NCBI GenBank assembly: GCA_021740045.1
Contig: JAIPAP010000008.1
Coordinates: 1-54,961 of the forward strand
Reading direction: 5' to 3'
DNA: 54,961 nt
Source of the DNA: Bacteroidales bacterium
GTDB taxonomy: Bacteria > Bacteroidota > Bacteroidia > Bacteroidales > JAIPAP01
The notes beneath the pieces are model-generated. The model did no database searches. It worked only from the letters and a program-made list of their open reading frames with translations, and had not been told where the DNA came from. Numbering within the stretch: the first letter of the stretch is position 1; each line of letters begins with the position of its first letter. Positions 1 through 54,961 of this stretch are shown in pieces. The position numbers and the translations under genes were made by a program.

Positions 1-1426
1 TTTCGGTTTTTGTCTTCCAATCCTCTATTTTCTCAACCACTTCATCATGAGCCATTCCCCGATGAATGGCTTTGGCAGCCCTAAGCACCAACAGGCCTAG
101 CGTACCCGAAAGGGTTTTTGAATCGATTACCGAGATCTTTGTACCGGATTGCTCAGTAATTTTTTGGGCCGCTTTGTTGCTATTCGACCATGTTCCACTT
201 AACTTACCCGACATATGAAGGGCTATAACGGATTCGTAATGGGTGCTGAGATAGGAATACCGGTTTATGAATTCACTAATACCGGGTTGTGCAGTCGTTG
301 GATAATCGGGAGATTCATCAAAAACAGTATAAAAACGTTCCGGGGTCATCGTGATCTTATCTAAAAATTGATTCCTACCGATAAACAAGTTAATGGGGAT
401 CATTTGTATTTGATAATGCTGCATTACCTTCTCGGGAAGGTCGCAAGCCGAATCGGTCATCAAACCGATACCGGTTTTGCGATTTTCCATAATGTCCTTT
501 TGCAGCACCATATCATCTACTTTTTGATAAATAGTATTTCCGTAGCTGGTAAGTTCCCGGAAAACCTCAGCAGGCTGATCGGTATGGATGTGAATACGCA
601 TTTTTTTAGTCCCCCCGGCAATGACCAGGGAATCCCCGTAGGTTTCCAAAATGCTACGGATGATATCTTTATCCAGTTTTTCTGCTTCTATCAGGGCCTC
701 AGTGCAATAACGAAAAGTGATCTCTTCATTATGCACGGCCTCCAGATCAAGACTCTGCACCGTTATGGGTGTACGGCTGTGTGCTAGCTTTTTCAGCTTG
801 CCATGCTTCAAAAAATCGATCATTCCTTCCAGAAAAACCACAAAACCCTTGGCACCTGCATCCACCACATGCGACTTAGCCAATATCTCCAGCTTTTGTG
901 GGGTCTCGGCCAATGCTTCCTTAGCTTTGGTATAAGAATCATTTAAAAGCTGAATAAAATCATCGGTTTTATCCTTAAGATTATAAATGAATTCAGCCCA
1001 CTCCTTGATCACCGAGATCATAGTGCCTTCAACCGGATTTGACATAGCTTCATAAGCATAATCCGAAGCTTTATGAAGGGTACTGGCAAAATCTTTTACA
1101 TCAAGCTTATCGCTATCTTTAATTTCTGAATTCAGCCCATGAAGAAACTGGGCAAATATAATTCCTGAATTGCCCCGGGCGCCTATCAGCGCCGCTTCGG
1201 CTATAGCCTTTACGGTTTGTTTTATATCAGAGGAAGGTTTGGTCTGTTCAACTATAGCCCGCATGGTGGAGGCAAGATTGGTACCCGTATCCGCATCGGC
1301 CACCGGAAAAACATTGATATTATTGATCAACCCCTGCTGCTCGAATATCTTTTGAGCACCAGCCAGAAAGCTATAGTAAAACTGCTTTCCGTCAAGAAGC
1401 GTTATGGAATTTGTTGTGCTATCCAT
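1..1426 (-). CDS. DhaL/DegV fusion protein, fatty-acid-kinase-like (3' end outside window)
   Basis: About 475 codons are readable from an ATG at 1426; the gene runs off the left edge with no stop. Residues 1-200 form a DhaL (DAK2) kinase domain. Its metal/nucleotide loop NVFPVADADTGTN is at 38-50 and GARGNSG at 83-89. Residues 215-300 resemble the middle domain of FakA (GDSLVIAGG, IHIHTDQPAE). From residue 318 a DegV/EDD lipid-binding domain begins (MTDSACDLP, later HMSGKLSGTWSN). In Firmicutes FakA (kinase) and FakB (DegV fatty-acid carrier) are separate proteins that together phosphorylate fatty acids for phospholipid synthesis; here both are in one chain. The loop has Ala where Pro and Gly are usual, but the metal-binding Asp residues 44 and 46 remain. 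Family assignment is firm; fatty-acid kinase activity is inferred. Confidence 0.88.
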   Translation of the reverse strand, partial: MDSTTNSITLLDGKQFYYSFLAGAQKIFEQQGLINNINVFPVADADTGTNLASTMRAIVEQTKPSSDIKQTVKAIAEAALIGARGNSGIIFAQFLHGLNSEIKDSDKLDVKDFASTLHKASDYAYEAMSNPVEGTMISVIKEWAEFIYNLKDKTDDFIQLLNDSYTKAKEALAETPQKLEILAKSHVVDAGAKGFVVFLEGMIDFLKHGKLKKLAHSRTPITVQSLDLEAVHNEEITFRYCTEALIEAEKLDKDIIRSILETYGDSLVIAGGTKKMRIHIHTDQPAEVFRELTSYGNTIYQKVDDMVLQKDIMENRKTGIGLMTDSACDLPEKVMQHYQIQMIPINLFIGRNQFLDKITMTPERFYTVFDESPDYPTTAQPGISEFINRYSYLSTHYESVIALHMSGKLSGTWSNSNKAAQKITEQSGTKISVIDSKTLSGTLGLLVLRAAKAIHRGMAHDEVVEKIEDWKTKTE

Positions 1427-1547
1427 AATAACTTTCCTGTTCTTTTTACAGAACATTAAATATATTAAATGGTGAAAGTTGTTGAAACAACCTATCCATT
1501 CTTGTCCATTAAAATTATGCTAACTCATTAATAAGAACAAAAAAACC

Positions 1548-2063
1548 CTATTTCAGTTTTTTACATTGACTAAAATCGTCATTTCTGATCATTTTGTTAA
1601 ATACGGCAACAGGATCATCGTAATCGGATCGCCGTCCGCATCGGTACATTTCAACAAGGGGCTCCTTTTCAAGAATCAATTCATATATTTTTGAGGCGGT
1701 AAGCGGTGCTCCTATCTTTGTATACTGATCATAAGTAAGGTTAAGGAAAGCAACATTTTCGTCTATTCCTTTGTTATCGAGCAAATATCCTCCGGTCAGT
1801 TCTGTAGGATACCGGTATTTGCCATCTTTCATCAAATCTTTAGGGGCCGGATAAGAAACCACCTTCGAATTATCCTCCGAAAGCATCACCGGCACATTTT
1901 TCCGGTAATTGGCTTTGGTTTTGTATACAACCATCCCGGGTTCCGGGGCTTGACTGATCCTGATGGTATCATCACCTTCCTTGTTGGCTTCCTTAGTCGA
2001 TTTGCATTGTGTTAACAATGCCAGCATGGCTACTGCCATAGCAAAAATTGTAATTGCTCTCAT
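1548..2063 (-). CDS. Conserved Bacteroidota lipoprotein, function unknown
   Basis: 171 residues from an ATG at 2063. A hydrophobic N-terminus ends in LLTQC at about residue 20, an imperfect lipobox (Gln before Cys), so lipidation is likely but not certain. The mature part is soluble, with Cys residues near the C-terminus (MYRCGRR and SQCKK) that could form a disulfide. From memory the middle section (LSEDNSKVVSYPAP, GYLLDNKGI, AFLNLTYDQY) resembles a family common in Bacteroidota with no known function. It lies 121 bp downstream of the DhaL/DegV gene on the same strand and diverges from the DUF1573 gene. No clear promoter was found. Confidence 0.75.
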   Translation of the reverse strand: MRAITIFAMAVAMLALLTQCKSTKEANKEGDDTIRISQAPEPGMVVYKTKANYRKNVPVMLSEDNSKVVSYPAPKDLMKDGKYRYPTELTGGYLLDNKGIDENVAFLNLTYDQYTKIGAPLTASKIYELILEKEPLVEMYRCGRRSDYDDPVAVFNKMIRNDDFSQCKKLK

Positions 2064-2307
2064 TGGATTAAATGTTTATTCCTGTCTACCACTTATTTCT
2101 ATGTAAAGATATAAAAATATCTTCTTACTAAAACAGCATATTTCTTTGCTTTGTTTGATGAACTTAGTTTGCAACAATTTGAAAAAGACTCTTGCGTTAG
2201 TTCCATATACTATTTAGATGAAAGAATTAGCGAAAGAGTTGAATTTTTGGTTTGAATATAGTTACTTTGTTAGCGCAATTAAAACCAGTAACCAAAAAAC
2301 ATTAGAT

Positions 2308-2763
2308 ATGAAACGGATATTTTTAATTGTTACCCTGTTTTTATTTGCCTCATCACTGGTTATGGCACAGGATGAAGCAGATAAGAATCCGAATGCCCCG
2401 GAGATCACATTTGAAAAAACCACCCATGATTATGGCACCATCCATCAAAACGACGATGGCACCTGTGAGTTTGAATTTACCAATACCGGTAAGGAGCCAT
2501 TGGTTTTATCGCGTGTACGATCTTCCTGTGGTTGTACTGTGCCCACCTGGCCGCGTAAACCCATTTTACCCGGTAAGACCGAGGTAATAGAAGTAAAATA
2601 CAATACTCACCGGATCGGTCGTATTAACAAGTCGGTTACGGTTATGTCGAATGCCAAGAACTCACCGGTGGTGCTTCGTATCAAAGGGAAAGTGGTTCCC
2701 AAATCCCAGAAAATAGGTCCTGAAAAGGATGTTGATAAAGAATCCACACCGATCTCCGGTTAA
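2308..2763 (+). CDS. Secreted DUF1573 protein
   Basis: 151 residues from ATG 2308. I prefer this start to the in-frame ATG 2218 because MKRIFLIVTLFLFASSLVMAQ is a clean signal peptide and the 30 residues before it look non-coding. The mature protein is one DUF1573 domain, an Ig-like fold with the hallmark SSCGCTVPTWP motif and a following PILPGKTEVIEVKY strand. DUF1573 proteins are abundant and periplasmic in Bacteroidota; their role is unknown. A second, lipidated paralogue is at 31742-32200. The gene has its own terminator at 2787. Confidence 0.88.
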   Translation: MKRIFLIVTLFLFASSLVMAQDEADKNPNAPEITFEKTTHDYGTIHQNDDGTCEFEFTNTGKEPLVLSRVRSSCGCTVPTWPRKPILPGKTEVIEVKYNTHRIGRINKSVTVMSNAKNSPVVLRIKGKVVPKSQKIGPEKDVDKESTPISG

Positions 2764-2786
2764 TTAATGATATGTTAAGCAGGAGT

Positions 2787-2821
2787 AAAAGATCCCGGGG
2801 CTAAAACTCCGGGATTTTTTT
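2787..2821 (+). terminator. Rho-independent terminator after the DUF1573 gene
   Basis: A 7-bp stem ATCCCGG (2792-2798) pairs with CCGGGAT (2809-2815) across a 10-nt loop. It is preceded by A residues and followed by a run of seven T residues. Confidence 0.85.
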
Positions 2822-3015
2822 ATGATTGAACGCAATTGATCAGTTTAATACTACTGTCATTAGTAGGCTTAAAAATCACAAATCTAAGATTGCTGCGAGT
2901 TACGCATTAGGGGCTATTTATGCCCATATTGCCGTTTTTCAAAATCCTAAGGTAATTTCCCGAAAGAGTACTATTTTTGGCCTCGTGAAATGAATAACAC
3001 ATGGTTTAAAATATT

Positions 3016-3023
3016 TAACTTTG
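3016..3023 (+). promoter_or_regulatory. TAnnTTTG -7 promoter element (TAACTTTG) for the aminotransferase
   Basis: Exact match to the Bacteroidota -7 consensus, 30 nt before ATG 3054. It overlaps the alternative TTG start at 3021, which argues against that start. No good -33 TTTG was found at normal spacing. Confidence 0.55.
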
Positions 3024-3053
3024 TTGCATATAACAAAACTAAAAGCTCAAGCT

Positions 3054-4277
3054 ATGCCTACAATATCCAATAAAGGGCAGCGCATGCCCGAGTCACCGAT
3101 CAGGAAACTGGTACCTTATGCTGAAAAAGCCAAGAAGCAGGGTAAAAAAGTATATCATTTGAATATTGGTCAACCCGATATTGAAACGCCCGATATTGCG
3201 CTGGAAGCAGTTCGAAATTTTGACCAGAAGGTGGTGGAATACAGTCATTCTGCCGGGATACACTCCTATCGCGAAAAGCTGGTGGAATATTACAAAAAGC
3301 ACAAGATCGATATAACCCCTGATGAAATTATTGTGGGGGCCGGTGCTTCGGAAGCCATTTTATTCACCATGAACAGTTGCCTCGATACCGGCGACGAGGT
3401 GATCATCCCCGAACCTTTTTATGCCAATTACAATGGTTTTGCCATCAGCGCCGGCGTTACCGTTAAGCCCATCCAATCATCCATAGATAGCGGATTTGCC
3501 CTCCCTCCTATCGGGGAATTTGAGAAATCCATCACCAAAAAGACCAAAGCCATTTTGATTTGTAATCCAAACAACCCCACAGGATATCTTTATTCACAGG
3601 AAGAATTGGAAGCCCTGCGCGACATTGTGAAGAAATATGACCTTTACCTTATTGCCGACGAGGTTTATCGTGAATTTGTGTATGATGGTCGCAAGCATTT
3701 TTCGGTTATGCACCTCGAAGGTATTGATGACAATGTGATATTGATCGATTCGGTATCGAAACGCTACAGCGCTTGCGGTGTTCGTATAGGTTGCATGATT
3801 TCGAAAAACAAAGAAGTAATGGCAACGGCCCTGAAGTTTGCCCAGGCCCGTTTGAGCCCACCCACCTTCGGGCAGGTTGCTGCCGAAGCCGCCATCGATA
3901 CACCACAAGAATATTTTGAGCAAGTCATGGACGAGTACCATGCAAGACGCAATGTGGTAGTCGAGTCGATTAATAATATGGAAGGCGCCTACTGCCCAAA
4001 TCCAAAAGGCGCTTTTTACGTGGTAGCCCGCTTGCCCATAGATGATGCCGATAAATTCTGTCGCTGGTTGCTCGAGGATTTCGACCATGAAAACCAAACC
4101 GTAATGCTGGCCCCGGCCACGGGCTTTTACTCAACTCCGGGTTCAGGCCACAATGAGGTACGCATCAGCTACGTGCTGAATGTAAACGACCTGAAGAATT
4201 CAATGGAAGCCCTGGCTGCCGCCTTAAAGGTTTATCCCGGTCGAACCATGCCGAAAGAGGCGTTTGCGGGCAAGTGA
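3054..4277 (+). CDS. Class I/II pyridoxal-phosphate aminotransferase (aspartate aminotransferase-like)
   Basis: 407 residues, the usual length for fold-type I aminotransferases. The PLP lysine is K236 in SVSKRYSACGVRIG. The Asp that contacts the PLP ring nitrogen is in LIADEVYREF (about 202), and NPNNPTGYL supplies the conserved Asn. The C-terminal Arg that binds substrate carboxylate fits NEVRISYVLN. It probably transfers amino groups between an L-amino acid and 2-oxoglutarate in the cytoplasm. The exact substrate cannot be read from the sequence. ATG 3054 was chosen because the upstream TTG at 3021 lies inside the promoter. The gene stands alone between terminators. Confidence 0.88.
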   Translation: MPTISNKGQRMPESPIRKLVPYAEKAKKQGKKVYHLNIGQPDIETPDIALEAVRNFDQKVVEYSHSAGIHSYREKLVEYYKKHKIDITPDEIIVGAGASEAILFTMNSCLDTGDEVIIPEPFYANYNGFAISAGVTVKPIQSSIDSGFALPPIGEFEKSITKKTKAILICNPNNPTGYLYSQEELEALRDIVKKYDLYLIADEVYREFVYDGRKHFSVMHLEGIDDNVILIDSVSKRYSACGVRIGCMISKNKEVMATALKFAQARLSPPTFGQVAAEAAIDTPQEYFEQVMDEYHARRNVVVESINNMEGAYCPNPKGAFYVVARLPIDDADKFCRWLLEDFDHENQTVMLAPATGFYSTPGSGHNEVRISYVLNVNDLKNSMEALAAALKVYPGRTMPKEAFAGK

Positions 4278-4305
4278 TTACGAAATAAAACAAAAAATTC
4301 AATTG

Positions 4306-4340
4306 CCGCTTCATAAAATTCCTTTGGAGCGGTTTTTTTT
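4306..4340 (+). terminator. Probable terminator after the aminotransferase
   Basis: CCGCT (4306-4310) can pair with AGCGG (4328-4332) across a 17-nt loop, followed directly by eight T residues. The stem is short, so confidence is moderate. Confidence 0.5.
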
Positions 4341-4425
4341 CATAAAACCTCAAATAATATCTTACAATCGATTTTGGTTAATGGATTAAATGATAAATTA
4401 GCTGAATCTAAAACAGATATAAATT

Positions 4426-4653
4426 ATGAAACATATAATTGAAATTGATGATAGCACAAAAAGAGGAAAACAATTAGTCGAAATACTGAAAATTCTTTCC
4501 AAAAAGGGTGAAGAGATAGAATTTAAATCTATCAACGATATAGATACTTTGCTTGAAAAAAACGAAGATGAGAGCCTAGGTAGAATGATAGAAGAAGGCT
4601 TGGAAAGTGGGATAGCTAATAAAGAAGAAGTACTCAAGAAATTAGGACTTTAA
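4426..4653 (+). CDS. Probable antitoxin of a RelE/ParE-type module
   Basis: 75 residues, charged and rich in Glu and Lys (KEEVLKKLGL at the end), typical of small labile antitoxins. Its TAA stop overlaps the ATG of the next gene by one base, implying translational coupling. I do not recognise a named DNA-binding fold; the call rests on size, composition and the toxin-like partner. A possible weak promoter lies upstream: TTTTG at 4372-4376, 17 nt, then TAAATTAG at 4394-4401, one mismatch from consensus. The local DNA is more A-rich than its neighbours, which fits a mobile module. Confidence 0.72.
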   Translation: MKHIIEIDDSTKRGKQLVEILKILSKKGEEIEFKSINDIDTLLEKNEDESLGRMIEEGLESGIANKEEVLKKLGL

Positions 4654-4919
4654 TGGAAATTGAATTTACCAACAAATTCAATAAGCAACTTGATAGGTTA
4701 GGAGATGCAAAAACTAAAAATAAAATTAAACACTTTATCTTTCATGCTACTCAAGTTGATTCATTAAAAGAACTCCCAAATATTAAAAAGCTTAGTGGAT
4801 ATAATTACTACTATAGAGCTAAGATTGGGGACTATCGCATTGCCATGGTATTAAGAAATAATAAACTAACCTTTGCTGCAATAGGGAAACGGGGTGACAT
4901 CTATAAAAACTTTCCTTAA
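4653..4919 (+). CDS. RelE/ParE superfamily toxin
   Basis: 88 residues. The pattern FTNKFNKQLDRLGD, IKKLSGYNYYYRAKIGDYRIAMVL and the C-terminal basic GKRGDIYKNF is characteristic of RelE/ParE folds; the central RAKIGDYRI strand is the family signature. Members either cleave mRNA at the ribosome or poison gyrase, and the sequence alone does not decide which. It is coupled to the antitoxin by a one-base overlap, the usual antitoxin-first order for relBE-like modules. It ends 23 bp from the convergent namZ stop. Confidence 0.85.
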   Translation: MEIEFTNKFNKQLDRLGDAKTKNKIKHFIFHATQVDSLKELPNIKKLSGYNYYYRAKIGDYRIAMVLRNNKLTFAAIGKRGDIYKNFP

Positions 4920-4942
4920 AAAAGTTATCACCAGAGTTGGCC

Positions 4943-6130
4943 TCACTCAAAATCAGCATACAGCAAATACTGTTTTCGAATCTCTTTAAATTCCTTTAAG
5001 TCCTTCTGCCAGCTTTTTCTGATCTCACTTTCCGAAAGGCCACTTTTAATCTGCTTGCGAAGCTTATCGGTGCCGGCCAGTTTATCGAAATAATTATTAA
5101 AAAAGGGATGATCGACCGAAAGAGCCTTATACATGGCGATGAGCCATCTAAGATTTAATTTTCGTGCCTCCGGAATATCAGAGGCTGCCGCCTGTAAATT
5201 ATGACCATTGCAAGACTTTCCCTCATGCTTTGGATGCAGAGCCGCACCAGGCATACTTTGTGGGGTAAACGTATAACTACCCAGGTGATAATCCGGATGC
5301 CCGATAATCTGGAAGGGATATTCCGTGCCTCTACCCACACTCACAATGGTTCCCTCAAAAAAGCAAAGCGAAGGATATAGATACACCGATTTCATATTGG
5401 GCAAATTGGGAGAAGGCTTCACGGGCAGGTCGTATAAGGTATTGTGATCATAATGTTCAAGCTTTATCACCTTAAGCGTGCAGTGCCTGCCATCATCGAG
5501 CCAGCGCTCTCCGTTCACCATTAAGGCGTATTCACCAATGGTCATCCCATACACCACAGGTACGGGATGCATTCCCACAAAAGAGGTAAATTCCGGTTCC
5601 AGCACCGGTCCATCCACATAAAAACCATTGGGATTGGGCCGGTCCAGAACAATAAGCGGCACATCAAATTCGGCACAGGCATCCATCACATAGGTCATGG
5701 TGGAAATGTAGGTATAAAACCGGGCGCCCACGTCCTGCATATCGAACACCATCATATCAATTCCTTTCAAATCTTCCTCTGTTGGCTTGCGATGCGATCC
5801 ATACAATGAAACAATGGGCAAGCCGGTTATCTGATCAACATCATCCTTCACATGCTCACCGGCCCCGGCCTGTCCGCGAAAACCGTGCTCCGGGCTGAAT
5901 ATCCTGAGAATTTCAACATCTCGCTTCAGTAAGGTGTCGACCAAATGGATATCACCAACCATGCTGGTATGATTGGCCACAATCCCTACCTTATTATTTT
6001 TTAACAAAGGAAGGTATGCTTCCATGCGCTCAGCTCCGGTCAACACATCGCGGGGCATAAGCATCTGCCCATTCGACCGGCATCCGGTAAGGGTGATGAT
6101 GCAAAGGAAAACTATGATTTTGGTCTTCAT
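4943..6130 (-). CDS. namZ: NamZ-type exo-beta-N-acetylmuramidase (DUF1343), lipoprotein
   Basis: 395 residues. The N-terminus MKTKIIVFLCIITLTGC is a lipoprotein signal with Cys at 17. The DUF1343 hallmarks are present: NKVGIVANHTS, the SPEHGFRGQAGAGE stretch, MVFDMQDVGARFYTY and LDRPNPNG. The characterised family member NamZ removes MurNAc from the non-reducing end of peptidoglycan fragments, in wall recycling. The lipid anchor suggests action in the periplasm or at the outer membrane. It lies 14 bp after the S9 peptidase gene on the same strand, so the two are probably co-transcribed. Confidence 0.88.
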   Translation of the reverse strand: MKTKIIVFLCIITLTGCRSNGQMLMPRDVLTGAERMEAYLPLLKNNKVGIVANHTSMVGDIHLVDTLLKRDVEILRIFSPEHGFRGQAGAGEHVKDDVDQITGLPIVSLYGSHRKPTEEDLKGIDMMVFDMQDVGARFYTYISTMTYVMDACAEFDVPLIVLDRPNPNGFYVDGPVLEPEFTSFVGMHPVPVVYGMTIGEYALMVNGERWLDDGRHCTLKVIKLEHYDHNTLYDLPVKPSPNLPNMKSVYLYPSLCFFEGTIVSVGRGTEYPFQIIGHPDYHLGSYTFTPQSMPGAALHPKHEGKSCNGHNLQAAASDIPEARKLNLRWLIAMYKALSVDHPFFNNYFDKLAGTDKLRKQIKSGLSESEIRKSWQKDLKEFKEIRKQYLLYADFE

Positions 6131-6144
6131 AAGTTTTAATGGGT

Positions 6145-7233
6145 TTAATAGAACCTGTATGCCGCTTTTTTCAATTCTTTCAGCGTCCGCAGTGGTTTTG
6201 GCGGATCGAGGTACTGAGCCAAAAACTTATAAATATCCACCCTGATCTCCTGGGCGACCTGCGTATCGATGCGGTTAAAGGAATGACCTCCTTCAACTTC
6301 ATCAAATATTTTGTACTCAAAGTCCTTGCCTTCGGCTTTCAGGGATTTGATCAGGTGCTGAACTTCCAGCACATTCACGTCATCATCATTGGTGTTGGAT
6401 TGGACGAGCAAGGGTGTTTGCAGCTTATGCGCATTCCAGGCCGGTGAGCGGCGCTTGTATTCCTTCACATTCTCATAGGCGGTTTTACCGATATGATAAT
6501 CGGCCGAATACAATTCGCGATATCCCTGGGTTTGATAACCCATACGGGAGATCAGGTCGCTAACAGGCACACCAGCATAAGCCACCTGGTAATCTTCGGG
6601 GTAATCGAAAACATTCATCAGGGCGATCATACCTCCGTGGCTCCAACCAATAATGCCCACACGCTCTTTATCGACAAAACTGTAATTTTCAACAGCCCAG
6701 TCGCGGGCAGCGTTTACATCGCCGTTTTCAACTCCGCCGTAATCAATCTGTTTATAAAAGCCTTCACCGTATCCTGTGCTACCCCGGTATTCAGGAGCCA
6801 CCACAATGTATTCCTGTGCCATCATCTCACGAATGATATGGGCATAGTAAGTGGTTAGATCACCGTGAACTCCGCCATGCGGAAGAACCAGCAAGGGATA
6901 TTCTTTTGTCGGGTCCAGTGTGCGGGGAATGAACATGTAAGTATAAAACTTAAGCTTATTGCCCTTACCCATCGCTGTGGGATTGGTGATGTTGGTCTCC
7001 GGTGGGCCGGTAATATACACCTTGTCGATATAAGCCACATCACCTACTTTTTTATACCATAAAATATCCTGTTGTCCTTTCTCCAGCTTGTTAAAGTTAT
7101 GATACATATCGTTCAGCTCTTCCTGAAGTTCTTTAACCTGCTTCTTCAAATCGTTTACCGATTCCTGTGCCTGTATGGTCGAGAATACAAACAGGAATAG
7201 TAACCCTACGATCAAACTTATTTTTCCTTTCAT
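6145..7233 (-). CDS. Secreted S9-family (prolyl oligopeptidase-like) peptidase
   Basis: 362 residues from ATG 7233; the TTG at 7239 merely adds two residues. The signal peptide ends near IQAQ. A charged helix follows (VNDLKKQVKELQEELNDMYHNF), a short predicted coiled coil. The alpha/beta-hydrolase domain contains the nucleophile elbow GWSHGG (Ser about 198), an acidic residue in SNTNDDDVNVLE (about 284) and His in EGGHSFNR (about 317). S9 enzymes cut short peptides, often after proline; some relatives are esterases. The long N-terminal propeller of true prolyl oligopeptidases is missing. Co-transcription with namZ suggests a part in envelope or peptide turnover, which is inference. Confidence 0.82.
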   Translation of the reverse strand: MKGKISLIVGLLFLFVFSTIQAQESVNDLKKQVKELQEELNDMYHNFNKLEKGQQDILWYKKVGDVAYIDKVYITGPPETNITNPTAMGKGNKLKFYTYMFIPRTLDPTKEYPLLVLPHGGVHGDLTTYYAHIIREMMAQEYIVVAPEYRGSTGYGEGFYKQIDYGGVENGDVNAARDWAVENYSFVDKERVGIIGWSHGGMIALMNVFDYPEDYQVAYAGVPVSDLISRMGYQTQGYRELYSADYHIGKTAYENVKEYKRRSPAWNAHKLQTPLLVQSNTNDDDVNVLEVQHLIKSLKAEGKDFEYKIFDEVEGGHSFNRIDTQVAQEIRVDIYKFLAQYLDPPKPLRTLKELKKAAYRFY

Positions 7234-7370
7234 AACCAATGTTTTATTTATTCAACGATCATTTTTATCTCCACTAATTCAAGCCTTGCAAGATATAAAA
7301 TTCTGCAATTCTTTTTTTGATATACTAACTGCTAAAAATTCTCATTAACACAATACACACTTGTTTTTTC

Positions 7371-7378
7371 TATTTTTG
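7371..7378 (+). promoter_or_regulatory. TAnnTTTG -7 element (TATTTTTG) for the LolC/E-like gene
   Basis: Exact consensus match only 7 nt before ATG 7386. Transcription would start at or just before the ATG, suggesting a leaderless or nearly leaderless mRNA. Confidence 0.5.
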
Positions 7379-7385
7379 TTTGCAG

Positions 7386-8606
7386 ATGAATATTGAAACA
7401 TTCATAGCTCGTAGAATATTGGTTCCGGCCAAAGCTAATTTTTCGCGCCCCATCGTCCGGCTGGCGGTCATCAGCATCAGCCTCGGGCTGGCCGTGATGA
7501 TCATTGCCGTTGCCATTGTCACCGGCTTCCAACAAGCCATACGTGATAAGATCATTGGTTTCGGATCGCATATCCAAATCACCCATTTCGATTCCAACAC
7601 CTCCTATGAACCGGTGCCCATTAGCAAATCGCAACCGTTTTATCCATCGTTAACAGAAACGGAAGGCATCAGGAATATCCAGGTTTATGCCACCAAAGCC
7701 GGCATTATCAAAACCCGTGATCAAATACAAGGTGGAGTGCTCAAAGGAGTAGGCACAGATTATGACTGGTCGTTCTTCAAAGAGAAGATCAAACAGGGAA
7801 AAACTCTTGATTTGAATGACTCGGCCCGCAGCAACAATGTGCTGATCTCCACCCAGCTGGCTTCCCTTCTCAAGCTTAAATTAGGTGATCCGCTCCGCAT
7901 GTATTTTATTATCAATAATCAAACCCGGGGACGGAAATTTAATATTGCCGGTATTTATAAAACGGGGCTGGAAGAGTTCGATAAACGATATGTAATAGGC
8001 GACATACGGCATATACAAAAGCTTAATGGCTGGGATGATGACCAGGTGGCCGGTTTCGAGGTTTTGATCAATGATTTTGATAAGTTAAATGAGCTCGGAG
8101 CACGAGTTTATGAAAACATTGGCTATGAATTGAATGCCCAAACCATTAAGGAGCGCCATCCTCAAATGTTCGATTGGCTTAATCTGCAGGACATGAATGT
8201 GATCATTATTCTGGTTTTGATGGTACTGGTAGCCGGCATCACCATGATCTCAACATTACTGATACTAATCCTTGAACGAACCAATATGATCGGTATTTTA
8301 AAAGCCCTTGGCATGAGAGATTGGTCGGTACGGCAGGTATTTCTGTATAATGCAGCCCATATCATTGGCCGTGGATTACTTTGGGGAAACATTATCGCTA
8401 TTGCTCTAAGCCTTTTACAGCAGCAGTTCGGACTTATTACATTATCCCAGGAATCGTATTATGTATCAACTGTCCCCATCAATTTAAACCTCCTGCACAT
8501 TCTTGCCCTAAATGCCGGCACACTTGCTATATGCGTTGCCATGCTGGTAATTCCATCCTACATCATTACCCGGATCACACCGGTAAAGGCTATACGGTTT
8601 GAGTAG
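7386..8606 (+). CDS. ABC transporter permease of the LolC/LolE (FtsX) family
   Basis: 406 residues. An N-terminal membrane segment (VRLAVISISLGLAVMIIAVAI region) is followed by a large periplasmic MacB-like domain of about 200 residues. Three C-terminal membrane segments begin with MNVIIILVLMVLVAGITMIS. The motif IGILKALGMRDWSVRQVF is the FtsX coupling helix seen in LolC/LolE. These permeases extract lipoproteins from the inner membrane and hand them to LolA. A lolA gene is at 42880-43524. No ATPase (LolD) gene is adjacent, so it must be encoded elsewhere. ATG 7386 was chosen because TTG 7380 lies against the promoter element. Confidence 0.85.
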   Translation: MNIETFIARRILVPAKANFSRPIVRLAVISISLGLAVMIIAVAIVTGFQQAIRDKIIGFGSHIQITHFDSNTSYEPVPISKSQPFYPSLTETEGIRNIQVYATKAGIIKTRDQIQGGVLKGVGTDYDWSFFKEKIKQGKTLDLNDSARSNNVLISTQLASLLKLKLGDPLRMYFIINNQTRGRKFNIAGIYKTGLEEFDKRYVIGDIRHIQKLNGWDDDQVAGFEVLINDFDKLNELGARVYENIGYELNAQTIKERHPQMFDWLNLQDMNVIIILVLMVLVAGITMISTLLILILERTNMIGILKALGMRDWSVRQVFLYNAAHIIGRGLLWGNIIAIALSLLQQQFGLITLSQESYYVSTVPINLNLLHILALNAGTLAICVAMLVIPSYIITRITPVKAIRFE

Positions 8607-8611
8607 CAATG

Positions 8612-8663
8612 AGTTTCAAGTTTCAAGTTTCAGGTTCCAAGTTCCAGGTTTTAAGTTACAAGT
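8612..8663. repeat. Degenerate word repeat (AAGTTTC / AGGTTCC units)
   Basis: About seven imperfect 7-8 nt units (CAAGTTT, CAGGTTC, CAAGTTC, CAGGTTT, TAAGTTA) lie head to tail in the convergent gap between the permease gene and cysH. CAGGTTCC at 8631-8638 can also pair with GGAACCTG at 8690-8697. No coding potential was seen. Confidence 0.6.
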
Positions 8664-8764
8664 AGGGAAGCCAAGTTGCTTTACCTCCAGGAACCTGATT
8701 CTTTTATGCGGTTCAACTATAGTAGCTTGAAACAACAGAACAATCTATCAAACTTTTTGGAAAG

Positions 8765-9478
8765 TTACTTTTTATGAATATGCAACCCACACTCTTTGTG
8801 CTCGGGTTGTTCCCACCACCAGCGACCGGCTCTTACGTCTTCGAATTTGCTAACCGGACGGGTGCAGGGAGCACATCCAATACTCCGGTAACCCTGGTCG
8901 TGGAGTTTATTATAGGGTACCTGATGTTCTTCTATGTAGTTCCAAACATCTTCTTCTTGCCATTCGATGAGTGGGTTCAGCTTTAATATCTGGAACTGCT
9001 CATCCCACTCGAGGAGTTGATTCTCTTGGCGGGTGACTGATTGCGAACGGCGCAAGCCGCTAATCCATAGCTTCATGCCTTTCATGGCACGTTTAAGTGG
9101 AACAATTTTCCGGATGTGACAACAAAGCTTACGGTTTTCAACACTTTCATAAAAAAGGTTAATGCCCCGTTCATTCACCATTTCTTCCACCTGCTTATTA
9201 GCGGGAAAAAATATTTCGATATTGATCCCATAGCGGTTATTGGTAAAATGAATGGTATCATAGGTTTCCTGGGGTAAACGCCCTGTATCGAGCGTAATGA
9301 TACGACAATCCTTATCGATGGTAGCTATCATGCGAGTGATCACCTGATCCTCGGCACCAAGGCTTGTGGAGAAAATAACTTTGTCTTTATATTGCTGCAG
9401 AAAGAATTCCAGAATGTCTTCTGCCGGGCTTCCGTTAAACTTTCGATTAAGCTTTTCTATGTCCGCTTTATCTATCAT
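8765..9478 (-). CDS. cysH: Phosphoadenylyl/adenylyl-sulfate reductase (APS-reductase type)
   Basis: 237 residues, full length. The PAPS-reductase fold shows IFSTSLGAEDQVI near the start and LDTGRLPQET for nucleotide binding. Two Cys pairs, NRKLCCHIRK and SIGCAPCTRP, match the 4Fe-4S cluster of assimilatory APS reductases. The catalytic Cys is in KECGLH at the C-terminus. Reaction: APS (or PAPS) is reduced to sulfite with thioredoxin, in cytoplasmic sulfate assimilation. The paired cysteines favour APS over PAPS. No other sulfur-assimilation gene is next to it. A -7 promoter element ends only 4 nt before the ATG. Confidence 0.93.
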   Translation of the reverse strand: MIDKADIEKLNRKFNGSPAEDILEFFLQQYKDKVIFSTSLGAEDQVITRMIATIDKDCRIITLDTGRLPQETYDTIHFTNNRYGINIEIFFPANKQVEEMVNERGINLFYESVENRKLCCHIRKIVPLKRAMKGMKLWISGLRRSQSVTRQENQLLEWDEQFQILKLNPLIEWQEEDVWNYIEEHQVPYNKLHDQGYRSIGCAPCTRPVSKFEDVRAGRWWWEQPEHKECGLHIHKK

Positions 9479-9482
9479 AATA

Positions 9483-9490
9483 CAAATTTA
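9483..9490 (-). promoter_or_regulatory. TAnnTTTG -7 element (TAAATTTG) for cysH
   Basis: Exact consensus match on the minus strand, 4 nt before ATG 9478. This geometry predicts a leaderless transcript. Confidence 0.5.
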
Positions 9491-9523
9491 ATACATCCTT
9501 CGCAAAAGTGGCAAACCAAATTA

Positions 9524-9724
9524 TTAAATGGAATCCAAAGCGAAGCTTTCATTTAGCCGAACGCCTTTAACGGTATGCTTTACCGTGCAGCATTCATTTT
9601 GATGATCATGTTCAAACAACAAAATATATTGTTCTTCAACGGCCTTATTTAAAATACCTTCCTTTTCGAATACAACGCCTCCATGGGTTTTCCAGTTTTC
9701 AGCATTGATGGGGGTCAGTTTCAT
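9524..9724 (-). CDS. Small orphan protein of unknown function (66 aa)
   Basis: 66 residues from ATG 9724, with a consensus -7 element at 9756-9763, so it is probably a real gene. There is no signal peptide or membrane segment. The first 15 residues (MKLTPINAENWKTHGG) faintly recall the N-terminus of some metallo-beta-lactamase-fold hydrolases, but the rest does not follow that fold and the protein is far too short. A CC pair and His residues in HDHQNECCTVKH might bind metal. It lies 45 bp upstream of cysH on the same strand. It could be a genuine small protein or the end product of a truncation. Confidence 0.55.
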   Translation of the reverse strand: MKLTPINAENWKTHGGVVFEKEGILNKAVEEQYILLFEHDHQNECCTVKHTVKGVRLNESFALDSI

Positions 9725-9755
9725 AAATCCTTAATTTGGTGACCAATTGAAGTTG

Positions 9756-9763
9756 CAAATTTA
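9756..9763 (-). promoter_or_regulatory. TAnnTTTG -7 element (TAAATTTG) for the 66-aa gene
   Basis: Exact consensus match 31 nt before ATG 9724, back to back with the mpl promoter at 9796 in a short divergent gap. Confidence 0.5.
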
Positions 9764-9795
9764 CAGGTTTTCGCAATAAGCTGTGCTGAAATTCT

Positions 9796-9803
9796 TAATT
9801 TTG
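9796..9803 (+). promoter_or_regulatory. TAnnTTTG -7 element (TAATTTTG) for mpl
   Basis: Exact consensus match 16 nt before ATG 9820. It probably drives the whole mpl / thiamine-binding / pnuC / nadR-like operon. Confidence 0.55.
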
Positions 9804-9819
9804 CTGCAAACCCTTATAT

Positions 9820-11184
9820 ATGAAGGTTCACCTAATTGCCATCGGGGGAGCTGTAATGCACAATCTTGCCATAGCCCTTAAACGTAAAGGCTACCAGGTT
9901 AGCGGCTCGGATGATGAAATTTTCGATCCGGCCCGCAGCCGCCTTGAACAGCATGGTTTAATGCCCCATAAGGAAGGGTGGGATGCCCGGCGCATTACCA
10001 GGGATATTGATGTGATCATACTTGGAATGCATGCCAAAGGTGATAATCCGGAACTTTTAAAGGCCAGGGAACTTGAACTGCCCATCTACTCATTTCCCGA
10101 ATATCTTTATGAACAGGCTAAAGACAAAACACGGGTGGTAATTGGCGGAAGCCATGGAAAAACAACCATTACCGCTATGGTCCTTCATGTATTGCATCAG
10201 TGGGGCATCAATGCTGATTTTATGGTAGGCGCCATGCTCGAGGGTTTTGATGTGATGGTGAGATTAACCAAAGAAGCTGACGTGATGGTGTTTGAAGGTG
10301 ATGAATATCTTTCATCCGCCCTGGACAAGCGACCGAAATTTCATCTGTATCATCCCCATATTGCCCTTTTAAGCGGCATTGCCTGGGATCATATTAATGT
10401 TTTTCCGACCTATGAGAACTATAAGGAACAATTCAGGAAATTTGTCGAACTCATCCCTGAGGTTGGAACCTTGATCTATTATTCGGCTGATGATGAATTA
10501 AAGGAGATTTGTGAAAACACAAATCCGGCCATCCAACATAAAATTCCTTATGATTTGCCGGTTTTCGAGATCAGCCATAGTACCACATTCCTGGTAACCG
10601 AGCAAAGCAAGGTTCCACTGGAAGTTTTCGGGCGGCATAACCTGAGTAATATAAACGGAGCCCGCCACGTATGCAACAGCCTGGGCATCACCGATGAACA
10701 ATTTTTCGAAGCTATACAATCATTCAAAGGAGCCTCCAACCGTCTTGAATTGATTGATAAAACCGATCAAACGGCCATTTATAAAGATTTTGCCCATGCC
10801 CCTTCAAAATTGAAAGCCACAACCCAGGCAGTTAAAGAACAATACCCTGATCGGGAACTGGTGGCTTGTATGGAACTGCACACCTTTAGCAGTCTTAATA
10901 AAGACTTTTTAAAGCATTATGCCCAAACCATGGATGCTGCCGACAAAGCCCTGGTGTTCTTCAGCCCGCATGCACTGGAGCTTAAACGCCTGCCGCCCCT
11001 TTCGAAAGATGAAGTTGCCAAAGCCTTTGGGCACAGTAACCTCCGGGTTTTTGAAAATACCCGCGAATTGCAAGCTGAGCTGGAGCATATTTCATGGCCG
11101 GGAAAAAACCTGTTAATGATGAGTTCGGGAAACTTAGGAGGCATTGATTTAAAAAAGTTAACCTATAAAATTCTTTCACAATGA
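9820..11184 (+). CDS. mpl: Mur ligase family, UDP-MurNAc:L-Ala-gamma-D-Glu-meso-DAP ligase (Mpl-like)
   Basis: 454 residues, the normal Mpl length. An N-terminal Rossmann-like domain (LIAIGGAVMHNLAIAL, GSDDEIFDP) resembles MurC. The ATP loop VVIGGSHGKTTITAM is at about 106-120, followed by FEGDEYLSSALD and the LSGIAWDHINVFP motif of the central domain. Mpl rejoins recycled murein tripeptide to UDP-MurNAc in the cytoplasm, and Mpl is distinguished from MurC by the EGDEY.S.LD segment. Its stop overlaps the next ATG by four bases. namZ nearby is also a peptidoglycan-recycling enzyme, which fits, although they are on opposite strands. Confidence 0.87.
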   Translation: MKVHLIAIGGAVMHNLAIALKRKGYQVSGSDDEIFDPARSRLEQHGLMPHKEGWDARRITRDIDVIILGMHAKGDNPELLKARELELPIYSFPEYLYEQAKDKTRVVIGGSHGKTTITAMVLHVLHQWGINADFMVGAMLEGFDVMVRLTKEADVMVFEGDEYLSSALDKRPKFHLYHPHIALLSGIAWDHINVFPTYENYKEQFRKFVELIPEVGTLIYYSADDELKEICENTNPAIQHKIPYDLPVFEISHSTTFLVTEQSKVPLEVFGRHNLSNINGARHVCNSLGITDEQFFEAIQSFKGASNRLELIDKTDQTAIYKDFAHAPSKLKATTQAVKEQYPDRELVACMELHTFSSLNKDFLKHYAQTMDAADKALVFFSPHALELKRLPPLSKDEVAKAFGHSNLRVFENTRELQAELEHISWPGKNLLMMSSGNLGGIDLKKLTYKILSQ

Positions 11185-11438
11185 ATATTTCAGTAGACAT
11201 AAGTTATTATCCGCTTAAAAAAGAATACCTGAATCCGATACAGGATTTTATCGACCGTTTGAAAGCTCGTAAATCGATCGAAGTCAGGGTAAACGGCATG
11301 AGCACTCAGGTTTTCGGCACCTACGACGAGGTAATGAAAGCACTAAGTGAGGAGATCAAACGTTCATTCGAGGTGCCCGATTCGGTGTTTGTGCTGAAAG
11401 TGGTGAACGATGATTTACGAAAACACGATCCAAAATAG
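11181..11438 (+). CDS. Thiamine-binding protein family (YkoF/MTH1187-like)
   Basis: 85 residues, a single ferredoxin-like domain (ISVDISYYPLKKEYLNPI, VRVNGMSTQVFGTYDEVMKAL). Members of this family (PF01910) bind thiamine or its hydroxymethylpyrimidine part in the cytoplasm. It overlaps mpl by four bases (ATGA) and is followed 10 bp later by pnuC, so all are likely one operon. Its presence raises the question whether the PnuC next door carries thiamine rather than nicotinamide riboside. Confidence 0.75.
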   Translation: MNISVDISYYPLKKEYLNPIQDFIDRLKARKSIEVRVNGMSTQVFGTYDEVMKALSEEIKRSFEVPDSVFVLKVVNDDLRKHDPK

Positions 11439-11448
11439 GAAGTAGACG

Positions 11449-12051
11449 TTGCAGGATATTTTAAATTGGCTTCTGGCAAATTACATCGAACTGGCCGGCT
11501 CGCTGCTGGGCATTTTATATGTAATCCTGGCAGCACGGCAAAGCATTTGGTGCTGGCCGGTGGGCATTGTAAATGTAACCCTCTACATTATTGTTTTTTA
11601 TTCAGCCGACCTGTTTGGCGATATGGCCCTCCAGGCTTTTTACCTGATAATGAGTTTCTACGGCTGGTATAAATGGGTTAAAGGTAGTGAAGAGTCCGCT
11701 GAGGCCGAACTTAAGATATCCAATATTCCAAAAAAACTCTTCATCTATGCATTGGTTGCCACAGTTGCCATGTCCTTACTCTTTGGGTATATCCTCACCT
11801 TTACTCCTTCGGATATACCATATTGGGACGGAGCAACAACTGCACTAGGGCTGACCGGCACCTGGATGACTGCGCGGAAATATATCGAAAACTGGGCAGT
11901 GTGGATATTTACCGATACCTTATGTGTGGGTATCTATATTTATAAGGAATTGTATCTTACCGTCGGTTTTTACTTTGTGATGACCATCATGGCCATCATT
12001 GCCTACCGGCAGTGGAGTAAGGACTTTAAACGTCAGGAGGAAGCGGTATGA
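11449..12051 (+). CDS. pnuC: PnuC-family vitamin transporter (nicotinamide riboside or thiamine)
   Basis: 200 residues with about seven hydrophobic helices. The start is TTG 11449: an N-terminus running from DILNWLLANYIELAG through RQSIWCWPVGIVNVTLY aligns with PnuC proteins from their first helix, and no ATG lies near. The C-terminal RKYIENWAVWIFTDTLCVGIYIYKE is the other family hallmark. PnuC imports nicotinamide riboside by facilitated diffusion, trapped by phosphorylation; PnuT relatives carry thiamine. Neighbours point both ways: a thiamine-binding protein upstream and a NadR-type kinase overlapping by four bases downstream. Confidence 0.85.
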   Translation: MQDILNWLLANYIELAGSLLGILYVILAARQSIWCWPVGIVNVTLYIIVFYSADLFGDMALQAFYLIMSFYGWYKWVKGSEESAEAELKISNIPKKLFIYALVATVAMSLLFGYILTFTPSDIPYWDGATTALGLTGTWMTARKYIENWAVWIFTDTLCVGIYIYKELYLTVGFYFVMTIMAIIAYRQWSKDFKRQEEAV

Positions 12052-12560
12052 TCAAACGCATCGCCATCACGGGCCCGGAATCCACGGGCAAATCCTGGCT
12101 GACAAAGCGACTGGCCGAATATTACCAAACCGTGTGGGTGCCCGAGTATGCCCGGGACTACATCAACCGGCTGGATCGTGAATATGTGGCCGAAGATATC
12201 CTTAAAATTGCCAAAGGCCAGTTGGAACTGGAAGAACAAATAGCGCAAAAGGCCAGGAAGTTTCTTTTTTGTGATACCGAGCTGATCGTTACCAAGGTAT
12301 GGTATGAGCACAAATACAATTCTTGCCCGCCATGGATCCTCGACCGGATAGAAGATCACCGGTATGATCTGTACTTGCTTTGCAATGTTGATCTTCCCTG
12401 GCAGGACGATCCCCAGCGTGAGCACCCGCATTTACGCGAATACTTTTTCGATGTTTATTACCATGAACTTCAATCTCGTAACCTACCTTTTGAAGTTGTT
12501 TCAGGACAGTGGGAACAACGATTTAAGAATGCGGTGGAGTTGGTTGGGAAGCACTTCTGA
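12048..12560 (+). CDS. NadR-like P-loop kinase (ribosylnicotinamide kinase domain)
   Basis: 170 residues. A P-loop GPESTGKSWLTKRL starts at residue 8, VPEYARDYI follows as in NadR kinase domains, and CDTELIVTKVWYEHK contains the DTE segment of the family. It corresponds to the C-terminal kinase domain of NadR alone; the HTH and NMN adenylyltransferase domains are absent. The expected reaction is ATP plus nicotinamide riboside giving NMN, trapping the vitamin brought in by PnuC. The ATGA overlap with pnuC supports coupled translation. The kinase could act on another riboside or on thiamine-like substrates; that cannot be excluded. Confidence 0.82.
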   Translation: MIKRIAITGPESTGKSWLTKRLAEYYQTVWVPEYARDYINRLDREYVAEDILKIAKGQLELEEQIAQKARKFLFCDTELIVTKVWYEHKYNSCPPWILDRIEDHRYDLYLLCNVDLPWQDDPQREHPHLREYFFDVYYHELQSRNLPFEVVSGQWEQRFKNAVELVGKHF

Positions 12561-12570
12561 AGGCCGGCCC

Positions 12571-12677
12571 TCATTCTTTCGCAACAGCTTTGGCTAAATT
12601 TACCGGGCTGGTGAAGGCCTCTTCATTTTCAGCAGGGTAAATATCACCCAAATTGAGCGATTCTCGCTCACCGCCTG
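12571..12677 (-). pseudogene. Possible C-terminal remnant of a minus-strand gene
   Basis: No gene occupies this stretch on the plus strand, yet the minus strand reads an open, protein-like frame of about 34 codons (including LNLGDIYPAENEEAF and NLAKAVAKE) ending in TGA at 12571-12573. No start or upstream coding continuation is seen; the frame enters two hairpins at 12678-12725. I do not recognise the protein. It may be a decayed gene tail or chance. Confidence 0.25.
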
Positions 12678-12693
12678 CCCCGAAACATCGGGG

Positions 12694-12725
12694 ATAAAAA
12701 AATAACCTCATCGGTTTGTATGAGG
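12694..12725 (-). terminator. Minus-strand hairpin with T tract
   Basis: On the minus strand CCTCAT (12725-12720) pairs with ATGAGG (12711-12706), followed by TTATTTTTTTAT. It looks like a rho-independent terminator but no intact minus-strand gene precedes it. A second perfect hairpin, CCCCGA/TCGGGG, is adjacent at 12678-12693. Confidence 0.4.
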
Positions 12726-12728
12726 GAA

Positions 12729-12758
12729 TTGTTTAAAGTAATAATTCTTTTATTTTTG
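12729..12758 (+). promoter_or_regulatory. Complete Bacteroidota-type promoter (TTG-N19-TATTTTTG)
   Basis: A -33 TTG at 12729-12731, 19 nt, then an exact -7 TATTTTTG at 12751-12758. The ATG of the glycosyltransferase is 8 nt further on. Confidence 0.65.
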
Positions 12759-12766
12759 ACTCCCGA

Positions 12767-13939
12767 ATGAACAGCAAAAAGAAACCGACCATATTTTATC
12801 TGCCACGCTGGTATCCCAACAGAACCGATCCCATGCCGGGGCTTTTTATTCAACGTCACGCCGAAGTGGTAAGCCGGTTCGCCACTGTGGGAGTTATATA
12901 CGTGCATCCTGACGATACAATGGAGCAAAATGTTGAAACGGAAGAAAGCCTTGAATCTGGTGTCCATACGTTGCACATATACTATCGAAATCCCAAAAAC
13001 CCAATCTTAAAAAGTTATAAATACCTCCGGCATCACCTGCAAGGGCTCAAACGTATGAAGGCTATAACCGGCAAGCCCGATCTTGTTCATGTACATGTAC
13101 TCACGCGCCTGGGTGTGCTGGCCATGCTCTATAAATGGATGAGCGCTACTCCTTATGTCATTACCGAACATTGGTCGCGCTATTTACCGGTTACCGATAC
13201 TTTTAAAGGCTTTTGGCGAAAATGGTTTACGAAATTGGTAGTAAAACAGGCTTCAGCAGTATCAACAGTTACCCAAAATTTGATGAATGCCATGCGAAAA
13301 TGGAAGCTGGAGAATCCGAATTACACCATTCTCCATAACGTGGTGGACACCAAAGTGTTTACTCCCGGAAATGGCGGCACCGGCCATAGGATCAAGCGAA
13401 TGATCCATGTTTCGTGTTTCGAAGACCGTTCGAAGAATATTTCGGGCCTGTTGAATGCCTTGAGTCGATTATCGGAAAAACGAAGCGATTTTGAATGCCT
13501 GATGATAGGTGAAGGTATGGACTTGGAAGCTATGCAGCAAAAGGCCCATGAATTGTGCTTGGAAGGTAGTTATGTTCATTTTACCGGTTTGATGGAGAAA
13601 GATGAAATTGCCGAGGAGATGCAGGATTCCGATTTTCTGGTCATGTTTAGCAACTATGAGAACTTCCCGGTGGTGATCAATGAAGCCTTTGCTTGCGGTT
13701 TACCTGTTTTGGCAACCAGGGTCGGTGGCATCCCCGAACACGTTGATCGGGAAAAAGGACTTTTGGTGGATCCCGGCGACGAAAAATCACTGCTTGAGCA
13801 ACTCGAATACATGCTTGATAACGCCCAGGCATTTGACCGGCAAAAGATCAGGAAATATGCCGAAGAACATTTCAGCGGTGATGCCGTTGAACTACAACTG
13901 AAACAGTTATACGGTAAGGCTATGAAATCCATAAAATAG
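12767..13939 (+). CDS. GT4-family glycosyltransferase
   Basis: 390 residues with a two-domain GT-B fold. The N-terminal acceptor domain begins IFYLPRWYPNRTDPMPGLFIQRH, as in capsule and LPS mannosyl- and glucosyltransferases. The C-terminal donor domain has the GT4 EX7E motif in NYENFPVVINEAFACGLPV and then VGGIPEHV. It transfers a sugar from an NDP-sugar to a growing glycan at the cytoplasmic membrane face. Donor and acceptor are unknown. It is followed 2 bp later by the formyltransferase fusion, so the two are co-transcribed and probably act on the same glycoconjugate. Confidence 0.88.
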   Translation: MNSKKKPTIFYLPRWYPNRTDPMPGLFIQRHAEVVSRFATVGVIYVHPDDTMEQNVETEESLESGVHTLHIYYRNPKNPILKSYKYLRHHLQGLKRMKAITGKPDLVHVHVLTRLGVLAMLYKWMSATPYVITEHWSRYLPVTDTFKGFWRKWFTKLVVKQASAVSTVTQNLMNAMRKWKLENPNYTILHNVVDTKVFTPGNGGTGHRIKRMIHVSCFEDRSKNISGLLNALSRLSEKRSDFECLMIGEGMDLEAMQQKAHELCLEGSYVHFTGLMEKDEIAEEMQDSDFLVMFSNYENFPVVINEAFACGLPVLATRVGGIPEHVDREKGLLVDPGDEKSLLEQLEYMLDNAQAFDRQKIRKYAEEHFSGDAVELQLKQLYGKAMKSIK

Positions 13940-13941
13940 TT

Positions 13942-15645
13942 ATGAGTGAATTGCAGGAGGAAAGCGGTACCCTTCGTTTCGGGGTAATGTGCAATGGTTA
14001 TGAATTTCAGCACTGGCAATGGAAAGCCATTGAAGATTTGATCCATGAAGGGTATCAATTAGTGCTTTTGATCAGAAATGATGAACCGGTTGAAAAAGTT
14101 CCCTTCCTGCGCAAAATAACTACCTATCCATACCGGCATCTGCTTTACCGCTTGGTACAACGATATTTTTCAAAACCCACCTGTAAACATACCGTCGATT
14201 CATCTGAAAAGTTACAAGACATCCCTGTTGTTGGATGTAATACCTACAAAAAGGGGATCGGGGAATATTTCAAGGAAGAAGACCTGGAAAAGATCAGAAG
14301 CTATCAATTGGATTTCATCCTACGGTTCGGTTTTTCCATCATCAAAGGAGAAATCTTAAATGTCCCCAAATATGGGGTTTGGTCTTATCATCATGATGAT
14401 CCCGAGAAATACCGGGGCGTACCCACCGGCTTTTGGGAGATCTATTACCATGATCCTGTGAACGCGGCCGTATTGCAGCGTCTCACCGATAAAATAGATG
14501 CCGGAATGATACTGAAAAAAGGATGGTTTAAAACACAAATGCATTCCTGGTCGGGCAATATCGATCATTTATATTACGGCACCGCACATTGGCCCCTGCA
14601 AGTGGCAAGGGCGATTGTGCATGGAACCCAAGAGTCAATCTTACAGAACCATGCCGGCAAAAAAGGTAAGCTCTATAAACTTCCCTCCAACGGGAAGATG
14701 ATGACCTTTCTTTGGAAGCTATTCCTTAATAAAGTTAAGTTTCACCTCCACGAACTTTTCAGGGCCGAAAAATGGAAGGTGGGCATAATCCGCCGTACCC
14801 CCGGTGAAATAATGGACAATTCCATAAAAGCCGATGAAATTTATTGGCTGCCCGATGCCGGTGAAGCCCAGTACTTTGCTGATCCCTTTATTCAAAAATC
14901 CGGAGACAACCTGTATATAACCTGTGAACGTTTTGATTACAGCGAGGGGAAGGGAAGTATTGAATTGTTGAAATGGGACATCAGGGATGAAGAAGTTACA
15001 CAGCAATGGCCGTTGGTCCGCCGGAAAACGCATATGGCTTATCCCTATTTATTCAATGTTAACCATGAGACCTACTGCCTGCCCGAAAATGCAGACTCAG
15101 GCTTTTTAGAACTTTATTTATTCGATAAAGAGCAAGGTGAGCTAAAGTTTATAGCCGATTTGATGGATGCTATTGATGCTGTAGATGCTACTTTATTCAA
15201 ATCGGAAAAGCGGTGGTGGCTGCTTTTTACCCGGAAAAATTATTCCAGCGAGCATCTTTATGCCTGGTATGCCGAGGAGCTGACCGGCCCTTATCAACCC
15301 CATCGCAACAATCCCGTTAAAACCGATATCCGCTCTTCGCGTCCGGCCGGAAACTTTTTCAAATGGCAAGACCAGTTAGTTCGCCCGGCACAGGATGGCT
15401 CCCAGACCTATGGTGGTAGAATCGCCTTAAACCGGATTATAGAGCTAACCCCATCAACGTTTAAGGAAGAGACCATCCGTTTTATCGAACCCGACTTTGA
15501 TCCCAAATACAACAAGGGCACACACACCATCAGTGCTTCGGGTAACTTCACTGCAATTGATTGTAAAAAGCATATGTTTATTGCTTATGCCTTTATTGGA
15601 CAGTTTAAAAGGAAATTGCAACGATTGCTGGGGAGGAAGGATTAA
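13942..15645 (+). CDS. Formyltransferase-like domain fused to a GINT1-like beta-propeller domain
   Basis: 567 residues. Residues 12-230 resemble the formyltransferase fold of methionyl-tRNA or sugar-nucleotide formyltransferases: YGVWSYHHDDPEKYRG at 144-159 and DKIDAGMIL at 183-191. The catalytic triad is Asn-His-Asp in the family; here His150 and Asp186 remain but Asn is replaced by Ser148. From about 275 a second domain begins; residues 311-560 (YFADPF, YITCERFDY) resemble the five-bladed propeller found at the N-terminus of plant GINT1 and in GH43-like proteins. The context (GT4 before it, flippase and methyltransferase nearby) points to glycan modification. The reaction and substrate are unknown. 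Confidence 0.75.
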   Translation: MSELQEESGTLRFGVMCNGYEFQHWQWKAIEDLIHEGYQLVLLIRNDEPVEKVPFLRKITTYPYRHLLYRLVQRYFSKPTCKHTVDSSEKLQDIPVVGCNTYKKGIGEYFKEEDLEKIRSYQLDFILRFGFSIIKGEILNVPKYGVWSYHHDDPEKYRGVPTGFWEIYYHDPVNAAVLQRLTDKIDAGMILKKGWFKTQMHSWSGNIDHLYYGTAHWPLQVARAIVHGTQESILQNHAGKKGKLYKLPSNGKMMTFLWKLFLNKVKFHLHELFRAEKWKVGIIRRTPGEIMDNSIKADEIYWLPDAGEAQYFADPFIQKSGDNLYITCERFDYSEGKGSIELLKWDIRDEEVTQQWPLVRRKTHMAYPYLFNVNHETYCLPENADSGFLELYLFDKEQGELKFIADLMDAIDAVDATLFKSEKRWWLLFTRKNYSSEHLYAWYAEELTGPYQPHRNNPVKTDIRSSRPAGNFFKWQDQLVRPAQDGSQTYGGRIALNRIIELTPSTFKEETIRFIEPDFDPKYNKGTHTISASGNFTAIDCKKHMFIAYAFIGQFKRKLQRLLGRKD

Positions 15646-15753
15646 TGAGGAGTTAGATAGTGTTTTAATCATTGGTTTCCGGAGAAAAAATCCAAGTTTT
15701 CCTTTTACGGTAACATTTGATTCTACATGCTATCAATAAAATTGATCTGGTTA

Positions 15754-16041
15754 CTACAACCAAGATCTTATATTTTTAAATATCTCATGTTTTCGATTGC
15801 TTTCTTCTTCCAAATCATAATCATCCTGAAGGCCAAGCCAAAATTTTGGTGAATTACCAAAAAAAGCACTAAACCTTAAAGCGGTATCGGCAGTGATTCT
15901 CCTTTTTCCCTTAATGATCTGTGAAATCCTCGTTTGCGGAATCCCCACTTCTCTTGATAACCTGTAAGCACTAATCTCCAAAGGAAGCAAGAATTCTTCC
16001 TGTAAAACTTCACCGGGATGGATATTTGGTAGCTGTTCCAT
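15754..16041 (-). CDS. higA: HigA-family antitoxin
   Basis: 95 residues. NIHPGEVLQEEFLLPLEIS is the classic HigA N-terminus, followed by an Xre-type helix-turn-helix (AYRLSREVGIPQTRISQIIKG). It neutralises HigB and represses its own operon. It lies 12 bp after higB, the toxin-first order typical of HigBA. The palindrome at 16347-16365 is its likely operator. Confidence 0.92.
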   Translation of the reverse strand: MEQLPNIHPGEVLQEEFLLPLEISAYRLSREVGIPQTRISQIIKGKRRITADTALRFSAFFGNSPKFWLGLQDDYDLEEESNRKHEIFKNIRSWL

Positions 16042-16053
16042 TTTATTCTGCTT

Positions 16054-16338
16054 TTATTTGTGATAATCAATTATTTCAACGTCATAGGCATTATTATTAT
16101 GCCAAATAAAAACTATCCTCCATTGATTATTTATACGTATGCTATAATACTCTGATCCTTTTCCTCTCAGCCGTTCTAACCTGTTCGAAGGAGGAATCCT
16201 TAAATCTGATAGGTTTTGTGAATTATGAAGCATTCTCAACTTTCGGCGTCCAATTCGTTGAATTTCAACCGGAATTTGTTTGGAATGGATGCCTTGCCAA
16301 ATCTTTTCTGTTTCTTTCGATCCAAATGAAACAATCAT
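16054..16338 (-). CDS. higB: HigB-family toxin (RelE superfamily)
   Basis: 94 residues. IPVEIQRIGRRKLRMLHNSQ, LRIPPSNRLERLRG and YYSIRINNQWRIVFIW form the HigB/RelE signature; the last includes the basic strand used for ribosome-dependent mRNA cleavage. The N-terminal MIVSFGSKETEKIWQG is also typical. It is the first gene of the module, and its ATG is 8 bp from the perfect inverted repeat upstream. Confidence 0.92.
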   Translation of the reverse strand: MIVSFGSKETEKIWQGIHSKQIPVEIQRIGRRKLRMLHNSQNLSDLRIPPSNRLERLRGKGSEYYSIRINNQWRIVFIWHNNNAYDVEIIDYHK

Positions 16339-16346
16339 ACTAACTT

Positions 16347-16365
16347 ATTGCGTTACTAACGCAAT
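16347..16365. promoter_or_regulatory. Perfect 9-bp inverted repeat, probable HigA operator
   Basis: ATTGCGTTA-C-TAACGCAAT, with one central base, 9-27 bp before the higB ATG and within its presumed promoter region. Position and symmetry match autorepression by HigA; binding is inferred. Confidence 0.7.
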
Positions 16366-16419
16366 TGTTTAGCATTTTATTGTATTGAGCAAATGAAGAA
16401 GAAGTCTTTTCTTAATCCC

Positions 16420-16427
16420 TATTTTTG
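16420..16427 (+). promoter_or_regulatory. TAnnTTTG -7 element (TATTTTTG) for the MFS gene
   Basis: Exact consensus match 10 nt before ATG 16438. It lies downstream of the alternative ATG 16393 and so favours the later start. Confidence 0.5.
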
Positions 16428-16437
16428 TCGTAAAAAA

Positions 16438-17634
16438 ATGAAGCGGAGTGCCGTAACCAATATTTACCTGTTGTACTTGCTCAAGTTCGCCAAATGGTTC
16501 ATGCTTTTTATGCCCATTATTGTGGTGTTTTTTCAGGACAACGGTTTGGAGATGCGGCACATCTTCATCTTAAAGGCCATTAATGCGGTTACTGTAGTGG
16601 TCCTTGAAATTCCATCCGGTTATATGGCCGATAACCTGGGCCGGCGAAAAACCTTGATACTTGGAGCCATCCTGAATTTTACCGGGTTTGTGGCGTATTC
16701 AATGGCTCATGGTTTCGTCATGTTTTTAATTGCCGAATTATTGATTGGTATCAGCATGAGCTTTATTTCCGGGGCCGACTCGGCCATGCTTTATGACAGC
16801 CTGAAAAGCATTAAACGCTCAACACATTACCCTCGCTTCGAAGGACGTATTACTGCCATCGGTAACTTTTCGGAGGCCGCAGCAGGAATTTTAGGTGGTT
16901 TCTTGGCGGGCATAAGTTTGCGCCTACCTTTTATAGCCCAAACCGGAATCGCATTAATCGGAATACCGGCGGCGTTGCTTTTATGGGAACCACGCTTATC
17001 GTCGCAAATATCCAAAACCTCCATGCGAGCCATCTTCAACACCATGCGCTATACATTAATGGAAAGCCGGATTCTGCGGGCCTATATCCTGTTCTCCGCC
17101 TTCGCCGGCATGACTACTCTTACCCTTGCCTGGTTCGTGCAACCTTATTTTAAATCAATGGACCTGCCATTGGAATGGTTCGGGATTTTATGGACGGCAT
17201 TAAACCTTTCGGTGGGGATAACAGCATTTATGGCCTATAAAGTGGAACGCCACATTTCCCCCGGCTTGATGCTTTTAGGCGTTGCTCTGCTCACAGGCGG
17301 CGGATTTATCTTGCTTGGCTTTTCATACGGGCTGTGGGGAATAGGAGTACTCTTTGGAATATACCTGGTAAGGGGAATTGCCACCCCTGTGCTTAAAGAT
17401 TATATCAACCGGCATACATCTTCCGATATCCGGGCCACTGTGCTTTCGGTAAGGAGTTTCATTATCCGCATTGGCTTTGCCATTATCAGTCCTTTACTGG
17501 GCTGGTACACCGATTTTTTCAGCCTTCATAATGCCCTTAAAATTGCGGGAGGAATATTCACCGTGGGGATGATAGTTGCACTGATAATGTATTGGAAAAT
17601 ATCTGCCAAGCCATCAGGGAGCATGAATCAGTAA
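16438..17634 (+). CDS. Major facilitator superfamily transporter
   Basis: 398 residues with about 12 hydrophobic segments. The loop between helices 2 and 3 carries the MFS motif A in a GYMADNLGRRKTLILG context. The first helix is NIYLLYLLKFAKWFMLFMPI. ATG 16438 is chosen over 16393 because a consensus -7 element lies between them and the extra 15 residues are very basic and unlike an MFS start. Substrate unknown; the family includes drug and sugar exporters. It is divergent from higBA. Confidence 0.85.
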   Translation: MKRSAVTNIYLLYLLKFAKWFMLFMPIIVVFFQDNGLEMRHIFILKAINAVTVVVLEIPSGYMADNLGRRKTLILGAILNFTGFVAYSMAHGFVMFLIAELLIGISMSFISGADSAMLYDSLKSIKRSTHYPRFEGRITAIGNFSEAAAGILGGFLAGISLRLPFIAQTGIALIGIPAALLLWEPRLSSQISKTSMRAIFNTMRYTLMESRILRAYILFSAFAGMTTLTLAWFVQPYFKSMDLPLEWFGILWTALNLSVGITAFMAYKVERHISPGLMLLGVALLTGGGFILLGFSYGLWGIGVLFGIYLVRGIATPVLKDYINRHTSSDIRATVLSVRSFIIRIGFAIISPLLGWYTDFFSLHNALKIAGGIFTVGMIVALIMYWKISAKPSGSMNQ

Positions 17635-17654
17635 CTTATCTGCGGAAAGAAAAT

Positions 17655-17682
17655 GCATGGAGCTTGGAGCGTGGAGCATGAA
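17655..17682. repeat. Short word repeat (GCATGGAGC / TTGGAGCG)
   Basis: GCATGGAGC, TTGGAGC, GTGGAGC and ATGAAG units lie in tandem in the convergent gap between the MFS and methyltransferase genes. Similar word-like repeats occur at 8612, 18571, 49306 and 54636. Confidence 0.4.
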
Positions 17683-17703
17683 GAACAGCGTGCACCTATA
17701 TTT

Positions 17704-18456
17704 TTACATCTTACGCAATATCACCATATTGTTCATCGTAAAACCGAAATCCTTGGTTTTGTTTCGTTCCAGGACATAGATCATCATTCCCCAAAGGCTT
17801 ATTAAAGGAAGCGCCAATAGGGTGATGATATAGAATAGCATACCGAATAATTTCCCGGAAACCGACTTCTTTTGTTTGATAATATCCGGGTAATTGCGGA
17901 TGTAGCGCATCAGGTTGCTATGGAGCATGGTCCAAAAACCGCCGAAACTTTCGAGGTACAACACTTCAAATCCTGTTTGCTTTGCCAGCCTTCGAAGGTT
18001 GGCATCCGTATGACGGTAGTAATCCTCCTCACTCCATTTGGGATACAGGAAATCAGTGCTTAGCATAAGAATGCCATCTTTTTTCAAAATGCGTCCGGCC
18101 TCTTTAAAAAATTGCGCTGGTTCGCTTATGACCGATAATACCTGGAAACACAGCACGGCATCAAAGCTCTCATCTCCAACAGGCAGGGAGGCGCCGTCAT
18201 TGACCCAGTAATCCGTTTTAGGCTCCAATTGCTCAATTTCTTCTTGTGAATAATGACGCTTTGTGTTGGTGGCAAGATATTGATCAATATATTTAAAATA
18301 CTTTTTATAAGGCCGGTCTCCGGCTCCCACATCCAACACACATCCTTTGGCCAAATGCTGATAACGATTTAACTTATGGCGCATGATACGGATGTTGACC
18401 ATATATTGGACCGCTTCCAGGTAATGAACCAGCAAATTGATAAGGATCTTTTTCAT
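17704..18456 (-). CDS. Class I SAM-dependent methyltransferase, membrane-associated
   Basis: 250 residues from ATG 18456; the TTG at 18480 sits inside the -7 promoter element and is rejected. CVLDVGAGDRPYKKYF is the SAM-binding motif I, and SFDAVLCFQVLSVI and EAGRILKKDGILMLST follow as in Methyltransf_11 proteins. A hydrophobic stretch near the C-terminus (LFGMLFYIITLLALPLISLW) suggests a membrane anchor. Its place between the glycan genes and the flippase suggests methylation of a glycan or lipid; the substrate is not shown. Confidence 0.82.
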   Translation of the reverse strand: MKKILINLLVHYLEAVQYMVNIRIMRHKLNRYQHLAKGCVLDVGAGDRPYKKYFKYIDQYLATNTKRHYSQEEIEQLEPKTDYWVNDGASLPVGDESFDAVLCFQVLSVISEPAQFFKEAGRILKKDGILMLSTDFLYPKWSEEDYYRHTDANLRRLAKQTGFEVLYLESFGGFWTMLHSNLMRYIRNYPDIIKQKKSVSGKLFGMLFYIITLLALPLISLWGMMIYVLERNKTKDFGFTMNNMVILRKM

Positions 18457-18477
18457 AGCACCGGCATTTAGCTCATG

Positions 18478-18485
18478 CAAACTTA
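18478..18485 (-). promoter_or_regulatory. TAnnTTTG -7 element (TAAGTTTG) for the methyltransferase
   Basis: Exact consensus match, 21 nt before ATG 18456. Confidence 0.5.
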
Positions 18486-18570
18486 GTGAATTCTACAGAT
18501 TCATTGTTCCTGCAACCGTATGCAATCATTATACAGTTGAGCTGCTCATTTTTCCAATCAACACTTCTCC

Positions 18571-18621
18571 ACATCCTCACATCAACACATCCTCACATCA
18601 CATCAACACATCAACACATTG
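18571..18621. repeat. Degenerate ACATCAAC / ACATCCTC tandem repeat
   Basis: Six or so 5-8 nt units (ACATCCTC, ACATCAAC, ACATC) are strung together in the divergent gap between methyltransferase and flippase genes, ending against the flippase -33 element. Confidence 0.6.
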
Positions 18622-18647
18622 AGGTCCTCGAATTTCTCCTATCTTTG
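18619..18647 (+). promoter_or_regulatory. Complete promoter (TTG-N18-TATCTTTG) for the flippase
   Basis: TTG 18619-18621, 18 nt, then exact -7 TATCTTTG 18640-18647; ATG is 35 nt further. Confidence 0.65.
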
Positions 18648-18682
18648 CTTTTTGTGAAAACCTTTATGTTCAATAACTTCAG

Positions 18683-19954
18683 ATGCTAAAAAAGATCCTT
18701 GGTACGGCAGGCGCCCGGGTGATCCACATGGGATTGAGTTTTGTGGTGGTCATCATAAACGCACAAATGCTCGGTGATATCGGGCTGGGGAAAGTGGAAC
18801 TGATCGTGCTGGCCATTACGCTTATCCAACTGGTGAGTAACATCATCGGGGGAGCACCAATGGCCTATTTTGCCCCACGCATGGAAACTTTTCACCTGAT
18901 GCTGCTGGCTTATTTATGGGGCATTTTGATCTCCGCTGCCGGAACAGCCACTCTTTTCTTACTTCAGCTAATTCCCGATGGATTCAGCCTCCATGTGTTG
19001 ATCCTGTCGCTCATTTTCTCGTGGTCACACGTAAACTTATCACTCCTGTTGGGCAAAGAGCAGGTGAAATTTTACAATATCATTCAGGTATTGCAAATCA
19101 CCACCTTGCTTGCCGTATTGAGCGTCACCATTTTTCTTATCGATTATGTAAAGGTGATGGCCTTTGTATATGCCCAATATGCGGCCTACTCACTGGCTTT
19201 TCTTACCGGTTTTGTAATTACCTTGCGCTATATCCGGTTTTCTACTTTGCCCAACCTAAGGAGTATGCTGCGAAAAATCCTCAGATACGGGTCAACGGTA
19301 CAGGTGGCAGCCATTTTTCAAATGCTCAACTATCGCCTGACCTATTACATTGTGGAGCGTTTTCTTGGAGAAGGAGCATTGGGAAGGTTTTCAGTAGGTG
19401 TTAAACTTTCGGAAGGTATGTGGTTGGTGGGTAAAAGTGTCTCGTTGGTTCAATATTCCCGTATTGTAAATGAAACCAACCCGGATTATGCCCGTCATAT
19501 TACCCTGCGTTTTATCAAATTCACCTTTCTGATCACCCTTTTAATGCTGGCCGTTATCTTATTATTGCCAGCGGAGTTTTTCCAATTTGTATTCGGAGAA
19601 GAATTCGGCGAGGTAAAGCAGGTTATGTATGCCCTGGCGCCAGGGGTGCTTGCTATTGCCTGCAACATGATCTTTAGTCACTATTTTTCAGGTATAGGCA
19701 AACCAAAATACAACGCCATCAGTTCCGGTATTGGTTTAATCGGGATCCTGGTTTCAGGATTCTTCATAATCCCTATATTCGGCCTTGCCGGAGCCGGAAT
19801 TACGGCTTCCATCGCTTACCTGATCAGTTTTGTTTACCTTTTGATATCTTTTGTAAAATATGCTCATGTGAAGTATAGTGAATTTCTTATCAGTAAAGCT
19901 GATTGGGAATTTGTTGTGAAAGAGGTAAAAGTAATTCTGAAACGGAGGAGATGA
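18683..19954 (+). CDS. Polysaccharide/oligosaccharide flippase (Wzx/MurJ-like MOP superfamily)
   Basis: 423 residues with about 12 membrane segments. The N-terminus KKILGTAGARVIHMGLSFVV is basic then hydrophobic, and a late GLAGAGITASIAYLISF motif is typical of the polysaccharide synthase family. It should flip lipid-linked glycans across the inner membrane. With the GT4, formyltransferase fusion and methyltransferase it makes a small glycoconjugate region. No polymerase or ligase is seen in the window. It carries its own complete promoter. Confidence 0.85.
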   Translation: MLKKILGTAGARVIHMGLSFVVVIINAQMLGDIGLGKVELIVLAITLIQLVSNIIGGAPMAYFAPRMETFHLMLLAYLWGILISAAGTATLFLLQLIPDGFSLHVLILSLIFSWSHVNLSLLLGKEQVKFYNIIQVLQITTLLAVLSVTIFLIDYVKVMAFVYAQYAAYSLAFLTGFVITLRYIRFSTLPNLRSMLRKILRYGSTVQVAAIFQMLNYRLTYYIVERFLGEGALGRFSVGVKLSEGMWLVGKSVSLVQYSRIVNETNPDYARHITLRFIKFTFLITLLMLAVILLLPAEFFQFVFGEEFGEVKQVMYALAPGVLAIACNMIFSHYFSGIGKPKYNAISSGIGLIGILVSGFFIIPIFGLAGAGITASIAYLISFVYLLISFVKYAHVKYSEFLISKADWEFVVKEVKVILKRRR

Positions 19955-20097
19955 GGCTGTTCTATACAGAACTGTTGGCTATACCTTAGCATTCAATAAA
20001 TAAGCCGCTTTTCCTTTTATCAAAAACTAAATCCACCACCAATATATTGAACTTTACTGACGGTGGTTTGCGACAATTGGGTAAAACCCCCTATCTT

Positions 20098-21108
20098 TTA
20101 TTTCATCCGTACAGGAAAATAAATATCGGTGATCCATTTGCCTGTATCCGGTTCGCTCATGGGATCGGTAATGTATTGCTCCCAGGGAGAGCCGGTCATT
20201 TCCATCTTATGGGTTTCAACATAGTTTTCCAGCGCATACCAGGCCCGGTCGGAAGTTTCATAGGAACCAATATGCCTGGTCATAATAACATCGCCGGCAT
20301 AGGTCATTCCGGAAGTAATGTTGCTATTACCTTCAATTCTCTTATTGAGAATAAAAGCCGGTTCATAAACAGCATATTGATCCATTTCAAAACTATGCCA
20401 GTATACTACCGGAGGCTCGGCAGGCTTGGCGCCCTTTTTGGCAGCATATTCGCCCAGTTTTCCATAAATACGTCCAATGGTCTCCTGTATCTTATCCATA
20501 GAAGTTGAATCTTTCATACTGATCATAGGCTTAGAACTTTCCAAAGTAGTCTTTTTGATCTCGATATCGCCAAAATCCTCTTTGGATCCCGCAACGTGTT
20601 GCTTTAGTTGATTGAGACCGGTTTCATAACTTTGCTCCACCATCGGAACAATAAAAAGCGTGGCTATCCATCTGCCAATGGGATAGGCTTGCGATCCATC
20701 AAGAGTCCAGGTTACTTTTGTTCCTTCATCAACCGGCTCGAATGACCAGGTGCTTGTGGCTGACCCCCTTGGGCCGAAAATCAATTCGGTTTTAATAAAC
20801 TTGGGTGGATCAAGCTCTAGAATGGTTTGCGATCCCCCTCCCATTTCGGGATGCTCCCATTGTTGCATACTACCTTCTTCCATAAACCCACCCTTATAGG
20901 TATACTCCATAAGGCTGTCATGCCAGGGTGACCAATCGGTCCAGTTTTTAAAGTTAACCACCTCCATATAAATTTTCGGTGCCGAGGCTTCTACGGTTAC
21001 CGAACGTTCGATGTGGTATTCTTTTGGCATGAATAATGCCCCAACGAGTACAATAACGACGAGTATCAAAATAATGATACCGATTACACGTAATGCTTTC
21101 ATAGACAT
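20098..21108 (-). CDS. SRPBCC domain protein with C-terminal GyrI-like domain
   Basis: 336 residues (or 334 from the ATG at 21102). One N-terminal membrane helix (RVIGIIILILVVIVLVGALF) is followed by an SRPBCC/START-like ligand-binding domain at about 30-180 (HIERSVTVEASAPKIYMEV, WSPWHD). The last 150 residues look like a GyrI/AraC effector-binding domain (YEPAFILNKRIEG, DVIMTRHIGSYETSDRAW). The combination is common in Bacteroidota; the ligand is unknown. The domain faces the periplasm or cytoplasm depending on helix orientation, which is not settled. Confidence 0.82.
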   Translation of the reverse strand: MSMKALRVIGIIILILVVIVLVGALFMPKEYHIERSVTVEASAPKIYMEVVNFKNWTDWSPWHDSLMEYTYKGGFMEEGSMQQWEHPEMGGGSQTILELDPPKFIKTELIFGPRGSATSTWSFEPVDEGTKVTWTLDGSQAYPIGRWIATLFIVPMVEQSYETGLNQLKQHVAGSKEDFGDIEIKKTTLESSKPMISMKDSTSMDKIQETIGRIYGKLGEYAAKKGAKPAEPPVVYWHSFEMDQYAVYEPAFILNKRIEGNSNITSGMTYAGDVIMTRHIGSYETSDRAWYALENYVETHKMEMTGSPWEQYITDPMSEPDTGKWITDIYFPVRMK

Positions 21109-21217
21109 ATTTTTTAAGTTGATGATTTATGAAAATAAAGATAGAATAATTCTTTCATGAACAAAAGTTCTAAATTGCTAATTAATTGTTAATATTTATT
21201 GAAACCATATTAATGTA

Positions 21218-22162
21218 ATGAACTTGTGGGAAAGTGAGCGTTTCAGGGGATATTTTTTTGTAACCATTGCTACACTGGCCAATGCCAGTGTGTTTATTTT
21301 CAGCAAAGCAGCTTTAAATGAGCTTCACCTGGCTCAATTCGGCTTTTATTGGTTTGGTATGGGTATTATCTGGAATGTGATTTATACAGCCAACACATGC
21401 AAATGGACATCTGTAAAACATTTTTTCAGGCATTCCTATGGCATATTGGCAGGCGTTGCGCTTTTGGAATTAGTGGGCGTCACCTCCTTTTTTGCAGCCA
21501 TCAAAACCATCGAAAATCCTTCGGTAACCTCTTTCTTGGGTAATATTGGGCCCATATTCGTAACCATCCTGGGGATATCCTTTTTGCGTGAACGTTTTAA
21601 TATATGGGAAGGGTTTGGGATGTTCTTAATATTAATAGGGGCCTTTGTGATCAGCTATAAGAAACAAACTGCACTGAGCGATATCTTTATTGACGGCACC
21701 CAATATGTTTTAATCGCTTCGTTGTTTTTTGCACTGGCTTCCATCCTGGTCAGGAAAACGGCTAAAAATGTGCCCCCGGCATTAATGTCGCTTAACCGGG
21801 TATTTTACATTTTTACGTTTGCCACTGTTATGTTGCTTACCCAAGGCTATTCCTTCAACGTCTCAAGCTTTGCCTTCTTAAATTTGGCTATAGGCTCCAT
21901 AATAGGTCCTTTCCTGACGGTTTTCACCACTTTTAGCGCATTTAAATACATGGAGGCCAGCCGTGTATCCATCATAAAAAGCACCAAAGGATTCGTGGTC
22001 CTGATCGGGGCCTATGTGTATTTTGGTAGTTTGCCAATGGAACATCAAATCATTGGCGGGGTGATCACGATAATTGGGATTATCTTGCTAAGTACCGGGA
22101 AACAAAAAATAGCGCAATATTCCATTAATAAGATCAAGCATTTCAGGGTCGAGCGTAGGTGA
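21218..22162 (+). CDS. EamA/DMT-family transporter
   Basis: 314 residues with ten hydrophobic segments in two five-helix repeats, the drug/metabolite transporter arrangement. FISFLRERFNIWEGFGM-like spacing is seen in FLRERFNIWEGFG at the end of the first repeat, and VLIGAYVYFGSLPMEHQIIGG marks the second. Substrate unknown; relatives export amino acids or other metabolites. A long AT-rich divergent gap separates it from the SRPBCC gene. Confidence 0.82.
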   Translation: MNLWESERFRGYFFVTIATLANASVFIFSKAALNELHLAQFGFYWFGMGIIWNVIYTANTCKWTSVKHFFRHSYGILAGVALLELVGVTSFFAAIKTIENPSVTSFLGNIGPIFVTILGISFLRERFNIWEGFGMFLILIGAFVISYKKQTALSDIFIDGTQYVLIASLFFALASILVRKTAKNVPPALMSLNRVFYIFTFATVMLLTQGYSFNVSSFAFLNLAIGSIIGPFLTVFTTFSAFKYMEASRVSIIKSTKGFVVLIGAYVYFGSLPMEHQIIGGVITIIGIILLSTGKQKIAQYSINKIKHFRVERR

Positions 22163-22174
22163 ATAAAATTCCCT

Positions 22175-22182
22175 TATTTTTG
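22175..22182 (+). promoter_or_regulatory. TAnnTTTG -7 element (TATTTTTG) for the CAP/SPOR gene
   Basis: Exact consensus match, 21 nt before ATG 22204. Confidence 0.5.
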
Positions 22183-22203
22183 CATTTCATATGACAGCAT
22201 GCT

Positions 22204-23058
22204 ATGAAAAGAGTTTTCAACAGTCTTCTCATATTAACTTTCCTTTTATCGGGCACAGCGCATGCCCAAAAGGAGGAGCCAGCTATTTATGATAACATTT
22301 GCATTGATGAACAAGAACAAATACTACTGAAAAGCATCAATGAATATCGTAAAGATAATGCCCTGAATACAATTCCATTATCGGCCTCGCTTTGTTATGT
22401 GGCCCAAACCCATGTACGGGATTTGTTTTTGTATAAGCCGCACCGGGGTAATTGCAGCCTCCATAGCTGGTCGGGTAAGGGACGATGGTCGCAATGCTGT
22501 TATAATAACAGCCGAGAAAATGGCAATTGCATGTTTGAAAAACCCTCTGAACTCACCGATTATGAATCGCAGGGCTACGAAGTGGTTTATTATCAAAACA
22601 ACCCGGTTGAAGTTAAAACAGTAATGGAGGTTTGGCAATCGGATTATCAATCGAAAAGTATTTTGCTCAACCTGGCCGGATGGGAAAATTATAATTGGAA
22701 TGCCATTGGAATAAGCATATTTGAAAATTATGTTTCGGTCTGGTTTGGCGAAACCAGGGAAAAAAACAAGCCCGTTAAACTTTGTAACACCAATCAGATA
22801 ATCAATCAAACACCTGACACTGTGCAGGCGAAAGATCAACCCCTGTTTTATTTAATTGTTTATAGCTATAAAAGAAGAGATGATGCCACCAAAAGGCTAG
22901 AGCAACTCAGGAAGCAGGGCTATTCCAACGCCAGGATGTTGGTTAAGGATAATAACTACCGTATCGCCATTGATAGTTATGCCACAATGGAAGAAGCCGA
23001 GGCGATGCGCAAAAAGCTGAAAAATAAATACCCCGACGCCTGGGTCCTTAAGAAATAA
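22204..23058 (+). CDS. Secreted CAP-domain protein with C-terminal SPOR domain
   Basis: 284 residues. A signal peptide ends at AHAQ (about residue 21). A CAP/SCP1-like domain spans about 35-195 (LLKSINEYRKDNALNTIPLS, CYVAQTHVRDL, HSWSGKGRWSQCC, NYNWNAIGISIFENYVSVWFG); His and Glu positions follow the family. Residues 215-284 form a SPOR domain (FYLIVYSYKRRDDATKRL, NYRIAIDSYATMEEAEAM), which binds peptidoglycan glycan strands lacking stem peptides. Several Cys residues suggest disulfides. Likely periplasmic and wall-associated; activity unknown. Confidence 0.82.
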   Translation: MKRVFNSLLILTFLLSGTAHAQKEEPAIYDNICIDEQEQILLKSINEYRKDNALNTIPLSASLCYVAQTHVRDLFLYKPHRGNCSLHSWSGKGRWSQCCYNNSRENGNCMFEKPSELTDYESQGYEVVYYQNNPVEVKTVMEVWQSDYQSKSILLNLAGWENYNWNAIGISIFENYVSVWFGETREKNKPVKLCNTNQIINQTPDTVQAKDQPLFYLIVYSYKRRDDATKRLEQLRKQGYSNARMLVKDNNYRIAIDSYATMEEAEAMRKKLKNKYPDAWVLKK

Positions 23059-23160
23059 GCCCGGCAGGCAATTCTTCGCCTTTGACTGCGTTTACCGCAA
23101 TTGTGAATAAGTTTTTGAAAACTCTTACGGCCTCACTAAAGTTATGGCCTTATTGTCCGT

Positions 23161-23168
23161 TAAATTTG
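23161..23168 (+). promoter_or_regulatory. TAnnTTTG -7 element (TAAATTTG) for parE
   Basis: Exact consensus match, 31 nt before ATG 23200. Unusually for this window, a GGGAG Shine-Dalgarno-like sequence also precedes the ATG. Confidence 0.5.
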
Positions 23169-23199
23169 CTGAAAGCTGGATATAAAATCGGGAGTACAC

Positions 23200-25089
23200 A
23201 TGGCAGAAAATTACAATGAAGATAGCATACGCTCGCTCGACTGGAAAGAACACATTCGCACCCGGCCCGGCATGTATATTGGAAAACTGGGCGACGGCGC
23301 TTCCCGCGACGATGGCATTTATGTCCTCATAAAGGAAGTGATCGATAACTCCATTGATGAATTTGTGATGGGATATGGGAAAACCATAGACGTTTCCATT
23401 GACGACCGCCAGGTTACCATCCGCGATTATGGCCGTGGTATGCCACTGGGCAAAGTCCTCGAGTGTGTATCGAAAATCAATACGGGTGCAAAATATGATT
23501 CTAAAGTGTTTAAAAAGGCCGTGGGCTTAAATGGTGTCGGTTCCAAAGCTGTTAATGCGCTGGCAAGTTATTTTAAGGCTCAAAGTGTTCGCGACGGTAA
23601 AACACGAATAATCGAATTTGAACGCGGTGTAGTAACCAGCGACAACAGCGTGGAGAATAATGACCTTACCCGGGGTAGCATTATTTCCTTTATTCCCGAC
23701 GCGGAAATATTCGGCGATTACCACTTTATCCCCGAATATATTGAAAAACAACTTTGGAATTACGTCTTCCTGAATAATGGATTGACCATACGTTTTAACG
23801 GCAAATCCTTCAAGGCAAAGAACGGTCTTAGAGACCTGCTTGAGAAGGTCATCAACGGCGGACAGGTGCTTTATCCCATCATTCATATTAAAGAAGATGA
23901 TTTCGAATGTGCATTCACGCACAGCCTGAAGCAATACGGTGAAGAATATCATTCCTTTGTTAACGGACAAAACACCACACAGGGCGGAACGCACCAAGCT
24001 GCCTTCCGGGAAGCCATCGTGAAAACAGTACGTGAATTTTATAAAAAAGATTTTGAACCAGGGGATGTAAGAGCATCTGTGGTGGCCGCCATCAGCATAA
24101 AAGTGCAGGAACCGGTATTTGAGTCGCAAACCAAAACCAAGCTAGGCTCACAGCATATGGAACCGGGTGGAACTACCATTCGCAATTATGTAAACGATAT
24201 CGTAAAGCGTAATCTCGACAACTACCTTCACATGAATCCCGAGGTGGCCGACTCGCTTTATAAAAAGATCCTTCAAAGCGAAAAGGAACGTAAGGAACTG
24301 GCCAACATTAAAAAGCTGGCAAGGGAAAGCACCAAGAAAGCCAGCCTGCATAACAAAAAGCTGCGCGACTGCCGCATACATTACAACAGTAATCATGAGC
24401 GCCGCCTGGAAAGCACCTTGTTCATTACCGAGGGGGATTCGGCCAGCGGTTCCATTACCAAATCGCGCGATGTGAACACGCAAGCGGTTTTCAGCCTTAA
24501 AGGCAAACCGCTCAATGCTTATGGCTTGAGCAAAAAAATTGTTTATCAGAACGAAGAATTCAACCTGATGCAGGCCGCCATCAACATTGAAGAAGGCATT
24601 GAAAACCTGCGCTACAACAATATTGTTATTGCCACTGATGCTGATGTGGATGGTATGCATATCCGTTTATTGCTTTTGACCTTTTTCCTGCAATTCTACC
24701 CTGACCTGGTGAAGGAAGGACATCTTTATATATTGCAAACACCCATTTTCAGGGTAAGAAATAAGAAAAAGACCAAATACTGCTATTCTCAAAAGGAAAA
24801 ACAAAAAGCTATCAATGAACTGAAAGGCAACCCGGAGATCACACGCTTTAAAGGATTAGGTGAGATATCGCCCGGTGAGTTCAAGCATTTTATCGGGCCT
24901 AATATGCGCCTGGAGCCCGTCATCCTGGAAAGTAATTCAAAGATACCGGAAATACTATCCTTTTATATGGGGCGCAACACCCCTGATCGCCAGACTTTTA
25001 TAATCGATAACCTCCGTGTGGAAGAAGATGTAGTTGAAAAACCTGAGATAGAGCTTCCCGAAGAAGAAAAGGTATCGGTGGTGGAATAG
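23200..25089 (+). CDS. parE: DNA topoisomerase IV subunit B (ParE)
   Basis: 629 residues, the usual ParE size in Bacteroidota. [27 protein letters not shown] and YGRGMPLG form the GHKL ATPase site, with [14 protein letters not shown] as the lid. QTKTKLGS holds the transducer lysine. The TOPRIM domain shows [10 protein letters not shown] and [12 protein letters not shown] with metal-binding Glu and Asp residues. With ParC it decatenates daughter chromosomes. ParE is favoured over GyrB because of its [18 protein letters not shown] start and length. No parC gene follows; the next 528 bp is a repeat-bearing gap. Confidence 0.93.
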
Positions 25090-25112
25090 CTATCTTGAAT
25101 AAACAAGGAAGT

Positions 25113-25195
25113 TTTACCCCTCCGGGGTAAAGGTGACAAGCCTCATTGCACCAGGCTACCGCCTGGTGTTAATGCCGTTTATCGCCTTCGGCGAT
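25113..25195 (-). repeat. Three-hairpin repeat element, copy 1 (minus orientation)
   Basis: Three perfect hairpins in plus order: TTTACCCC-tcc-GGGGTAAA (25113-25131), CACCAGGC-tacc-GCCTGGTG (25149-25168) and ATCGCC-ttc-GGCGAT (25181-25195). Read on the minus strand, the spacer between the last two is TAAACGGCATTAA, nearly identical to copy 2. Stems have diverged with compensating changes while the architecture is kept. Confidence 0.75.
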
Positions 25196-25397
25196 GGTAC
25201 ACACTGAAAAAGTGTAACTCTTATATCTGATGGCGCTTAATGGTATTAGCAATTAGTCAACCCCGAAAGTAAAAGCACAACCATATCAAGCATTATTAAA
25301 GTAAATCCCATCATCCAGCATTGATTTACATAATCCCCTGATTTGATAATCCTTCATTGTTTTAGGTGATGATGTAGTATGAAGACTGTATCCCGCA

Positions 25398-25481
25398 AAT
25401 CCCGTAGGGATTAAACAGCATTAACCACAGGCGGCAGCCTGTGGCAAAACATAGCCTTACCCTACAACTCCGAAGGAGTTG
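25398..25481 (+). repeat. Three-hairpin repeat element, copy 2 (plus orientation)
   Basis: Hairpins AATCCC-gta-GGGATT (25398-25412), CCACAGGC-ggca-GCCTGTGG (25425-25444) and CAACTCC-gaa-GGAGTTG (25465-25481), with spacer TAAACAGCATTAA. Hairpin order, loop sizes (3, 4, 3) and the GCCTT in the second spacer match copy 1 read in reverse. Confidence 0.75.
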
Positions 25482-25588
25482 AACCAGGCGGGCAGTATGT
25501 ATTATCATGATATCTATCCCATACCACCATCTGGTAATGTTGCTTTTTATTCCCCGATGGATGTTTTTCCTTATTGGTTTTATTTGAC

Positions 25589-25596
25589 TATTTTCG
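25589..25596 (+). promoter_or_regulatory. Variant -7 element (TATTTTCG) for kdsC
   Basis: One mismatch from TAnnTTTG. It is followed by GCGC, and the same TATTTTCGCGC string precedes the MATE gene at 46175-46165 on the minus strand. Confidence 0.4.
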
Positions 25597-25617
25597 CGCG
25601 TGAAAGTGTGAGGGATT

Positions 25618-26154
25618 ATGACGAATTATAAAGAGTTGTTTAAAAACGTCAATACCTTTGTGTTTGACTATGATGGTGTGATGACCGACGGGACTATATT
25701 GCTGATGCAAGACGGCGATGCCCTGCGCACCGCTAATGTAAAGGACGGTTACGTGATAAAACGGGCATTGAAGCAAGGATACCGTGTTGTGGTTATTACC
25801 GGTGGCCGATCGGTATCGATGGAAGAGCGCTTCAGGGAACTGGGCATCACTGAGTTTTTCCTCAACGCCCAAGACAAACTACAGGTGTTTCGGCAGTATC
25901 TTAACGATAACGGACTTGACGCCTCACAAGTTCTATATATGGGCGATGATATCCCCGATCTTTTGCCGATGATGGAAACAGGCGTTGCCACCTGCCCCTA
26001 CGACGCTGCCGAAGAGATTAAAGCCATCTCGCATTATATTTCAGATTATCACGGCGGTAGAGGCTGTGTGCGCGATGTGGTTGAACAGGTCATGAAAGTA
26101 CAGGGTAACTGGCTGGCCGATATCGACGATGCCAGTAAAACCCGGTCAACATAA
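25618..26154 (+). CDS. kdsC: 3-deoxy-D-manno-octulosonate-8-phosphate phosphatase (KdsC-type HAD)
   Basis: 178 residues, the KdsC length without a cap domain. The HAD motif I is FDYDGVMTDG with the nucleophile Asp and the acid Asp. VVVITGGRS is motif II and MGDDIPDLLPM is motif IV. The C-terminal Gly/Arg-rich HGGRGCVRDVVEQV is the KdsC tail that closes the tetramer active site. It releases phosphate from KDO-8-P for lipopolysaccharide core synthesis. It is followed 5 bp later by the UbiA-type gene. Confidence 0.9.
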   Translation: MTNYKELFKNVNTFVFDYDGVMTDGTILLMQDGDALRTANVKDGYVIKRALKQGYRVVVITGGRSVSMEERFRELGITEFFLNAQDKLQVFRQYLNDNGLDASQVLYMGDDIPDLLPMMETGVATCPYDAAEEIKAISHYISDYHGGRGCVRDVVEQVMKVQGNWLADIDDASKTRST

Positions 26155-26159
26155 AACTG

Positions 26160-27110
26160 ATGGAAAAATTCAAGGCATACCTTAAATTACTGCGGCTGCC
26201 CAACCTGGTCATTATCGTCTTGACCCAATACATGCTGCGGTGGTGTATAATCGAGCCTTTTTATGAAAAAATGGGTGTTGACCTGCAAATGGACAACCTG
26301 GCATTTTTTCTTCTGGTGCTAACCTCCGTCCTCATGGCTTCGGCCGGATATGTTATCAATGATTATTTCGATTTCCGCATCGATCGCGTTAACAAGCCGG
26401 AAAAAGTAGTTGTTGGGCGAAAGGTCCCCTTCAACAGGGCAATATTTATGCATTGGGGGTTAAATATTGTGGGTGTGCTTATCGGTCTTTATCTTTCTTA
26501 CCGTATTCATTCCTGGAAAATGGGACTAATCTTCATTGCTATTCCGCTTATGCTTTGGTTTTATTCCTTACGCTATAAGCGCATTATGTTATGGGGCAAC
26601 CTGATGATATCTTTTTTATCGGCCATGATCGTATTAATGGTATGGTTGTTTGAATTTATGAACCTGCGGATGCACCCAACAGCTTTTACCGAAGCAGCCC
26701 ATATCGTTCCGGTGATCAACACATTCGTATGGGCCTACGCCCTTTTTGCCTTTATATTCTCCTTTATTCGCGAGATGATAAAAGACCTGGAAGACATGGA
26801 AGGTGACCTTCAAAATGGTTGCCGGACCTTGCCAATTGTCGCAGGAACCAAAACCACCCGCATCATAATCACAATACTGGTTATTATTGCAGTTGGGTTA
26901 CTGGTTTATGGCATTACTCATTTATTCCAGCGTAACTTTCTGGCGGCTGTATGGTATTATGGAATCGTCGTAACCATTCCGGCAATTTCATTGCTTTTCC
27001 AGTTCAACAGCTCATCGGTAAAGGAACAATATCACGTTAGCTCGAATATTACAAAGATCATTATGTTTACCGGTATTATTGGAATGCAAATGATCTGCAT
27101 GGGGATGTGA
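26160..27110 (+). CDS. UbiA-family prenyltransferase (geranylgeranylglycerol-phosphate transferase-like)
   Basis: 316 residues with eight or nine hydrophobic helices. The first Asp-rich motif is NDYFDFRIDRVNKPEK and the second is DLEDMEGD, both needed for Mg-diphosphate binding in UbiA enzymes. In Bacteroidota this gene is usually annotated as geranylgeranylglycerol-phosphate geranylgeranyltransferase-like and often sits beside kdsC and maf; the true acceptor is unproven. Its TGA (27108-27110) abuts the TCA complement of the beta-mannosidase stop. Confidence 0.85.
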   Translation: MEKFKAYLKLLRLPNLVIIVLTQYMLRWCIIEPFYEKMGVDLQMDNLAFFLLVLTSVLMASAGYVINDYFDFRIDRVNKPEKVVVGRKVPFNRAIFMHWGLNIVGVLIGLYLSYRIHSWKMGLIFIAIPLMLWFYSLRYKRIMLWGNLMISFLSAMIVLMVWLFEFMNLRMHPTAFTEAAHIVPVINTFVWAYALFAFIFSFIREMIKDLEDMEGDLQNGCRTLPIVAGTKTTRIIITILVIIAVGLLVYGITHLFQRNFLAAVWYYGIVVTIPAISLLFQFNSSSVKEQYHVSSNITKIIMFTGIIGMQMICMGM

Positions 27111-29708
27111 TCATCGAATACCACCCAGGTGTTTGGTTTTCAATCTATTTTTAAATTCATCCAATTGCATTGTTTTAGGATAGGAAATCTCGACCGGGTT
27201 TCCGGGCATAACATCCATATAGTTTGTACTAAACCTTTTATATGCATCCGCTTCATCAAGGTATAGATACAAGTTTTTAATAAGTGTTTTACTGTTGATA
27301 AGAATCTTGAATGCCCCCTCATTTTCGCTTATAGACATATCATATTGCCCCTCAGGCAGTGAAAGGTTTTTTGGTTCAGTAAAATAAAGATAATCCTCAT
27401 CTACCTTCTCCTCACCGGTCTTAGCTTGTATATGCAAAACTATTTCACTCGTATCCAAGCCTTGAATCACAGAAGAGATGGGAACCGCCGTAATCTCTTT
27501 TGAGTTACCATAGCTTATTTTTTCTTCCCAAGAATTCTCCCAGCGCCTATTTCCGTTAAAATGGATCAACTGCGCATGAACATTGACTTTCTTTTTCTCA
27601 TAAAGATCGGAGATAAGGTTTAGCCTTATGGTATCATTTTCAATAAAACTGGTTATGGTTAATGGTTTCATGGTTTCTTTCATCGCATAATGCATCGCCT
27701 TCCACCGGCCGTAATAATCAATCCCCGACCAGGAAGCCACCGGCCAGCAGTCATTTAGCTGCCAGTAGAGACTTCCCATGCAATAGGGCATCGCCGTCCG
27801 GTGGGCATCCACCGCCATTCTCATCCCTTTGGCTTGCAGTAGCTGGCCAACATAAAGAAAATCGCTAAAGTCCTCAGGCACCTTATAATGATCCTCCATG
27901 TAGCTCTTGATGCGGAGGTTTCCGATGCCGCTGCGCTGATGGGCCATCATCACCGCCGATTCAATGTCATGATCTACCGCTTGGGTATAACGCTCCACCG
28001 AGTTGATCATGGGAAAAGACTGAAAACCATATTCACTCATAAACCGCCCGATATACCTCCTGAAGTTGCTGAAGGAATGTTTCCCATGCCAAACGCCCCA
28101 ATAATGCATATCACCTGATTTACTCTCATTATGTGAGATTGCATGATCGGCTTCCATTGGAGAAGAAGCCCAATAATCCGTTCCTGTAGCATGCTGTTTT
28201 ACCACCTCTGGTAAAATTTGATGAAAAATCAGCTCATAGGCATTCCATATTTCTTCCCGTTCATCTTTCCGATAGCGCTGCTTCCAGCCCCATCCCCAGT
28301 CTTCCTTGCCGGGGGCCCAAGCCGAGAGGATTTCATTGTTACCGCACCAAAGGACAATGGAAGCATGATTGCGCAAGCGCTTCACATTATCGATAGCCTC
28401 CTGCCTTATATTCTCAATAAATTCATCACCGGCCGGATACATGCTGCATGCAAACATAAAATCCTGCCAAACCAGTAAACCATACTGATCACACAGGTCA
28501 TAGAACAGTTCATTTTCATAAATACCACCACCCCAAACACGAAGCATGTTCATATGAGCCTCGGCAGCAGATTTAATAATGTGTTCATATTTCTCCGGCG
28601 AAACCCGCGGCAGGAAAACATCATTGGGTATGTAATTGGCCCCTTTGGCAAACACCGGCATGCCGTTCACCTTAAAGTAAAAGCTACGGCCGTTGCCATC
28701 CTCATCGGGTTCCTGCACAAGCTCTACAGTCCTTAATCCTACTGTGGTAGCAGCTTTATCCAGTACCTCGGCATTTGATTTGATGATGGCTTCAATGCTA
28801 TATAAATATTGGTCGCCCAAGCCATTGGGATACCATAATTGAGGCTGCTTAATGACAAACTTCTCCGAAATCAAATTATTCCCCGCCTCAAGCCTTACAA
28901 TAATCCGATGATATTGTTTATCATTTACATTAATGAAGAGTTCAACATCCTGATCAATTTTCGAGCTAATTTCCAGCCTGGCTTTCAGCTTGGCCTCCTG
29001 CCGGTTAACTTTTTGCTGGATAATGAAAATATCTTGTATATGAATTTTGTCCCAGGCTATAAGATTTACAGGCCGCCATATTCCGGATGTTACAAGACGC
29101 GGACCCCAGTCCCACCCGAAATGATAAGGTGCTTTTCGAACATACGGGCTTACTTTCTTATCACCAAGGCCTCCCCGCTCCGATTGATCGTTTGAGGCCG
29201 GTAAAGGGTATGGATGTGCTTGTAGTTTTTCCAGGCCTTTCTTTATAGGAGAATGAAAGTAAACCCTGAGCTCATTTTTACCTGTATTTAACATGGGTTT
29301 AACCTCAAACTCCCAGGTTCGGAACATGTTATCGGACGATCCCAGCTTTTTATCGTTTAGGAAAATGTCGGCAAAGGTATCGAGGCCTTCAAACCGAAGT
29401 ATGATGTTTGATCTGGAAAAAGTTTGATGATCAACTGCAAAAAATGTCCGGTATTCCCAATCAACCTTATCAATCCACTGCACATCCTTTTCATTCAACC
29501 TGTAAAAAGGGTCTTCGATCATACCATTTGACATGAGGTGTGTGTGGATTGTGCCCGGAATTTGAGCATCCCTCCATTCTTTGGTTCCTACCTGCCTATA
29601 CTCCCAATGATTTTTTGATAAGTCATTATTCATAATGTGCTGAGAGAGGCAATCATGATCTGCTCCTAACGTCAGGACTAATACAAGGCATAAAAAACGA
29701 TTCTTCAT
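27111..29708 (-). CDS. Secreted GH2 beta-mannosidase
   Basis: 865 residues from ATG 29708, which begins a signal peptide (MKNRFLCLVLVLTLG); the TTG at 29729 is rejected. The domain order is GH2 sugar-binding (about 30-215), Ig-like, and TIM barrel. The acid/base Glu is at about 459 in VLWCGNNEILSAW and the nucleophile Glu at about 559 in FMSEYGFQSFP, both typical of beta-mannosidases. It releases terminal beta-mannose from mannan fragments or glycoprotein glycans in the periplasm. There is no SusC/SusD pair beside it. It follows coaE by 17 bp and may ride on that operon. Confidence 0.9.
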   Translation of the reverse strand: MKNRFLCLVLVLTLGADHDCLSQHIMNNDLSKNHWEYRQVGTKEWRDAQIPGTIHTHLMSNGMIEDPFYRLNEKDVQWIDKVDWEYRTFFAVDHQTFSRSNIILRFEGLDTFADIFLNDKKLGSSDNMFRTWEFEVKPMLNTGKNELRVYFHSPIKKGLEKLQAHPYPLPASNDQSERGGLGDKKVSPYVRKAPYHFGWDWGPRLVTSGIWRPVNLIAWDKIHIQDIFIIQQKVNRQEAKLKARLEISSKIDQDVELFINVNDKQYHRIIVRLEAGNNLISEKFVIKQPQLWYPNGLGDQYLYSIEAIIKSNAEVLDKAATTVGLRTVELVQEPDEDGNGRSFYFKVNGMPVFAKGANYIPNDVFLPRVSPEKYEHIIKSAAEAHMNMLRVWGGGIYENELFYDLCDQYGLLVWQDFMFACSMYPAGDEFIENIRQEAIDNVKRLRNHASIVLWCGNNEILSAWAPGKEDWGWGWKQRYRKDEREEIWNAYELIFHQILPEVVKQHATGTDYWASSPMEADHAISHNESKSGDMHYWGVWHGKHSFSNFRRYIGRFMSEYGFQSFPMINSVERYTQAVDHDIESAVMMAHQRSGIGNLRIKSYMEDHYKVPEDFSDFLYVGQLLQAKGMRMAVDAHRTAMPYCMGSLYWQLNDCWPVASWSGIDYYGRWKAMHYAMKETMKPLTITSFIENDTIRLNLISDLYEKKKVNVHAQLIHFNGNRRWENSWEEKISYGNSKEITAVPISSVIQGLDTSEIVLHIQAKTGEEKVDEDYLYFTEPKNLSLPEGQYDMSISENEGAFKILINSKTLIKNLYLYLDEADAYKRFSTNYMDVMPGNPVEISYPKTMQLDEFKNRLKTKHLGGIR

Positions 29709-29725
29709 AACAAAAAGCGCTTTGA

Positions 29726-30316
29726 TCAAAAATTTACTTCCTCAAGAAGTTCTTCATGAATATCAAGCACTTGCGGCATGATCATTTGCTCTTCATCATT
29801 GGTTATGACATAATCGGCCCGCTTTACCTTTTCTGCATCTGACCATTGGTTTCGCATGCGGCTTAGTACATCTTCTTTTGAAATACTATCGCGATGCATA
29901 ACCCGCTCGATACGTACATGCTCGGGGGCCGATACGGTTATTATCTTATCGAAAAGCTTGTCGAATCCGCTCTCGAACAAAATAGCGGCTTCCTGAACCA
30001 CATAAGGTTCATCACTGTGATTTTCACACCACTTTTGAAAATCTTCTTTCACATAGGGATGGATGATGACATTGAGTTTTCCGAGCTTGTCGGGATCACT
30101 AAAAACCACAGCAGCAAGTTTTTTCCGGTCAATCTTATTGGCCGTTAACATCGTATTGCCAAAGGCATTAACTATTTCATCAATAACCTCCGGGTACTCC
30201 AGAAAACGCTTTGCTTCCTCGTCGGCCTGATAAACGGGCACCTCAAGAGCTTTAAATATTTTAGCAACAATTGTTTTGCCGCTTCCTATGCTTCCGGTTA
30301 AACCAATCTTTACCAT
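29726..30316 (-). CDS. coaE: Dephospho-CoA kinase
   Basis: 196 residues from ATG 30316; the longer frame from 30385 adds 23 residues before the P-loop and runs into ybbR. The ATP loop is GLTGSIGSGKT at residues 5-15. Other family markers are YQADEEAKRFL, the VVQEAAILFESGFDKLFD lid area, and RDSISKEDVLSRMRNQW. It phosphorylates dephospho-CoA, the last step of CoA synthesis, in the cytoplasm. It sits 13 bp after the YbbR-like gene, part of a cluster common in Bacteroidota. Confidence 0.94.
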   Translation of the reverse strand: MVKIGLTGSIGSGKTIVAKIFKALEVPVYQADEEAKRFLEYPEVIDEIVNAFGNTMLTANKIDRKKLAAVVFSDPDKLGKLNVIIHPYVKEDFQKWCENHSDEPYVVQEAAILFESGFDKLFDKIITVSAPEHVRIERVMHRDSISKEDVLSRMRNQWSDAEKVKRADYVITNDEEQMIMPQVLDIHEELLEEVNF

Positions 30317-30329
30317 AATAAATAGATTA

Positions 30330-31334
30330 TTACTGGAGAATAATGTATTCGACTTTGCCAGGCTTAATGTTTGTAATCCGCACATTTCCGGGTTTATCGA
30401 TCACTTTTACCTTAAGCTGTTTTGTATTAGTCATGTAACCCATTTGGGCATCCACCCCCAGGGAAAACATAGAGGATTCTATATCTCGATAGTCTTTTAA
30501 GGCCACCAGGAAAGTGACCTCTACCTCCTGCGGAAATGTTTTGATCCTGAAATTTGTATCCTCGTTAATATGAAGTATGGGAACGCGAATAGTTGATTCG
30601 GTATAAGTTTCCACGTTAATGTCCACGGTAACCTTTTCAGGATTCAATTTTAGGCGCTTCTTTGCCTCCGGTATTTTAAGATCGACCTGCACCGTTCGAT
30701 CATGCCGAATGTTTTTGATCTTTTTCTTTTGGGTGAAAATATGTTCCACCTTTTCAACATCTTCTCCTATCCCGGTTATGGTAACGGTTTTGGGGTTCGG
30801 CTCCAGTGAATCGTATAAGAAGTATTGATTTGCAAAGCTCAAATCAAGATCAAGTCTCACGGGAACAATCCTGGTTTGGGTTTTATGCAGCTTAAACAAT
30901 AAGGTGTCCGGTTTAATCGAGGCAATTTGTTTGGGAGGAATTTGAAGGTTATTACTCACCATTTCATTTAACTTAAATTTAGTGAAATACCCCTCAAAAT
31001 GCTCATCTTTCTCTAACAGGTTTAACTGTGATAAGTCAACACGAACTGTATCGCCATTTTCGAACCACATATATGATAAAAGCTGGAACCCGGTAGCCCT
31101 TAGTTTAATTCTTAAGGTGCTGTCTATGCTGCCTGTAAGTATCCGGTTTTCGGGTATGTTTGAATACGCTATCGGAAATTTAAGCGGTTCGGTGTATTCC
31201 TTCGAAAGCTTGATTATAAGCCAAATACCAACTGCAATGAAAAGGCACACCAAAAAAACCGAAAGTTGAACCCGGAGCCTTCTGGCAAGGCTAATTCTAA
31301 CACGTGTGAAGAACTTGCCGAATTCAACTTTCAC
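30330..31334 (-). CDS. YbbR-domain membrane protein (CdaR-like)
   Basis: 334 residues from a GTG at 31334. One N-terminal membrane helix (LSVFLVCLFIAVGIWLIIKL) is followed by an extracytoplasmic part with YbbR-like repeats (FPIAYSNIPENRILTG, TITGIGEDVEKVEHI, VDINVETYTESTIRVPI). YbbR proteins regulate the diadenylate cyclase CdaA in Firmicutes; no cyclase gene is near. It lies between yajC and coaE, a conserved arrangement in Bacteroidota. Confidence 0.82.
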   Translation of the reverse strand: MKVEFGKFFTRVRISLARRLRVQLSVFLVCLFIAVGIWLIIKLSKEYTEPLKFPIAYSNIPENRILTGSIDSTLRIKLRATGFQLLSYMWFENGDTVRVDLSQLNLLEKDEHFEGYFTKFKLNEMVSNNLQIPPKQIASIKPDTLLFKLHKTQTRIVPVRLDLDLSFANQYFLYDSLEPNPKTVTITGIGEDVEKVEHIFTQKKKIKNIRHDRTVQVDLKIPEAKKRLKLNPEKVTVDINVETYTESTIRVPILHINEDTNFRIKTFPQEVEVTFLVALKDYRDIESSMFSLGVDAQMGYMTNTKQLKVKVIDKPGNVRITNIKPGKVEYIILQ

Positions 31335-31391
31335 AGCACTTTGTATTTTTGGTCACCAAACAATTAAAAGCGAAATGCGTGGAAAGCAAAC

Positions 31392-31730
31392 TTATTGTTT
31401 CTCCTGCTGCCCCTGCCCCTGTTGTGAAGCCTCGGCATTTACAGCCGACTTTTCAATCTTTAACCGGGTACCTTCACTCTCGATAATGAAGGCATTTTCG
31501 CGCACCTCGAGTATTTTCCCGTGAAGGCCACCAATAGTTACAATACGGTCGCCTTTCTTAACCGATTCTCTGAATTTTTTCTGCTCCTTGGTTTTTTTCA
31601 TCTGCGGTCGAATGAAAAACAGGTAGAAAACCAAAATGATCAATGCCAGGAAGATGAGCGATTCAACACCGCTTCCGCCTTCTCCTTCTCCTCCTTGAGG
31701 AAAAAATAACAAAATGTTCAATAAATTCAT
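31392..31730 (-). CDS. yajC: Preprotein translocase subunit YajC
   Basis: 112 residues from ATG 31730; the TTG at 31736 is rejected. A Gly/Glu-rich N-terminus precedes one membrane helix (LIFLALIILVFYLFFIRPQ) and the YajC signature RPQMKKTKEQKKF, then VKKGDRIVTIGGLHGKI. YajC is an accessory protein of the Sec translocon with SecDF. The C-terminal tail is Gln/Gly-rich. It is 11 bp after the DUF1573 lipoprotein gene. Confidence 0.94.
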   Translation of the reverse strand: MNLLNILLFFPQGGEGEGGSGVESLIFLALIILVFYLFFIRPQMKKTKEQKKFRESVKKGDRIVTIGGLHGKILEVRENAFIIESEGTRLKIEKSAVNAEASQQGQGQQEKQ

Positions 31731-31741
31731 ATTCAATTTTT

Positions 31742-32200
31742 TTAAGGTATTATTACTTCTGCTTTAATTCTTAAAACAGTCCGGCTGGGCTGGGTATTGG
31801 CCAGAATGGTTACCGATTTATTCTGGAACCCTTTGCGCCCCTTACTATCGAAGGTAACGGTAACATAACCTTCCTCGCCCGGCGATATCGGTTCTTCAGG
31901 ATATTCCGATACCGTACAGCCACAGGAAGTGCTTACGTTGGAAATAAGCAAATTGCCATTCCCGGTATTGGTAAATTTAAAATTATAGGAAACCACTTCT
32001 CCCCGGATCACTTTTCTGAAATCATGTTCAGTTTCTTTAAAAGTGATCTCCGGGAGATCGGCTTTATTGTTTTTACCCTCGGCCGAGTTGGGGTTATTCA
32101 CCACCTCGGTGGAAATACGTTCATCGTTATTGTTACCGCACGACATCATAATAGCGGCAACAAATAGCATAGTCAGCAGCTTGAAAAAATTCTTGTGCAT
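31742..32200 (-). CDS. DUF1573 lipoprotein
   Basis: 152 residues. The signal peptide ends in MMSC with the lipidated Cys at residue 21. The DUF1573 core shows ITFKETEHDFRKVIRGEV, the hallmark STSCGCTVSEYPEEPI and SPGEEGYVTVTFDSKG. It is a paralogue of 2308-2763, which is secreted without a lipid anchor. It sits between nusB/GNAT and yajC as in many Bacteroidota. A consensus -7 element is 25 nt upstream. Confidence 0.9.
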   Translation of the reverse strand: MHKNFFKLLTMLFVAAIMMSCGNNNDERISTEVVNNPNSAEGKNNKADLPEITFKETEHDFRKVIRGEVVSYNFKFTNTGNGNLLISNVSTSCGCTVSEYPEEPISPGEEGYVTVTFDSKGRKGFQNKSVTILANTQPSRTVLRIKAEVIIP

Positions 32201-32225
32201 TAGTTAATCATATTTATCATTCAAA

Positions 32226-32233
32226 CAAAAATA
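32226..32233 (-). promoter_or_regulatory. TAnnTTTG -7 element (TATTTTTG) for the DUF1573/yajC operon
   Basis: Exact consensus match on the minus strand, in the 65-bp gap after the GNAT gene. Confidence 0.5.
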
Positions 32234-32265
32234 ATATTTTTACCCGGAACGGAATTAAAGCCCAT

Positions 32266-32709
32266 CTAATCATTTTTCTTGATAATATAAACGTTATAGT
32301 CACCCAAATAGTTGAACCCGTACTTTTTATATAAATTAATGGCTTTTTCGTTGGTTTGATGAACCTCAATCTTCAAATGCAAACCCATGGCTCTTGTCAA
32401 CTGCAGCGATTTTTCCAACAGGATATTGGCCAAACCTTTTCCCTGGTAATCGGGGTGTATCCCAAAATGATGCATAAATGAACGACGTCCGTCGGTTGTT
32501 ATCCAGGAGGTACCCATCAATTGTTGATTCCGGCCATCGATCATCACCAGGAACTCCCCGCCTTTTTCGAGTGTTGCCTCAATGCTTTCGGGGGTATCGC
32601 CCCGCCAGCGGGCGCCTATGCCGGTTAAGTTCCACAACTCCTCAACAGCGCCAAAATCACCGGGGCAGTATTCACGTATGTGATATGTTGTTTGATCTTC
32701 CGTCATCAT
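32266..32709 (-). CDS. GNAT-family N-acetyltransferase
   Basis: 147 residues. The acetyl-CoA loop is IHPDYQGKGLANILLEK (Q/R-x-x-G-x-G/A pattern) and the end is NEKAINLYKKYGFNYLG. This resembles RimI-like and amine acetyltransferases; the substrate is unknown. Its ATG overlaps the nusB stop by four bases, so it is translated with nusB. GNAT is not a usual member of this gene cluster and may be a recent insertion. Confidence 0.87.
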   Translation of the reverse strand: MMTEDQTTYHIREYCPGDFGAVEELWNLTGIGARWRGDTPESIEATLEKGGEFLVMIDGRNQQLMGTSWITTDGRRSFMHHFGIHPDYQGKGLANILLEKSLQLTRAMGLHLKIEVHQTNEKAINLYKKYGFNYLGDYNVYIIKKND

Positions 32710-33668
32710 TCGATCAACCCTCTGCCTATCTTAACAATCTTGTCTTCCGAGCGGAACTCGGCAATGATCCGGTCGAGGATACCATTGATGAACATCTTGC
32801 TTTTGGGTGTGCTATAAAATTTCGAGATCTCTATGTATTCGTTCAAAGTTACTTTTACCGGAATGGTTTTAAAATGCAAAAGTTCGGCAATGGCCATCTT
32901 TATTAAAATAGTATCGATTAATGCAATACGTTCAATTTCCCAGTTATTAGCCGAATTTTCAACTATCTTGTCGTATTCACTACTGTTGATAATGGTTTTT
33001 CGGAAAAGGTCTATCACAAACTGCTTATCTTCATTAACACCTTCATCATTCACAGGCTTATAAAGCCTTGGCAGGGGGGTTGTTTCATCATCCGATTTTT
33101 TAAACGATTTTATGGTGCGGATAATCATCATGATAACCGTATCATAATCATCTCCCCAGTGAATATTTATTTCTTCATACACACCACGCAAATCATCGGA
33201 TGGGGCAATTATTTCTTTAAAAACATAAAGAATGATGTTCTTATCTTCCTGGTAACTCTTTTTTTCCGAAGCTATATATTCTTTATAGGCTTCGCTTTCC
33301 CTTATCTGATTATAAAATTTCCTGATCATCTCCGTATGATCAGCCCATGAAATTTTAAGGGCTTCCGCCTTCCGCCTATACTCAAGGTTATCTTGTAGCT
33401 GGTTAATGAATTGATTATCAACAAACTTAGTATTGGGGTTCAAATCCTCTTCAGTAGGAAGATATTTATGTTTGTTCTCCTCGATTCGTTTTTCGGCAAA
33501 CCGGATAATTTGAATGAGCAGTGATAATTGATATATGTATAAATCGTAGATCTTATCGATGCTCGTTAGTAATTGCTTTTCCCCCTGACCAATTGTAGTC
33601 CCCCCGGCTTGGTGAAATGCATAGATAGCTTGTAATGCTTTAACTCTTAAGTGCCTTCTACTTAACAT
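32706..33668 (-). CDS. nusB: NusB-family transcription antitermination protein (long form)
   Basis: 320 residues from ATG 33668 (MLSRRHLRVKALQ is the usual Bacteroidota start; the frame from 33701 adds 11 unlikely residues). Typical NusB is about 140 residues; here an all-helical stretch of about 150 residues separates the N-terminal RRHLRVKALQAIYAFHQ from the C-terminal NusB core (ERIALIDTILIKMAIAELLHF, VTLNEYIEISKFYSTPKS). This long form is standard in the phylum. NusB with S10 binds boxA RNA in rRNA antitermination. Confidence 0.9.
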   Translation of the reverse strand: MLSRRHLRVKALQAIYAFHQAGGTTIGQGEKQLLTSIDKIYDLYIYQLSLLIQIIRFAEKRIEENKHKYLPTEEDLNPNTKFVDNQFINQLQDNLEYRRKAEALKISWADHTEMIRKFYNQIRESEAYKEYIASEKKSYQEDKNIILYVFKEIIAPSDDLRGVYEEINIHWGDDYDTVIMMIIRTIKSFKKSDDETTPLPRLYKPVNDEGVNEDKQFVIDLFRKTIINSSEYDKIVENSANNWEIERIALIDTILIKMAIAELLHFKTIPVKVTLNEYIEISKFYSTPKSKMFINGILDRIIAEFRSEDKIVKIGRGLIE

Positions 33669-33733
33669 ACCTCCACTCCATAATGTAAATGAACTAGTCA
33701 CTATTTATTAAATTCCCTCATCTAAAACCGCTG

Positions 33734-33741
33734 CAAATCTA
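33734..33741 (-). promoter_or_regulatory. TAnnTTTG -7 element (TAGATTTG) for nusB
   Basis: Exact consensus match, 65 nt before ATG 33668. Confidence 0.45.
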
Positions 33742-33993
33742 TAGTAATTTTTTATTTATTCAATGGAAACACTGTTAACTATAATTTGTTGGATGCAAAA
33801 AAGAAGGTAATACCTTTATGGAGTTTTCGTTTTATTTCTACCATTTACAGTCAATAGCTTAGCCATTATTAAACCTCAAATAGTGAATTGAATATTTATT
33901 AGTATGAAATTCTTGAATGGAAGTATCGTTAATATAATGCCAATAGCTTTGTATTAAAGGATAAACAGGAGATTAACATATATAAATAAAGAA

Positions 33994-34023
33994 TTTTGTT
34001 TTCTGATATATTTTTTAACTTTG
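33994..34023 (+). promoter_or_regulatory. Complete promoter (TTTTG-N17-TAACTTTG) for the DUF3276 gene
   Basis: TTTTG 33994-33998, 17 nt, then exact -7 TAACTTTG 34016-34023. The ATG is 48 nt further. Confidence 0.65.
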
Positions 34024-34071
34024 CCAATTAAGGTGAGGACGATTTCAAACTAAACAGTTGGGAGTATTTCT

Positions 34072-34497
34072 ATGGAGAATGATAAAAGTAATGAAAGAAG
34101 GGAGATATTTTCACAGGCGATAAGAGCAGGGAAACGAACGTATTTTTTCGATGTTAAAGAAACCCGTGCCGGTGAATACTATCTCACCATTACTGAAAGT
34201 AAGCGGCGTTTTAATAAAGAACAGGAAAAATTCTACTTCGAGAAACACAAATTATTTCTTTACAAAGAAGACTTCGAAAAGTTTTCCAACGGCTTAAAAT
34301 CAGCCGTTGACTTTATTGAATCAGCGCAAGCCCCCGACGAACAAAAGCCAGAAGAAACAAACGGGCCAAAAGAAGAGCCAAAATCTGATGAAGACCTGTC
34401 GCTCAAAAGACATACGAATGTGGATTTTGACGATCTTGGCACCAATGAAAATCAGGACGAGAAAAACGATAGTGAAGAGGATAACAAAAATGAATAG
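34072..34497 (+). CDS. PUR-alpha-like DNA/RNA-binding protein (DUF3276)
   Basis: 141 residues. Residues 8-85 form a PUR repeat (REIFSQAIRAGKRTYFFDVKE, YYLTITESKRRF, HKLFLYKEDFEKF), the whirly-like fold that binds single-stranded nucleic acids. The last 55 residues are acidic and disordered (EEPKSDEDLS, EDNKNE). It is widespread in Bacteroidota; its cellular role is unproven. A strong terminator follows, so it is monocistronic. Confidence 0.9.
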   Translation: MENDKSNERREIFSQAIRAGKRTYFFDVKETRAGEYYLTITESKRRFNKEQEKFYFEKHKLFLYKEDFEKFSNGLKSAVDFIESAQAPDEQKPEETNGPKEEPKSDEDLSLKRHTNVDFDDLGTNENQDEKNDSEEDNKNE

Positions 34498-34513
34498 CAT
34501 GAATGCTTAAGTT

Positions 34514-34545
34514 TAAGGCTGTCCCATCAACGGACAGCTTTTTTT
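34514..34545 (+). terminator. Rho-independent terminator after the DUF3276 gene
   Basis: GCTGTCC (34518-34524) pairs with GGACAGC (34532-34538) across a 7-nt loop, followed by seven T residues. Confidence 0.88.
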
Positions 34546-34690
34546 ATGTGTCAGTTGAATTATTGTGTATTTGTATACTCTTGTAAAACCCTCATCTCCT
34601 GTTTATTAAAAACATATATTATTCATCTACCTATTATCATATAAAAGTTACCAAGCAAGTTGTTAACAATTTTTCACGCCCCGTTTTTTA

Positions 34691-34698
34691 TATCTTTG
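34691..34698 (+). promoter_or_regulatory. TAnnTTTG -7 element (TATCTTTG), distal parA promoter
   Basis: Exact consensus match, 113 nt before the parA ATG. Confidence 0.45.
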
Positions 34699-34767
34699 TC
34701 AGCCAGTAAACTAATACAAAACTTTTCAACATTCAGGCAATTAAGGGAATCCGCAATGCTAAAATTG

Positions 34768-34775
34768 TAAATTTG
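34768..34775 (+). promoter_or_regulatory. TAnnTTTG -7 element (TAAATTTG), proximal parA promoter
   Basis: Exact consensus match, 36 nt before the parA ATG; it may act with or instead of the distal one. Confidence 0.45.
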
Positions 34776-34811
34776 TAGTTATTGAACTAAGTTTTTAGAA
34801 AAATTAACAAC

Positions 34812-35621
34812 ATGGGTAAAGTAATATCTCTTGCTAATCAAAAAGGTGGCGTTGGAAAAACCACAACTGCCATAAACCTGGCAGCGGCATTTGCAGTATT
34901 GGAATATAAAGCCCTGGTAATAGACGCCGATCCCCAGGCTAATGCTACGGCAGGTGTAGGTTTTAATCCCAAAACCATTAAAACCAGCATTTATGAATGT
35001 ATTATCGATGAGGTTGAGCCGGAAAATATTATCCTCAATACCGATACTCCCAACCTCGATCTCATTCCGGCTCATATTGACCTGGTGGGAGCCGAAATTG
35101 AAATTATCAATATGCCCAACCGCGAATACATGATGAAACGGGTTATTGATAAGGTTAAAAGCAATTATGATTTTGTTATTATCGATTGCTCACCTTCACT
35201 GGGCCTGATTACCGTCAATGCTTTAACGGCATCGAATTCGGTAATTGTTCCGGTACAATGTGAATACTTTGCCCTCGAAGGCTTGGGTAAACTTCTGAAC
35301 ACCATTAAGATCGTTCAATCAAGGCTCAACGCCAATCTTGATATAGAAGGCATACTGCTTACAATGTATGACCGGCGCCTTCGTTTATCAAACCAAGTTA
35401 TCGATGAGGTTAAGACCCATTTCCAGCACATGGTCTTTGAAACCATCATCAGCAGGAATACCAAGTTGGGTGAGGCTCCCAGTTTCGGCGAAACCATCAT
35501 CATGCATGATATTAATAGCACCGGGGCCGTCAATCACCTGAATTTGGCCCGCGAAATCCTGCAGAATAACGATATGACCAACGTAAAAAACAGCGAAAAG
35601 CAAATTAATTTTAGTGAATAA
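34812..35621 (+). CDS. parA: Chromosome-partitioning ATPase ParA (Soj-like)
   Basis: 269 residues. The deviant Walker A motif is NQKGGVGKTTTAINLA at 9-24, LVIDADPQANAT is Walker A', and FVIIDCSPSLGLITVNAL is Walker B. ParA forms a nucleoid-bound gradient that moves ParB-parS complexes. It is chromosomal Soj type by length and context. Its stop overlaps the parB ATG by one base. Confidence 0.95.
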   Translation: MGKVISLANQKGGVGKTTTAINLAAAFAVLEYKALVIDADPQANATAGVGFNPKTIKTSIYECIIDEVEPENIILNTDTPNLDLIPAHIDLVGAEIEIINMPNREYMMKRVIDKVKSNYDFVIIDCSPSLGLITVNALTASNSVIVPVQCEYFALEGLGKLLNTIKIVQSRLNANLDIEGILLTMYDRRLRLSNQVIDEVKTHFQHMVFETIISRNTKLGEAPSFGETIIMHDINSTGAVNHLNLAREILQNNDMTNVKNSEKQINFSE

Positions 35622-36532
35622 TGGCCAAGAAAAAAGCTTTAGGAAAAGGGCTAAGCGCTATTTTAGAGAGTCCGGATACCGATATCACTTCCAGTGATAT
35701 TTCCGGAAATTATGTTGTTGGAGCGGTTGCCGAGCTGGCTGCCGACTCAATAGAAACCAACCCCTTCCAGCCCCGTGAAGGCTTCGAAGACGAGGCACTT
35801 GAGGAACTCGCCAATTCCATCAGCGAGCAAGGGATTATTCAGCCACTTACAGTTCGTAAGTTAGGATACGATAAATATCAGCTCATATCGGGTGAGCGCA
35901 GGCTGAAAGCGGCCAAGATGGCTGGGCTTAACAAAGTACCTTCTTATATACGGGTTGCCAACGACCAGCAAATGCTCGAAATGGCGCTGGTTGAAAATAT
36001 ACAGCGCGAAGACCTCAATGCCATGGAAATAGCCATGAGCTATCAACGTCTGATGGAGGAGTGTAAGCTTACCCAGGAAAAACTGAGTGAACGGGTTGGA
36101 AAAAACCGGACTACCGTTACCAACTTCCTGCGTTTATTAAAGCTGCCGGTAGCTATACAAGCAGCGCTGCGAGATGAAAAGATCAGCATGGGACACGCCC
36201 GGGCGCTCATCAACGTTAAAACACCCGAGGACCAAGAGGCCCTCCTCGACGAAATAGTTGAGAACGACCTCTCCGTTAGGGCAGTTGAACAACTGGTGCG
36301 GGAAGCGAACCAAGGAAAGAAAATCGGAAAGGCAGCCGGTAAAAAAAGAACCGACCAGCCATTGCCTGAAAAATACCGTGAAGCTGTAAACCAGATTTCC
36401 CGCCATCTTGAGTCGAAAGTACAGGTAAAGCGAAATAATAAAGGAAAAGGAAACGTCGTTATTGCTTTTAAATCAGACGATGAGCTTGAGAAAATCCTGA
36501 ATATTCTCGAGGAACAGTCACAGAATCAATAA
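35621..36532 (+). CDS. parB: Chromosome-partitioning protein ParB
   Basis: 303 residues. The N-terminal CTP-binding domain has ETNPFQPREGFEDEAL, LTVRKLGYDKYQLISGERRLKAAK (the GERR motif) and ALVENIQREDLN. A helix-turn-helix (TQEKLSERVGKNRTTVTNFLRLL) binds parS, and the C-terminus dimerises. It spreads on DNA as a CTP-dependent clamp and loads condensin. No parS motif was seen in this window, so the site is probably near the origin elsewhere. Confidence 0.95.
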   Translation: MAKKKALGKGLSAILESPDTDITSSDISGNYVVGAVAELAADSIETNPFQPREGFEDEALEELANSISEQGIIQPLTVRKLGYDKYQLISGERRLKAAKMAGLNKVPSYIRVANDQQMLEMALVENIQREDLNAMEIAMSYQRLMEECKLTQEKLSERVGKNRTTVTNFLRLLKLPVAIQAALRDEKISMGHARALINVKTPEDQEALLDEIVENDLSVRAVEQLVREANQGKKIGKAAGKKRTDQPLPEKYREAVNQISRHLESKVQVKRNNKGKGNVVIAFKSDDELEKILNILEEQSQNQ

Positions 36533-36535
36533 GCA

Positions 36536-37177
36536 TTGCAGAATAAACTTGCAGGTAGCGGCAACATTTCCGGAGTTGATTGGAGCAGATTTACGGGGAA
36601 ACTGATCTGTGTTCTTACCATTGCAATTTTCACCATCGCTATTCCGGGTAATAAATTGATGGCGCAGGGTGAAGAAAAGCCTGCACAGAAGGACGTGAAA
36701 AACGACACCGTAAAACCGCATTCCCCCCATAAAGCCACCATCTATTCAATGGCGCTTCCAGGGCTTGGACAAGCCTACAACAAAAAATACTGGAAAATTC
36801 CCATTATTTATGCGGGCTTTGGCACACTGGGATATTTTATTAAAACCAATACCGATGAATATCGGAAATTTCGTAATGCATACGAGTACGTTGTGAATGA
36901 AAAGGAAGAGCCCACCGATAATCCCTATGTTGAACGTTACGATGAAGACGCCTTGAAACGCGGACGCGATTACTACAGGCGCAATATGGAGCTGAATTAC
37001 ATTTTTTCGGCTATCTGGTATTTTATCAATATAATGGATGCCGCTGTGGATGCACATTTTTACAATTACAATGTGAGCGATGACCTAACCCTTGAACTCG
37101 GACCTGCTATTAACAATCAATGGTATAATCAGCGTCCATACGGAGGCATTAGTTTAACCTTAAAAATAAATAATTGA
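36536..37177 (+). CDS. DUF5683 protein
   Basis: 213 residues from a TTG at 36536, three bases after the parB stop; no ATG precedes the signal sequence (LICVLTIAIFTIAIPGNKLMAQ). The DUF5683 core shows MALPGLGQAYNKKYWKIPIIY, YEYVVNEKEE and NYIFSAIWYFINIMDAAVDAHFYNY, with short hydrophobic hairpins. It is an envelope protein of unknown function found next to parAB and dapB throughout Bacteroidota. Confidence 0.85.
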   Translation: MQNKLAGSGNISGVDWSRFTGKLICVLTIAIFTIAIPGNKLMAQGEEKPAQKDVKNDTVKPHSPHKATIYSMALPGLGQAYNKKYWKIPIIYAGFGTLGYFIKTNTDEYRKFRNAYEYVVNEKEEPTDNPYVERYDEDALKRGRDYYRRNMELNYIFSAIWYFINIMDAAVDAHFYNYNVSDDLTLELGPAINNQWYNQRPYGGISLTLKINN

Positions 37178-37180
37178 TCG

Positions 37181-37900
37181 ATGAAAATAGCTGTTTTAGG
37201 ATATGGACGCATGGGTAAGGAAATTGAAAAGGCCGCCCTGGATCGCGGCCATGAAATTGCACTCATAATAGATGATGAAGATGACTGGAATGAAAAACAG
37301 GAAGGCCTCGCCCAATGCGACGCAGCCATCGACTTCAGCAGGCCTGATGCAGTGGTAACGAACATTTATCGTTGTTTTGAAAAAAACGTACCGGTTATTG
37401 TTGGCACCACTGCCTGGAACGATCGTTTGAAGGAAGTTAAGGAACACTGCCGTAATAAGGATCAAACCCTATTTGTGGCTTCAAATTTCAGCATCGGGGT
37501 AAACATTCTTTTTGAATTGAATAAACAGTTGGCCGGACTAATGGATAAGTATGCTGAATATGAACCGGTAATAACCGAGACTCACCACATCCATAAGATC
37601 GATGCCCCAAGTGGCACGGCTATCACCCTCGCCAACGAAATGATCAAACAATTGGCACGAAAATCGGAATGGAATAAAGAAAAGAGCGAACATCCCGGGC
37701 AAGTGGCCGTGAAATCAATACGTGAGGACGAAATTCCGGGAACACACCGTATCACTTACGATTCGGCTGTAGATAGTGTTGAGATAAAACATGAGGCAAA
37801 AAATCGTAAAGGCTTTGCCAGGGGTGCAGTTGTAGCTGCCGAATGGGTTAAGGAGAAAAAGGGCTTTTTTGAAATGAAGGATATGCTTTTTGCCCGTTAA
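37181..37900 (+). CDS. dapB: 4-hydroxy-tetrahydrodipicolinate reductase
   Basis: 239 residues. GYGRMGKEIEKAA is the NAD(P)H-binding loop. THHIHKIDAPSGTAI contains the catalytic His and Lys of DapB. It reduces the product of DapA on the way to meso-DAP and lysine; DAP is the substrate linked by Mur ligases. At 239 residues it is slightly shorter than the enterobacterial enzyme, which is normal in this phylum. It is 3 bp after the DUF5683 gene. Confidence 0.95.
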   Translation: MKIAVLGYGRMGKEIEKAALDRGHEIALIIDDEDDWNEKQEGLAQCDAAIDFSRPDAVVTNIYRCFEKNVPVIVGTTAWNDRLKEVKEHCRNKDQTLFVASNFSIGVNILFELNKQLAGLMDKYAEYEPVITETHHIHKIDAPSGTAITLANEMIKQLARKSEWNKEKSEHPGQVAVKSIREDEIPGTHRITYDSAVDSVEIKHEAKNRKGFARGAVVAAEWVKEKKGFFEMKDMLFAR

Positions 37901-37923
37901 TGATTTTTAACAAATAACATTTT

Positions 37924-37931
37924 TATCTTTG
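37924..37931 (+). promoter_or_regulatory. TAnnTTTG -7 element (TATCTTTG) for lepB
   Basis: Exact consensus match, 47 nt before ATG 37979. Confidence 0.5.
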
Positions 37932-37978
37932 CCTGTTTTCAATGACTTTTGTTACATAAAATCAACTAAATAATAAAC

Positions 37979-39487
37979 ATGGCTGTTGTAACCATTTCGC
38001 TGCTCATAATAGTATTTTTCCCGGTACTGAACTGGAAGGTATTCGAAAATGCAGGATACGACGGATGGATTTCGGTAATCCCTCTTTATAATTATTACAT
38101 CTGGTTGCGCGTAGTAAAAAAACCACTCTGGTGGTATATCTTCCTGCTCTTCCCTTTTATTAATGTTTTTGTAATCTTTTTATTGATCGTGGAAACGGCC
38201 AAGTGTTATCACAAATATGATTTGGGAAACCAAGCCCTGGCCGTATTATTCCCATACATATATCTGCCTTATCTGGGATTATCGGCCAATGAACAATACG
38301 TTGACCCCGATCAACGCGAAAAGGTCAAAAAGACCGCCACCCGCGAATGGATCGATGCTATAATTTTTGCTGTGATCGCCGCCACCATTATTCGCACCTT
38401 TTTGGTTGAGGCATACACCATTCCCACTTCCTCGATGGAAAAATCATTATTGGTGGGTGATTTTCTTTTTGTTAGCAAAATCAGCTATGGCCCGAAGGTT
38501 CCCAACACCCCTGTAGCATTTCCCTTTGTGCACCATACCTTGCCACTAACCCAAAACACCAAATCATTTGTGGAATGGGTAAAGCTTCCCTATTACCGCT
38601 TTCCAGGTTTCAGTGACATCAAACGCAATGATGTGGTGGTATTTAATTTCCCGACAGGTGACACCGTGGCCCTGAAACATCCCAATCAAAGTTATTACGC
38701 ACTGGTTAGACAGTATGGAAGAGAACGGGTGAGAAATGATAAAAGAAATTTTGGCGACATCATTTACCGGCCTATCGATAAACGCGAAAATTATATTAAG
38801 CGCTGCGTAGGTGTTGCCGGTGACACCCTTGAGATACGCGATCAGGTGATCTACATTAACGGCGAGCGTTCGGAAACACCCGGCAAAAAGGAATTTAAGT
38901 ACAATGTCCAAACCAACGGTTCTCCGCTAAACACCAGGAGGCTGGAGGAATACGGCATCACAGAATATTCAATGATGGGCTCCCCGGGTAATTATATTAT
39001 GACCCTTACCAACAGGAATGCCGAACGGATGAAGCGCTTTGCAAATGTAAAACAGGTTAAAAAGGTTATTAAACCCAATGGTTACTGGGAGCCTTATCTG
39101 TTCCCGTTTAATACTAATTACAAATGGAATGTTGATAACTATGGACCTATTTTTATTCCTGAAAAGGGGAAAACCATAAAACTCGACACTGCCAACATTG
39201 CGCTTTATGAACGCATCATTGATGTTTATGAAAATAATGATCTTGCGATAGAAAACGATAAGATTTTTATCAACGGTAAAGAAACCAACCATTACACCTT
39301 TAAAATGGACTACTACTGGATGATGGGAGATAACCGGCACAACTCGGCCGACTCCCGCTTCTGGGGCTTTGTGCCGATTAATCATGTGGTAGGTAAGGCG
39401 GTATTTGTGTGGCTGTCACTCGATCCCAACGATCCGCTATTTGGTGGTAAGATCAGGTGGAATAAGATGTTCAGAACAATACAGTAG
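37979..39487 (+). CDS. lepB: Signal peptidase I with N-terminal DUF5684 membrane domain
   Basis: 502 residues, much longer than E. coli LepB. The first 100 residues form a DUF5684-like membrane domain (FENAGYDGWISVIPLYNYY). After another helix (IIFAVIAATIIRTFLV) comes the S26 peptidase: catalytic Ser152 in IPTSSMEKSLLVGDFLF and Lys274 in NYIKRCVGVAGDTLEI. Box E is MGDNRHNSADSRFWGFVP near the end. A large insert separates boxes D and E. It cleaves signal peptides on the outer face of the inner membrane. Confidence 0.94.
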   Translation: MAVVTISLLIIVFFPVLNWKVFENAGYDGWISVIPLYNYYIWLRVVKKPLWWYIFLLFPFINVFVIFLLIVETAKCYHKYDLGNQALAVLFPYIYLPYLGLSANEQYVDPDQREKVKKTATREWIDAIIFAVIAATIIRTFLVEAYTIPTSSMEKSLLVGDFLFVSKISYGPKVPNTPVAFPFVHHTLPLTQNTKSFVEWVKLPYYRFPGFSDIKRNDVVVFNFPTGDTVALKHPNQSYYALVRQYGRERVRNDKRNFGDIIYRPIDKRENYIKRCVGVAGDTLEIRDQVIYINGERSETPGKKEFKYNVQTNGSPLNTRRLEEYGITEYSMMGSPGNYIMTLTNRNAERMKRFANVKQVKKVIKPNGYWEPYLFPFNTNYKWNVDNYGPIFIPEKGKTIKLDTANIALYERIIDVYENNDLAIENDKIFINGKETNHYTFKMDYYWMMGDNRHNSADSRFWGFVPINHVVGKAVFVWLSLDPNDPLFGGKIRWNKMFRTIQ

Positions 39488-39537
39488 ATTTATGGATTAC
39501 AACGGGTAATCTGTATTAACTTTAAATTTATCCGAAC

Positions 39538-40221
39538 ATGAAAAAATTAACGTTAATTGCTATGGCAACCATTTTTGTGCTGGCTATGCAAAGCTGCAGC
39601 ATTTTCAAAAAAGGTTCCAAAGAAGGTTTCGAAGGCGTGGTATTTTATACCATTGATTATCCCGAGAGCGATTTCGGTGACGAAATTAAAAGTCAGCTCC
39701 CCATGGGCATGACGGTTTACATTAAAGGTAACATGGTAAAATCCGACATCAGCTCGGCCATGTACAACCAAACCATTATTACCAATCGCGAAACCAACCA
39801 AGTAGATCAGTTGATGGAACTGATGGGACAAAAGTTTCACATTACAAAAAGCGCCGGTGAAATAAAAAAAGAGTTGGAAAATGCCCCTGAAACCGAGGTT
39901 GAACACCTTGATGAAACCAAGGAAATTGCCGGTTACAAAGCCCGTAAAGTCAAGATTACCCAGAAAAAAGAAAATGGTGAACAAATCTATACAGCCTGGA
40001 TTAACAAAGAACTGGGCAGCAACTTCCTGGCAACAAGCAATGTAATGCAAAAGGTGGATGGTTTTCCACTTGAATATGAATTTGATGCCGCTCGCCTTAC
40101 CATGCATCTTACAGCTTCAAAAGTTGAACGAAAAAATATTAAAGACAAGGTTTTCGATATTCCCGAAGGTTACGAAAAGGTAACCGAAGAAGAACTGAAG
40201 AACCGGTTTGGCGGAATGTAG
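39538..40221 (+). CDS. DUF4412 lipoprotein
   Basis: 227 residues. The signal ends in LAMQSC, a lipobox with a slightly unusual Gln-Ser before Cys at about 19. The mature part matches the DUF4412 pattern: GVVFYTIDYPES, MTVYIKGNMVKSD and later DGFPLEYEFDA. Function unknown. A near-consensus -7 element TAACTTTA (39517-39524) precedes it. Confidence 0.8.
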   Translation: MKKLTLIAMATIFVLAMQSCSIFKKGSKEGFEGVVFYTIDYPESDFGDEIKSQLPMGMTVYIKGNMVKSDISSAMYNQTIITNRETNQVDQLMELMGQKFHITKSAGEIKKELENAPETEVEHLDETKEIAGYKARKVKITQKKENGEQIYTAWINKELGSNFLATSNVMQKVDGFPLEYEFDAARLTMHLTASKVERKNIKDKVFDIPEGYEKVTEEELKNRFGGM

Positions 40222-40304
40222 ACCCTATTCCTGCAACCTTTATGAATAGCGTTATACAAGCTGGTTGCCGAACAATAAGGGAGCCGGCCGATTATTATTT
40301 TTTG

Positions 40305-40312
40305 TACTTTTG
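40305..40312 (+). promoter_or_regulatory. TAnnTTTG -7 element (TACTTTTG) for ftsK
   Basis: Exact consensus match, 19 nt before ATG 40332. Confidence 0.5.
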
Positions 40313-40331
40313 CGCCGATTAATTCAACTCC

Positions 40332-42863
40332 ATGTTTAAAAGAAATAAGGCAAAGAAGAAAAATACTTATAGGAACGAAGCTAAAACAGCTTCTTCTAAA
40401 AAACAGGGGAAGCGAAAGAAAACCACTGGCAAAAAGCCGGGGCTCTTCAAGCCGGGTTTCTTCAAAAGTCATAAGGCCAGGAAAATAACCGGCTTATTCC
40501 TGATCGTGTTTTCACTGTTTATGGTATTGGCCTTTATTTCCTACATTAAATCATGGTTTACCTGGGGTAGTGATGAAGCCTTCACCAGCGGGGTGACCTT
40601 CAACACCATCTTTATGGATTATCCCGAACAGGTGCATAACTGGATGGGACGCCTCGGAGCCTTTCTATCGCATCTTTTTATAAAGGAATGGTTCGGAATA
40701 GCGTCACTTTTATTTGCCCTATTGATCTTTATCGGTGGCTGGCGGATGCTGAAAGTTCGTCTTCTCCCCTTATGGAAAACCATTAGGTATTCGGTTTTTT
40801 TCCTGGTATGGATTTCGGTAAGCCTGGGGTTTATTTTTCATAACTCGGATTACGCCATTCTTGGTGGTGTATTTGGTTATGAGGGAAGTCAGTGGCTGCA
40901 GGGCGTTTTTGGGATGGCCGGAGCCGGTTTGATCCTGCTCTTTTTGCTTTTGAGTTTCCTGGTAGCTGCTTATAATATTCCGTTCCGTTGGATGAAACCG
41001 GTGCACACAGCAACAACCCCGGCCGGTAAAAAACAAAAAACGAAAAGCCCCGGCGATAATGGCAGCAATCATAAGCCCGGTAAATATAATGTTGAGGAAT
41101 ATGCTGTTGATGACGAAGATCAGCCCGAAACCACCGAACCGATAAAACCGGGTAAAAAGATATCAAAAAAGCCGATCGATCATCCGGATGAGCAGGAAGA
41201 GATGACAAGTAGCGACTCACAGGATCAAGAGCAGGAAGGTGATGACGATCAGGAAGATGAGATTAAATTCACGGTAAAAAAAGCCGAAACTTCCGAGGAC
41301 GTAAACGACAATGGGAATACCGCCATCGGTAAACGCGAACGGCAATCGCTCGACACCCCGTATGACCCCACACTCGATCTTTCGGATTATCAGTTCCCCA
41401 CACTCGATCTTTTGGAAAAACGGGGCGATGGAACCATTAACGTTGAGAGCGAGGAGTTGAAGGCTAATAAAAAGCGCATCATCGACACGCTTAATAATTA
41501 TAACATTAAGATCACACAGATCAAGGCCACCATCGGGCCCACCATCACCTTGTACGAAATTGTGCCGGCACCGGGCATTCGCATCTCCAAGATCAAAAAC
41601 CTGGAAGATGATATTGCCTTAAGCCTTGCTGCAACAGGGATACGAATAATTGCACCCATTCCGGGTCGCGGTACTATTGGCATAGAAGTACCCAATAACA
41701 AGCCGGAAATAGTTTCCATACGCTCCTTGCTGGCATCATCCAAATTCCGCGACAACAAATACGAATTGCCCATTGCCATTGGAAAGACCATCTCCAATGA
41801 AAGCTTTATCACTGACCTGGCCAAGTTTCCCCACATTCTGATGGCCGGCGCTACAGGACAGGGCAAGTCAGTAGGATTGAATGCCATTATTGCTTCCTTA
41901 ATTTACAAGAAGCATCCCTCGGAGTTAAAGTTTATTATGATCGATCCTAAAAAGGTGGAGCTTTCGTTATACTCCAAGATCGAACGGCATTTTATAGCTA
42001 CACTGCCCGAAGCTGAAGAAGCCATTATCACCGATACACGGCAGGTGGTAAAAAGCCTCAACTCGCTCAACATAGAAATGGATAACCGCTATGACCTGCT
42101 CAAAAATGCACAGGTCAGAAATCTTAAAGAATACAACCACAAGTTCGTTGCCCGTAGACTTAATCCTGAGGAAGGACATCGTTATCTGCCCTACCTCGTA
42201 TTGGTAATCGATGAATTTGCCGACTTGATCATGACAGCCGGTAAGGAAATTGAAATGCCACTGACACGCCTGGCCCAACTGGCCAGGGCAGTTGGAATAC
42301 ATTTGGTAATTGCCACCCAGCGTCCATCGGTGAACATTATTACGGGAACCATAAAAGCTAACTTCCCGGCCAGAATCGCTTTCCGGGTAATTTCCAAAAC
42401 CGACTCCCGCACCATCCTCGATGTAAGCGGAGCCGATCAATTGGTGGGCCGTGGTGATATGTTGTTGGCCACCGGGTCGGAGCTAACCCGGTTGCAATGC
42501 GCTTTCATCGATACCGATGAAGTGGAAAAGGTAACCGAATTTATAGGCGCTCAACGGGGATTTCCCTCAGCTTTTCTGTTACCTGATTATGAAGGCGAAG
42601 AAAGTGGCGACACTGCCGAATACAGCTCCGATGAACGCGATGACCTCTTTGAAGAAGCAGCCCGGCTTGTGGTGGCTACCCAGCAGGGATCCACATCGCT
42701 TATCCAGCGCAAACTAAAACTTGGCTACAACCGCGCCGGCCGCATTATCGACCAACTTGAAGCAGCAGGGATTGTAGGGCCGTTTGAAGGTAGCAAAGCC
42801 CGTGAAGTATTAATAAAGGATGAATACAGTTTGGAACAACATTTGAATAACCTGAATAAATAA
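40332..42863 (+). CDS. ftsK: DNA translocase FtsK/SpoIIIE
   Basis: 843 residues. A basic N-terminus is followed by four membrane helices (about 50-215) and an acidic linker (about 225-345). The motor then has Walker A GATGQGKSVGLN at about 505-516 and Walker B LVLVIDEFADLI at about 624-635, with ATQRPSVNIITG. The gamma winged-helix domain ends the protein (STSLIQRKLKLGYNRAGRII), which reads KOPS sites. FtsK pumps chromosome dimers at the septum and activates XerCD. lolA follows at 16 bp. Confidence 0.95.
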   Translation: MFKRNKAKKKNTYRNEAKTASSKKQGKRKKTTGKKPGLFKPGFFKSHKARKITGLFLIVFSLFMVLAFISYIKSWFTWGSDEAFTSGVTFNTIFMDYPEQVHNWMGRLGAFLSHLFIKEWFGIASLLFALLIFIGGWRMLKVRLLPLWKTIRYSVFFLVWISVSLGFIFHNSDYAILGGVFGYEGSQWLQGVFGMAGAGLILLFLLLSFLVAAYNIPFRWMKPVHTATTPAGKKQKTKSPGDNGSNHKPGKYNVEEYAVDDEDQPETTEPIKPGKKISKKPIDHPDEQEEMTSSDSQDQEQEGDDDQEDEIKFTVKKAETSEDVNDNGNTAIGKRERQSLDTPYDPTLDLSDYQFPTLDLLEKRGDGTINVESEELKANKKRIIDTLNNYNIKITQIKATIGPTITLYEIVPAPGIRISKIKNLEDDIALSLAATGIRIIAPIPGRGTIGIEVPNNKPEIVSIRSLLASSKFRDNKYELPIAIGKTISNESFITDLAKFPHILMAGATGQGKSVGLNAIIASLIYKKHPSELKFIMIDPKKVELSLYSKIERHFIATLPEAEEAIITDTRQVVKSLNSLNIEMDNRYDLLKNAQVRNLKEYNHKFVARRLNPEEGHRYLPYLVLVIDEFADLIMTAGKEIEMPLTRLAQLARAVGIHLVIATQRPSVNIITGTIKANFPARIAFRVISKTDSRTILDVSGADQLVGRGDMLLATGSELTRLQCAFIDTDEVEKVTEFIGAQRGFPSAFLLPDYEGEESGDTAEYSSDERDDLFEEAARLVVATQQGSTSLIQRKLKLGYNRAGRIIDQLEAAGIVGPFEGSKAREVLIKDEYSLEQHLNNLNK

Positions 42864-42879
42864 TTAAGGAAAGAAGTAT

Positions 42880-43524
42880 ATGAAGAGATTGGGAATTGTT
42901 TTAGCCGCATTGTTCAGTTTTATAGCCTTAAGCCAGGCACAGTCAGCAAACAAAATGGCAACCACTATTTTAAAGGAAGTATCCGAAAAGACCAAATCAT
43001 ATAATTCAATCAAGATTGAATTTACCTACCGTATGGAAAATGAAGCCGCCAATATCAGCGACAGTTTCAATGGTGTTCTGCTTGCCCAGGGTGATAAATA
43101 CCGCCTCGATATTGCCGGACAAACTATCATTTCAAACGGTGAAACACTTTGGACTTACCTGAAAGATGCCCGCGAAGTGCAAGTAAATAATGCACAGGCC
43201 GGAGAAGGCTCCATAGCACCAACCCAATTACTCGATACCTATGATAAGGATTTCAAATCGAAACTGATTGACGAAACTACATACAAAGGCCGCCAAGTGC
43301 AGGTGATTGAATTAAAGCCCAAAGAAGATCAGCCTTTTGAAAAAGCCGAGATCACCATCGATAAGGGAAAAAAGCAGGTATTAAGCCTATCTGTCAATGA
43401 TCAAAGCAATAGCGTTTATACTTACCAGGTTAATTCTTTTAAGCCCAATGTGAATGTAAGTGAAGATGATTTTACGTTCAACAAGGAAAAACATCCGGAT
43501 GTGGATGTGATTGATATGCGGTAG
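42880..43524 (+). CDS. lolA: Outer-membrane lipoprotein carrier protein LolA-like
   Basis: 214 residues. A signal peptide ends near SQAQ. The LolA fold shows SEKTKSYNSIKIEFTYRMEN, FNGVLLAQGDKYRLDIAG, SNGETLWTYL and VKVEL-type strands. It ferries lipoproteins through the periplasm after release by the LolCDE complex (a LolC/E-like permease is at 7386-8606). The gene is preceded by an AAGGA Shine-Dalgarno-like sequence and follows ftsK, a conserved pair in the phylum. Confidence 0.88.
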   Translation: MKRLGIVLAALFSFIALSQAQSANKMATTILKEVSEKTKSYNSIKIEFTYRMENEAANISDSFNGVLLAQGDKYRLDIAGQTIISNGETLWTYLKDAREVQVNNAQAGEGSIAPTQLLDTYDKDFKSKLIDETTYKGRQVQVIELKPKEDQPFEKAEITIDKGKKQVLSLSVNDQSNSVYTYQVNSFKPNVNVSEDDFTFNKEKHPDVDVIDMR

Positions 43525-43539
43525 TTTTTACCGTTTTTT
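43519..43539 (+). terminator. Terminator formed from the lolA and porQ stop codons
   Basis: CGGTA (43519-43523) pairs with TACCG (43529-43533) across GTTTT, followed by six T residues. The lolA TAG and the porQ TAA complement both lie in the hairpin. The stem is only 5 bp. Confidence 0.55.
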
Positions 43540-44589
43540 CATAAAGGCCCCCAGATCGGTGGTAACCGTTAAATAATTTGGGGAACCGTGCAAGTGGTAT
43601 GCTGAGCGCGTATAGTTAAATTGAAAACGCGAGATTTTGATACCGACTCCCCATGAAAATCCAAGTGTGCCTATTTTCTGATCCACTTTTAGCTCTTGCC
43701 TTCTACGGTAATTATATCCGATGCGTAAGCTAATATTATCGGTAGGAGTAAATTCACCGCCAATAACCACATGCCGCAAAACCTTATCGCTAATATCTTC
43801 CAGTGAACTTTCATCGTTAAGGGGCTCTCCCGTCAGGGGGTCCACATTATCATCGGGGTCGGTAGGATCGTCATAGGTAAGATCGGGCTTTTCAAGATGG
43901 GTTAACAAAATGGAATACCTGAACGGCACATGCTCGAGTTTTTTACTTAAACCAAGTTGCAACTCAAATGGAAGCGGTTCGGTTTTGTCCAGGTAGGTGG
44001 TCAACTGTGTGCCTATGTTCCGGGCAACAATCGAAACCGTAAAATCATTGGGTGTTGAATAAGATCCGGCTATATCAACCGCAATCCCAAAAGATGAATT
44101 TGCCTCAAGGGAAGAGTAAATGGTTTTAAAATTAGCCCCGATTGAAAACAGCGAATCAAGCTGACGACCCCAACCGATGCTTAAGGCATACTCACCGGCC
44201 GTGAAATTGCCATAACGTTCCCCGGCTTCATCGGCATAAGTAAAGCTTCCATAATTCACATACTGCATAGTGGCGGCAAAACTCCCTAACTTATTGAAGT
44301 GTTTTCCGTATGAAACAAATCCATAGTTAATGTCCTGGTAAAAGTCCACAAAGCTCAAGGCCAGGTTATTATCCATTTCGGGCGTTATTAGCGAGGGATT
44401 ATTGGGAGCCAGCGTAATATCATTGTCATCGATAGCCAAAAACTTCCCTCCCATAGCTACTACGCGTGATGAATTGCCCAGGTTTAGGAATTCATACGTA
44501 TTATCGCCACCGATTTGGGCATTTACCTGGTTAAATGTAAGTGTGATAAATGTCATGGCGAGAATGATGGAAATTGCTCTTTTCTTCAC
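43528..44589 (-). CDS. porQ: Type IX secretion system protein PorQ
   Basis: 353 residues if the GTG at 44589 starts a signal peptide (VKKRAISIILAMTFITL); a TTG at 44613 is the alternative. The mature protein begins QIGGDNTYEFLNLGNSSRVVAMGGKF, the PorQ signature, followed by NDITLAPNNPSLI and a beta-barrel of the PorP/PorV class with a Lys-Lys-Arg end. PorQ is an outer-membrane component of the type IX secretion system. Its last codons supply the T tract of the lolA terminator. Confidence 0.9.
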   Translation of the reverse strand: MKKRAISIILAMTFITLTFNQVNAQIGGDNTYEFLNLGNSSRVVAMGGKFLAIDDNDITLAPNNPSLITPEMDNNLALSFVDFYQDINYGFVSYGKHFNKLGSFAATMQYVNYGSFTYADEAGERYGNFTAGEYALSIGWGRQLDSLFSIGANFKTIYSSLEANSSFGIAVDIAGSYSTPNDFTVSIVARNIGTQLTTYLDKTEPLPFELQLGLSKKLEHVPFRYSILLTHLEKPDLTYDDPTDPDDNVDPLTGEPLNDESSLEDISDKVLRHVVIGGEFTPTDNISLRIGYNYRRRQELKVDQKIGTLGFSWGVGIKISRFQFNYTRSAYHLHGSPNYLTVTTDLGAFMKKR

Positions 44590-44845
44590 AGGATATGGTT
44601 TTGGTGAATACAATAGCTGTTGTTCAAATTAATAAGGAAAACGCCCAAAGCTCTGTTTTTATTATTGGAAGAGGTTATTACTATGAAACTGGAAATAGTT
44701 ACGGGTTTGACTGATTACAGGAGAGTATATTAGATCCACTTGATAAGCCTTCTCTCCTATCTTGGTCTTTCCGGAAAATCTGTTTAAAGCTTAACCGCTT
44801 CATGGAATCTATTGTGTACCATCAGAGTCAATTCTTTTAATACAG

Positions 44846-46150
44846 CTATTCAAAAGCCCTTGTCAGCACCGCCTTTTTTGCCAGCAAAGTGAGTACCAGG
44901 CTACGGGTGATCATAAACAGGATGAGCGCCAGCCACAAGCCGTGATTGCCCATTGGCCCCCTTAATAAATAGTAGGAGGGCAAAAAGATCAGCAAGGTAG
45001 CAATCAGCATGGTGTTGCGCATAGCCACCGAGGAAGTGGCCCCCACATATATGCCATCCCAAAGGAAAGCCGCAAAGGTGATAAGCGGAAGTATCTTTAC
45101 CCAAAACATATATGGCATGGATTGGCTGATCACGGTTTCATTATCTGTAAGGAAATACAACAGGTACTTCCCGCCAAAAACATATACCAAAGAAAATGGA
45201 ATACTTAATCCAACCCCCCAAAAGAACAAAAGCCTGATAACACTTTTAAGATTGCCCTTTTCTTTAGCACCTATGAATCTTCCAACCAAGGCTTCGGCAG
45301 CGTAGGCAAAACCATCGATAAAAAAGGAAAAAATGAGAAAGAACTGGAATAACAAAGTGTTTACTGCTAATATGGTATCGTTGGTATTGGCCGACTGGGT
45401 AGTAAAAAATGAAAGGGTAAAGATGAGGCAAATAGTCCTGATAAAGATATCTTTATTGACCATAAAGAACTTCTTGTAATCCGAAAACTTGAGCAAAGCT
45501 TCTCTTTTCCAGTGCTTAAAGAGCTTTCCGTAATGCTTTTGAAAGAAGAACAAGCCAAGCAGCAATCCTGAATACTGTGCCATGACTGTTCCCAGGGCAA
45601 CACCATCGGATTTCATGTTCATCACATAAACCAAAAACACATTAAACCCTATGTTAAGCGAATTAACAGTAATGGCAATAAACATAGGAATACGGGCATT
45701 CTGCATGCCGATATACCAGCCGGTGAGCACATAAAGCCCCATGGTAGCCGGCGCAGCCCAAATACGTATATAAAAATATGACCGGGCCAGTTGCTCCACG
45801 TCCTGGCTTCCTTTCACAATAAAGAAAGCAAACTGAACAATGGGCTTTTGCAGGATAATAAGCGTTAAACTGATCAACAGGGCGATGAGTAAAGCTCGCG
45901 ACAGTATCATCGACATTTCCTTCAAATCGCGTGTCCCATAAGCCTGTGCTGTAAAACCGCTGGTTCCCATGCGCAAAAAACTAAAGCTCATGTAAATAAA
46001 ATTAAAGATCATTCCGCCCAATGAAATCGCCCCGATGTACAGCTTGGAATCGAGGTGCCCCATTAACGACAAGTCAACCAATCCCAGCAAGGGTACGGTT
46101 ATATTGGTGACAATGTTCGGTACAGCCAGATTGAGTATCTTCCTGTTCAA
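44846..46150 (-). CDS. MATE-family efflux transporter
   Basis: 434 residues from a TTG at 46150. The GTG at 46225 is rejected because a promoter-like element lies after it and because family members start at MNRKILNLAVPNIV. There are twelve helices in two bundles. The GLVDLSLMGHL motif of helix 1 holds the conserved Asp, and QAYGTRDLKEMS is the usual loop. It exports cationic compounds with Na+ or H+; the substrate is unknown. Confidence 0.85.
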   Translation of the reverse strand: MNRKILNLAVPNIVTNITVPLLGLVDLSLMGHLDSKLYIGAISLGGMIFNFIYMSFSFLRMGTSGFTAQAYGTRDLKEMSMILSRALLIALLISLTLIILQKPIVQFAFFIVKGSQDVEQLARSYFYIRIWAAPATMGLYVLTGWYIGMQNARIPMFIAITVNSLNIGFNVFLVYVMNMKSDGVALGTVMAQYSGLLLGLFFFQKHYGKLFKHWKREALLKFSDYKKFFMVNKDIFIRTICLIFTLSFFTTQSANTNDTILAVNTLLFQFFLIFSFFIDGFAYAAEALVGRFIGAKEKGNLKSVIRLLFFWGVGLSIPFSLVYVFGGKYLLYFLTDNETVISQSMPYMFWVKILPLITFAAFLWDGIYVGATSSVAMRNTMLIATLLIFLPSYYLLRGPMGNHGLWLALILFMITRSLVLTLLAKKAVLTRAFE

Positions 46151-46167
46151 CAGCTTTAAATTTTGCG

Positions 46168-46175
46168 CGAAAATA
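46168..46175 (-). promoter_or_regulatory. Variant -7 element (TATTTTCG) for the MATE gene
   Basis: One mismatch from consensus, 17 nt before the TTG start; identical to the kdsC element. Confidence 0.4.
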
Positions 46176-46312
46176 CGGAATCTTTTGTCCCGGAGTCCTG
46201 TACTGATTAATCTTAAAAAAACCACATCAGTGTATTGAGGTGTTGAACTTTTACGTATATTTCCTGTTCAAAGAAAAGTTAAAATAATTGAACATAATAA
46301 CAATTAAAAAAG

Positions 46313-46987
46313 ATGAATATGAGAACATTAGGAAAACTAACCATGCTATTATTTTTTACTGCGGCCATTACATCATGCGGTGGTCCCGAAGGTGAAAAAG
46401 CCGAAACCACACAGGCAAAAGAAGTAAAAACAAGCACCGAAGGCGCCATTGATTACAGCATACAGCCCCGGAGAAGTATGATCAACTGGGAAGGAAGCAA
46501 GCCGGGTGGCTCACACCAAGGGACAATTGATGTAAAGGAAGGTAGCTTTAAAGTAAAGGAGGACGAAATTGTAGGCGGCCGGTTTGTAATTGATATGACC
46601 TCCATTAAAGATAATGATATTAAAAACCCGGAAGATAGAGCTAAACTGGAGAATCATCTTAAATCATCCGACTTCTTCCATGTGGAGAAATACCCCACTG
46701 CCATTTTTGAAATAACTGATTTAAAGGAAGCAGAGCCCACGGATGATTTCAAGGCCACACATAAGGTTACCGGTAATCTTACCATGAAAGATAGCACCAA
46801 AAACATCACCTTTCCGGCTCACATCGAATTTGTCGGCAATTTCATCAAGGCCGAAAGCGACCGTTTTGTGATCGACCGCAGCAAATGGAATGTGCGTTAC
46901 GGTTCAAGAACCTTTTTTGATGACCTTCAGAATAAATACATTCACGATGATATTGCACTGAGGATAAGAATTACGGCAGAGCAGTAA
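46313..46987 (+). CDS. YceI-family lipoprotein
   Basis: 224 residues. The signal peptide ends ITSCGG with lipid Cys at about 22. The YceI lipocalin-like barrel shows SMINWEGSKPGGSHQGTI, GGRFVIDMTSIKDNDI, HLKSSDFFHVEKYPTAIFEI and DRSKWNVRYGSRTFF, all standard. YceI proteins bind isoprenoids or other long-chain lipids in the periplasm. A strong terminator follows. Confidence 0.92.
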   Translation: MNMRTLGKLTMLLFFTAAITSCGGPEGEKAETTQAKEVKTSTEGAIDYSIQPRRSMINWEGSKPGGSHQGTIDVKEGSFKVKEDEIVGGRFVIDMTSIKDNDIKNPEDRAKLENHLKSSDFFHVEKYPTAIFEITDLKEAEPTDDFKATHKVTGNLTMKDSTKNITFPAHIEFVGNFIKAESDRFVIDRSKWNVRYGSRTFFDDLQNKYIHDDIALRIRITAEQ

Positions 46988-47012
46988 TTTTGATTTGGCA
47001 AGACTTATAAAG

Positions 47013-47043
47013 AAAAGGCCGGATGCTCTATCCGGCCTTTTTT
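47013..47043 (+). terminator. Rho-independent terminator after the YceI gene
   Basis: AAAAGGCCGGAT (47013-47024) pairs perfectly with ATCCGGCCTTTT (47030-47041) across GCTCT, with further T residues. Confidence 0.92.
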
Positions 47044-47193
47044 GTTTTAGGTAATTATACCTGTAAAAATTGTAAAACAGCATGAAGCGAAGGGCTGTTT
47101 GCATGAAGTTTTGAACTTCCATGCTCCAAGCACCATGCTTTCAGGAATGTCTGCTAACTTCATCAATGGGTTTTATGCTACCCCTGGCAAACA

Positions 47194-47736
47194 TCATTCC
47201 TTAATCCATCCTATAATGACTTCATCCGTGGGTTTTGTTTTAGTATAAACCACATCTTCCAGCTCGCCATTTTCATTAATGAGGTATTTCTGGAAATTCC
47301 ATTTCACCTCCGAATCCATCTTACCGTTCTTTTCTTTGCTGGTAAGCCATTGGTAAATGGGATGCATATCGTCGCCCTTAACCGAAATTTTCGACATCAT
47401 GGGGAAAGTAACCCCGTAATTGGTGGTGCAAAATTCCTTGATCTCCTCATCGGTGCCGGGTTCCTGGTTGGCAAAGTTGTTGGCCGGAAAACCGATCACC
47501 GTAAAATCCTCACCGCCGTATTTTTCATACAGCTCCTGCAAGCCTTCGTATTGCGGCGTAAAACCACATTTTGAAGCGGTATTCACGATCAATACCTTCT
47601 TTCCTTTCAATTGCGAAAAGTCGAAGCTTTTGCCATTAATGGTTTCGGTTTTAAAATTGTGCAGGGTCATCTGGGCATATCCTGATACCATAAAGCCCAG
47701 CAATAGCGCTGTTAATATGATTGTTGTCTTTTTCAT
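47194..47736 (-). CDS. Secreted glutathione-peroxidase-like protein
   Basis: 180 residues. A signal peptide (ends GYAQ) precedes the thioredoxin-like fold. The peroxidatic Cys is about 57 in VNTASKCGFTPQYEGL, and the triad partners are in FPANNFANQEPGT and VKWNFQKYLI. It has Cys rather than selenocysteine and probably uses thioredoxin. The predicted periplasmic location suggests defence against external peroxides. Confidence 0.92.
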   Translation of the reverse strand: MKKTTIILTALLLGFMVSGYAQMTLHNFKTETINGKSFDFSQLKGKKVLIVNTASKCGFTPQYEGLQELYEKYGGEDFTVIGFPANNFANQEPGTDEEIKEFCTTNYGVTFPMMSKISVKGDDMHPIYQWLTSKEKNGKMDSEVKWNFQKYLINENGELEDVVYTKTKPTDEVIIGWIKE

Positions 47737-47835
47737 AGTATGTTGATGATTAAGTTTAGGTTTAGATTATTAAGTGTAAACAATGAATGAGGAGTGATGT
47801 TTTTAGTCTTGAAGAAAAACACTCGAATTCAATTT

Positions 47836-48543
47836 TCATTTATAAAGCACCTGCTCTTCCGACAGCAAGGGCTTACCCTGATAACGGCGGAACAGCTGCG
47901 CAATCGCCACTACATCTTTTTGGCAGTACTCCACGATTCGTTGCAGGTTGTTTTCTTCATAATATACCTGGCCTACCTGGCTGCCATCGATGTCATCTTT
48001 GGGGGTGGGAATTTCAAAGATAGTGGTTAAAAGATCGAGGGAGGTATAGCTTTTATAATCTCCAAAACGCCAAAGCTGCATGGTATCGAGATGAGCGACC
48101 TCCCAGGGTTTTTTACCGGCCAAATCGAGGATGGAAGGCAGGGCGATGCCATTCAACAACATGCGCCGCGCAATGTATGGAAAGTCGAATTCCTTGCCGT
48201 TATGAGCACACAAGTACTTATTCGGGGCGGTAAAATAATCGTTAAGCAGCTTGGCGAAATCCTGTAGTAATTTTTTTTCATCATCCCCATAAAAGGATTT
48301 GATGCGCAGGTTTCCATTGTTGATAAATCCCACCGAAATGCAAATAATGCGTCCAAACTCTGCATAAATGCCTGCCCTGGGAAACAACTCCTCGGGAGTT
48401 TCTTCATCCTGCTTTTTGATCTTTCCAGCCTTTTTATCCCACAATTGCCTTAACTTATCAGGCATATCGCTGTAATTCGGGTAAGCCGGGACAGTTTCGA
48501 TATCCAAAAAAAGAATGTTTTCAATATTGATTTTGTCGAGCAT
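47836..48543 (-). CDS. DEDD-family 3'-5' exonuclease (predicted PolB exonuclease-like)
   Basis: 235 residues from ATG 48543. The TTG at 48561 overlaps a consensus -7 element and is rejected. ILFLDIETVP is exo I with the DxE pair. AHNGKEFDFPYIARRM is exo II, and IVEYCQKDVVAIAQL is exo III with its Asp. This DnaQ/RNase-H-like type (PF10108) probably degrades or proofreads nucleic acid; the role is unproven. Confidence 0.87.
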   Translation of the reverse strand: MLDKINIENILFLDIETVPAYPNYSDMPDKLRQLWDKKAGKIKKQDEETPEELFPRAGIYAEFGRIICISVGFINNGNLRIKSFYGDDEKKLLQDFAKLLNDYFTAPNKYLCAHNGKEFDFPYIARRMLLNGIALPSILDLAGKKPWEVAHLDTMQLWRFGDYKSYTSLDLLTTIFEIPTPKDDIDGSQVGQVYYEENNLQRIVEYCQKDVVAIAQLFRRYQGKPLLSEEQVLYK

Positions 48544-48558
48544 AAGTATGATTTTCTT

Positions 48559-48566
48559 CAAAAGTA
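48559..48566 (-). promoter_or_regulatory. TAnnTTTG -7 element (TACTTTTG) for the exonuclease
   Basis: Exact consensus match, 15 nt before ATG 48543. Confidence 0.5.
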
Positions 48567-48668
48567 AACATGACCTTCAACTTTGCCAAGAATTTTTTAC
48601 CAGATGGCGGTGATAAAGACCAAACTTTAGCTCATGCACAGTGTTTAACCTGAACCGTTTTTTATTAC

Positions 48669-48676
48669 TATATTTG
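48669..48676 (+). promoter_or_regulatory. TAnnTTTG -7 element (TATATTTG) for the 48698 gene
   Basis: Exact consensus match, 21 nt before the TTG start, supporting that start. Confidence 0.45.
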
Positions 48677-48697
48677 AACCGATAATTTTACTGCGCT

Positions 48698-49228
48698 TTG
48701 AAACGACAAATAGCCGGCATAGTATTGATCTTTTGTTTTGCAGCCCCCATTATTGCTACATATACCTGGCTGCAATATAAGAAATCGATCACCAAAAAAG
48801 AGGTGAAGCAACAATTGGTTGCCGGTGTTGATAAGAACGAGCTGATTCTACTGAAATTTTCCAAAAACGACTCACAAAAGCTATTGAATTGGAAGCACAG
48901 CAAGGAATTTGAATATGATGACCGGATGTACGACATCGTAAAAACTGAATTACAAGGTGACACGGCTTACTACTGGTGTTGGTTGGATTATAAGGAAACA
49001 AGGCTGAACAAAGAGTTGAAAAAGCTTGTCGCCCATGCACTGGGCAATAATAATCAGAGAAAGGAAACAAAACAGCAATTAACCAACTTTTATAAGTCTC
49101 TATACTGGGGGCCAAAACCCATTTGGTTTTCATCGCACAATCCGGCCACCGGTATGGTCCGATTCGCTTATTTTGAATCATATACTTCTCGATCATTCCC
49201 ACCGCCAACACCACCACCCAAAGGTTAA
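48698..49228 (+). CDS. Membrane-anchored protein of unknown function
   Basis: 176 residues from a TTG. One N-terminal helix (IAGIVLIFCFAAPIIATYTWL) is followed by a charged extracytoplasmic part: KKEVKQQLVAGVDKNELILLKFS, KEFEYDDRMYDIVKTEL and YYWCWLDYKETRLNKELKKL. This pattern recurs, from memory, in short proteins encoded before TonB-dependent receptors in Bacteroidota; no function is known. The C-terminus ends in a Pro-rich tail (FPPPTPPPKG). It lies 294 bp before the receptor gene. Confidence 0.72.
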   Translation: MKRQIAGIVLIFCFAAPIIATYTWLQYKKSITKKEVKQQLVAGVDKNELILLKFSKNDSQKLLNWKHSKEFEYDDRMYDIVKTELQGDTAYYWCWLDYKETRLNKELKKLVAHALGNNNQRKETKQQLTNFYKSLYWGPKPIWFSSHNPATGMVRFAYFESYTSRSFPPPTPPPKG

Positions 49229-49305
49229 ACCGCACATTGTGGTTATAGATTTTACAAGACAGTTTCATATCAACCTTGGCAATTTATATTCCTTATACAG
49301 GGATG

Positions 49306-49352
49306 ATTGGTTAATTGGTTAATTGGTCAATTAGTTAATTAGTTAATTAGTT
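49306..49352. repeat. Tandem 8-bp repeat TTAATTGG / TTAATTAG
   Basis: About five imperfect 8-nt units (GGTTAATT, GGTCAATT, AGTTAATT), in the gap before the TonB receptor gene. AT-rich, with no start codon frame. Confidence 0.7.
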
Positions 49353-49522
49353 CGATTGAAGCAGAAGTATTTTGGCACTAATCTATGGCCACTTAATTTA
49401 ACGTGCAGCAAAAGTCCCCGCTTTTTTTCGGTAATCGAATTTTAAGGATGGTTCAAATCAGAACTGATATCACCGGCATAGGTTTGGGGACAATGATTAT
49501 TGTTTAACCTTAATTTACTCAT

Positions 49523-51931
49523 ATGATGAAGAAGATGATGATATTAGGGTTATTGTTGGGTGTGATGGGTTACACATATTCCCAAACAATAACCGTTAAA
49601 GATAATGACACCGGCGAGCCCCTGGAACTGGTCACTTTGATCAGTCATGATCCCAAGGCCTTCGTCACCACCAATCCAAAAGGACAGGCCGATATTTCCG
49701 ATTTCAAAGGAGCCGAACATATAGAGATACGCTCGCTGGGTTATAAAACACTGGTAATGAGCTATACCGATATCAAATCGCAAGCGTTTACCGTCGAGCT
49801 GGATCATTCACCCTTGAACATGGATGCCGTGGTAGTATCGGCCACCCGTTGGCAGCAAAGCCTTAACAATGTTCCATCGAAAATCGCCACCATTTCACCC
49901 AAGGAAATTGCCCTGCAAAATCCGCAAACCGCTGCCGATTTGCTGGGGGTATCAGGTGAAGTGTTTATTCAGAAAAGTCAACAGGGTGTCGGCAGCCCGA
50001 TGATCAGGGGTTTCGCCACCAACCGCTTGCTATACACCATTGATGGGGTACGGATGAATACTGCCATTTTTCGTGGCGGTAACATTCAAAACGTGATCTC
50101 CCTCGATCCCTATGCCATTGAAAACACCGAAGTGCTCTTTGGCCCCGGATCGGTGATTTATGGAAGCGACGCCATTGGTGGCGTGATGAGCTTTCAAACC
50201 CTTACACCACAGTTCTCACTAGAGGATGAACCAATGATCAGTGGGAAAGCCGCAACCCGGTACTCATCGGCCAATAATGAAAAAACCGCTCACTTCCATG
50301 TAAATGCAGGCTGGAAGAAATGGGCCATGGTCACCAGTATCAGCACTAATAATTACGGGAATTTGAAGATGGGAACACATGGCCCCGATGCCTATTTGAA
50401 ACCCTATTACATAGAGCGCATCGACAGCACCGATGTGGTGGTGCGAAACAAAAACCCTGAAATACAGCGTCCTTCGGGCTATTCGCAAATCAACATGATG
50501 CAGAAGCTGCGCTATAAACCTAATGAAGCCTGGGATTTGAAGTATGGCTTCCATTATTCCGAAACATCTTCTTATGGCCGGTTCGACCGGCATTTACGGT
50601 TCAGGGATAGCCATCCGCGTTACGCCCAATGGGATTACGGCCCGCAAAAATGGTTGATGAACAAACTGACGGCCACACATGAGAATAGTCACACCTTGTA
50701 TAATAAAATGACCATCAGGCTGGCTCAACAGTATTTCGAGGAAAGCCGCATAGACCGCTCCTTAAATGACCCGGAGCAACGAAACCGCATCGAAAAGATC
50801 GATGCCTACTCGGTTAACCTTGATTTTAATAAATCGCTGAGCCAGCGCAATGAGCTGATCTATGGCTTCGAATGGGTGCAAAACGATGTGAATTCCACGG
50901 CCTTCATTCGCAACATCAACACCAATGCCGAAATGGATGCGCCAACACGCTACCCGCAGTCTACATGGTCATCATATGCAGCTTTTGTAACCGATCATTA
51001 CGAGATATCGGACAAATGGATGCTGCAAGCCGGCCTGCGCTATAATCAGTTTAACATCGATGCAAAATTCGACACCACATTTTATGGTTTTCCTTTTACC
51101 AAAGCCAATCTAAATAATGGTGCCTTAACCGGTAACCTGGGGTTCACCTATCGTCCCGATGATTCGTGGGTGATCAAGGCCAGTGCTTCCACCGGTTTCC
51201 GTTCACCAAATGTGGACGATGTTGGCAAGGTGTTCGACTCGGAGCCAGGGTCAGTGGTGGTACCCAATCCCGATCTCCAGGCCGAATATGCCTACAGCGC
51301 CGACCTGGGAATTGCCAAAGTGATCAATGAAAAGGTCAAAATCGATTTCACCGGCTTTTATACCAATCTCCAGGATGCTATGGTCAGACGTGATTATGTC
51401 CTCAATGGGCGGGATAGCATTTTGTATGACGGTGTGATGAGCCAGGTGCAAGCCATTCAAAATGCTGCCGTAGCAAATGTTTACGGTTTCCAGGCCGGTA
51501 TTGAAATTAAGTTGCCCAAAGGATTCGAGTTTTCAAGCGATTTTAATTACCAGCAAGGAGAGGAAGAACTCGACGATGGCACTACAAGCCCCTCGCGTCA
51601 TGCTGCTCCCTGGTTTGGAGTATCACGGCTATCTTATCGCACTGACGGTATCAACCTGCAATTTTACACCGAATACAGCGGTGAAGTGGAGTTCGAAGAT
51701 CTGGCCGTTAGCGAGCAGGGTAAACCCGAGCTATATGCCCCCGACGGGAATGGAAACCACTACGCTCCGGGATGGTACACGCTGAATTTCAAAGCAATGT
51801 ATCATTTAACCGAAAGCCTCAGAATAGTAGCCGGTCTGGAAAATATCACAGACCAGCGCTATCGCACTTACAGTTCAGGCATATCAGCCCCGGGGAGGAA
51901 TTTTATGATTTCGCTGAGGGCAAGCTTTTAA
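49523..51931 (+). CDS. TonB-dependent outer-membrane receptor (heme/hemoglobin-receptor-like)
   Basis: 802 residues. After a signal peptide (ends YSQ) comes a carboxypeptidase-regulatory-like domain (TITVKDNDTGEPLELVTLI). The plug follows at about 100-235 (VVVSATRWQQSLNNVPSKI, MIRGFATNRLLYTIDGVRM, GSVIYGSDAIGGVM) and then a 22-strand barrel ending in ITDQRYRTYSSGISAPGRNFMISLRASF. The plug resembles the TonB hemin/hemoglobin/transferrin receptor group more than SusC. No SusD, ABC or ligand-specific gene is adjacent, so the substrate stays open. Confidence 0.88.
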   Translation: MMKKMMILGLLLGVMGYTYSQTITVKDNDTGEPLELVTLISHDPKAFVTTNPKGQADISDFKGAEHIEIRSLGYKTLVMSYTDIKSQAFTVELDHSPLNMDAVVVSATRWQQSLNNVPSKIATISPKEIALQNPQTAADLLGVSGEVFIQKSQQGVGSPMIRGFATNRLLYTIDGVRMNTAIFRGGNIQNVISLDPYAIENTEVLFGPGSVIYGSDAIGGVMSFQTLTPQFSLEDEPMISGKAATRYSSANNEKTAHFHVNAGWKKWAMVTSISTNNYGNLKMGTHGPDAYLKPYYIERIDSTDVVVRNKNPEIQRPSGYSQINMMQKLRYKPNEAWDLKYGFHYSETSSYGRFDRHLRFRDSHPRYAQWDYGPQKWLMNKLTATHENSHTLYNKMTIRLAQQYFEESRIDRSLNDPEQRNRIEKIDAYSVNLDFNKSLSQRNELIYGFEWVQNDVNSTAFIRNINTNAEMDAPTRYPQSTWSSYAAFVTDHYEISDKWMLQAGLRYNQFNIDAKFDTTFYGFPFTKANLNNGALTGNLGFTYRPDDSWVIKASASTGFRSPNVDDVGKVFDSEPGSVVVPNPDLQAEYAYSADLGIAKVINEKVKIDFTGFYTNLQDAMVRRDYVLNGRDSILYDGVMSQVQAIQNAAVANVYGFQAGIEIKLPKGFEFSSDFNYQQGEEELDDGTTSPSRHAAPWFGVSRLSYRTDGINLQFYTEYSGEVEFEDLAVSEQGKPELYAPDGNGNHYAPGWYTLNFKAMYHLTESLRIVAGLENITDQRYRTYSSGISAPGRNFMISLRASF

Positions 51932-51956
51932 TCCAATTAATTAAAACCTAAGTTGA

Positions 51957-51991
51957 GCGATTTTTTCCCGATCAGTTGGGATTCAAATCGC
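51957..51991. other. Stem-loop after the TonB receptor gene
   Basis: GCGATTT (51957-51963) pairs with AAATCGC (51985-51991), and CCC (51967-51969) with GGG (51978-51980). There is no T tract, so it is not a classical terminator; it may protect a 3' end. Confidence 0.45.
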
Positions 51992-52198
51992 TTAACATAG
52001 GTCATATTATTTAACGGAACGCTAATGATAATGATGTAACGCCCACCTGACCGAACTGGCAGGAATATACTCTGGACAGTGTTCATCCCTGTCTAACTCA
52101 TTTTATTAATCGTATCAAATTTGAGATTCAAAAGCATAAGTAAAAATTTGAATATTTTGAAAAAAGTTCTGAGGCATGCCCAACCCCCTAATTATGAT

Positions 52199-52206
52199 TA
52201 ACTTTG
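52199..52206 (+). promoter_or_regulatory. TAnnTTTG -7 element (TAACTTTG) for the propeller lipoprotein
   Basis: Exact consensus match, 4 nt before ATG 52211, predicting a leaderless mRNA. Confidence 0.5.
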
Positions 52207-52210
52207 GAGC

Positions 52211-53506
52211 ATGAAGCCGCTTATCAATTCAATTATTTTTGCAATAATGCTGCTTATTATTTCATGCGGAAAAAAGGATTCATCATTTTTTAACCCCACT
52301 ATACAGTTCATCTCCCCCGCCGATAATGCAACTTTTACCGTTTTCGATTCCATCCCGGTGATATTGGAAGTTAATTCTGAAAAAACGGTCGAAATCATCT
52401 CCATTACCATAATCAATGATGACAAAACCCCGCTTTTCTCTTCCTACACTAGTGATCCCATGAAGAAGAATATACGGCTGGAATTTTATTATCCTATTGA
52501 TGATCCGTTGCTGGAATCGGGCACCTATAAGCTACGGGCTCAAGTTTATGCCGGGGCTGAAGTGGCCCGAAAGGCCATTGATATCCAAATTATGGGGCAG
52601 CCCAAAGAATTGGAAAATATGATTGTGGTCACTCAGGAAAATCCCAAATTTCATACAGTATATGAGGTAAGTAATACACTTGAAACAGAAATTCTTCTTG
52701 AACTCCGAACCGATTATTCAGGTTCAGGAATTAATTCAGCGCATGACATCCTGTTTTTCGCCGCCAGGCAATACGGTGATATGCAAGCCCTTTCGCTCGA
52801 AACCGGCAATATCCTTTGGGTGGTGGAAGGTGAGCAAAGTTCACAGTTCCCTTATTTCACCAATTTGCAGGTTCATGAGGATGAAGTGGTTGTATGTTTT
52901 TATGATGGCTACGTGCGTTCATACAACCGTTTTGGAAACACGGTGTTTAATTCCATACAGCTTGAAGAGGCCTATCCGGTAAGGAGCTTTGTTTATGAAA
53001 ATTTTGTGATTGCTCAAACTAATCATTACCTCGGGCAGGAAACCGAGTTACGTACTTTTTTCTGGGTAAGTGGTGAGCAGGAATTACGCAATGAAATCAA
53101 CCGGGAGTTGATTGCGATTTTCCCGAAAGATAACGAAAGCTTTTTCCTCTTATCAAAAGACCACGAAAGCAGTTATATTGATGCATTTAAGTTGATGCGC
53201 AACAGCATGATCAATTACCGGGAATTTGAAAACATACAATTCACCTCCGCCACCATAATGGATGAGGATAACTTTTTGATCGCTTCCGATGCAGCGATCT
53301 ACCGGTACCGGGTGGATATTAGCAACAGCACTGAATTCATACAGCGTAGCGATATTGGTTTGATCCGTTACGAACCGGTAAATGAACAGATCTATGCTGC
53401 ATCGGGTCACGAGCTGCTTCTTTTCTCAAGTGATTACGGACATTTACAAAACCATGTTACCTTTGCCGATTCGGTGGTCAATTTTCACTTTAATTATAAC
53501 AAATAA
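52211..53506 (+). CDS. Lipoprotein with Ig-like and beta-propeller domains
   Basis: 431 residues. The signal ends IISCGK with lipid Cys at 19. Residues 30-135 look like an Ig/fibronectin-type domain (PTIQFISPADNATFTVFDSIPV, LESGTYKLRAQVYAG). Residues 145-431 show repeating strand patterns such as MQALSLETGNILWVVEG and GYVRSYNRFGNTVFN, as in PQQ/WD-type propellers. It is probably surface- or periplasm-facing and binding rather than catalytic. I do not recognise a named family. It overlaps mnmD by one base. Confidence 0.7.
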   Translation: MKPLINSIIFAIMLLIISCGKKDSSFFNPTIQFISPADNATFTVFDSIPVILEVNSEKTVEIISITIINDDKTPLFSSYTSDPMKKNIRLEFYYPIDDPLLESGTYKLRAQVYAGAEVARKAIDIQIMGQPKELENMIVVTQENPKFHTVYEVSNTLETEILLELRTDYSGSGINSAHDILFFAARQYGDMQALSLETGNILWVVEGEQSSQFPYFTNLQVHEDEVVVCFYDGYVRSYNRFGNTVFNSIQLEEAYPVRSFVYENFVIAQTNHYLGQETELRTFFWVSGEQELRNEINRELIAIFPKDNESFFLLSKDHESSYIDAFKLMRNSMINYREFENIQFTSATIMDEDNFLIASDAAIYRYRVDISNSTEFIQRSDIGLIRYEPVNEQIYAASGHELLLFSSDYGHLQNHVTFADSVVNFHFNYNK

Positions 53507-54177
53507 TGGAACAAAAGCTGGTTTTAACGGAGGACGGTTCGCATACCATCTCAGTACCGGAGTTGAATGAACACTATCATTCCACCCACGGCGCCATACA
53601 GGAATCAAAACATGTGTTTATCGAAAACGGATTAAAACATTTCGAAAAGCTCGATAATCCCTTTAGCATATTAGAGATCGGGTTCGGCACCGGACTAAAT
53701 GCCCTGCTTACTTACCTGGAAACCCAGCCTGATAATGAACGCATTTATTACATTACCATCGAGCCTTATCCGGTTGAAAAGGAAATGATCAGGCAACTGA
53801 ATTACCCGGAATTGCTTAAGCGAGACGATGCCGGTAAAGTCTTTAAGCAAATGCACGAAACCAATTGGTATGTGCCGTTTTACATTTCCGACAATTTTCT
53901 GCTCAACAAGCTAAATGAAAAGCTTGAAGATGTTCAGCTTAAAGAGGAGCAATTCCACCTGGTGTATTTCGACGCCTTTGGGCCTGATGTGCAACCCGAA
54001 ATGTGGGAGCAACAAGTGTTTGATAAATTATATCATGGCATACGGAAAAATGGGATATTGGTTACCTATTCGGCTAAGGGTGCTGTGAAACGTGCATTGA
54101 AGAAAGCCGGCTTTACCGTTGAAAATCCTCCCGGTCCGGCCGGAAAGCGTGAAATGACAAGAGCCATTAAAAAATGA
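53506..54177 (+). CDS. mnmD: tRNA (mnm5s2U34) methyltransferase, MnmD-type
   Basis: 223 residues. It carries only the methyltransferase half of MnmC: ILEIGFGTGLNALLTYL is the SAM motif, and YFDAFGPDVQPEMWEQQVF is the DUF752 signature with the catalytic Asp. The FAD oxidase half is absent, as in the separate MnmD proteins of other bacteria. It methylates nm5s2U34 of tRNA to mnm5s2U34. It is coupled to the upstream lipoprotein gene, an unexpected partner. Confidence 0.9.
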   Translation: MEQKLVLTEDGSHTISVPELNEHYHSTHGAIQESKHVFIENGLKHFEKLDNPFSILEIGFGTGLNALLTYLETQPDNERIYYITIEPYPVEKEMIRQLNYPELLKRDDAGKVFKQMHETNWYVPFYISDNFLLNKLNEKLEDVQLKEEQFHLVYFDAFGPDVQPEMWEQQVFDKLYHGIRKNGILVTYSAKGAVKRALKKAGFTVENPPGPAGKREMTRAIKK

Positions 54178-54181
54178 TCCA

Positions 54182-54637
54182 ATGGAACAAATCCAGGGAT
54201 TCAACATCAGGGTTTATGGTATTTATATTGAAAACCGTGAGCTTTTAGTTACCGATGAATTCAGGCTGGGGATCAGGATGACCAAGCTACCCGGTGGTGG
54301 CCTACAATTAGGTGAAGGCACTATCGACTGCCTGAGGCGTGAAGCCCGGGAAGAGTTGAACACCGAAATAGAAGTGCTGGAGCATTTCTACACAACCGAT
54401 TATTTCCAGCCAACGAGACTGCTCCATTCCACCCAGCAACTGATCAGCATTTATTACCGGATTGAACTTCACAAACCATTTGGCTTCAACATCTCCCAAA
54501 AACCCTTCGATTTTGAAAAAGATATTGACGGTGCCCAATCCTTCCGCTTTATTCCACTTGAAAAACTAGGCCCCGATACCATGACCATGCCGGTGGATAA
54601 AAAAGTGGCGGAGATGATACGGGAGAGGGAGAAGTGA
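54182..54637 (+). CDS. NUDIX hydrolase
   Basis: 151 residues. The NUDIX box is GGLQLGEGTIDCLRREAREELN (about 39-60), matching G-x5-E-x7-RE-x2-EE except that the final Gly position is Asn. The catalytic Glu residues are intact. The substrate (a nucleoside diphosphate linked to X) is unknown. It follows mnmD by 4 bp and is probably co-transcribed. Confidence 0.88.
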   Translation: MEQIQGFNIRVYGIYIENRELLVTDEFRLGIRMTKLPGGGLQLGEGTIDCLRREAREELNTEIEVLEHFYTTDYFQPTRLLHSTQQLISIYYRIELHKPFGFNISQKPFDFEKDIDGAQSFRFIPLEKLGPDTMTMPVDKKVAEMIREREK

Positions 54638-54681
54638 GAATGGAGAGTGGAGATTTTAGATTGGAGAATGGAGATTTTAGA
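54636..54681. repeat. Degenerate GGAGATTTTAGA / GGAGAATGGAG repeat
   Basis: Two copies of an approximately 21-nt unit containing GGAGATTTTAGA, preceded by shorter GGAGAGTGGAG words, starting at the NUDIX stop codon. Confidence 0.6.
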
Positions 54682-54751
54682 ATCAATGTCGTTTAATTAG
54701 AGCCTGTCTATAAAGTCTCGCTTTTGTCATATTCCTCCCCGCAACCCCTTA

Positions 54752-54812
54752 ATCCCCTAAAGGGGAACAGCCTCACAATCAGTCGGCTATATGGTTCTCC
54801 CCTTTAGGGGAT
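54752..54812. repeat. Perfect 15-bp inverted repeat with self-palindromic arms
   Basis: ATCCCCTAAAGGGGA (54752-54766) and its exact complement TCCCCTTTAGGGGAT (54798-54812) enclose 31 nt. Each arm is itself nearly palindromic (CCCCT...AGGGG). No T tract follows on either strand. Confidence 0.75.
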
Positions 54813-54862
54813 CCCGATAGGTATCAGCCATTTTTCAGGGGCAATTTATTTTAGTATTTGGG

Positions 54863-54961
54863 TTATCGGAATTGAAAGTCAAGTTTGTAATTATACATCC
54901 AGGGGATACGTGGATCAATACCCTCACTGACCAATTGACGCGGTAAATTGCGATAATGCTT
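54863..54961 (-). CDS. C-terminal end of a probable outer-membrane protein (truncated by window)
   Basis: The minus strand reads 32 codons from the right edge to TAA at 54863-54865: KHYRNLPRQLV, then IDPRIPWMYNYKLDFQFR. The final alternating aromatic pattern ending in LDFQFR resembles the last strand of an outer-membrane beta-barrel. Too short to name the family. Confidence 0.5.
   Translation of the reverse strand, partial: KHYRNLPRQLVSEGIDPRIPWMYNYKLDFQFR

Follow-up and report, generated by a model that had tools for sequence, protein, structure and literature searches.

Three-hairpin REP-like elements in a Bacteroidales genome, probably cognate to a group of Y1/HUH transposases

The locus

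The window (the whole analyzed stretch of 54,961 nucleotides from a Bacteroidales bacterium) contains two units of about 88 nt between a gene for a type II topoisomerase subunit B and a gene for a HAD phosphatase. By direct reading of the sequence, the units are located at 25111-25198 on the minus strand and 25398-25484 on the plus strand. Each consists of a short hairpin (S1), a linker, an 8-bp hairpin (L), a spacer and a second short hairpin (S2). The features, with the evidence for each in brackets, are:

23200..25089, plus strand: upstream host gene, type II topoisomerase subunit B, parE/gyrB-like (NCBIfam, below the curated cut-off for each)
25111..25198, minus strand: unit B (copy 1), three-hairpin REP-like element (R1 89.7 bits, R2 76.1 bits)
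25113..25131, minus strand: B hairpin S2, TTTACCCC-GGA-GGGGTAAA (sequence and covariation)
25149..25168, minus strand: B hairpin L, CACCAGGC-GGTA-GCCTGGTG, 8 bp, loop GGTA (sequence and covariation)
25169..25180, minus strand: B linker AAACGGCATTAA, with the conserved AA and TAA (TAR) motifs (sequence, consensus)
25181..25195, minus strand: B hairpin S1, ATCGCC-GAA-GGCGAT (sequence and covariation)
25199..25397, no strand: interval between units B and A (matches inside it to the rest of the genome reach only E 0.36 or worse)
25398..25484, plus strand: unit A (copy 2), three-hairpin REP-like element, with AAC at its end (R1 91.1 bits, R2 86 bits)
25398..25412, plus strand: A hairpin S1, AATCCC-GTA-GGGATT (sequence)
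25413..25424, plus strand: A linker AAACAGCATTAA (sequence, consensus)
25425..25444, plus strand: A hairpin L, CCACAGGC-GGCA-GCCTGTGG (sequence)
25465..25481, plus strand: A hairpin S2, CAACTCC-GAA-GGAGTTG (sequence)
25618..26154, plus strand: downstream host gene, KdsC/YrbI-type HAD phosphatase (TIGR01670, above cut-off)

The initial annotation had described two inverted three-hairpin copies with perfect stems and loops of 3, 4 and 3 nt, about 200 bp apart, and this holds: all three hairpins are free of mismatches in both copies. A shared linker, AAAC(G/A)GCATTAA, is likewise present in both. The spacer motif GCCTT, which the annotation attributed to both, occurs only in copy 2, while copy 1 has GGCTT. 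Its remark that parC might be expected in this gap does not bear on the nature of the elements. The copies point outward, and the gap of about 200 bp between them has no repeat above chance elsewhere in the genome. On the element strands, the folding z-scores are -2.9 and -5.0, the energies being better than those of shuffled sequence. No Rfam family matches the window element at gathering thresholds, and assignment to a known RNA family was rejected.

Copies in the same genome

A sequence search combined with a covariance model detected about 20 units on about 15 contigs of the 3.9-Mb genome. They belong to two subfamilies, A and B; relatives of unit B are found on contigs C21, C129, C28, C114 and C95. 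Five further loci have an A unit and a B unit facing each other across about 38 bp, an arrangement that resembles a REPIN. The window pair has the reverse order of these five facing pairs. Solo A units are also present, and two A units run into contig ends (C77, C78). No clean nested insertion into other repeats of this genome could be demonstrated.

Another dispersed intergenic repeat family has 27 matches in the genome (L018:1850-2040 and L024-L050), and several of these loci are immediately upstream of A units. The possibility that several A copies follow a larger mobile gene was considered and rejected: the conserved sequence of about 180 bp there belongs to this other family, and its reading frame contains stops.

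Structure and conservation across genomes

The element family was found in 29 of 60 searched genomes of the same order. Copies number about 20-70 per genome; their intergenic sites are unrelated, and most are flanked by tandem or convergent genes. Solitary copies show a weak tendency to have the same orientation as the gene to their left (15 of 19).

In an alignment of 48 dispersed elements, 97.3% of the stem cells are paired, and 18 of the 21 pairs show changes on both sides; shuffling gave means of 77.6% and 11.6 pairs, with none of 500 shuffles as high. In a second set of 99 elements, many of which adjoin transposase genes, the values are 97.7% and 19 of 21; both alignments were fitted to a model, which somewhat favors the structure. 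The covariation is well above shuffled and slid controls. Neither of the outcomes that would have contradicted the initial annotation (no further copies in the genome, or no compensatory stem changes) was observed. The search of this and other genomes with a covariance model, which had been suggested at the outset, yielded the copy numbers given above.

Some unpaired bases are nearly invariant in the 99-element consensus: AA follows S1 (100%) and S2 (99-100%), TAR precedes L (99% for T and A), and the loop of L ends in A (98%). The consensus feet are AAY, 3' of both S hairpins, and TAR, on the 5' side of L. This consensus has no GT[AG]G foot; copy 2 does contain GTAG, within its S1 loop and without conservation. 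Identity with a canonical GTAG-type REP was therefore rejected, the foot motif being missing.

The S-L unit forms tandem arrays with a period of 67-71 bp in some genomes, among them G036 and G035 (array loci L100, at G036:C37:1-500, L101 and L102). Interpretation as a CRISPR or a tandem array was nevertheless rejected, as the usual form is that of dispersed singles and pairs.

Association with Y1/HUH transposase genes

In element-rich genomes, several Y1_Tnp genes are flanked by elements. The encoded proteins have about 150 residues and the motif Y---Q--HH. They match Pfam Y1_Tnp and the NCBIfam IS200/IS605 transposase, and their relatives in PDB are the TnpA proteins of IS608 and ISDra2. On REP_Tyr_transpos, the element-adjoining proteins score 23-26 bits (cut-off 80).

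An alignment of three such proteins was searched against named genomes and yielded 79 loci, all with a Y---Q--HH frame. Most are from Bacteroidota; the others are from Ignavibacteriales, Calditrichia, Chlorobiota, Verrucomicrobia, Phycisphaerae, Hydrogenedentota and Parabeggiatoa. Model R2, which was trained on no transposase locus, has a match within 300 bp of 77 of the 79 genes (upstream in 66, downstream in 65, both in 54), a result that describes this protein subgroup, since the three queries were picked partly after elements had been seen beside them. Of 131 nearest elements, 118 are oriented toward the gene (binomial p 2e-22). The element-gene-element arrangement is strongly supported.

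Other Y---Q--HH loci have an R2 match beside only part of them, with different hairpin families beside others, and none of six loci with IS200-type genes devoid of the HH has the element beside it. Of the 60 genomes, 34 have a Y---Q--HH gene, and 26 of these contain elements, vs. 3 of the 26 without such a gene (Fisher 4.6e-7, not corrected for phylogeny). In high-copy genomes such as G036, which has 66 copies, the sole Y---Q--HH gene found has no detectable flanking element.

There are a few Y---Q--HH genes per genome, and locus comparison indicates that the position of the gene is kept between sister species (pairs from Verrucomicrobia, Pedobacter, Emticicia and Belliella). Together with its facing copies, the gene resembles an element of about 650 bp. 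At L226, the gene is surrounded by an alternating, BIME-like array of elements. At L236 (Marinilabiliaceae MAG16), the element-gene-element unit is seemingly tandem-duplicated, with elements repeating at a spacing of about 802 bp.

Y1 genes of the genome under study

As first noted, there is no transposase gene in the window; the four Y1 domains of this genome are all encoded on other contigs, and with models R1 and R2, none of them is flanked by the window element. One of the genes, L023 (G000:C155:28781-32053), is RAYT-like, scores above the NCBIfam cut-off for REP_Tyr_transpos and fits subclass 2.6 by motif. It is the one class-2-like gene in this genome. As a partner of the window element, L023 was rejected: it has no R1/R2 match and is flanked by a hairpin family of its own (CTCGCTACAAGCGAG ... 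GGCACGCGTTTGCAACGCGTGCC), with a similar layout of short hairpin, linker and long hairpin.

L020 and L021 (G000:C14, C45) are two Y---Q--HH genes, and L250 (C101) is a gene remnant. The hairpin families beside these three are of other types than that in the window (GGTGCGCTGCACC; AAGCCCGCAGGGCTT-TGATTATGGTAG; AAGCCCGTTAGGGCTT-ATATATTGGTAG). L250 is of the Y---Q--HH type by sequence; as a decayed cognate transposase it was rejected, as different hairpins adjoin it. In L022 (G000:C51:31301-34267), the Y1_Tnp domain is inside a long ORF resembling Eco57I/MmeI restriction-methylases, and several relatives have other long frames (881-1270 aa) with a Y1_Tnp domain. The element copies of this genome are probably orphans, or else their cognate gene is in an assembly gap; because the assembly breaks inside two copies, that gene may be missing from it.

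Unit of spread and turnover

In Belliella aquatica, 20 copies share their boundaries, the S1 stem at the start and GAAY at the end, and their flanks are unrelated. Thus, the single three-hairpin element is the spreading unit there. Of the forms seen in the Belliella copies that were read, the single unit is the most frequent; inverted pairs exist in the genome under study. No duplication is evident in the flanks of the Belliella copies, and there is no clear target-site motif around them, only a weak base bias.

For four elements of Belliella aquatica, the two flanks were joined and used as queries against seven further genomes of the genus. At site L260, G066 and G070 carry the element; it is lacking in G067, G068, G069 and G071, where the matching flanks are close together (the empty site was aligned base by base in G068; the sequence adjoining it has diverged). 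Two other tested sites are occupied in several species. At site L272, G067 keeps only apparent element ends. Presence and absence at one shared site fits element turnover; the absence could be due to loss or to lack of insertion.

Interpretation and alternatives

We interpret the window copies as non-autonomous REP-like elements from a family cognate to the Y---Q--HH group of Y1/HUH transposases, and assign a probability of about 85% to this reading. Each copy would serve as a single-stranded DNA substrate in which three hairpins (S1-linker-L-spacer-S2) are accompanied by invariant unpaired bases. The transposase gene would be located between two inward-facing elements, and its product is predicted to recognize the hairpins and unpaired feet in single-stranded DNA, to cut near the element ends and to rejoin these elsewhere. 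Single elements and inverted pairs would in this way spread through intergenic space, while the gene would stay in place and be vertically inherited. That the copies are structured mobile units, as the initial annotation had considered, agrees with the dispersed intergenic copies, the inverted pairs, the L226 array and the Y1-flanking relatives in other genomes. The parallel which it drew to REP/BIME elements and RAYT transposases applies in kind, but not to the canonical class-2 RAYT, as the partner has Y---Q--HH and the GT[AG]G foot is missing.

Movement of canonical REP/BIME elements by a class-2 RAYT would fit the dispersal of hairpins between genes, with inverted pairs and arrays of alternating orientation, and L023 is a RAYT-like gene in this very genome. 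However, AAY and TAR, rather than a GT[AG]G foot, are conserved among the unpaired bases, L023 has a different flanking hairpin family, and the genes that do adjoin the elements are of the Y---Q--HH type, far below the REP_Tyr_transpos cut-off. We consider this origin highly improbable. It is very unlikely that the copies derive from a MITE or an IS200/IS605 relic, the moving unit being the whole element-gene-element block or an inverted pair left by deletion. The 650-bp appearance of the gene with its facing copies and the pairs that face each other across about 38 bp would suit such a relic, but the Belliella copies that were read are most often single units, the gene has few copies and keeps its locus between sister species, the two window units are directed outward rather than inward, and no such element adjoined the IS200-type genes that lack HH.

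Least probable of all is a structured RNA, a terminator or an mRNA-stabilizing element that is kept by the host and spread by descent only. Strongly covarying hairpins are what such an element would have, and the positions between tandem or convergent genes, with the weak strand preference of solitary copies, fit it too. Against this stand the 20-70 copies per genome with sharp ends and unrelated flanks, the facing pairs around a transposase gene, the variable presence between sister species and the lack of an Rfam match. The elements may still have a secondary role for the host.

Comparison with known systems

The proteins found here have about 148 aa, DH[IV]H, WQ and Y---Q--HH, and were assigned to subclass 1.2 by motif and length rather than by the profiles of the authors who defined it. 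Subclass 1.2 is listed with 148 aa, DH[IV]H, WQ and YIKNQKEHH, for Cyanobacteria and Bacteroidetes, and with REP "no" (PMC6006769, Table 1). Length, motifs and the Bacteroidetes range agree (PMC6006769), whereas the genes described here have flanking repeats, and their subgroup is found also in other phyla.

Like the REPtrons of class 2 (PMC6006769, PMC8266576), the window elements are intergenic hairpin repeats that form inverted pairs and alternating arrays and flank a low-copy Y1/HUH gene. Unlike them, the unit has three hairpins, about 90-100 nt and no GT[AG]G foot, and the transposase has Y---Q--HH rather than Y--NP. In a broad sense, the system would count as a REPtron: in other genomes, the Y1 gene is flanked by inverted dispersed repeats, and judged from locus position, it is low-copy and vertically inherited. 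Experiments on REPs have shown that cleavage is strand-specific, occurs close to the hairpin and is guided by the GTAG foot (PMC8266576); we infer that TAR and AAY may play a similar guide role in window-type elements.

Subclass 2.6 of Bacteroidetes is flanked by "atypical secondary structures" (PMC6006769). It resembles the present system in occurring in Bacteroidetes and in having hairpins without GTAG that are repeated at other places in the genome, but differs in its Y motif (YIH[QN]NP), and L023, which is of that kind, has its own hairpin family. IS200/IS605 elements (IS608, ISDra2) share the Y1/HUH catalytic domain by sequence and the hairpins adjoining the gene. Here, however, three-hairpin units face the gene on both sides, gene copy number is low and gene position is orthologous; the many near-identical mobile gene copies with subterminal hairpins that are typical of IS200/IS605 (subclass 1.1) were not found.

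No description of the element was found in the open-access papers searched. We think it likely that these three-hairpin AAY/TAR elements are a phylum-wide, apparently undescribed REP-like class and the cognate substrates of the Y---Q--HH transposases (subclass 1.2), so that this "REP-less" class would be a REPtron. Other hairpin families beside such Bacteroidota genes may share these enzymes.

Significance

Subclass 1.2 Y1 transposases have so far been described without a substrate, and a cognate repeat provides a defined DNA for biochemistry. The suggested recognition code, AAY and TAR, differs from GTAG. The finding accounts for a recurrent kind of hairpin repeat in the intergenic DNA of Bacteroidota, and it is an independent case of REP-like populations that persist alongside a domesticated transposase.
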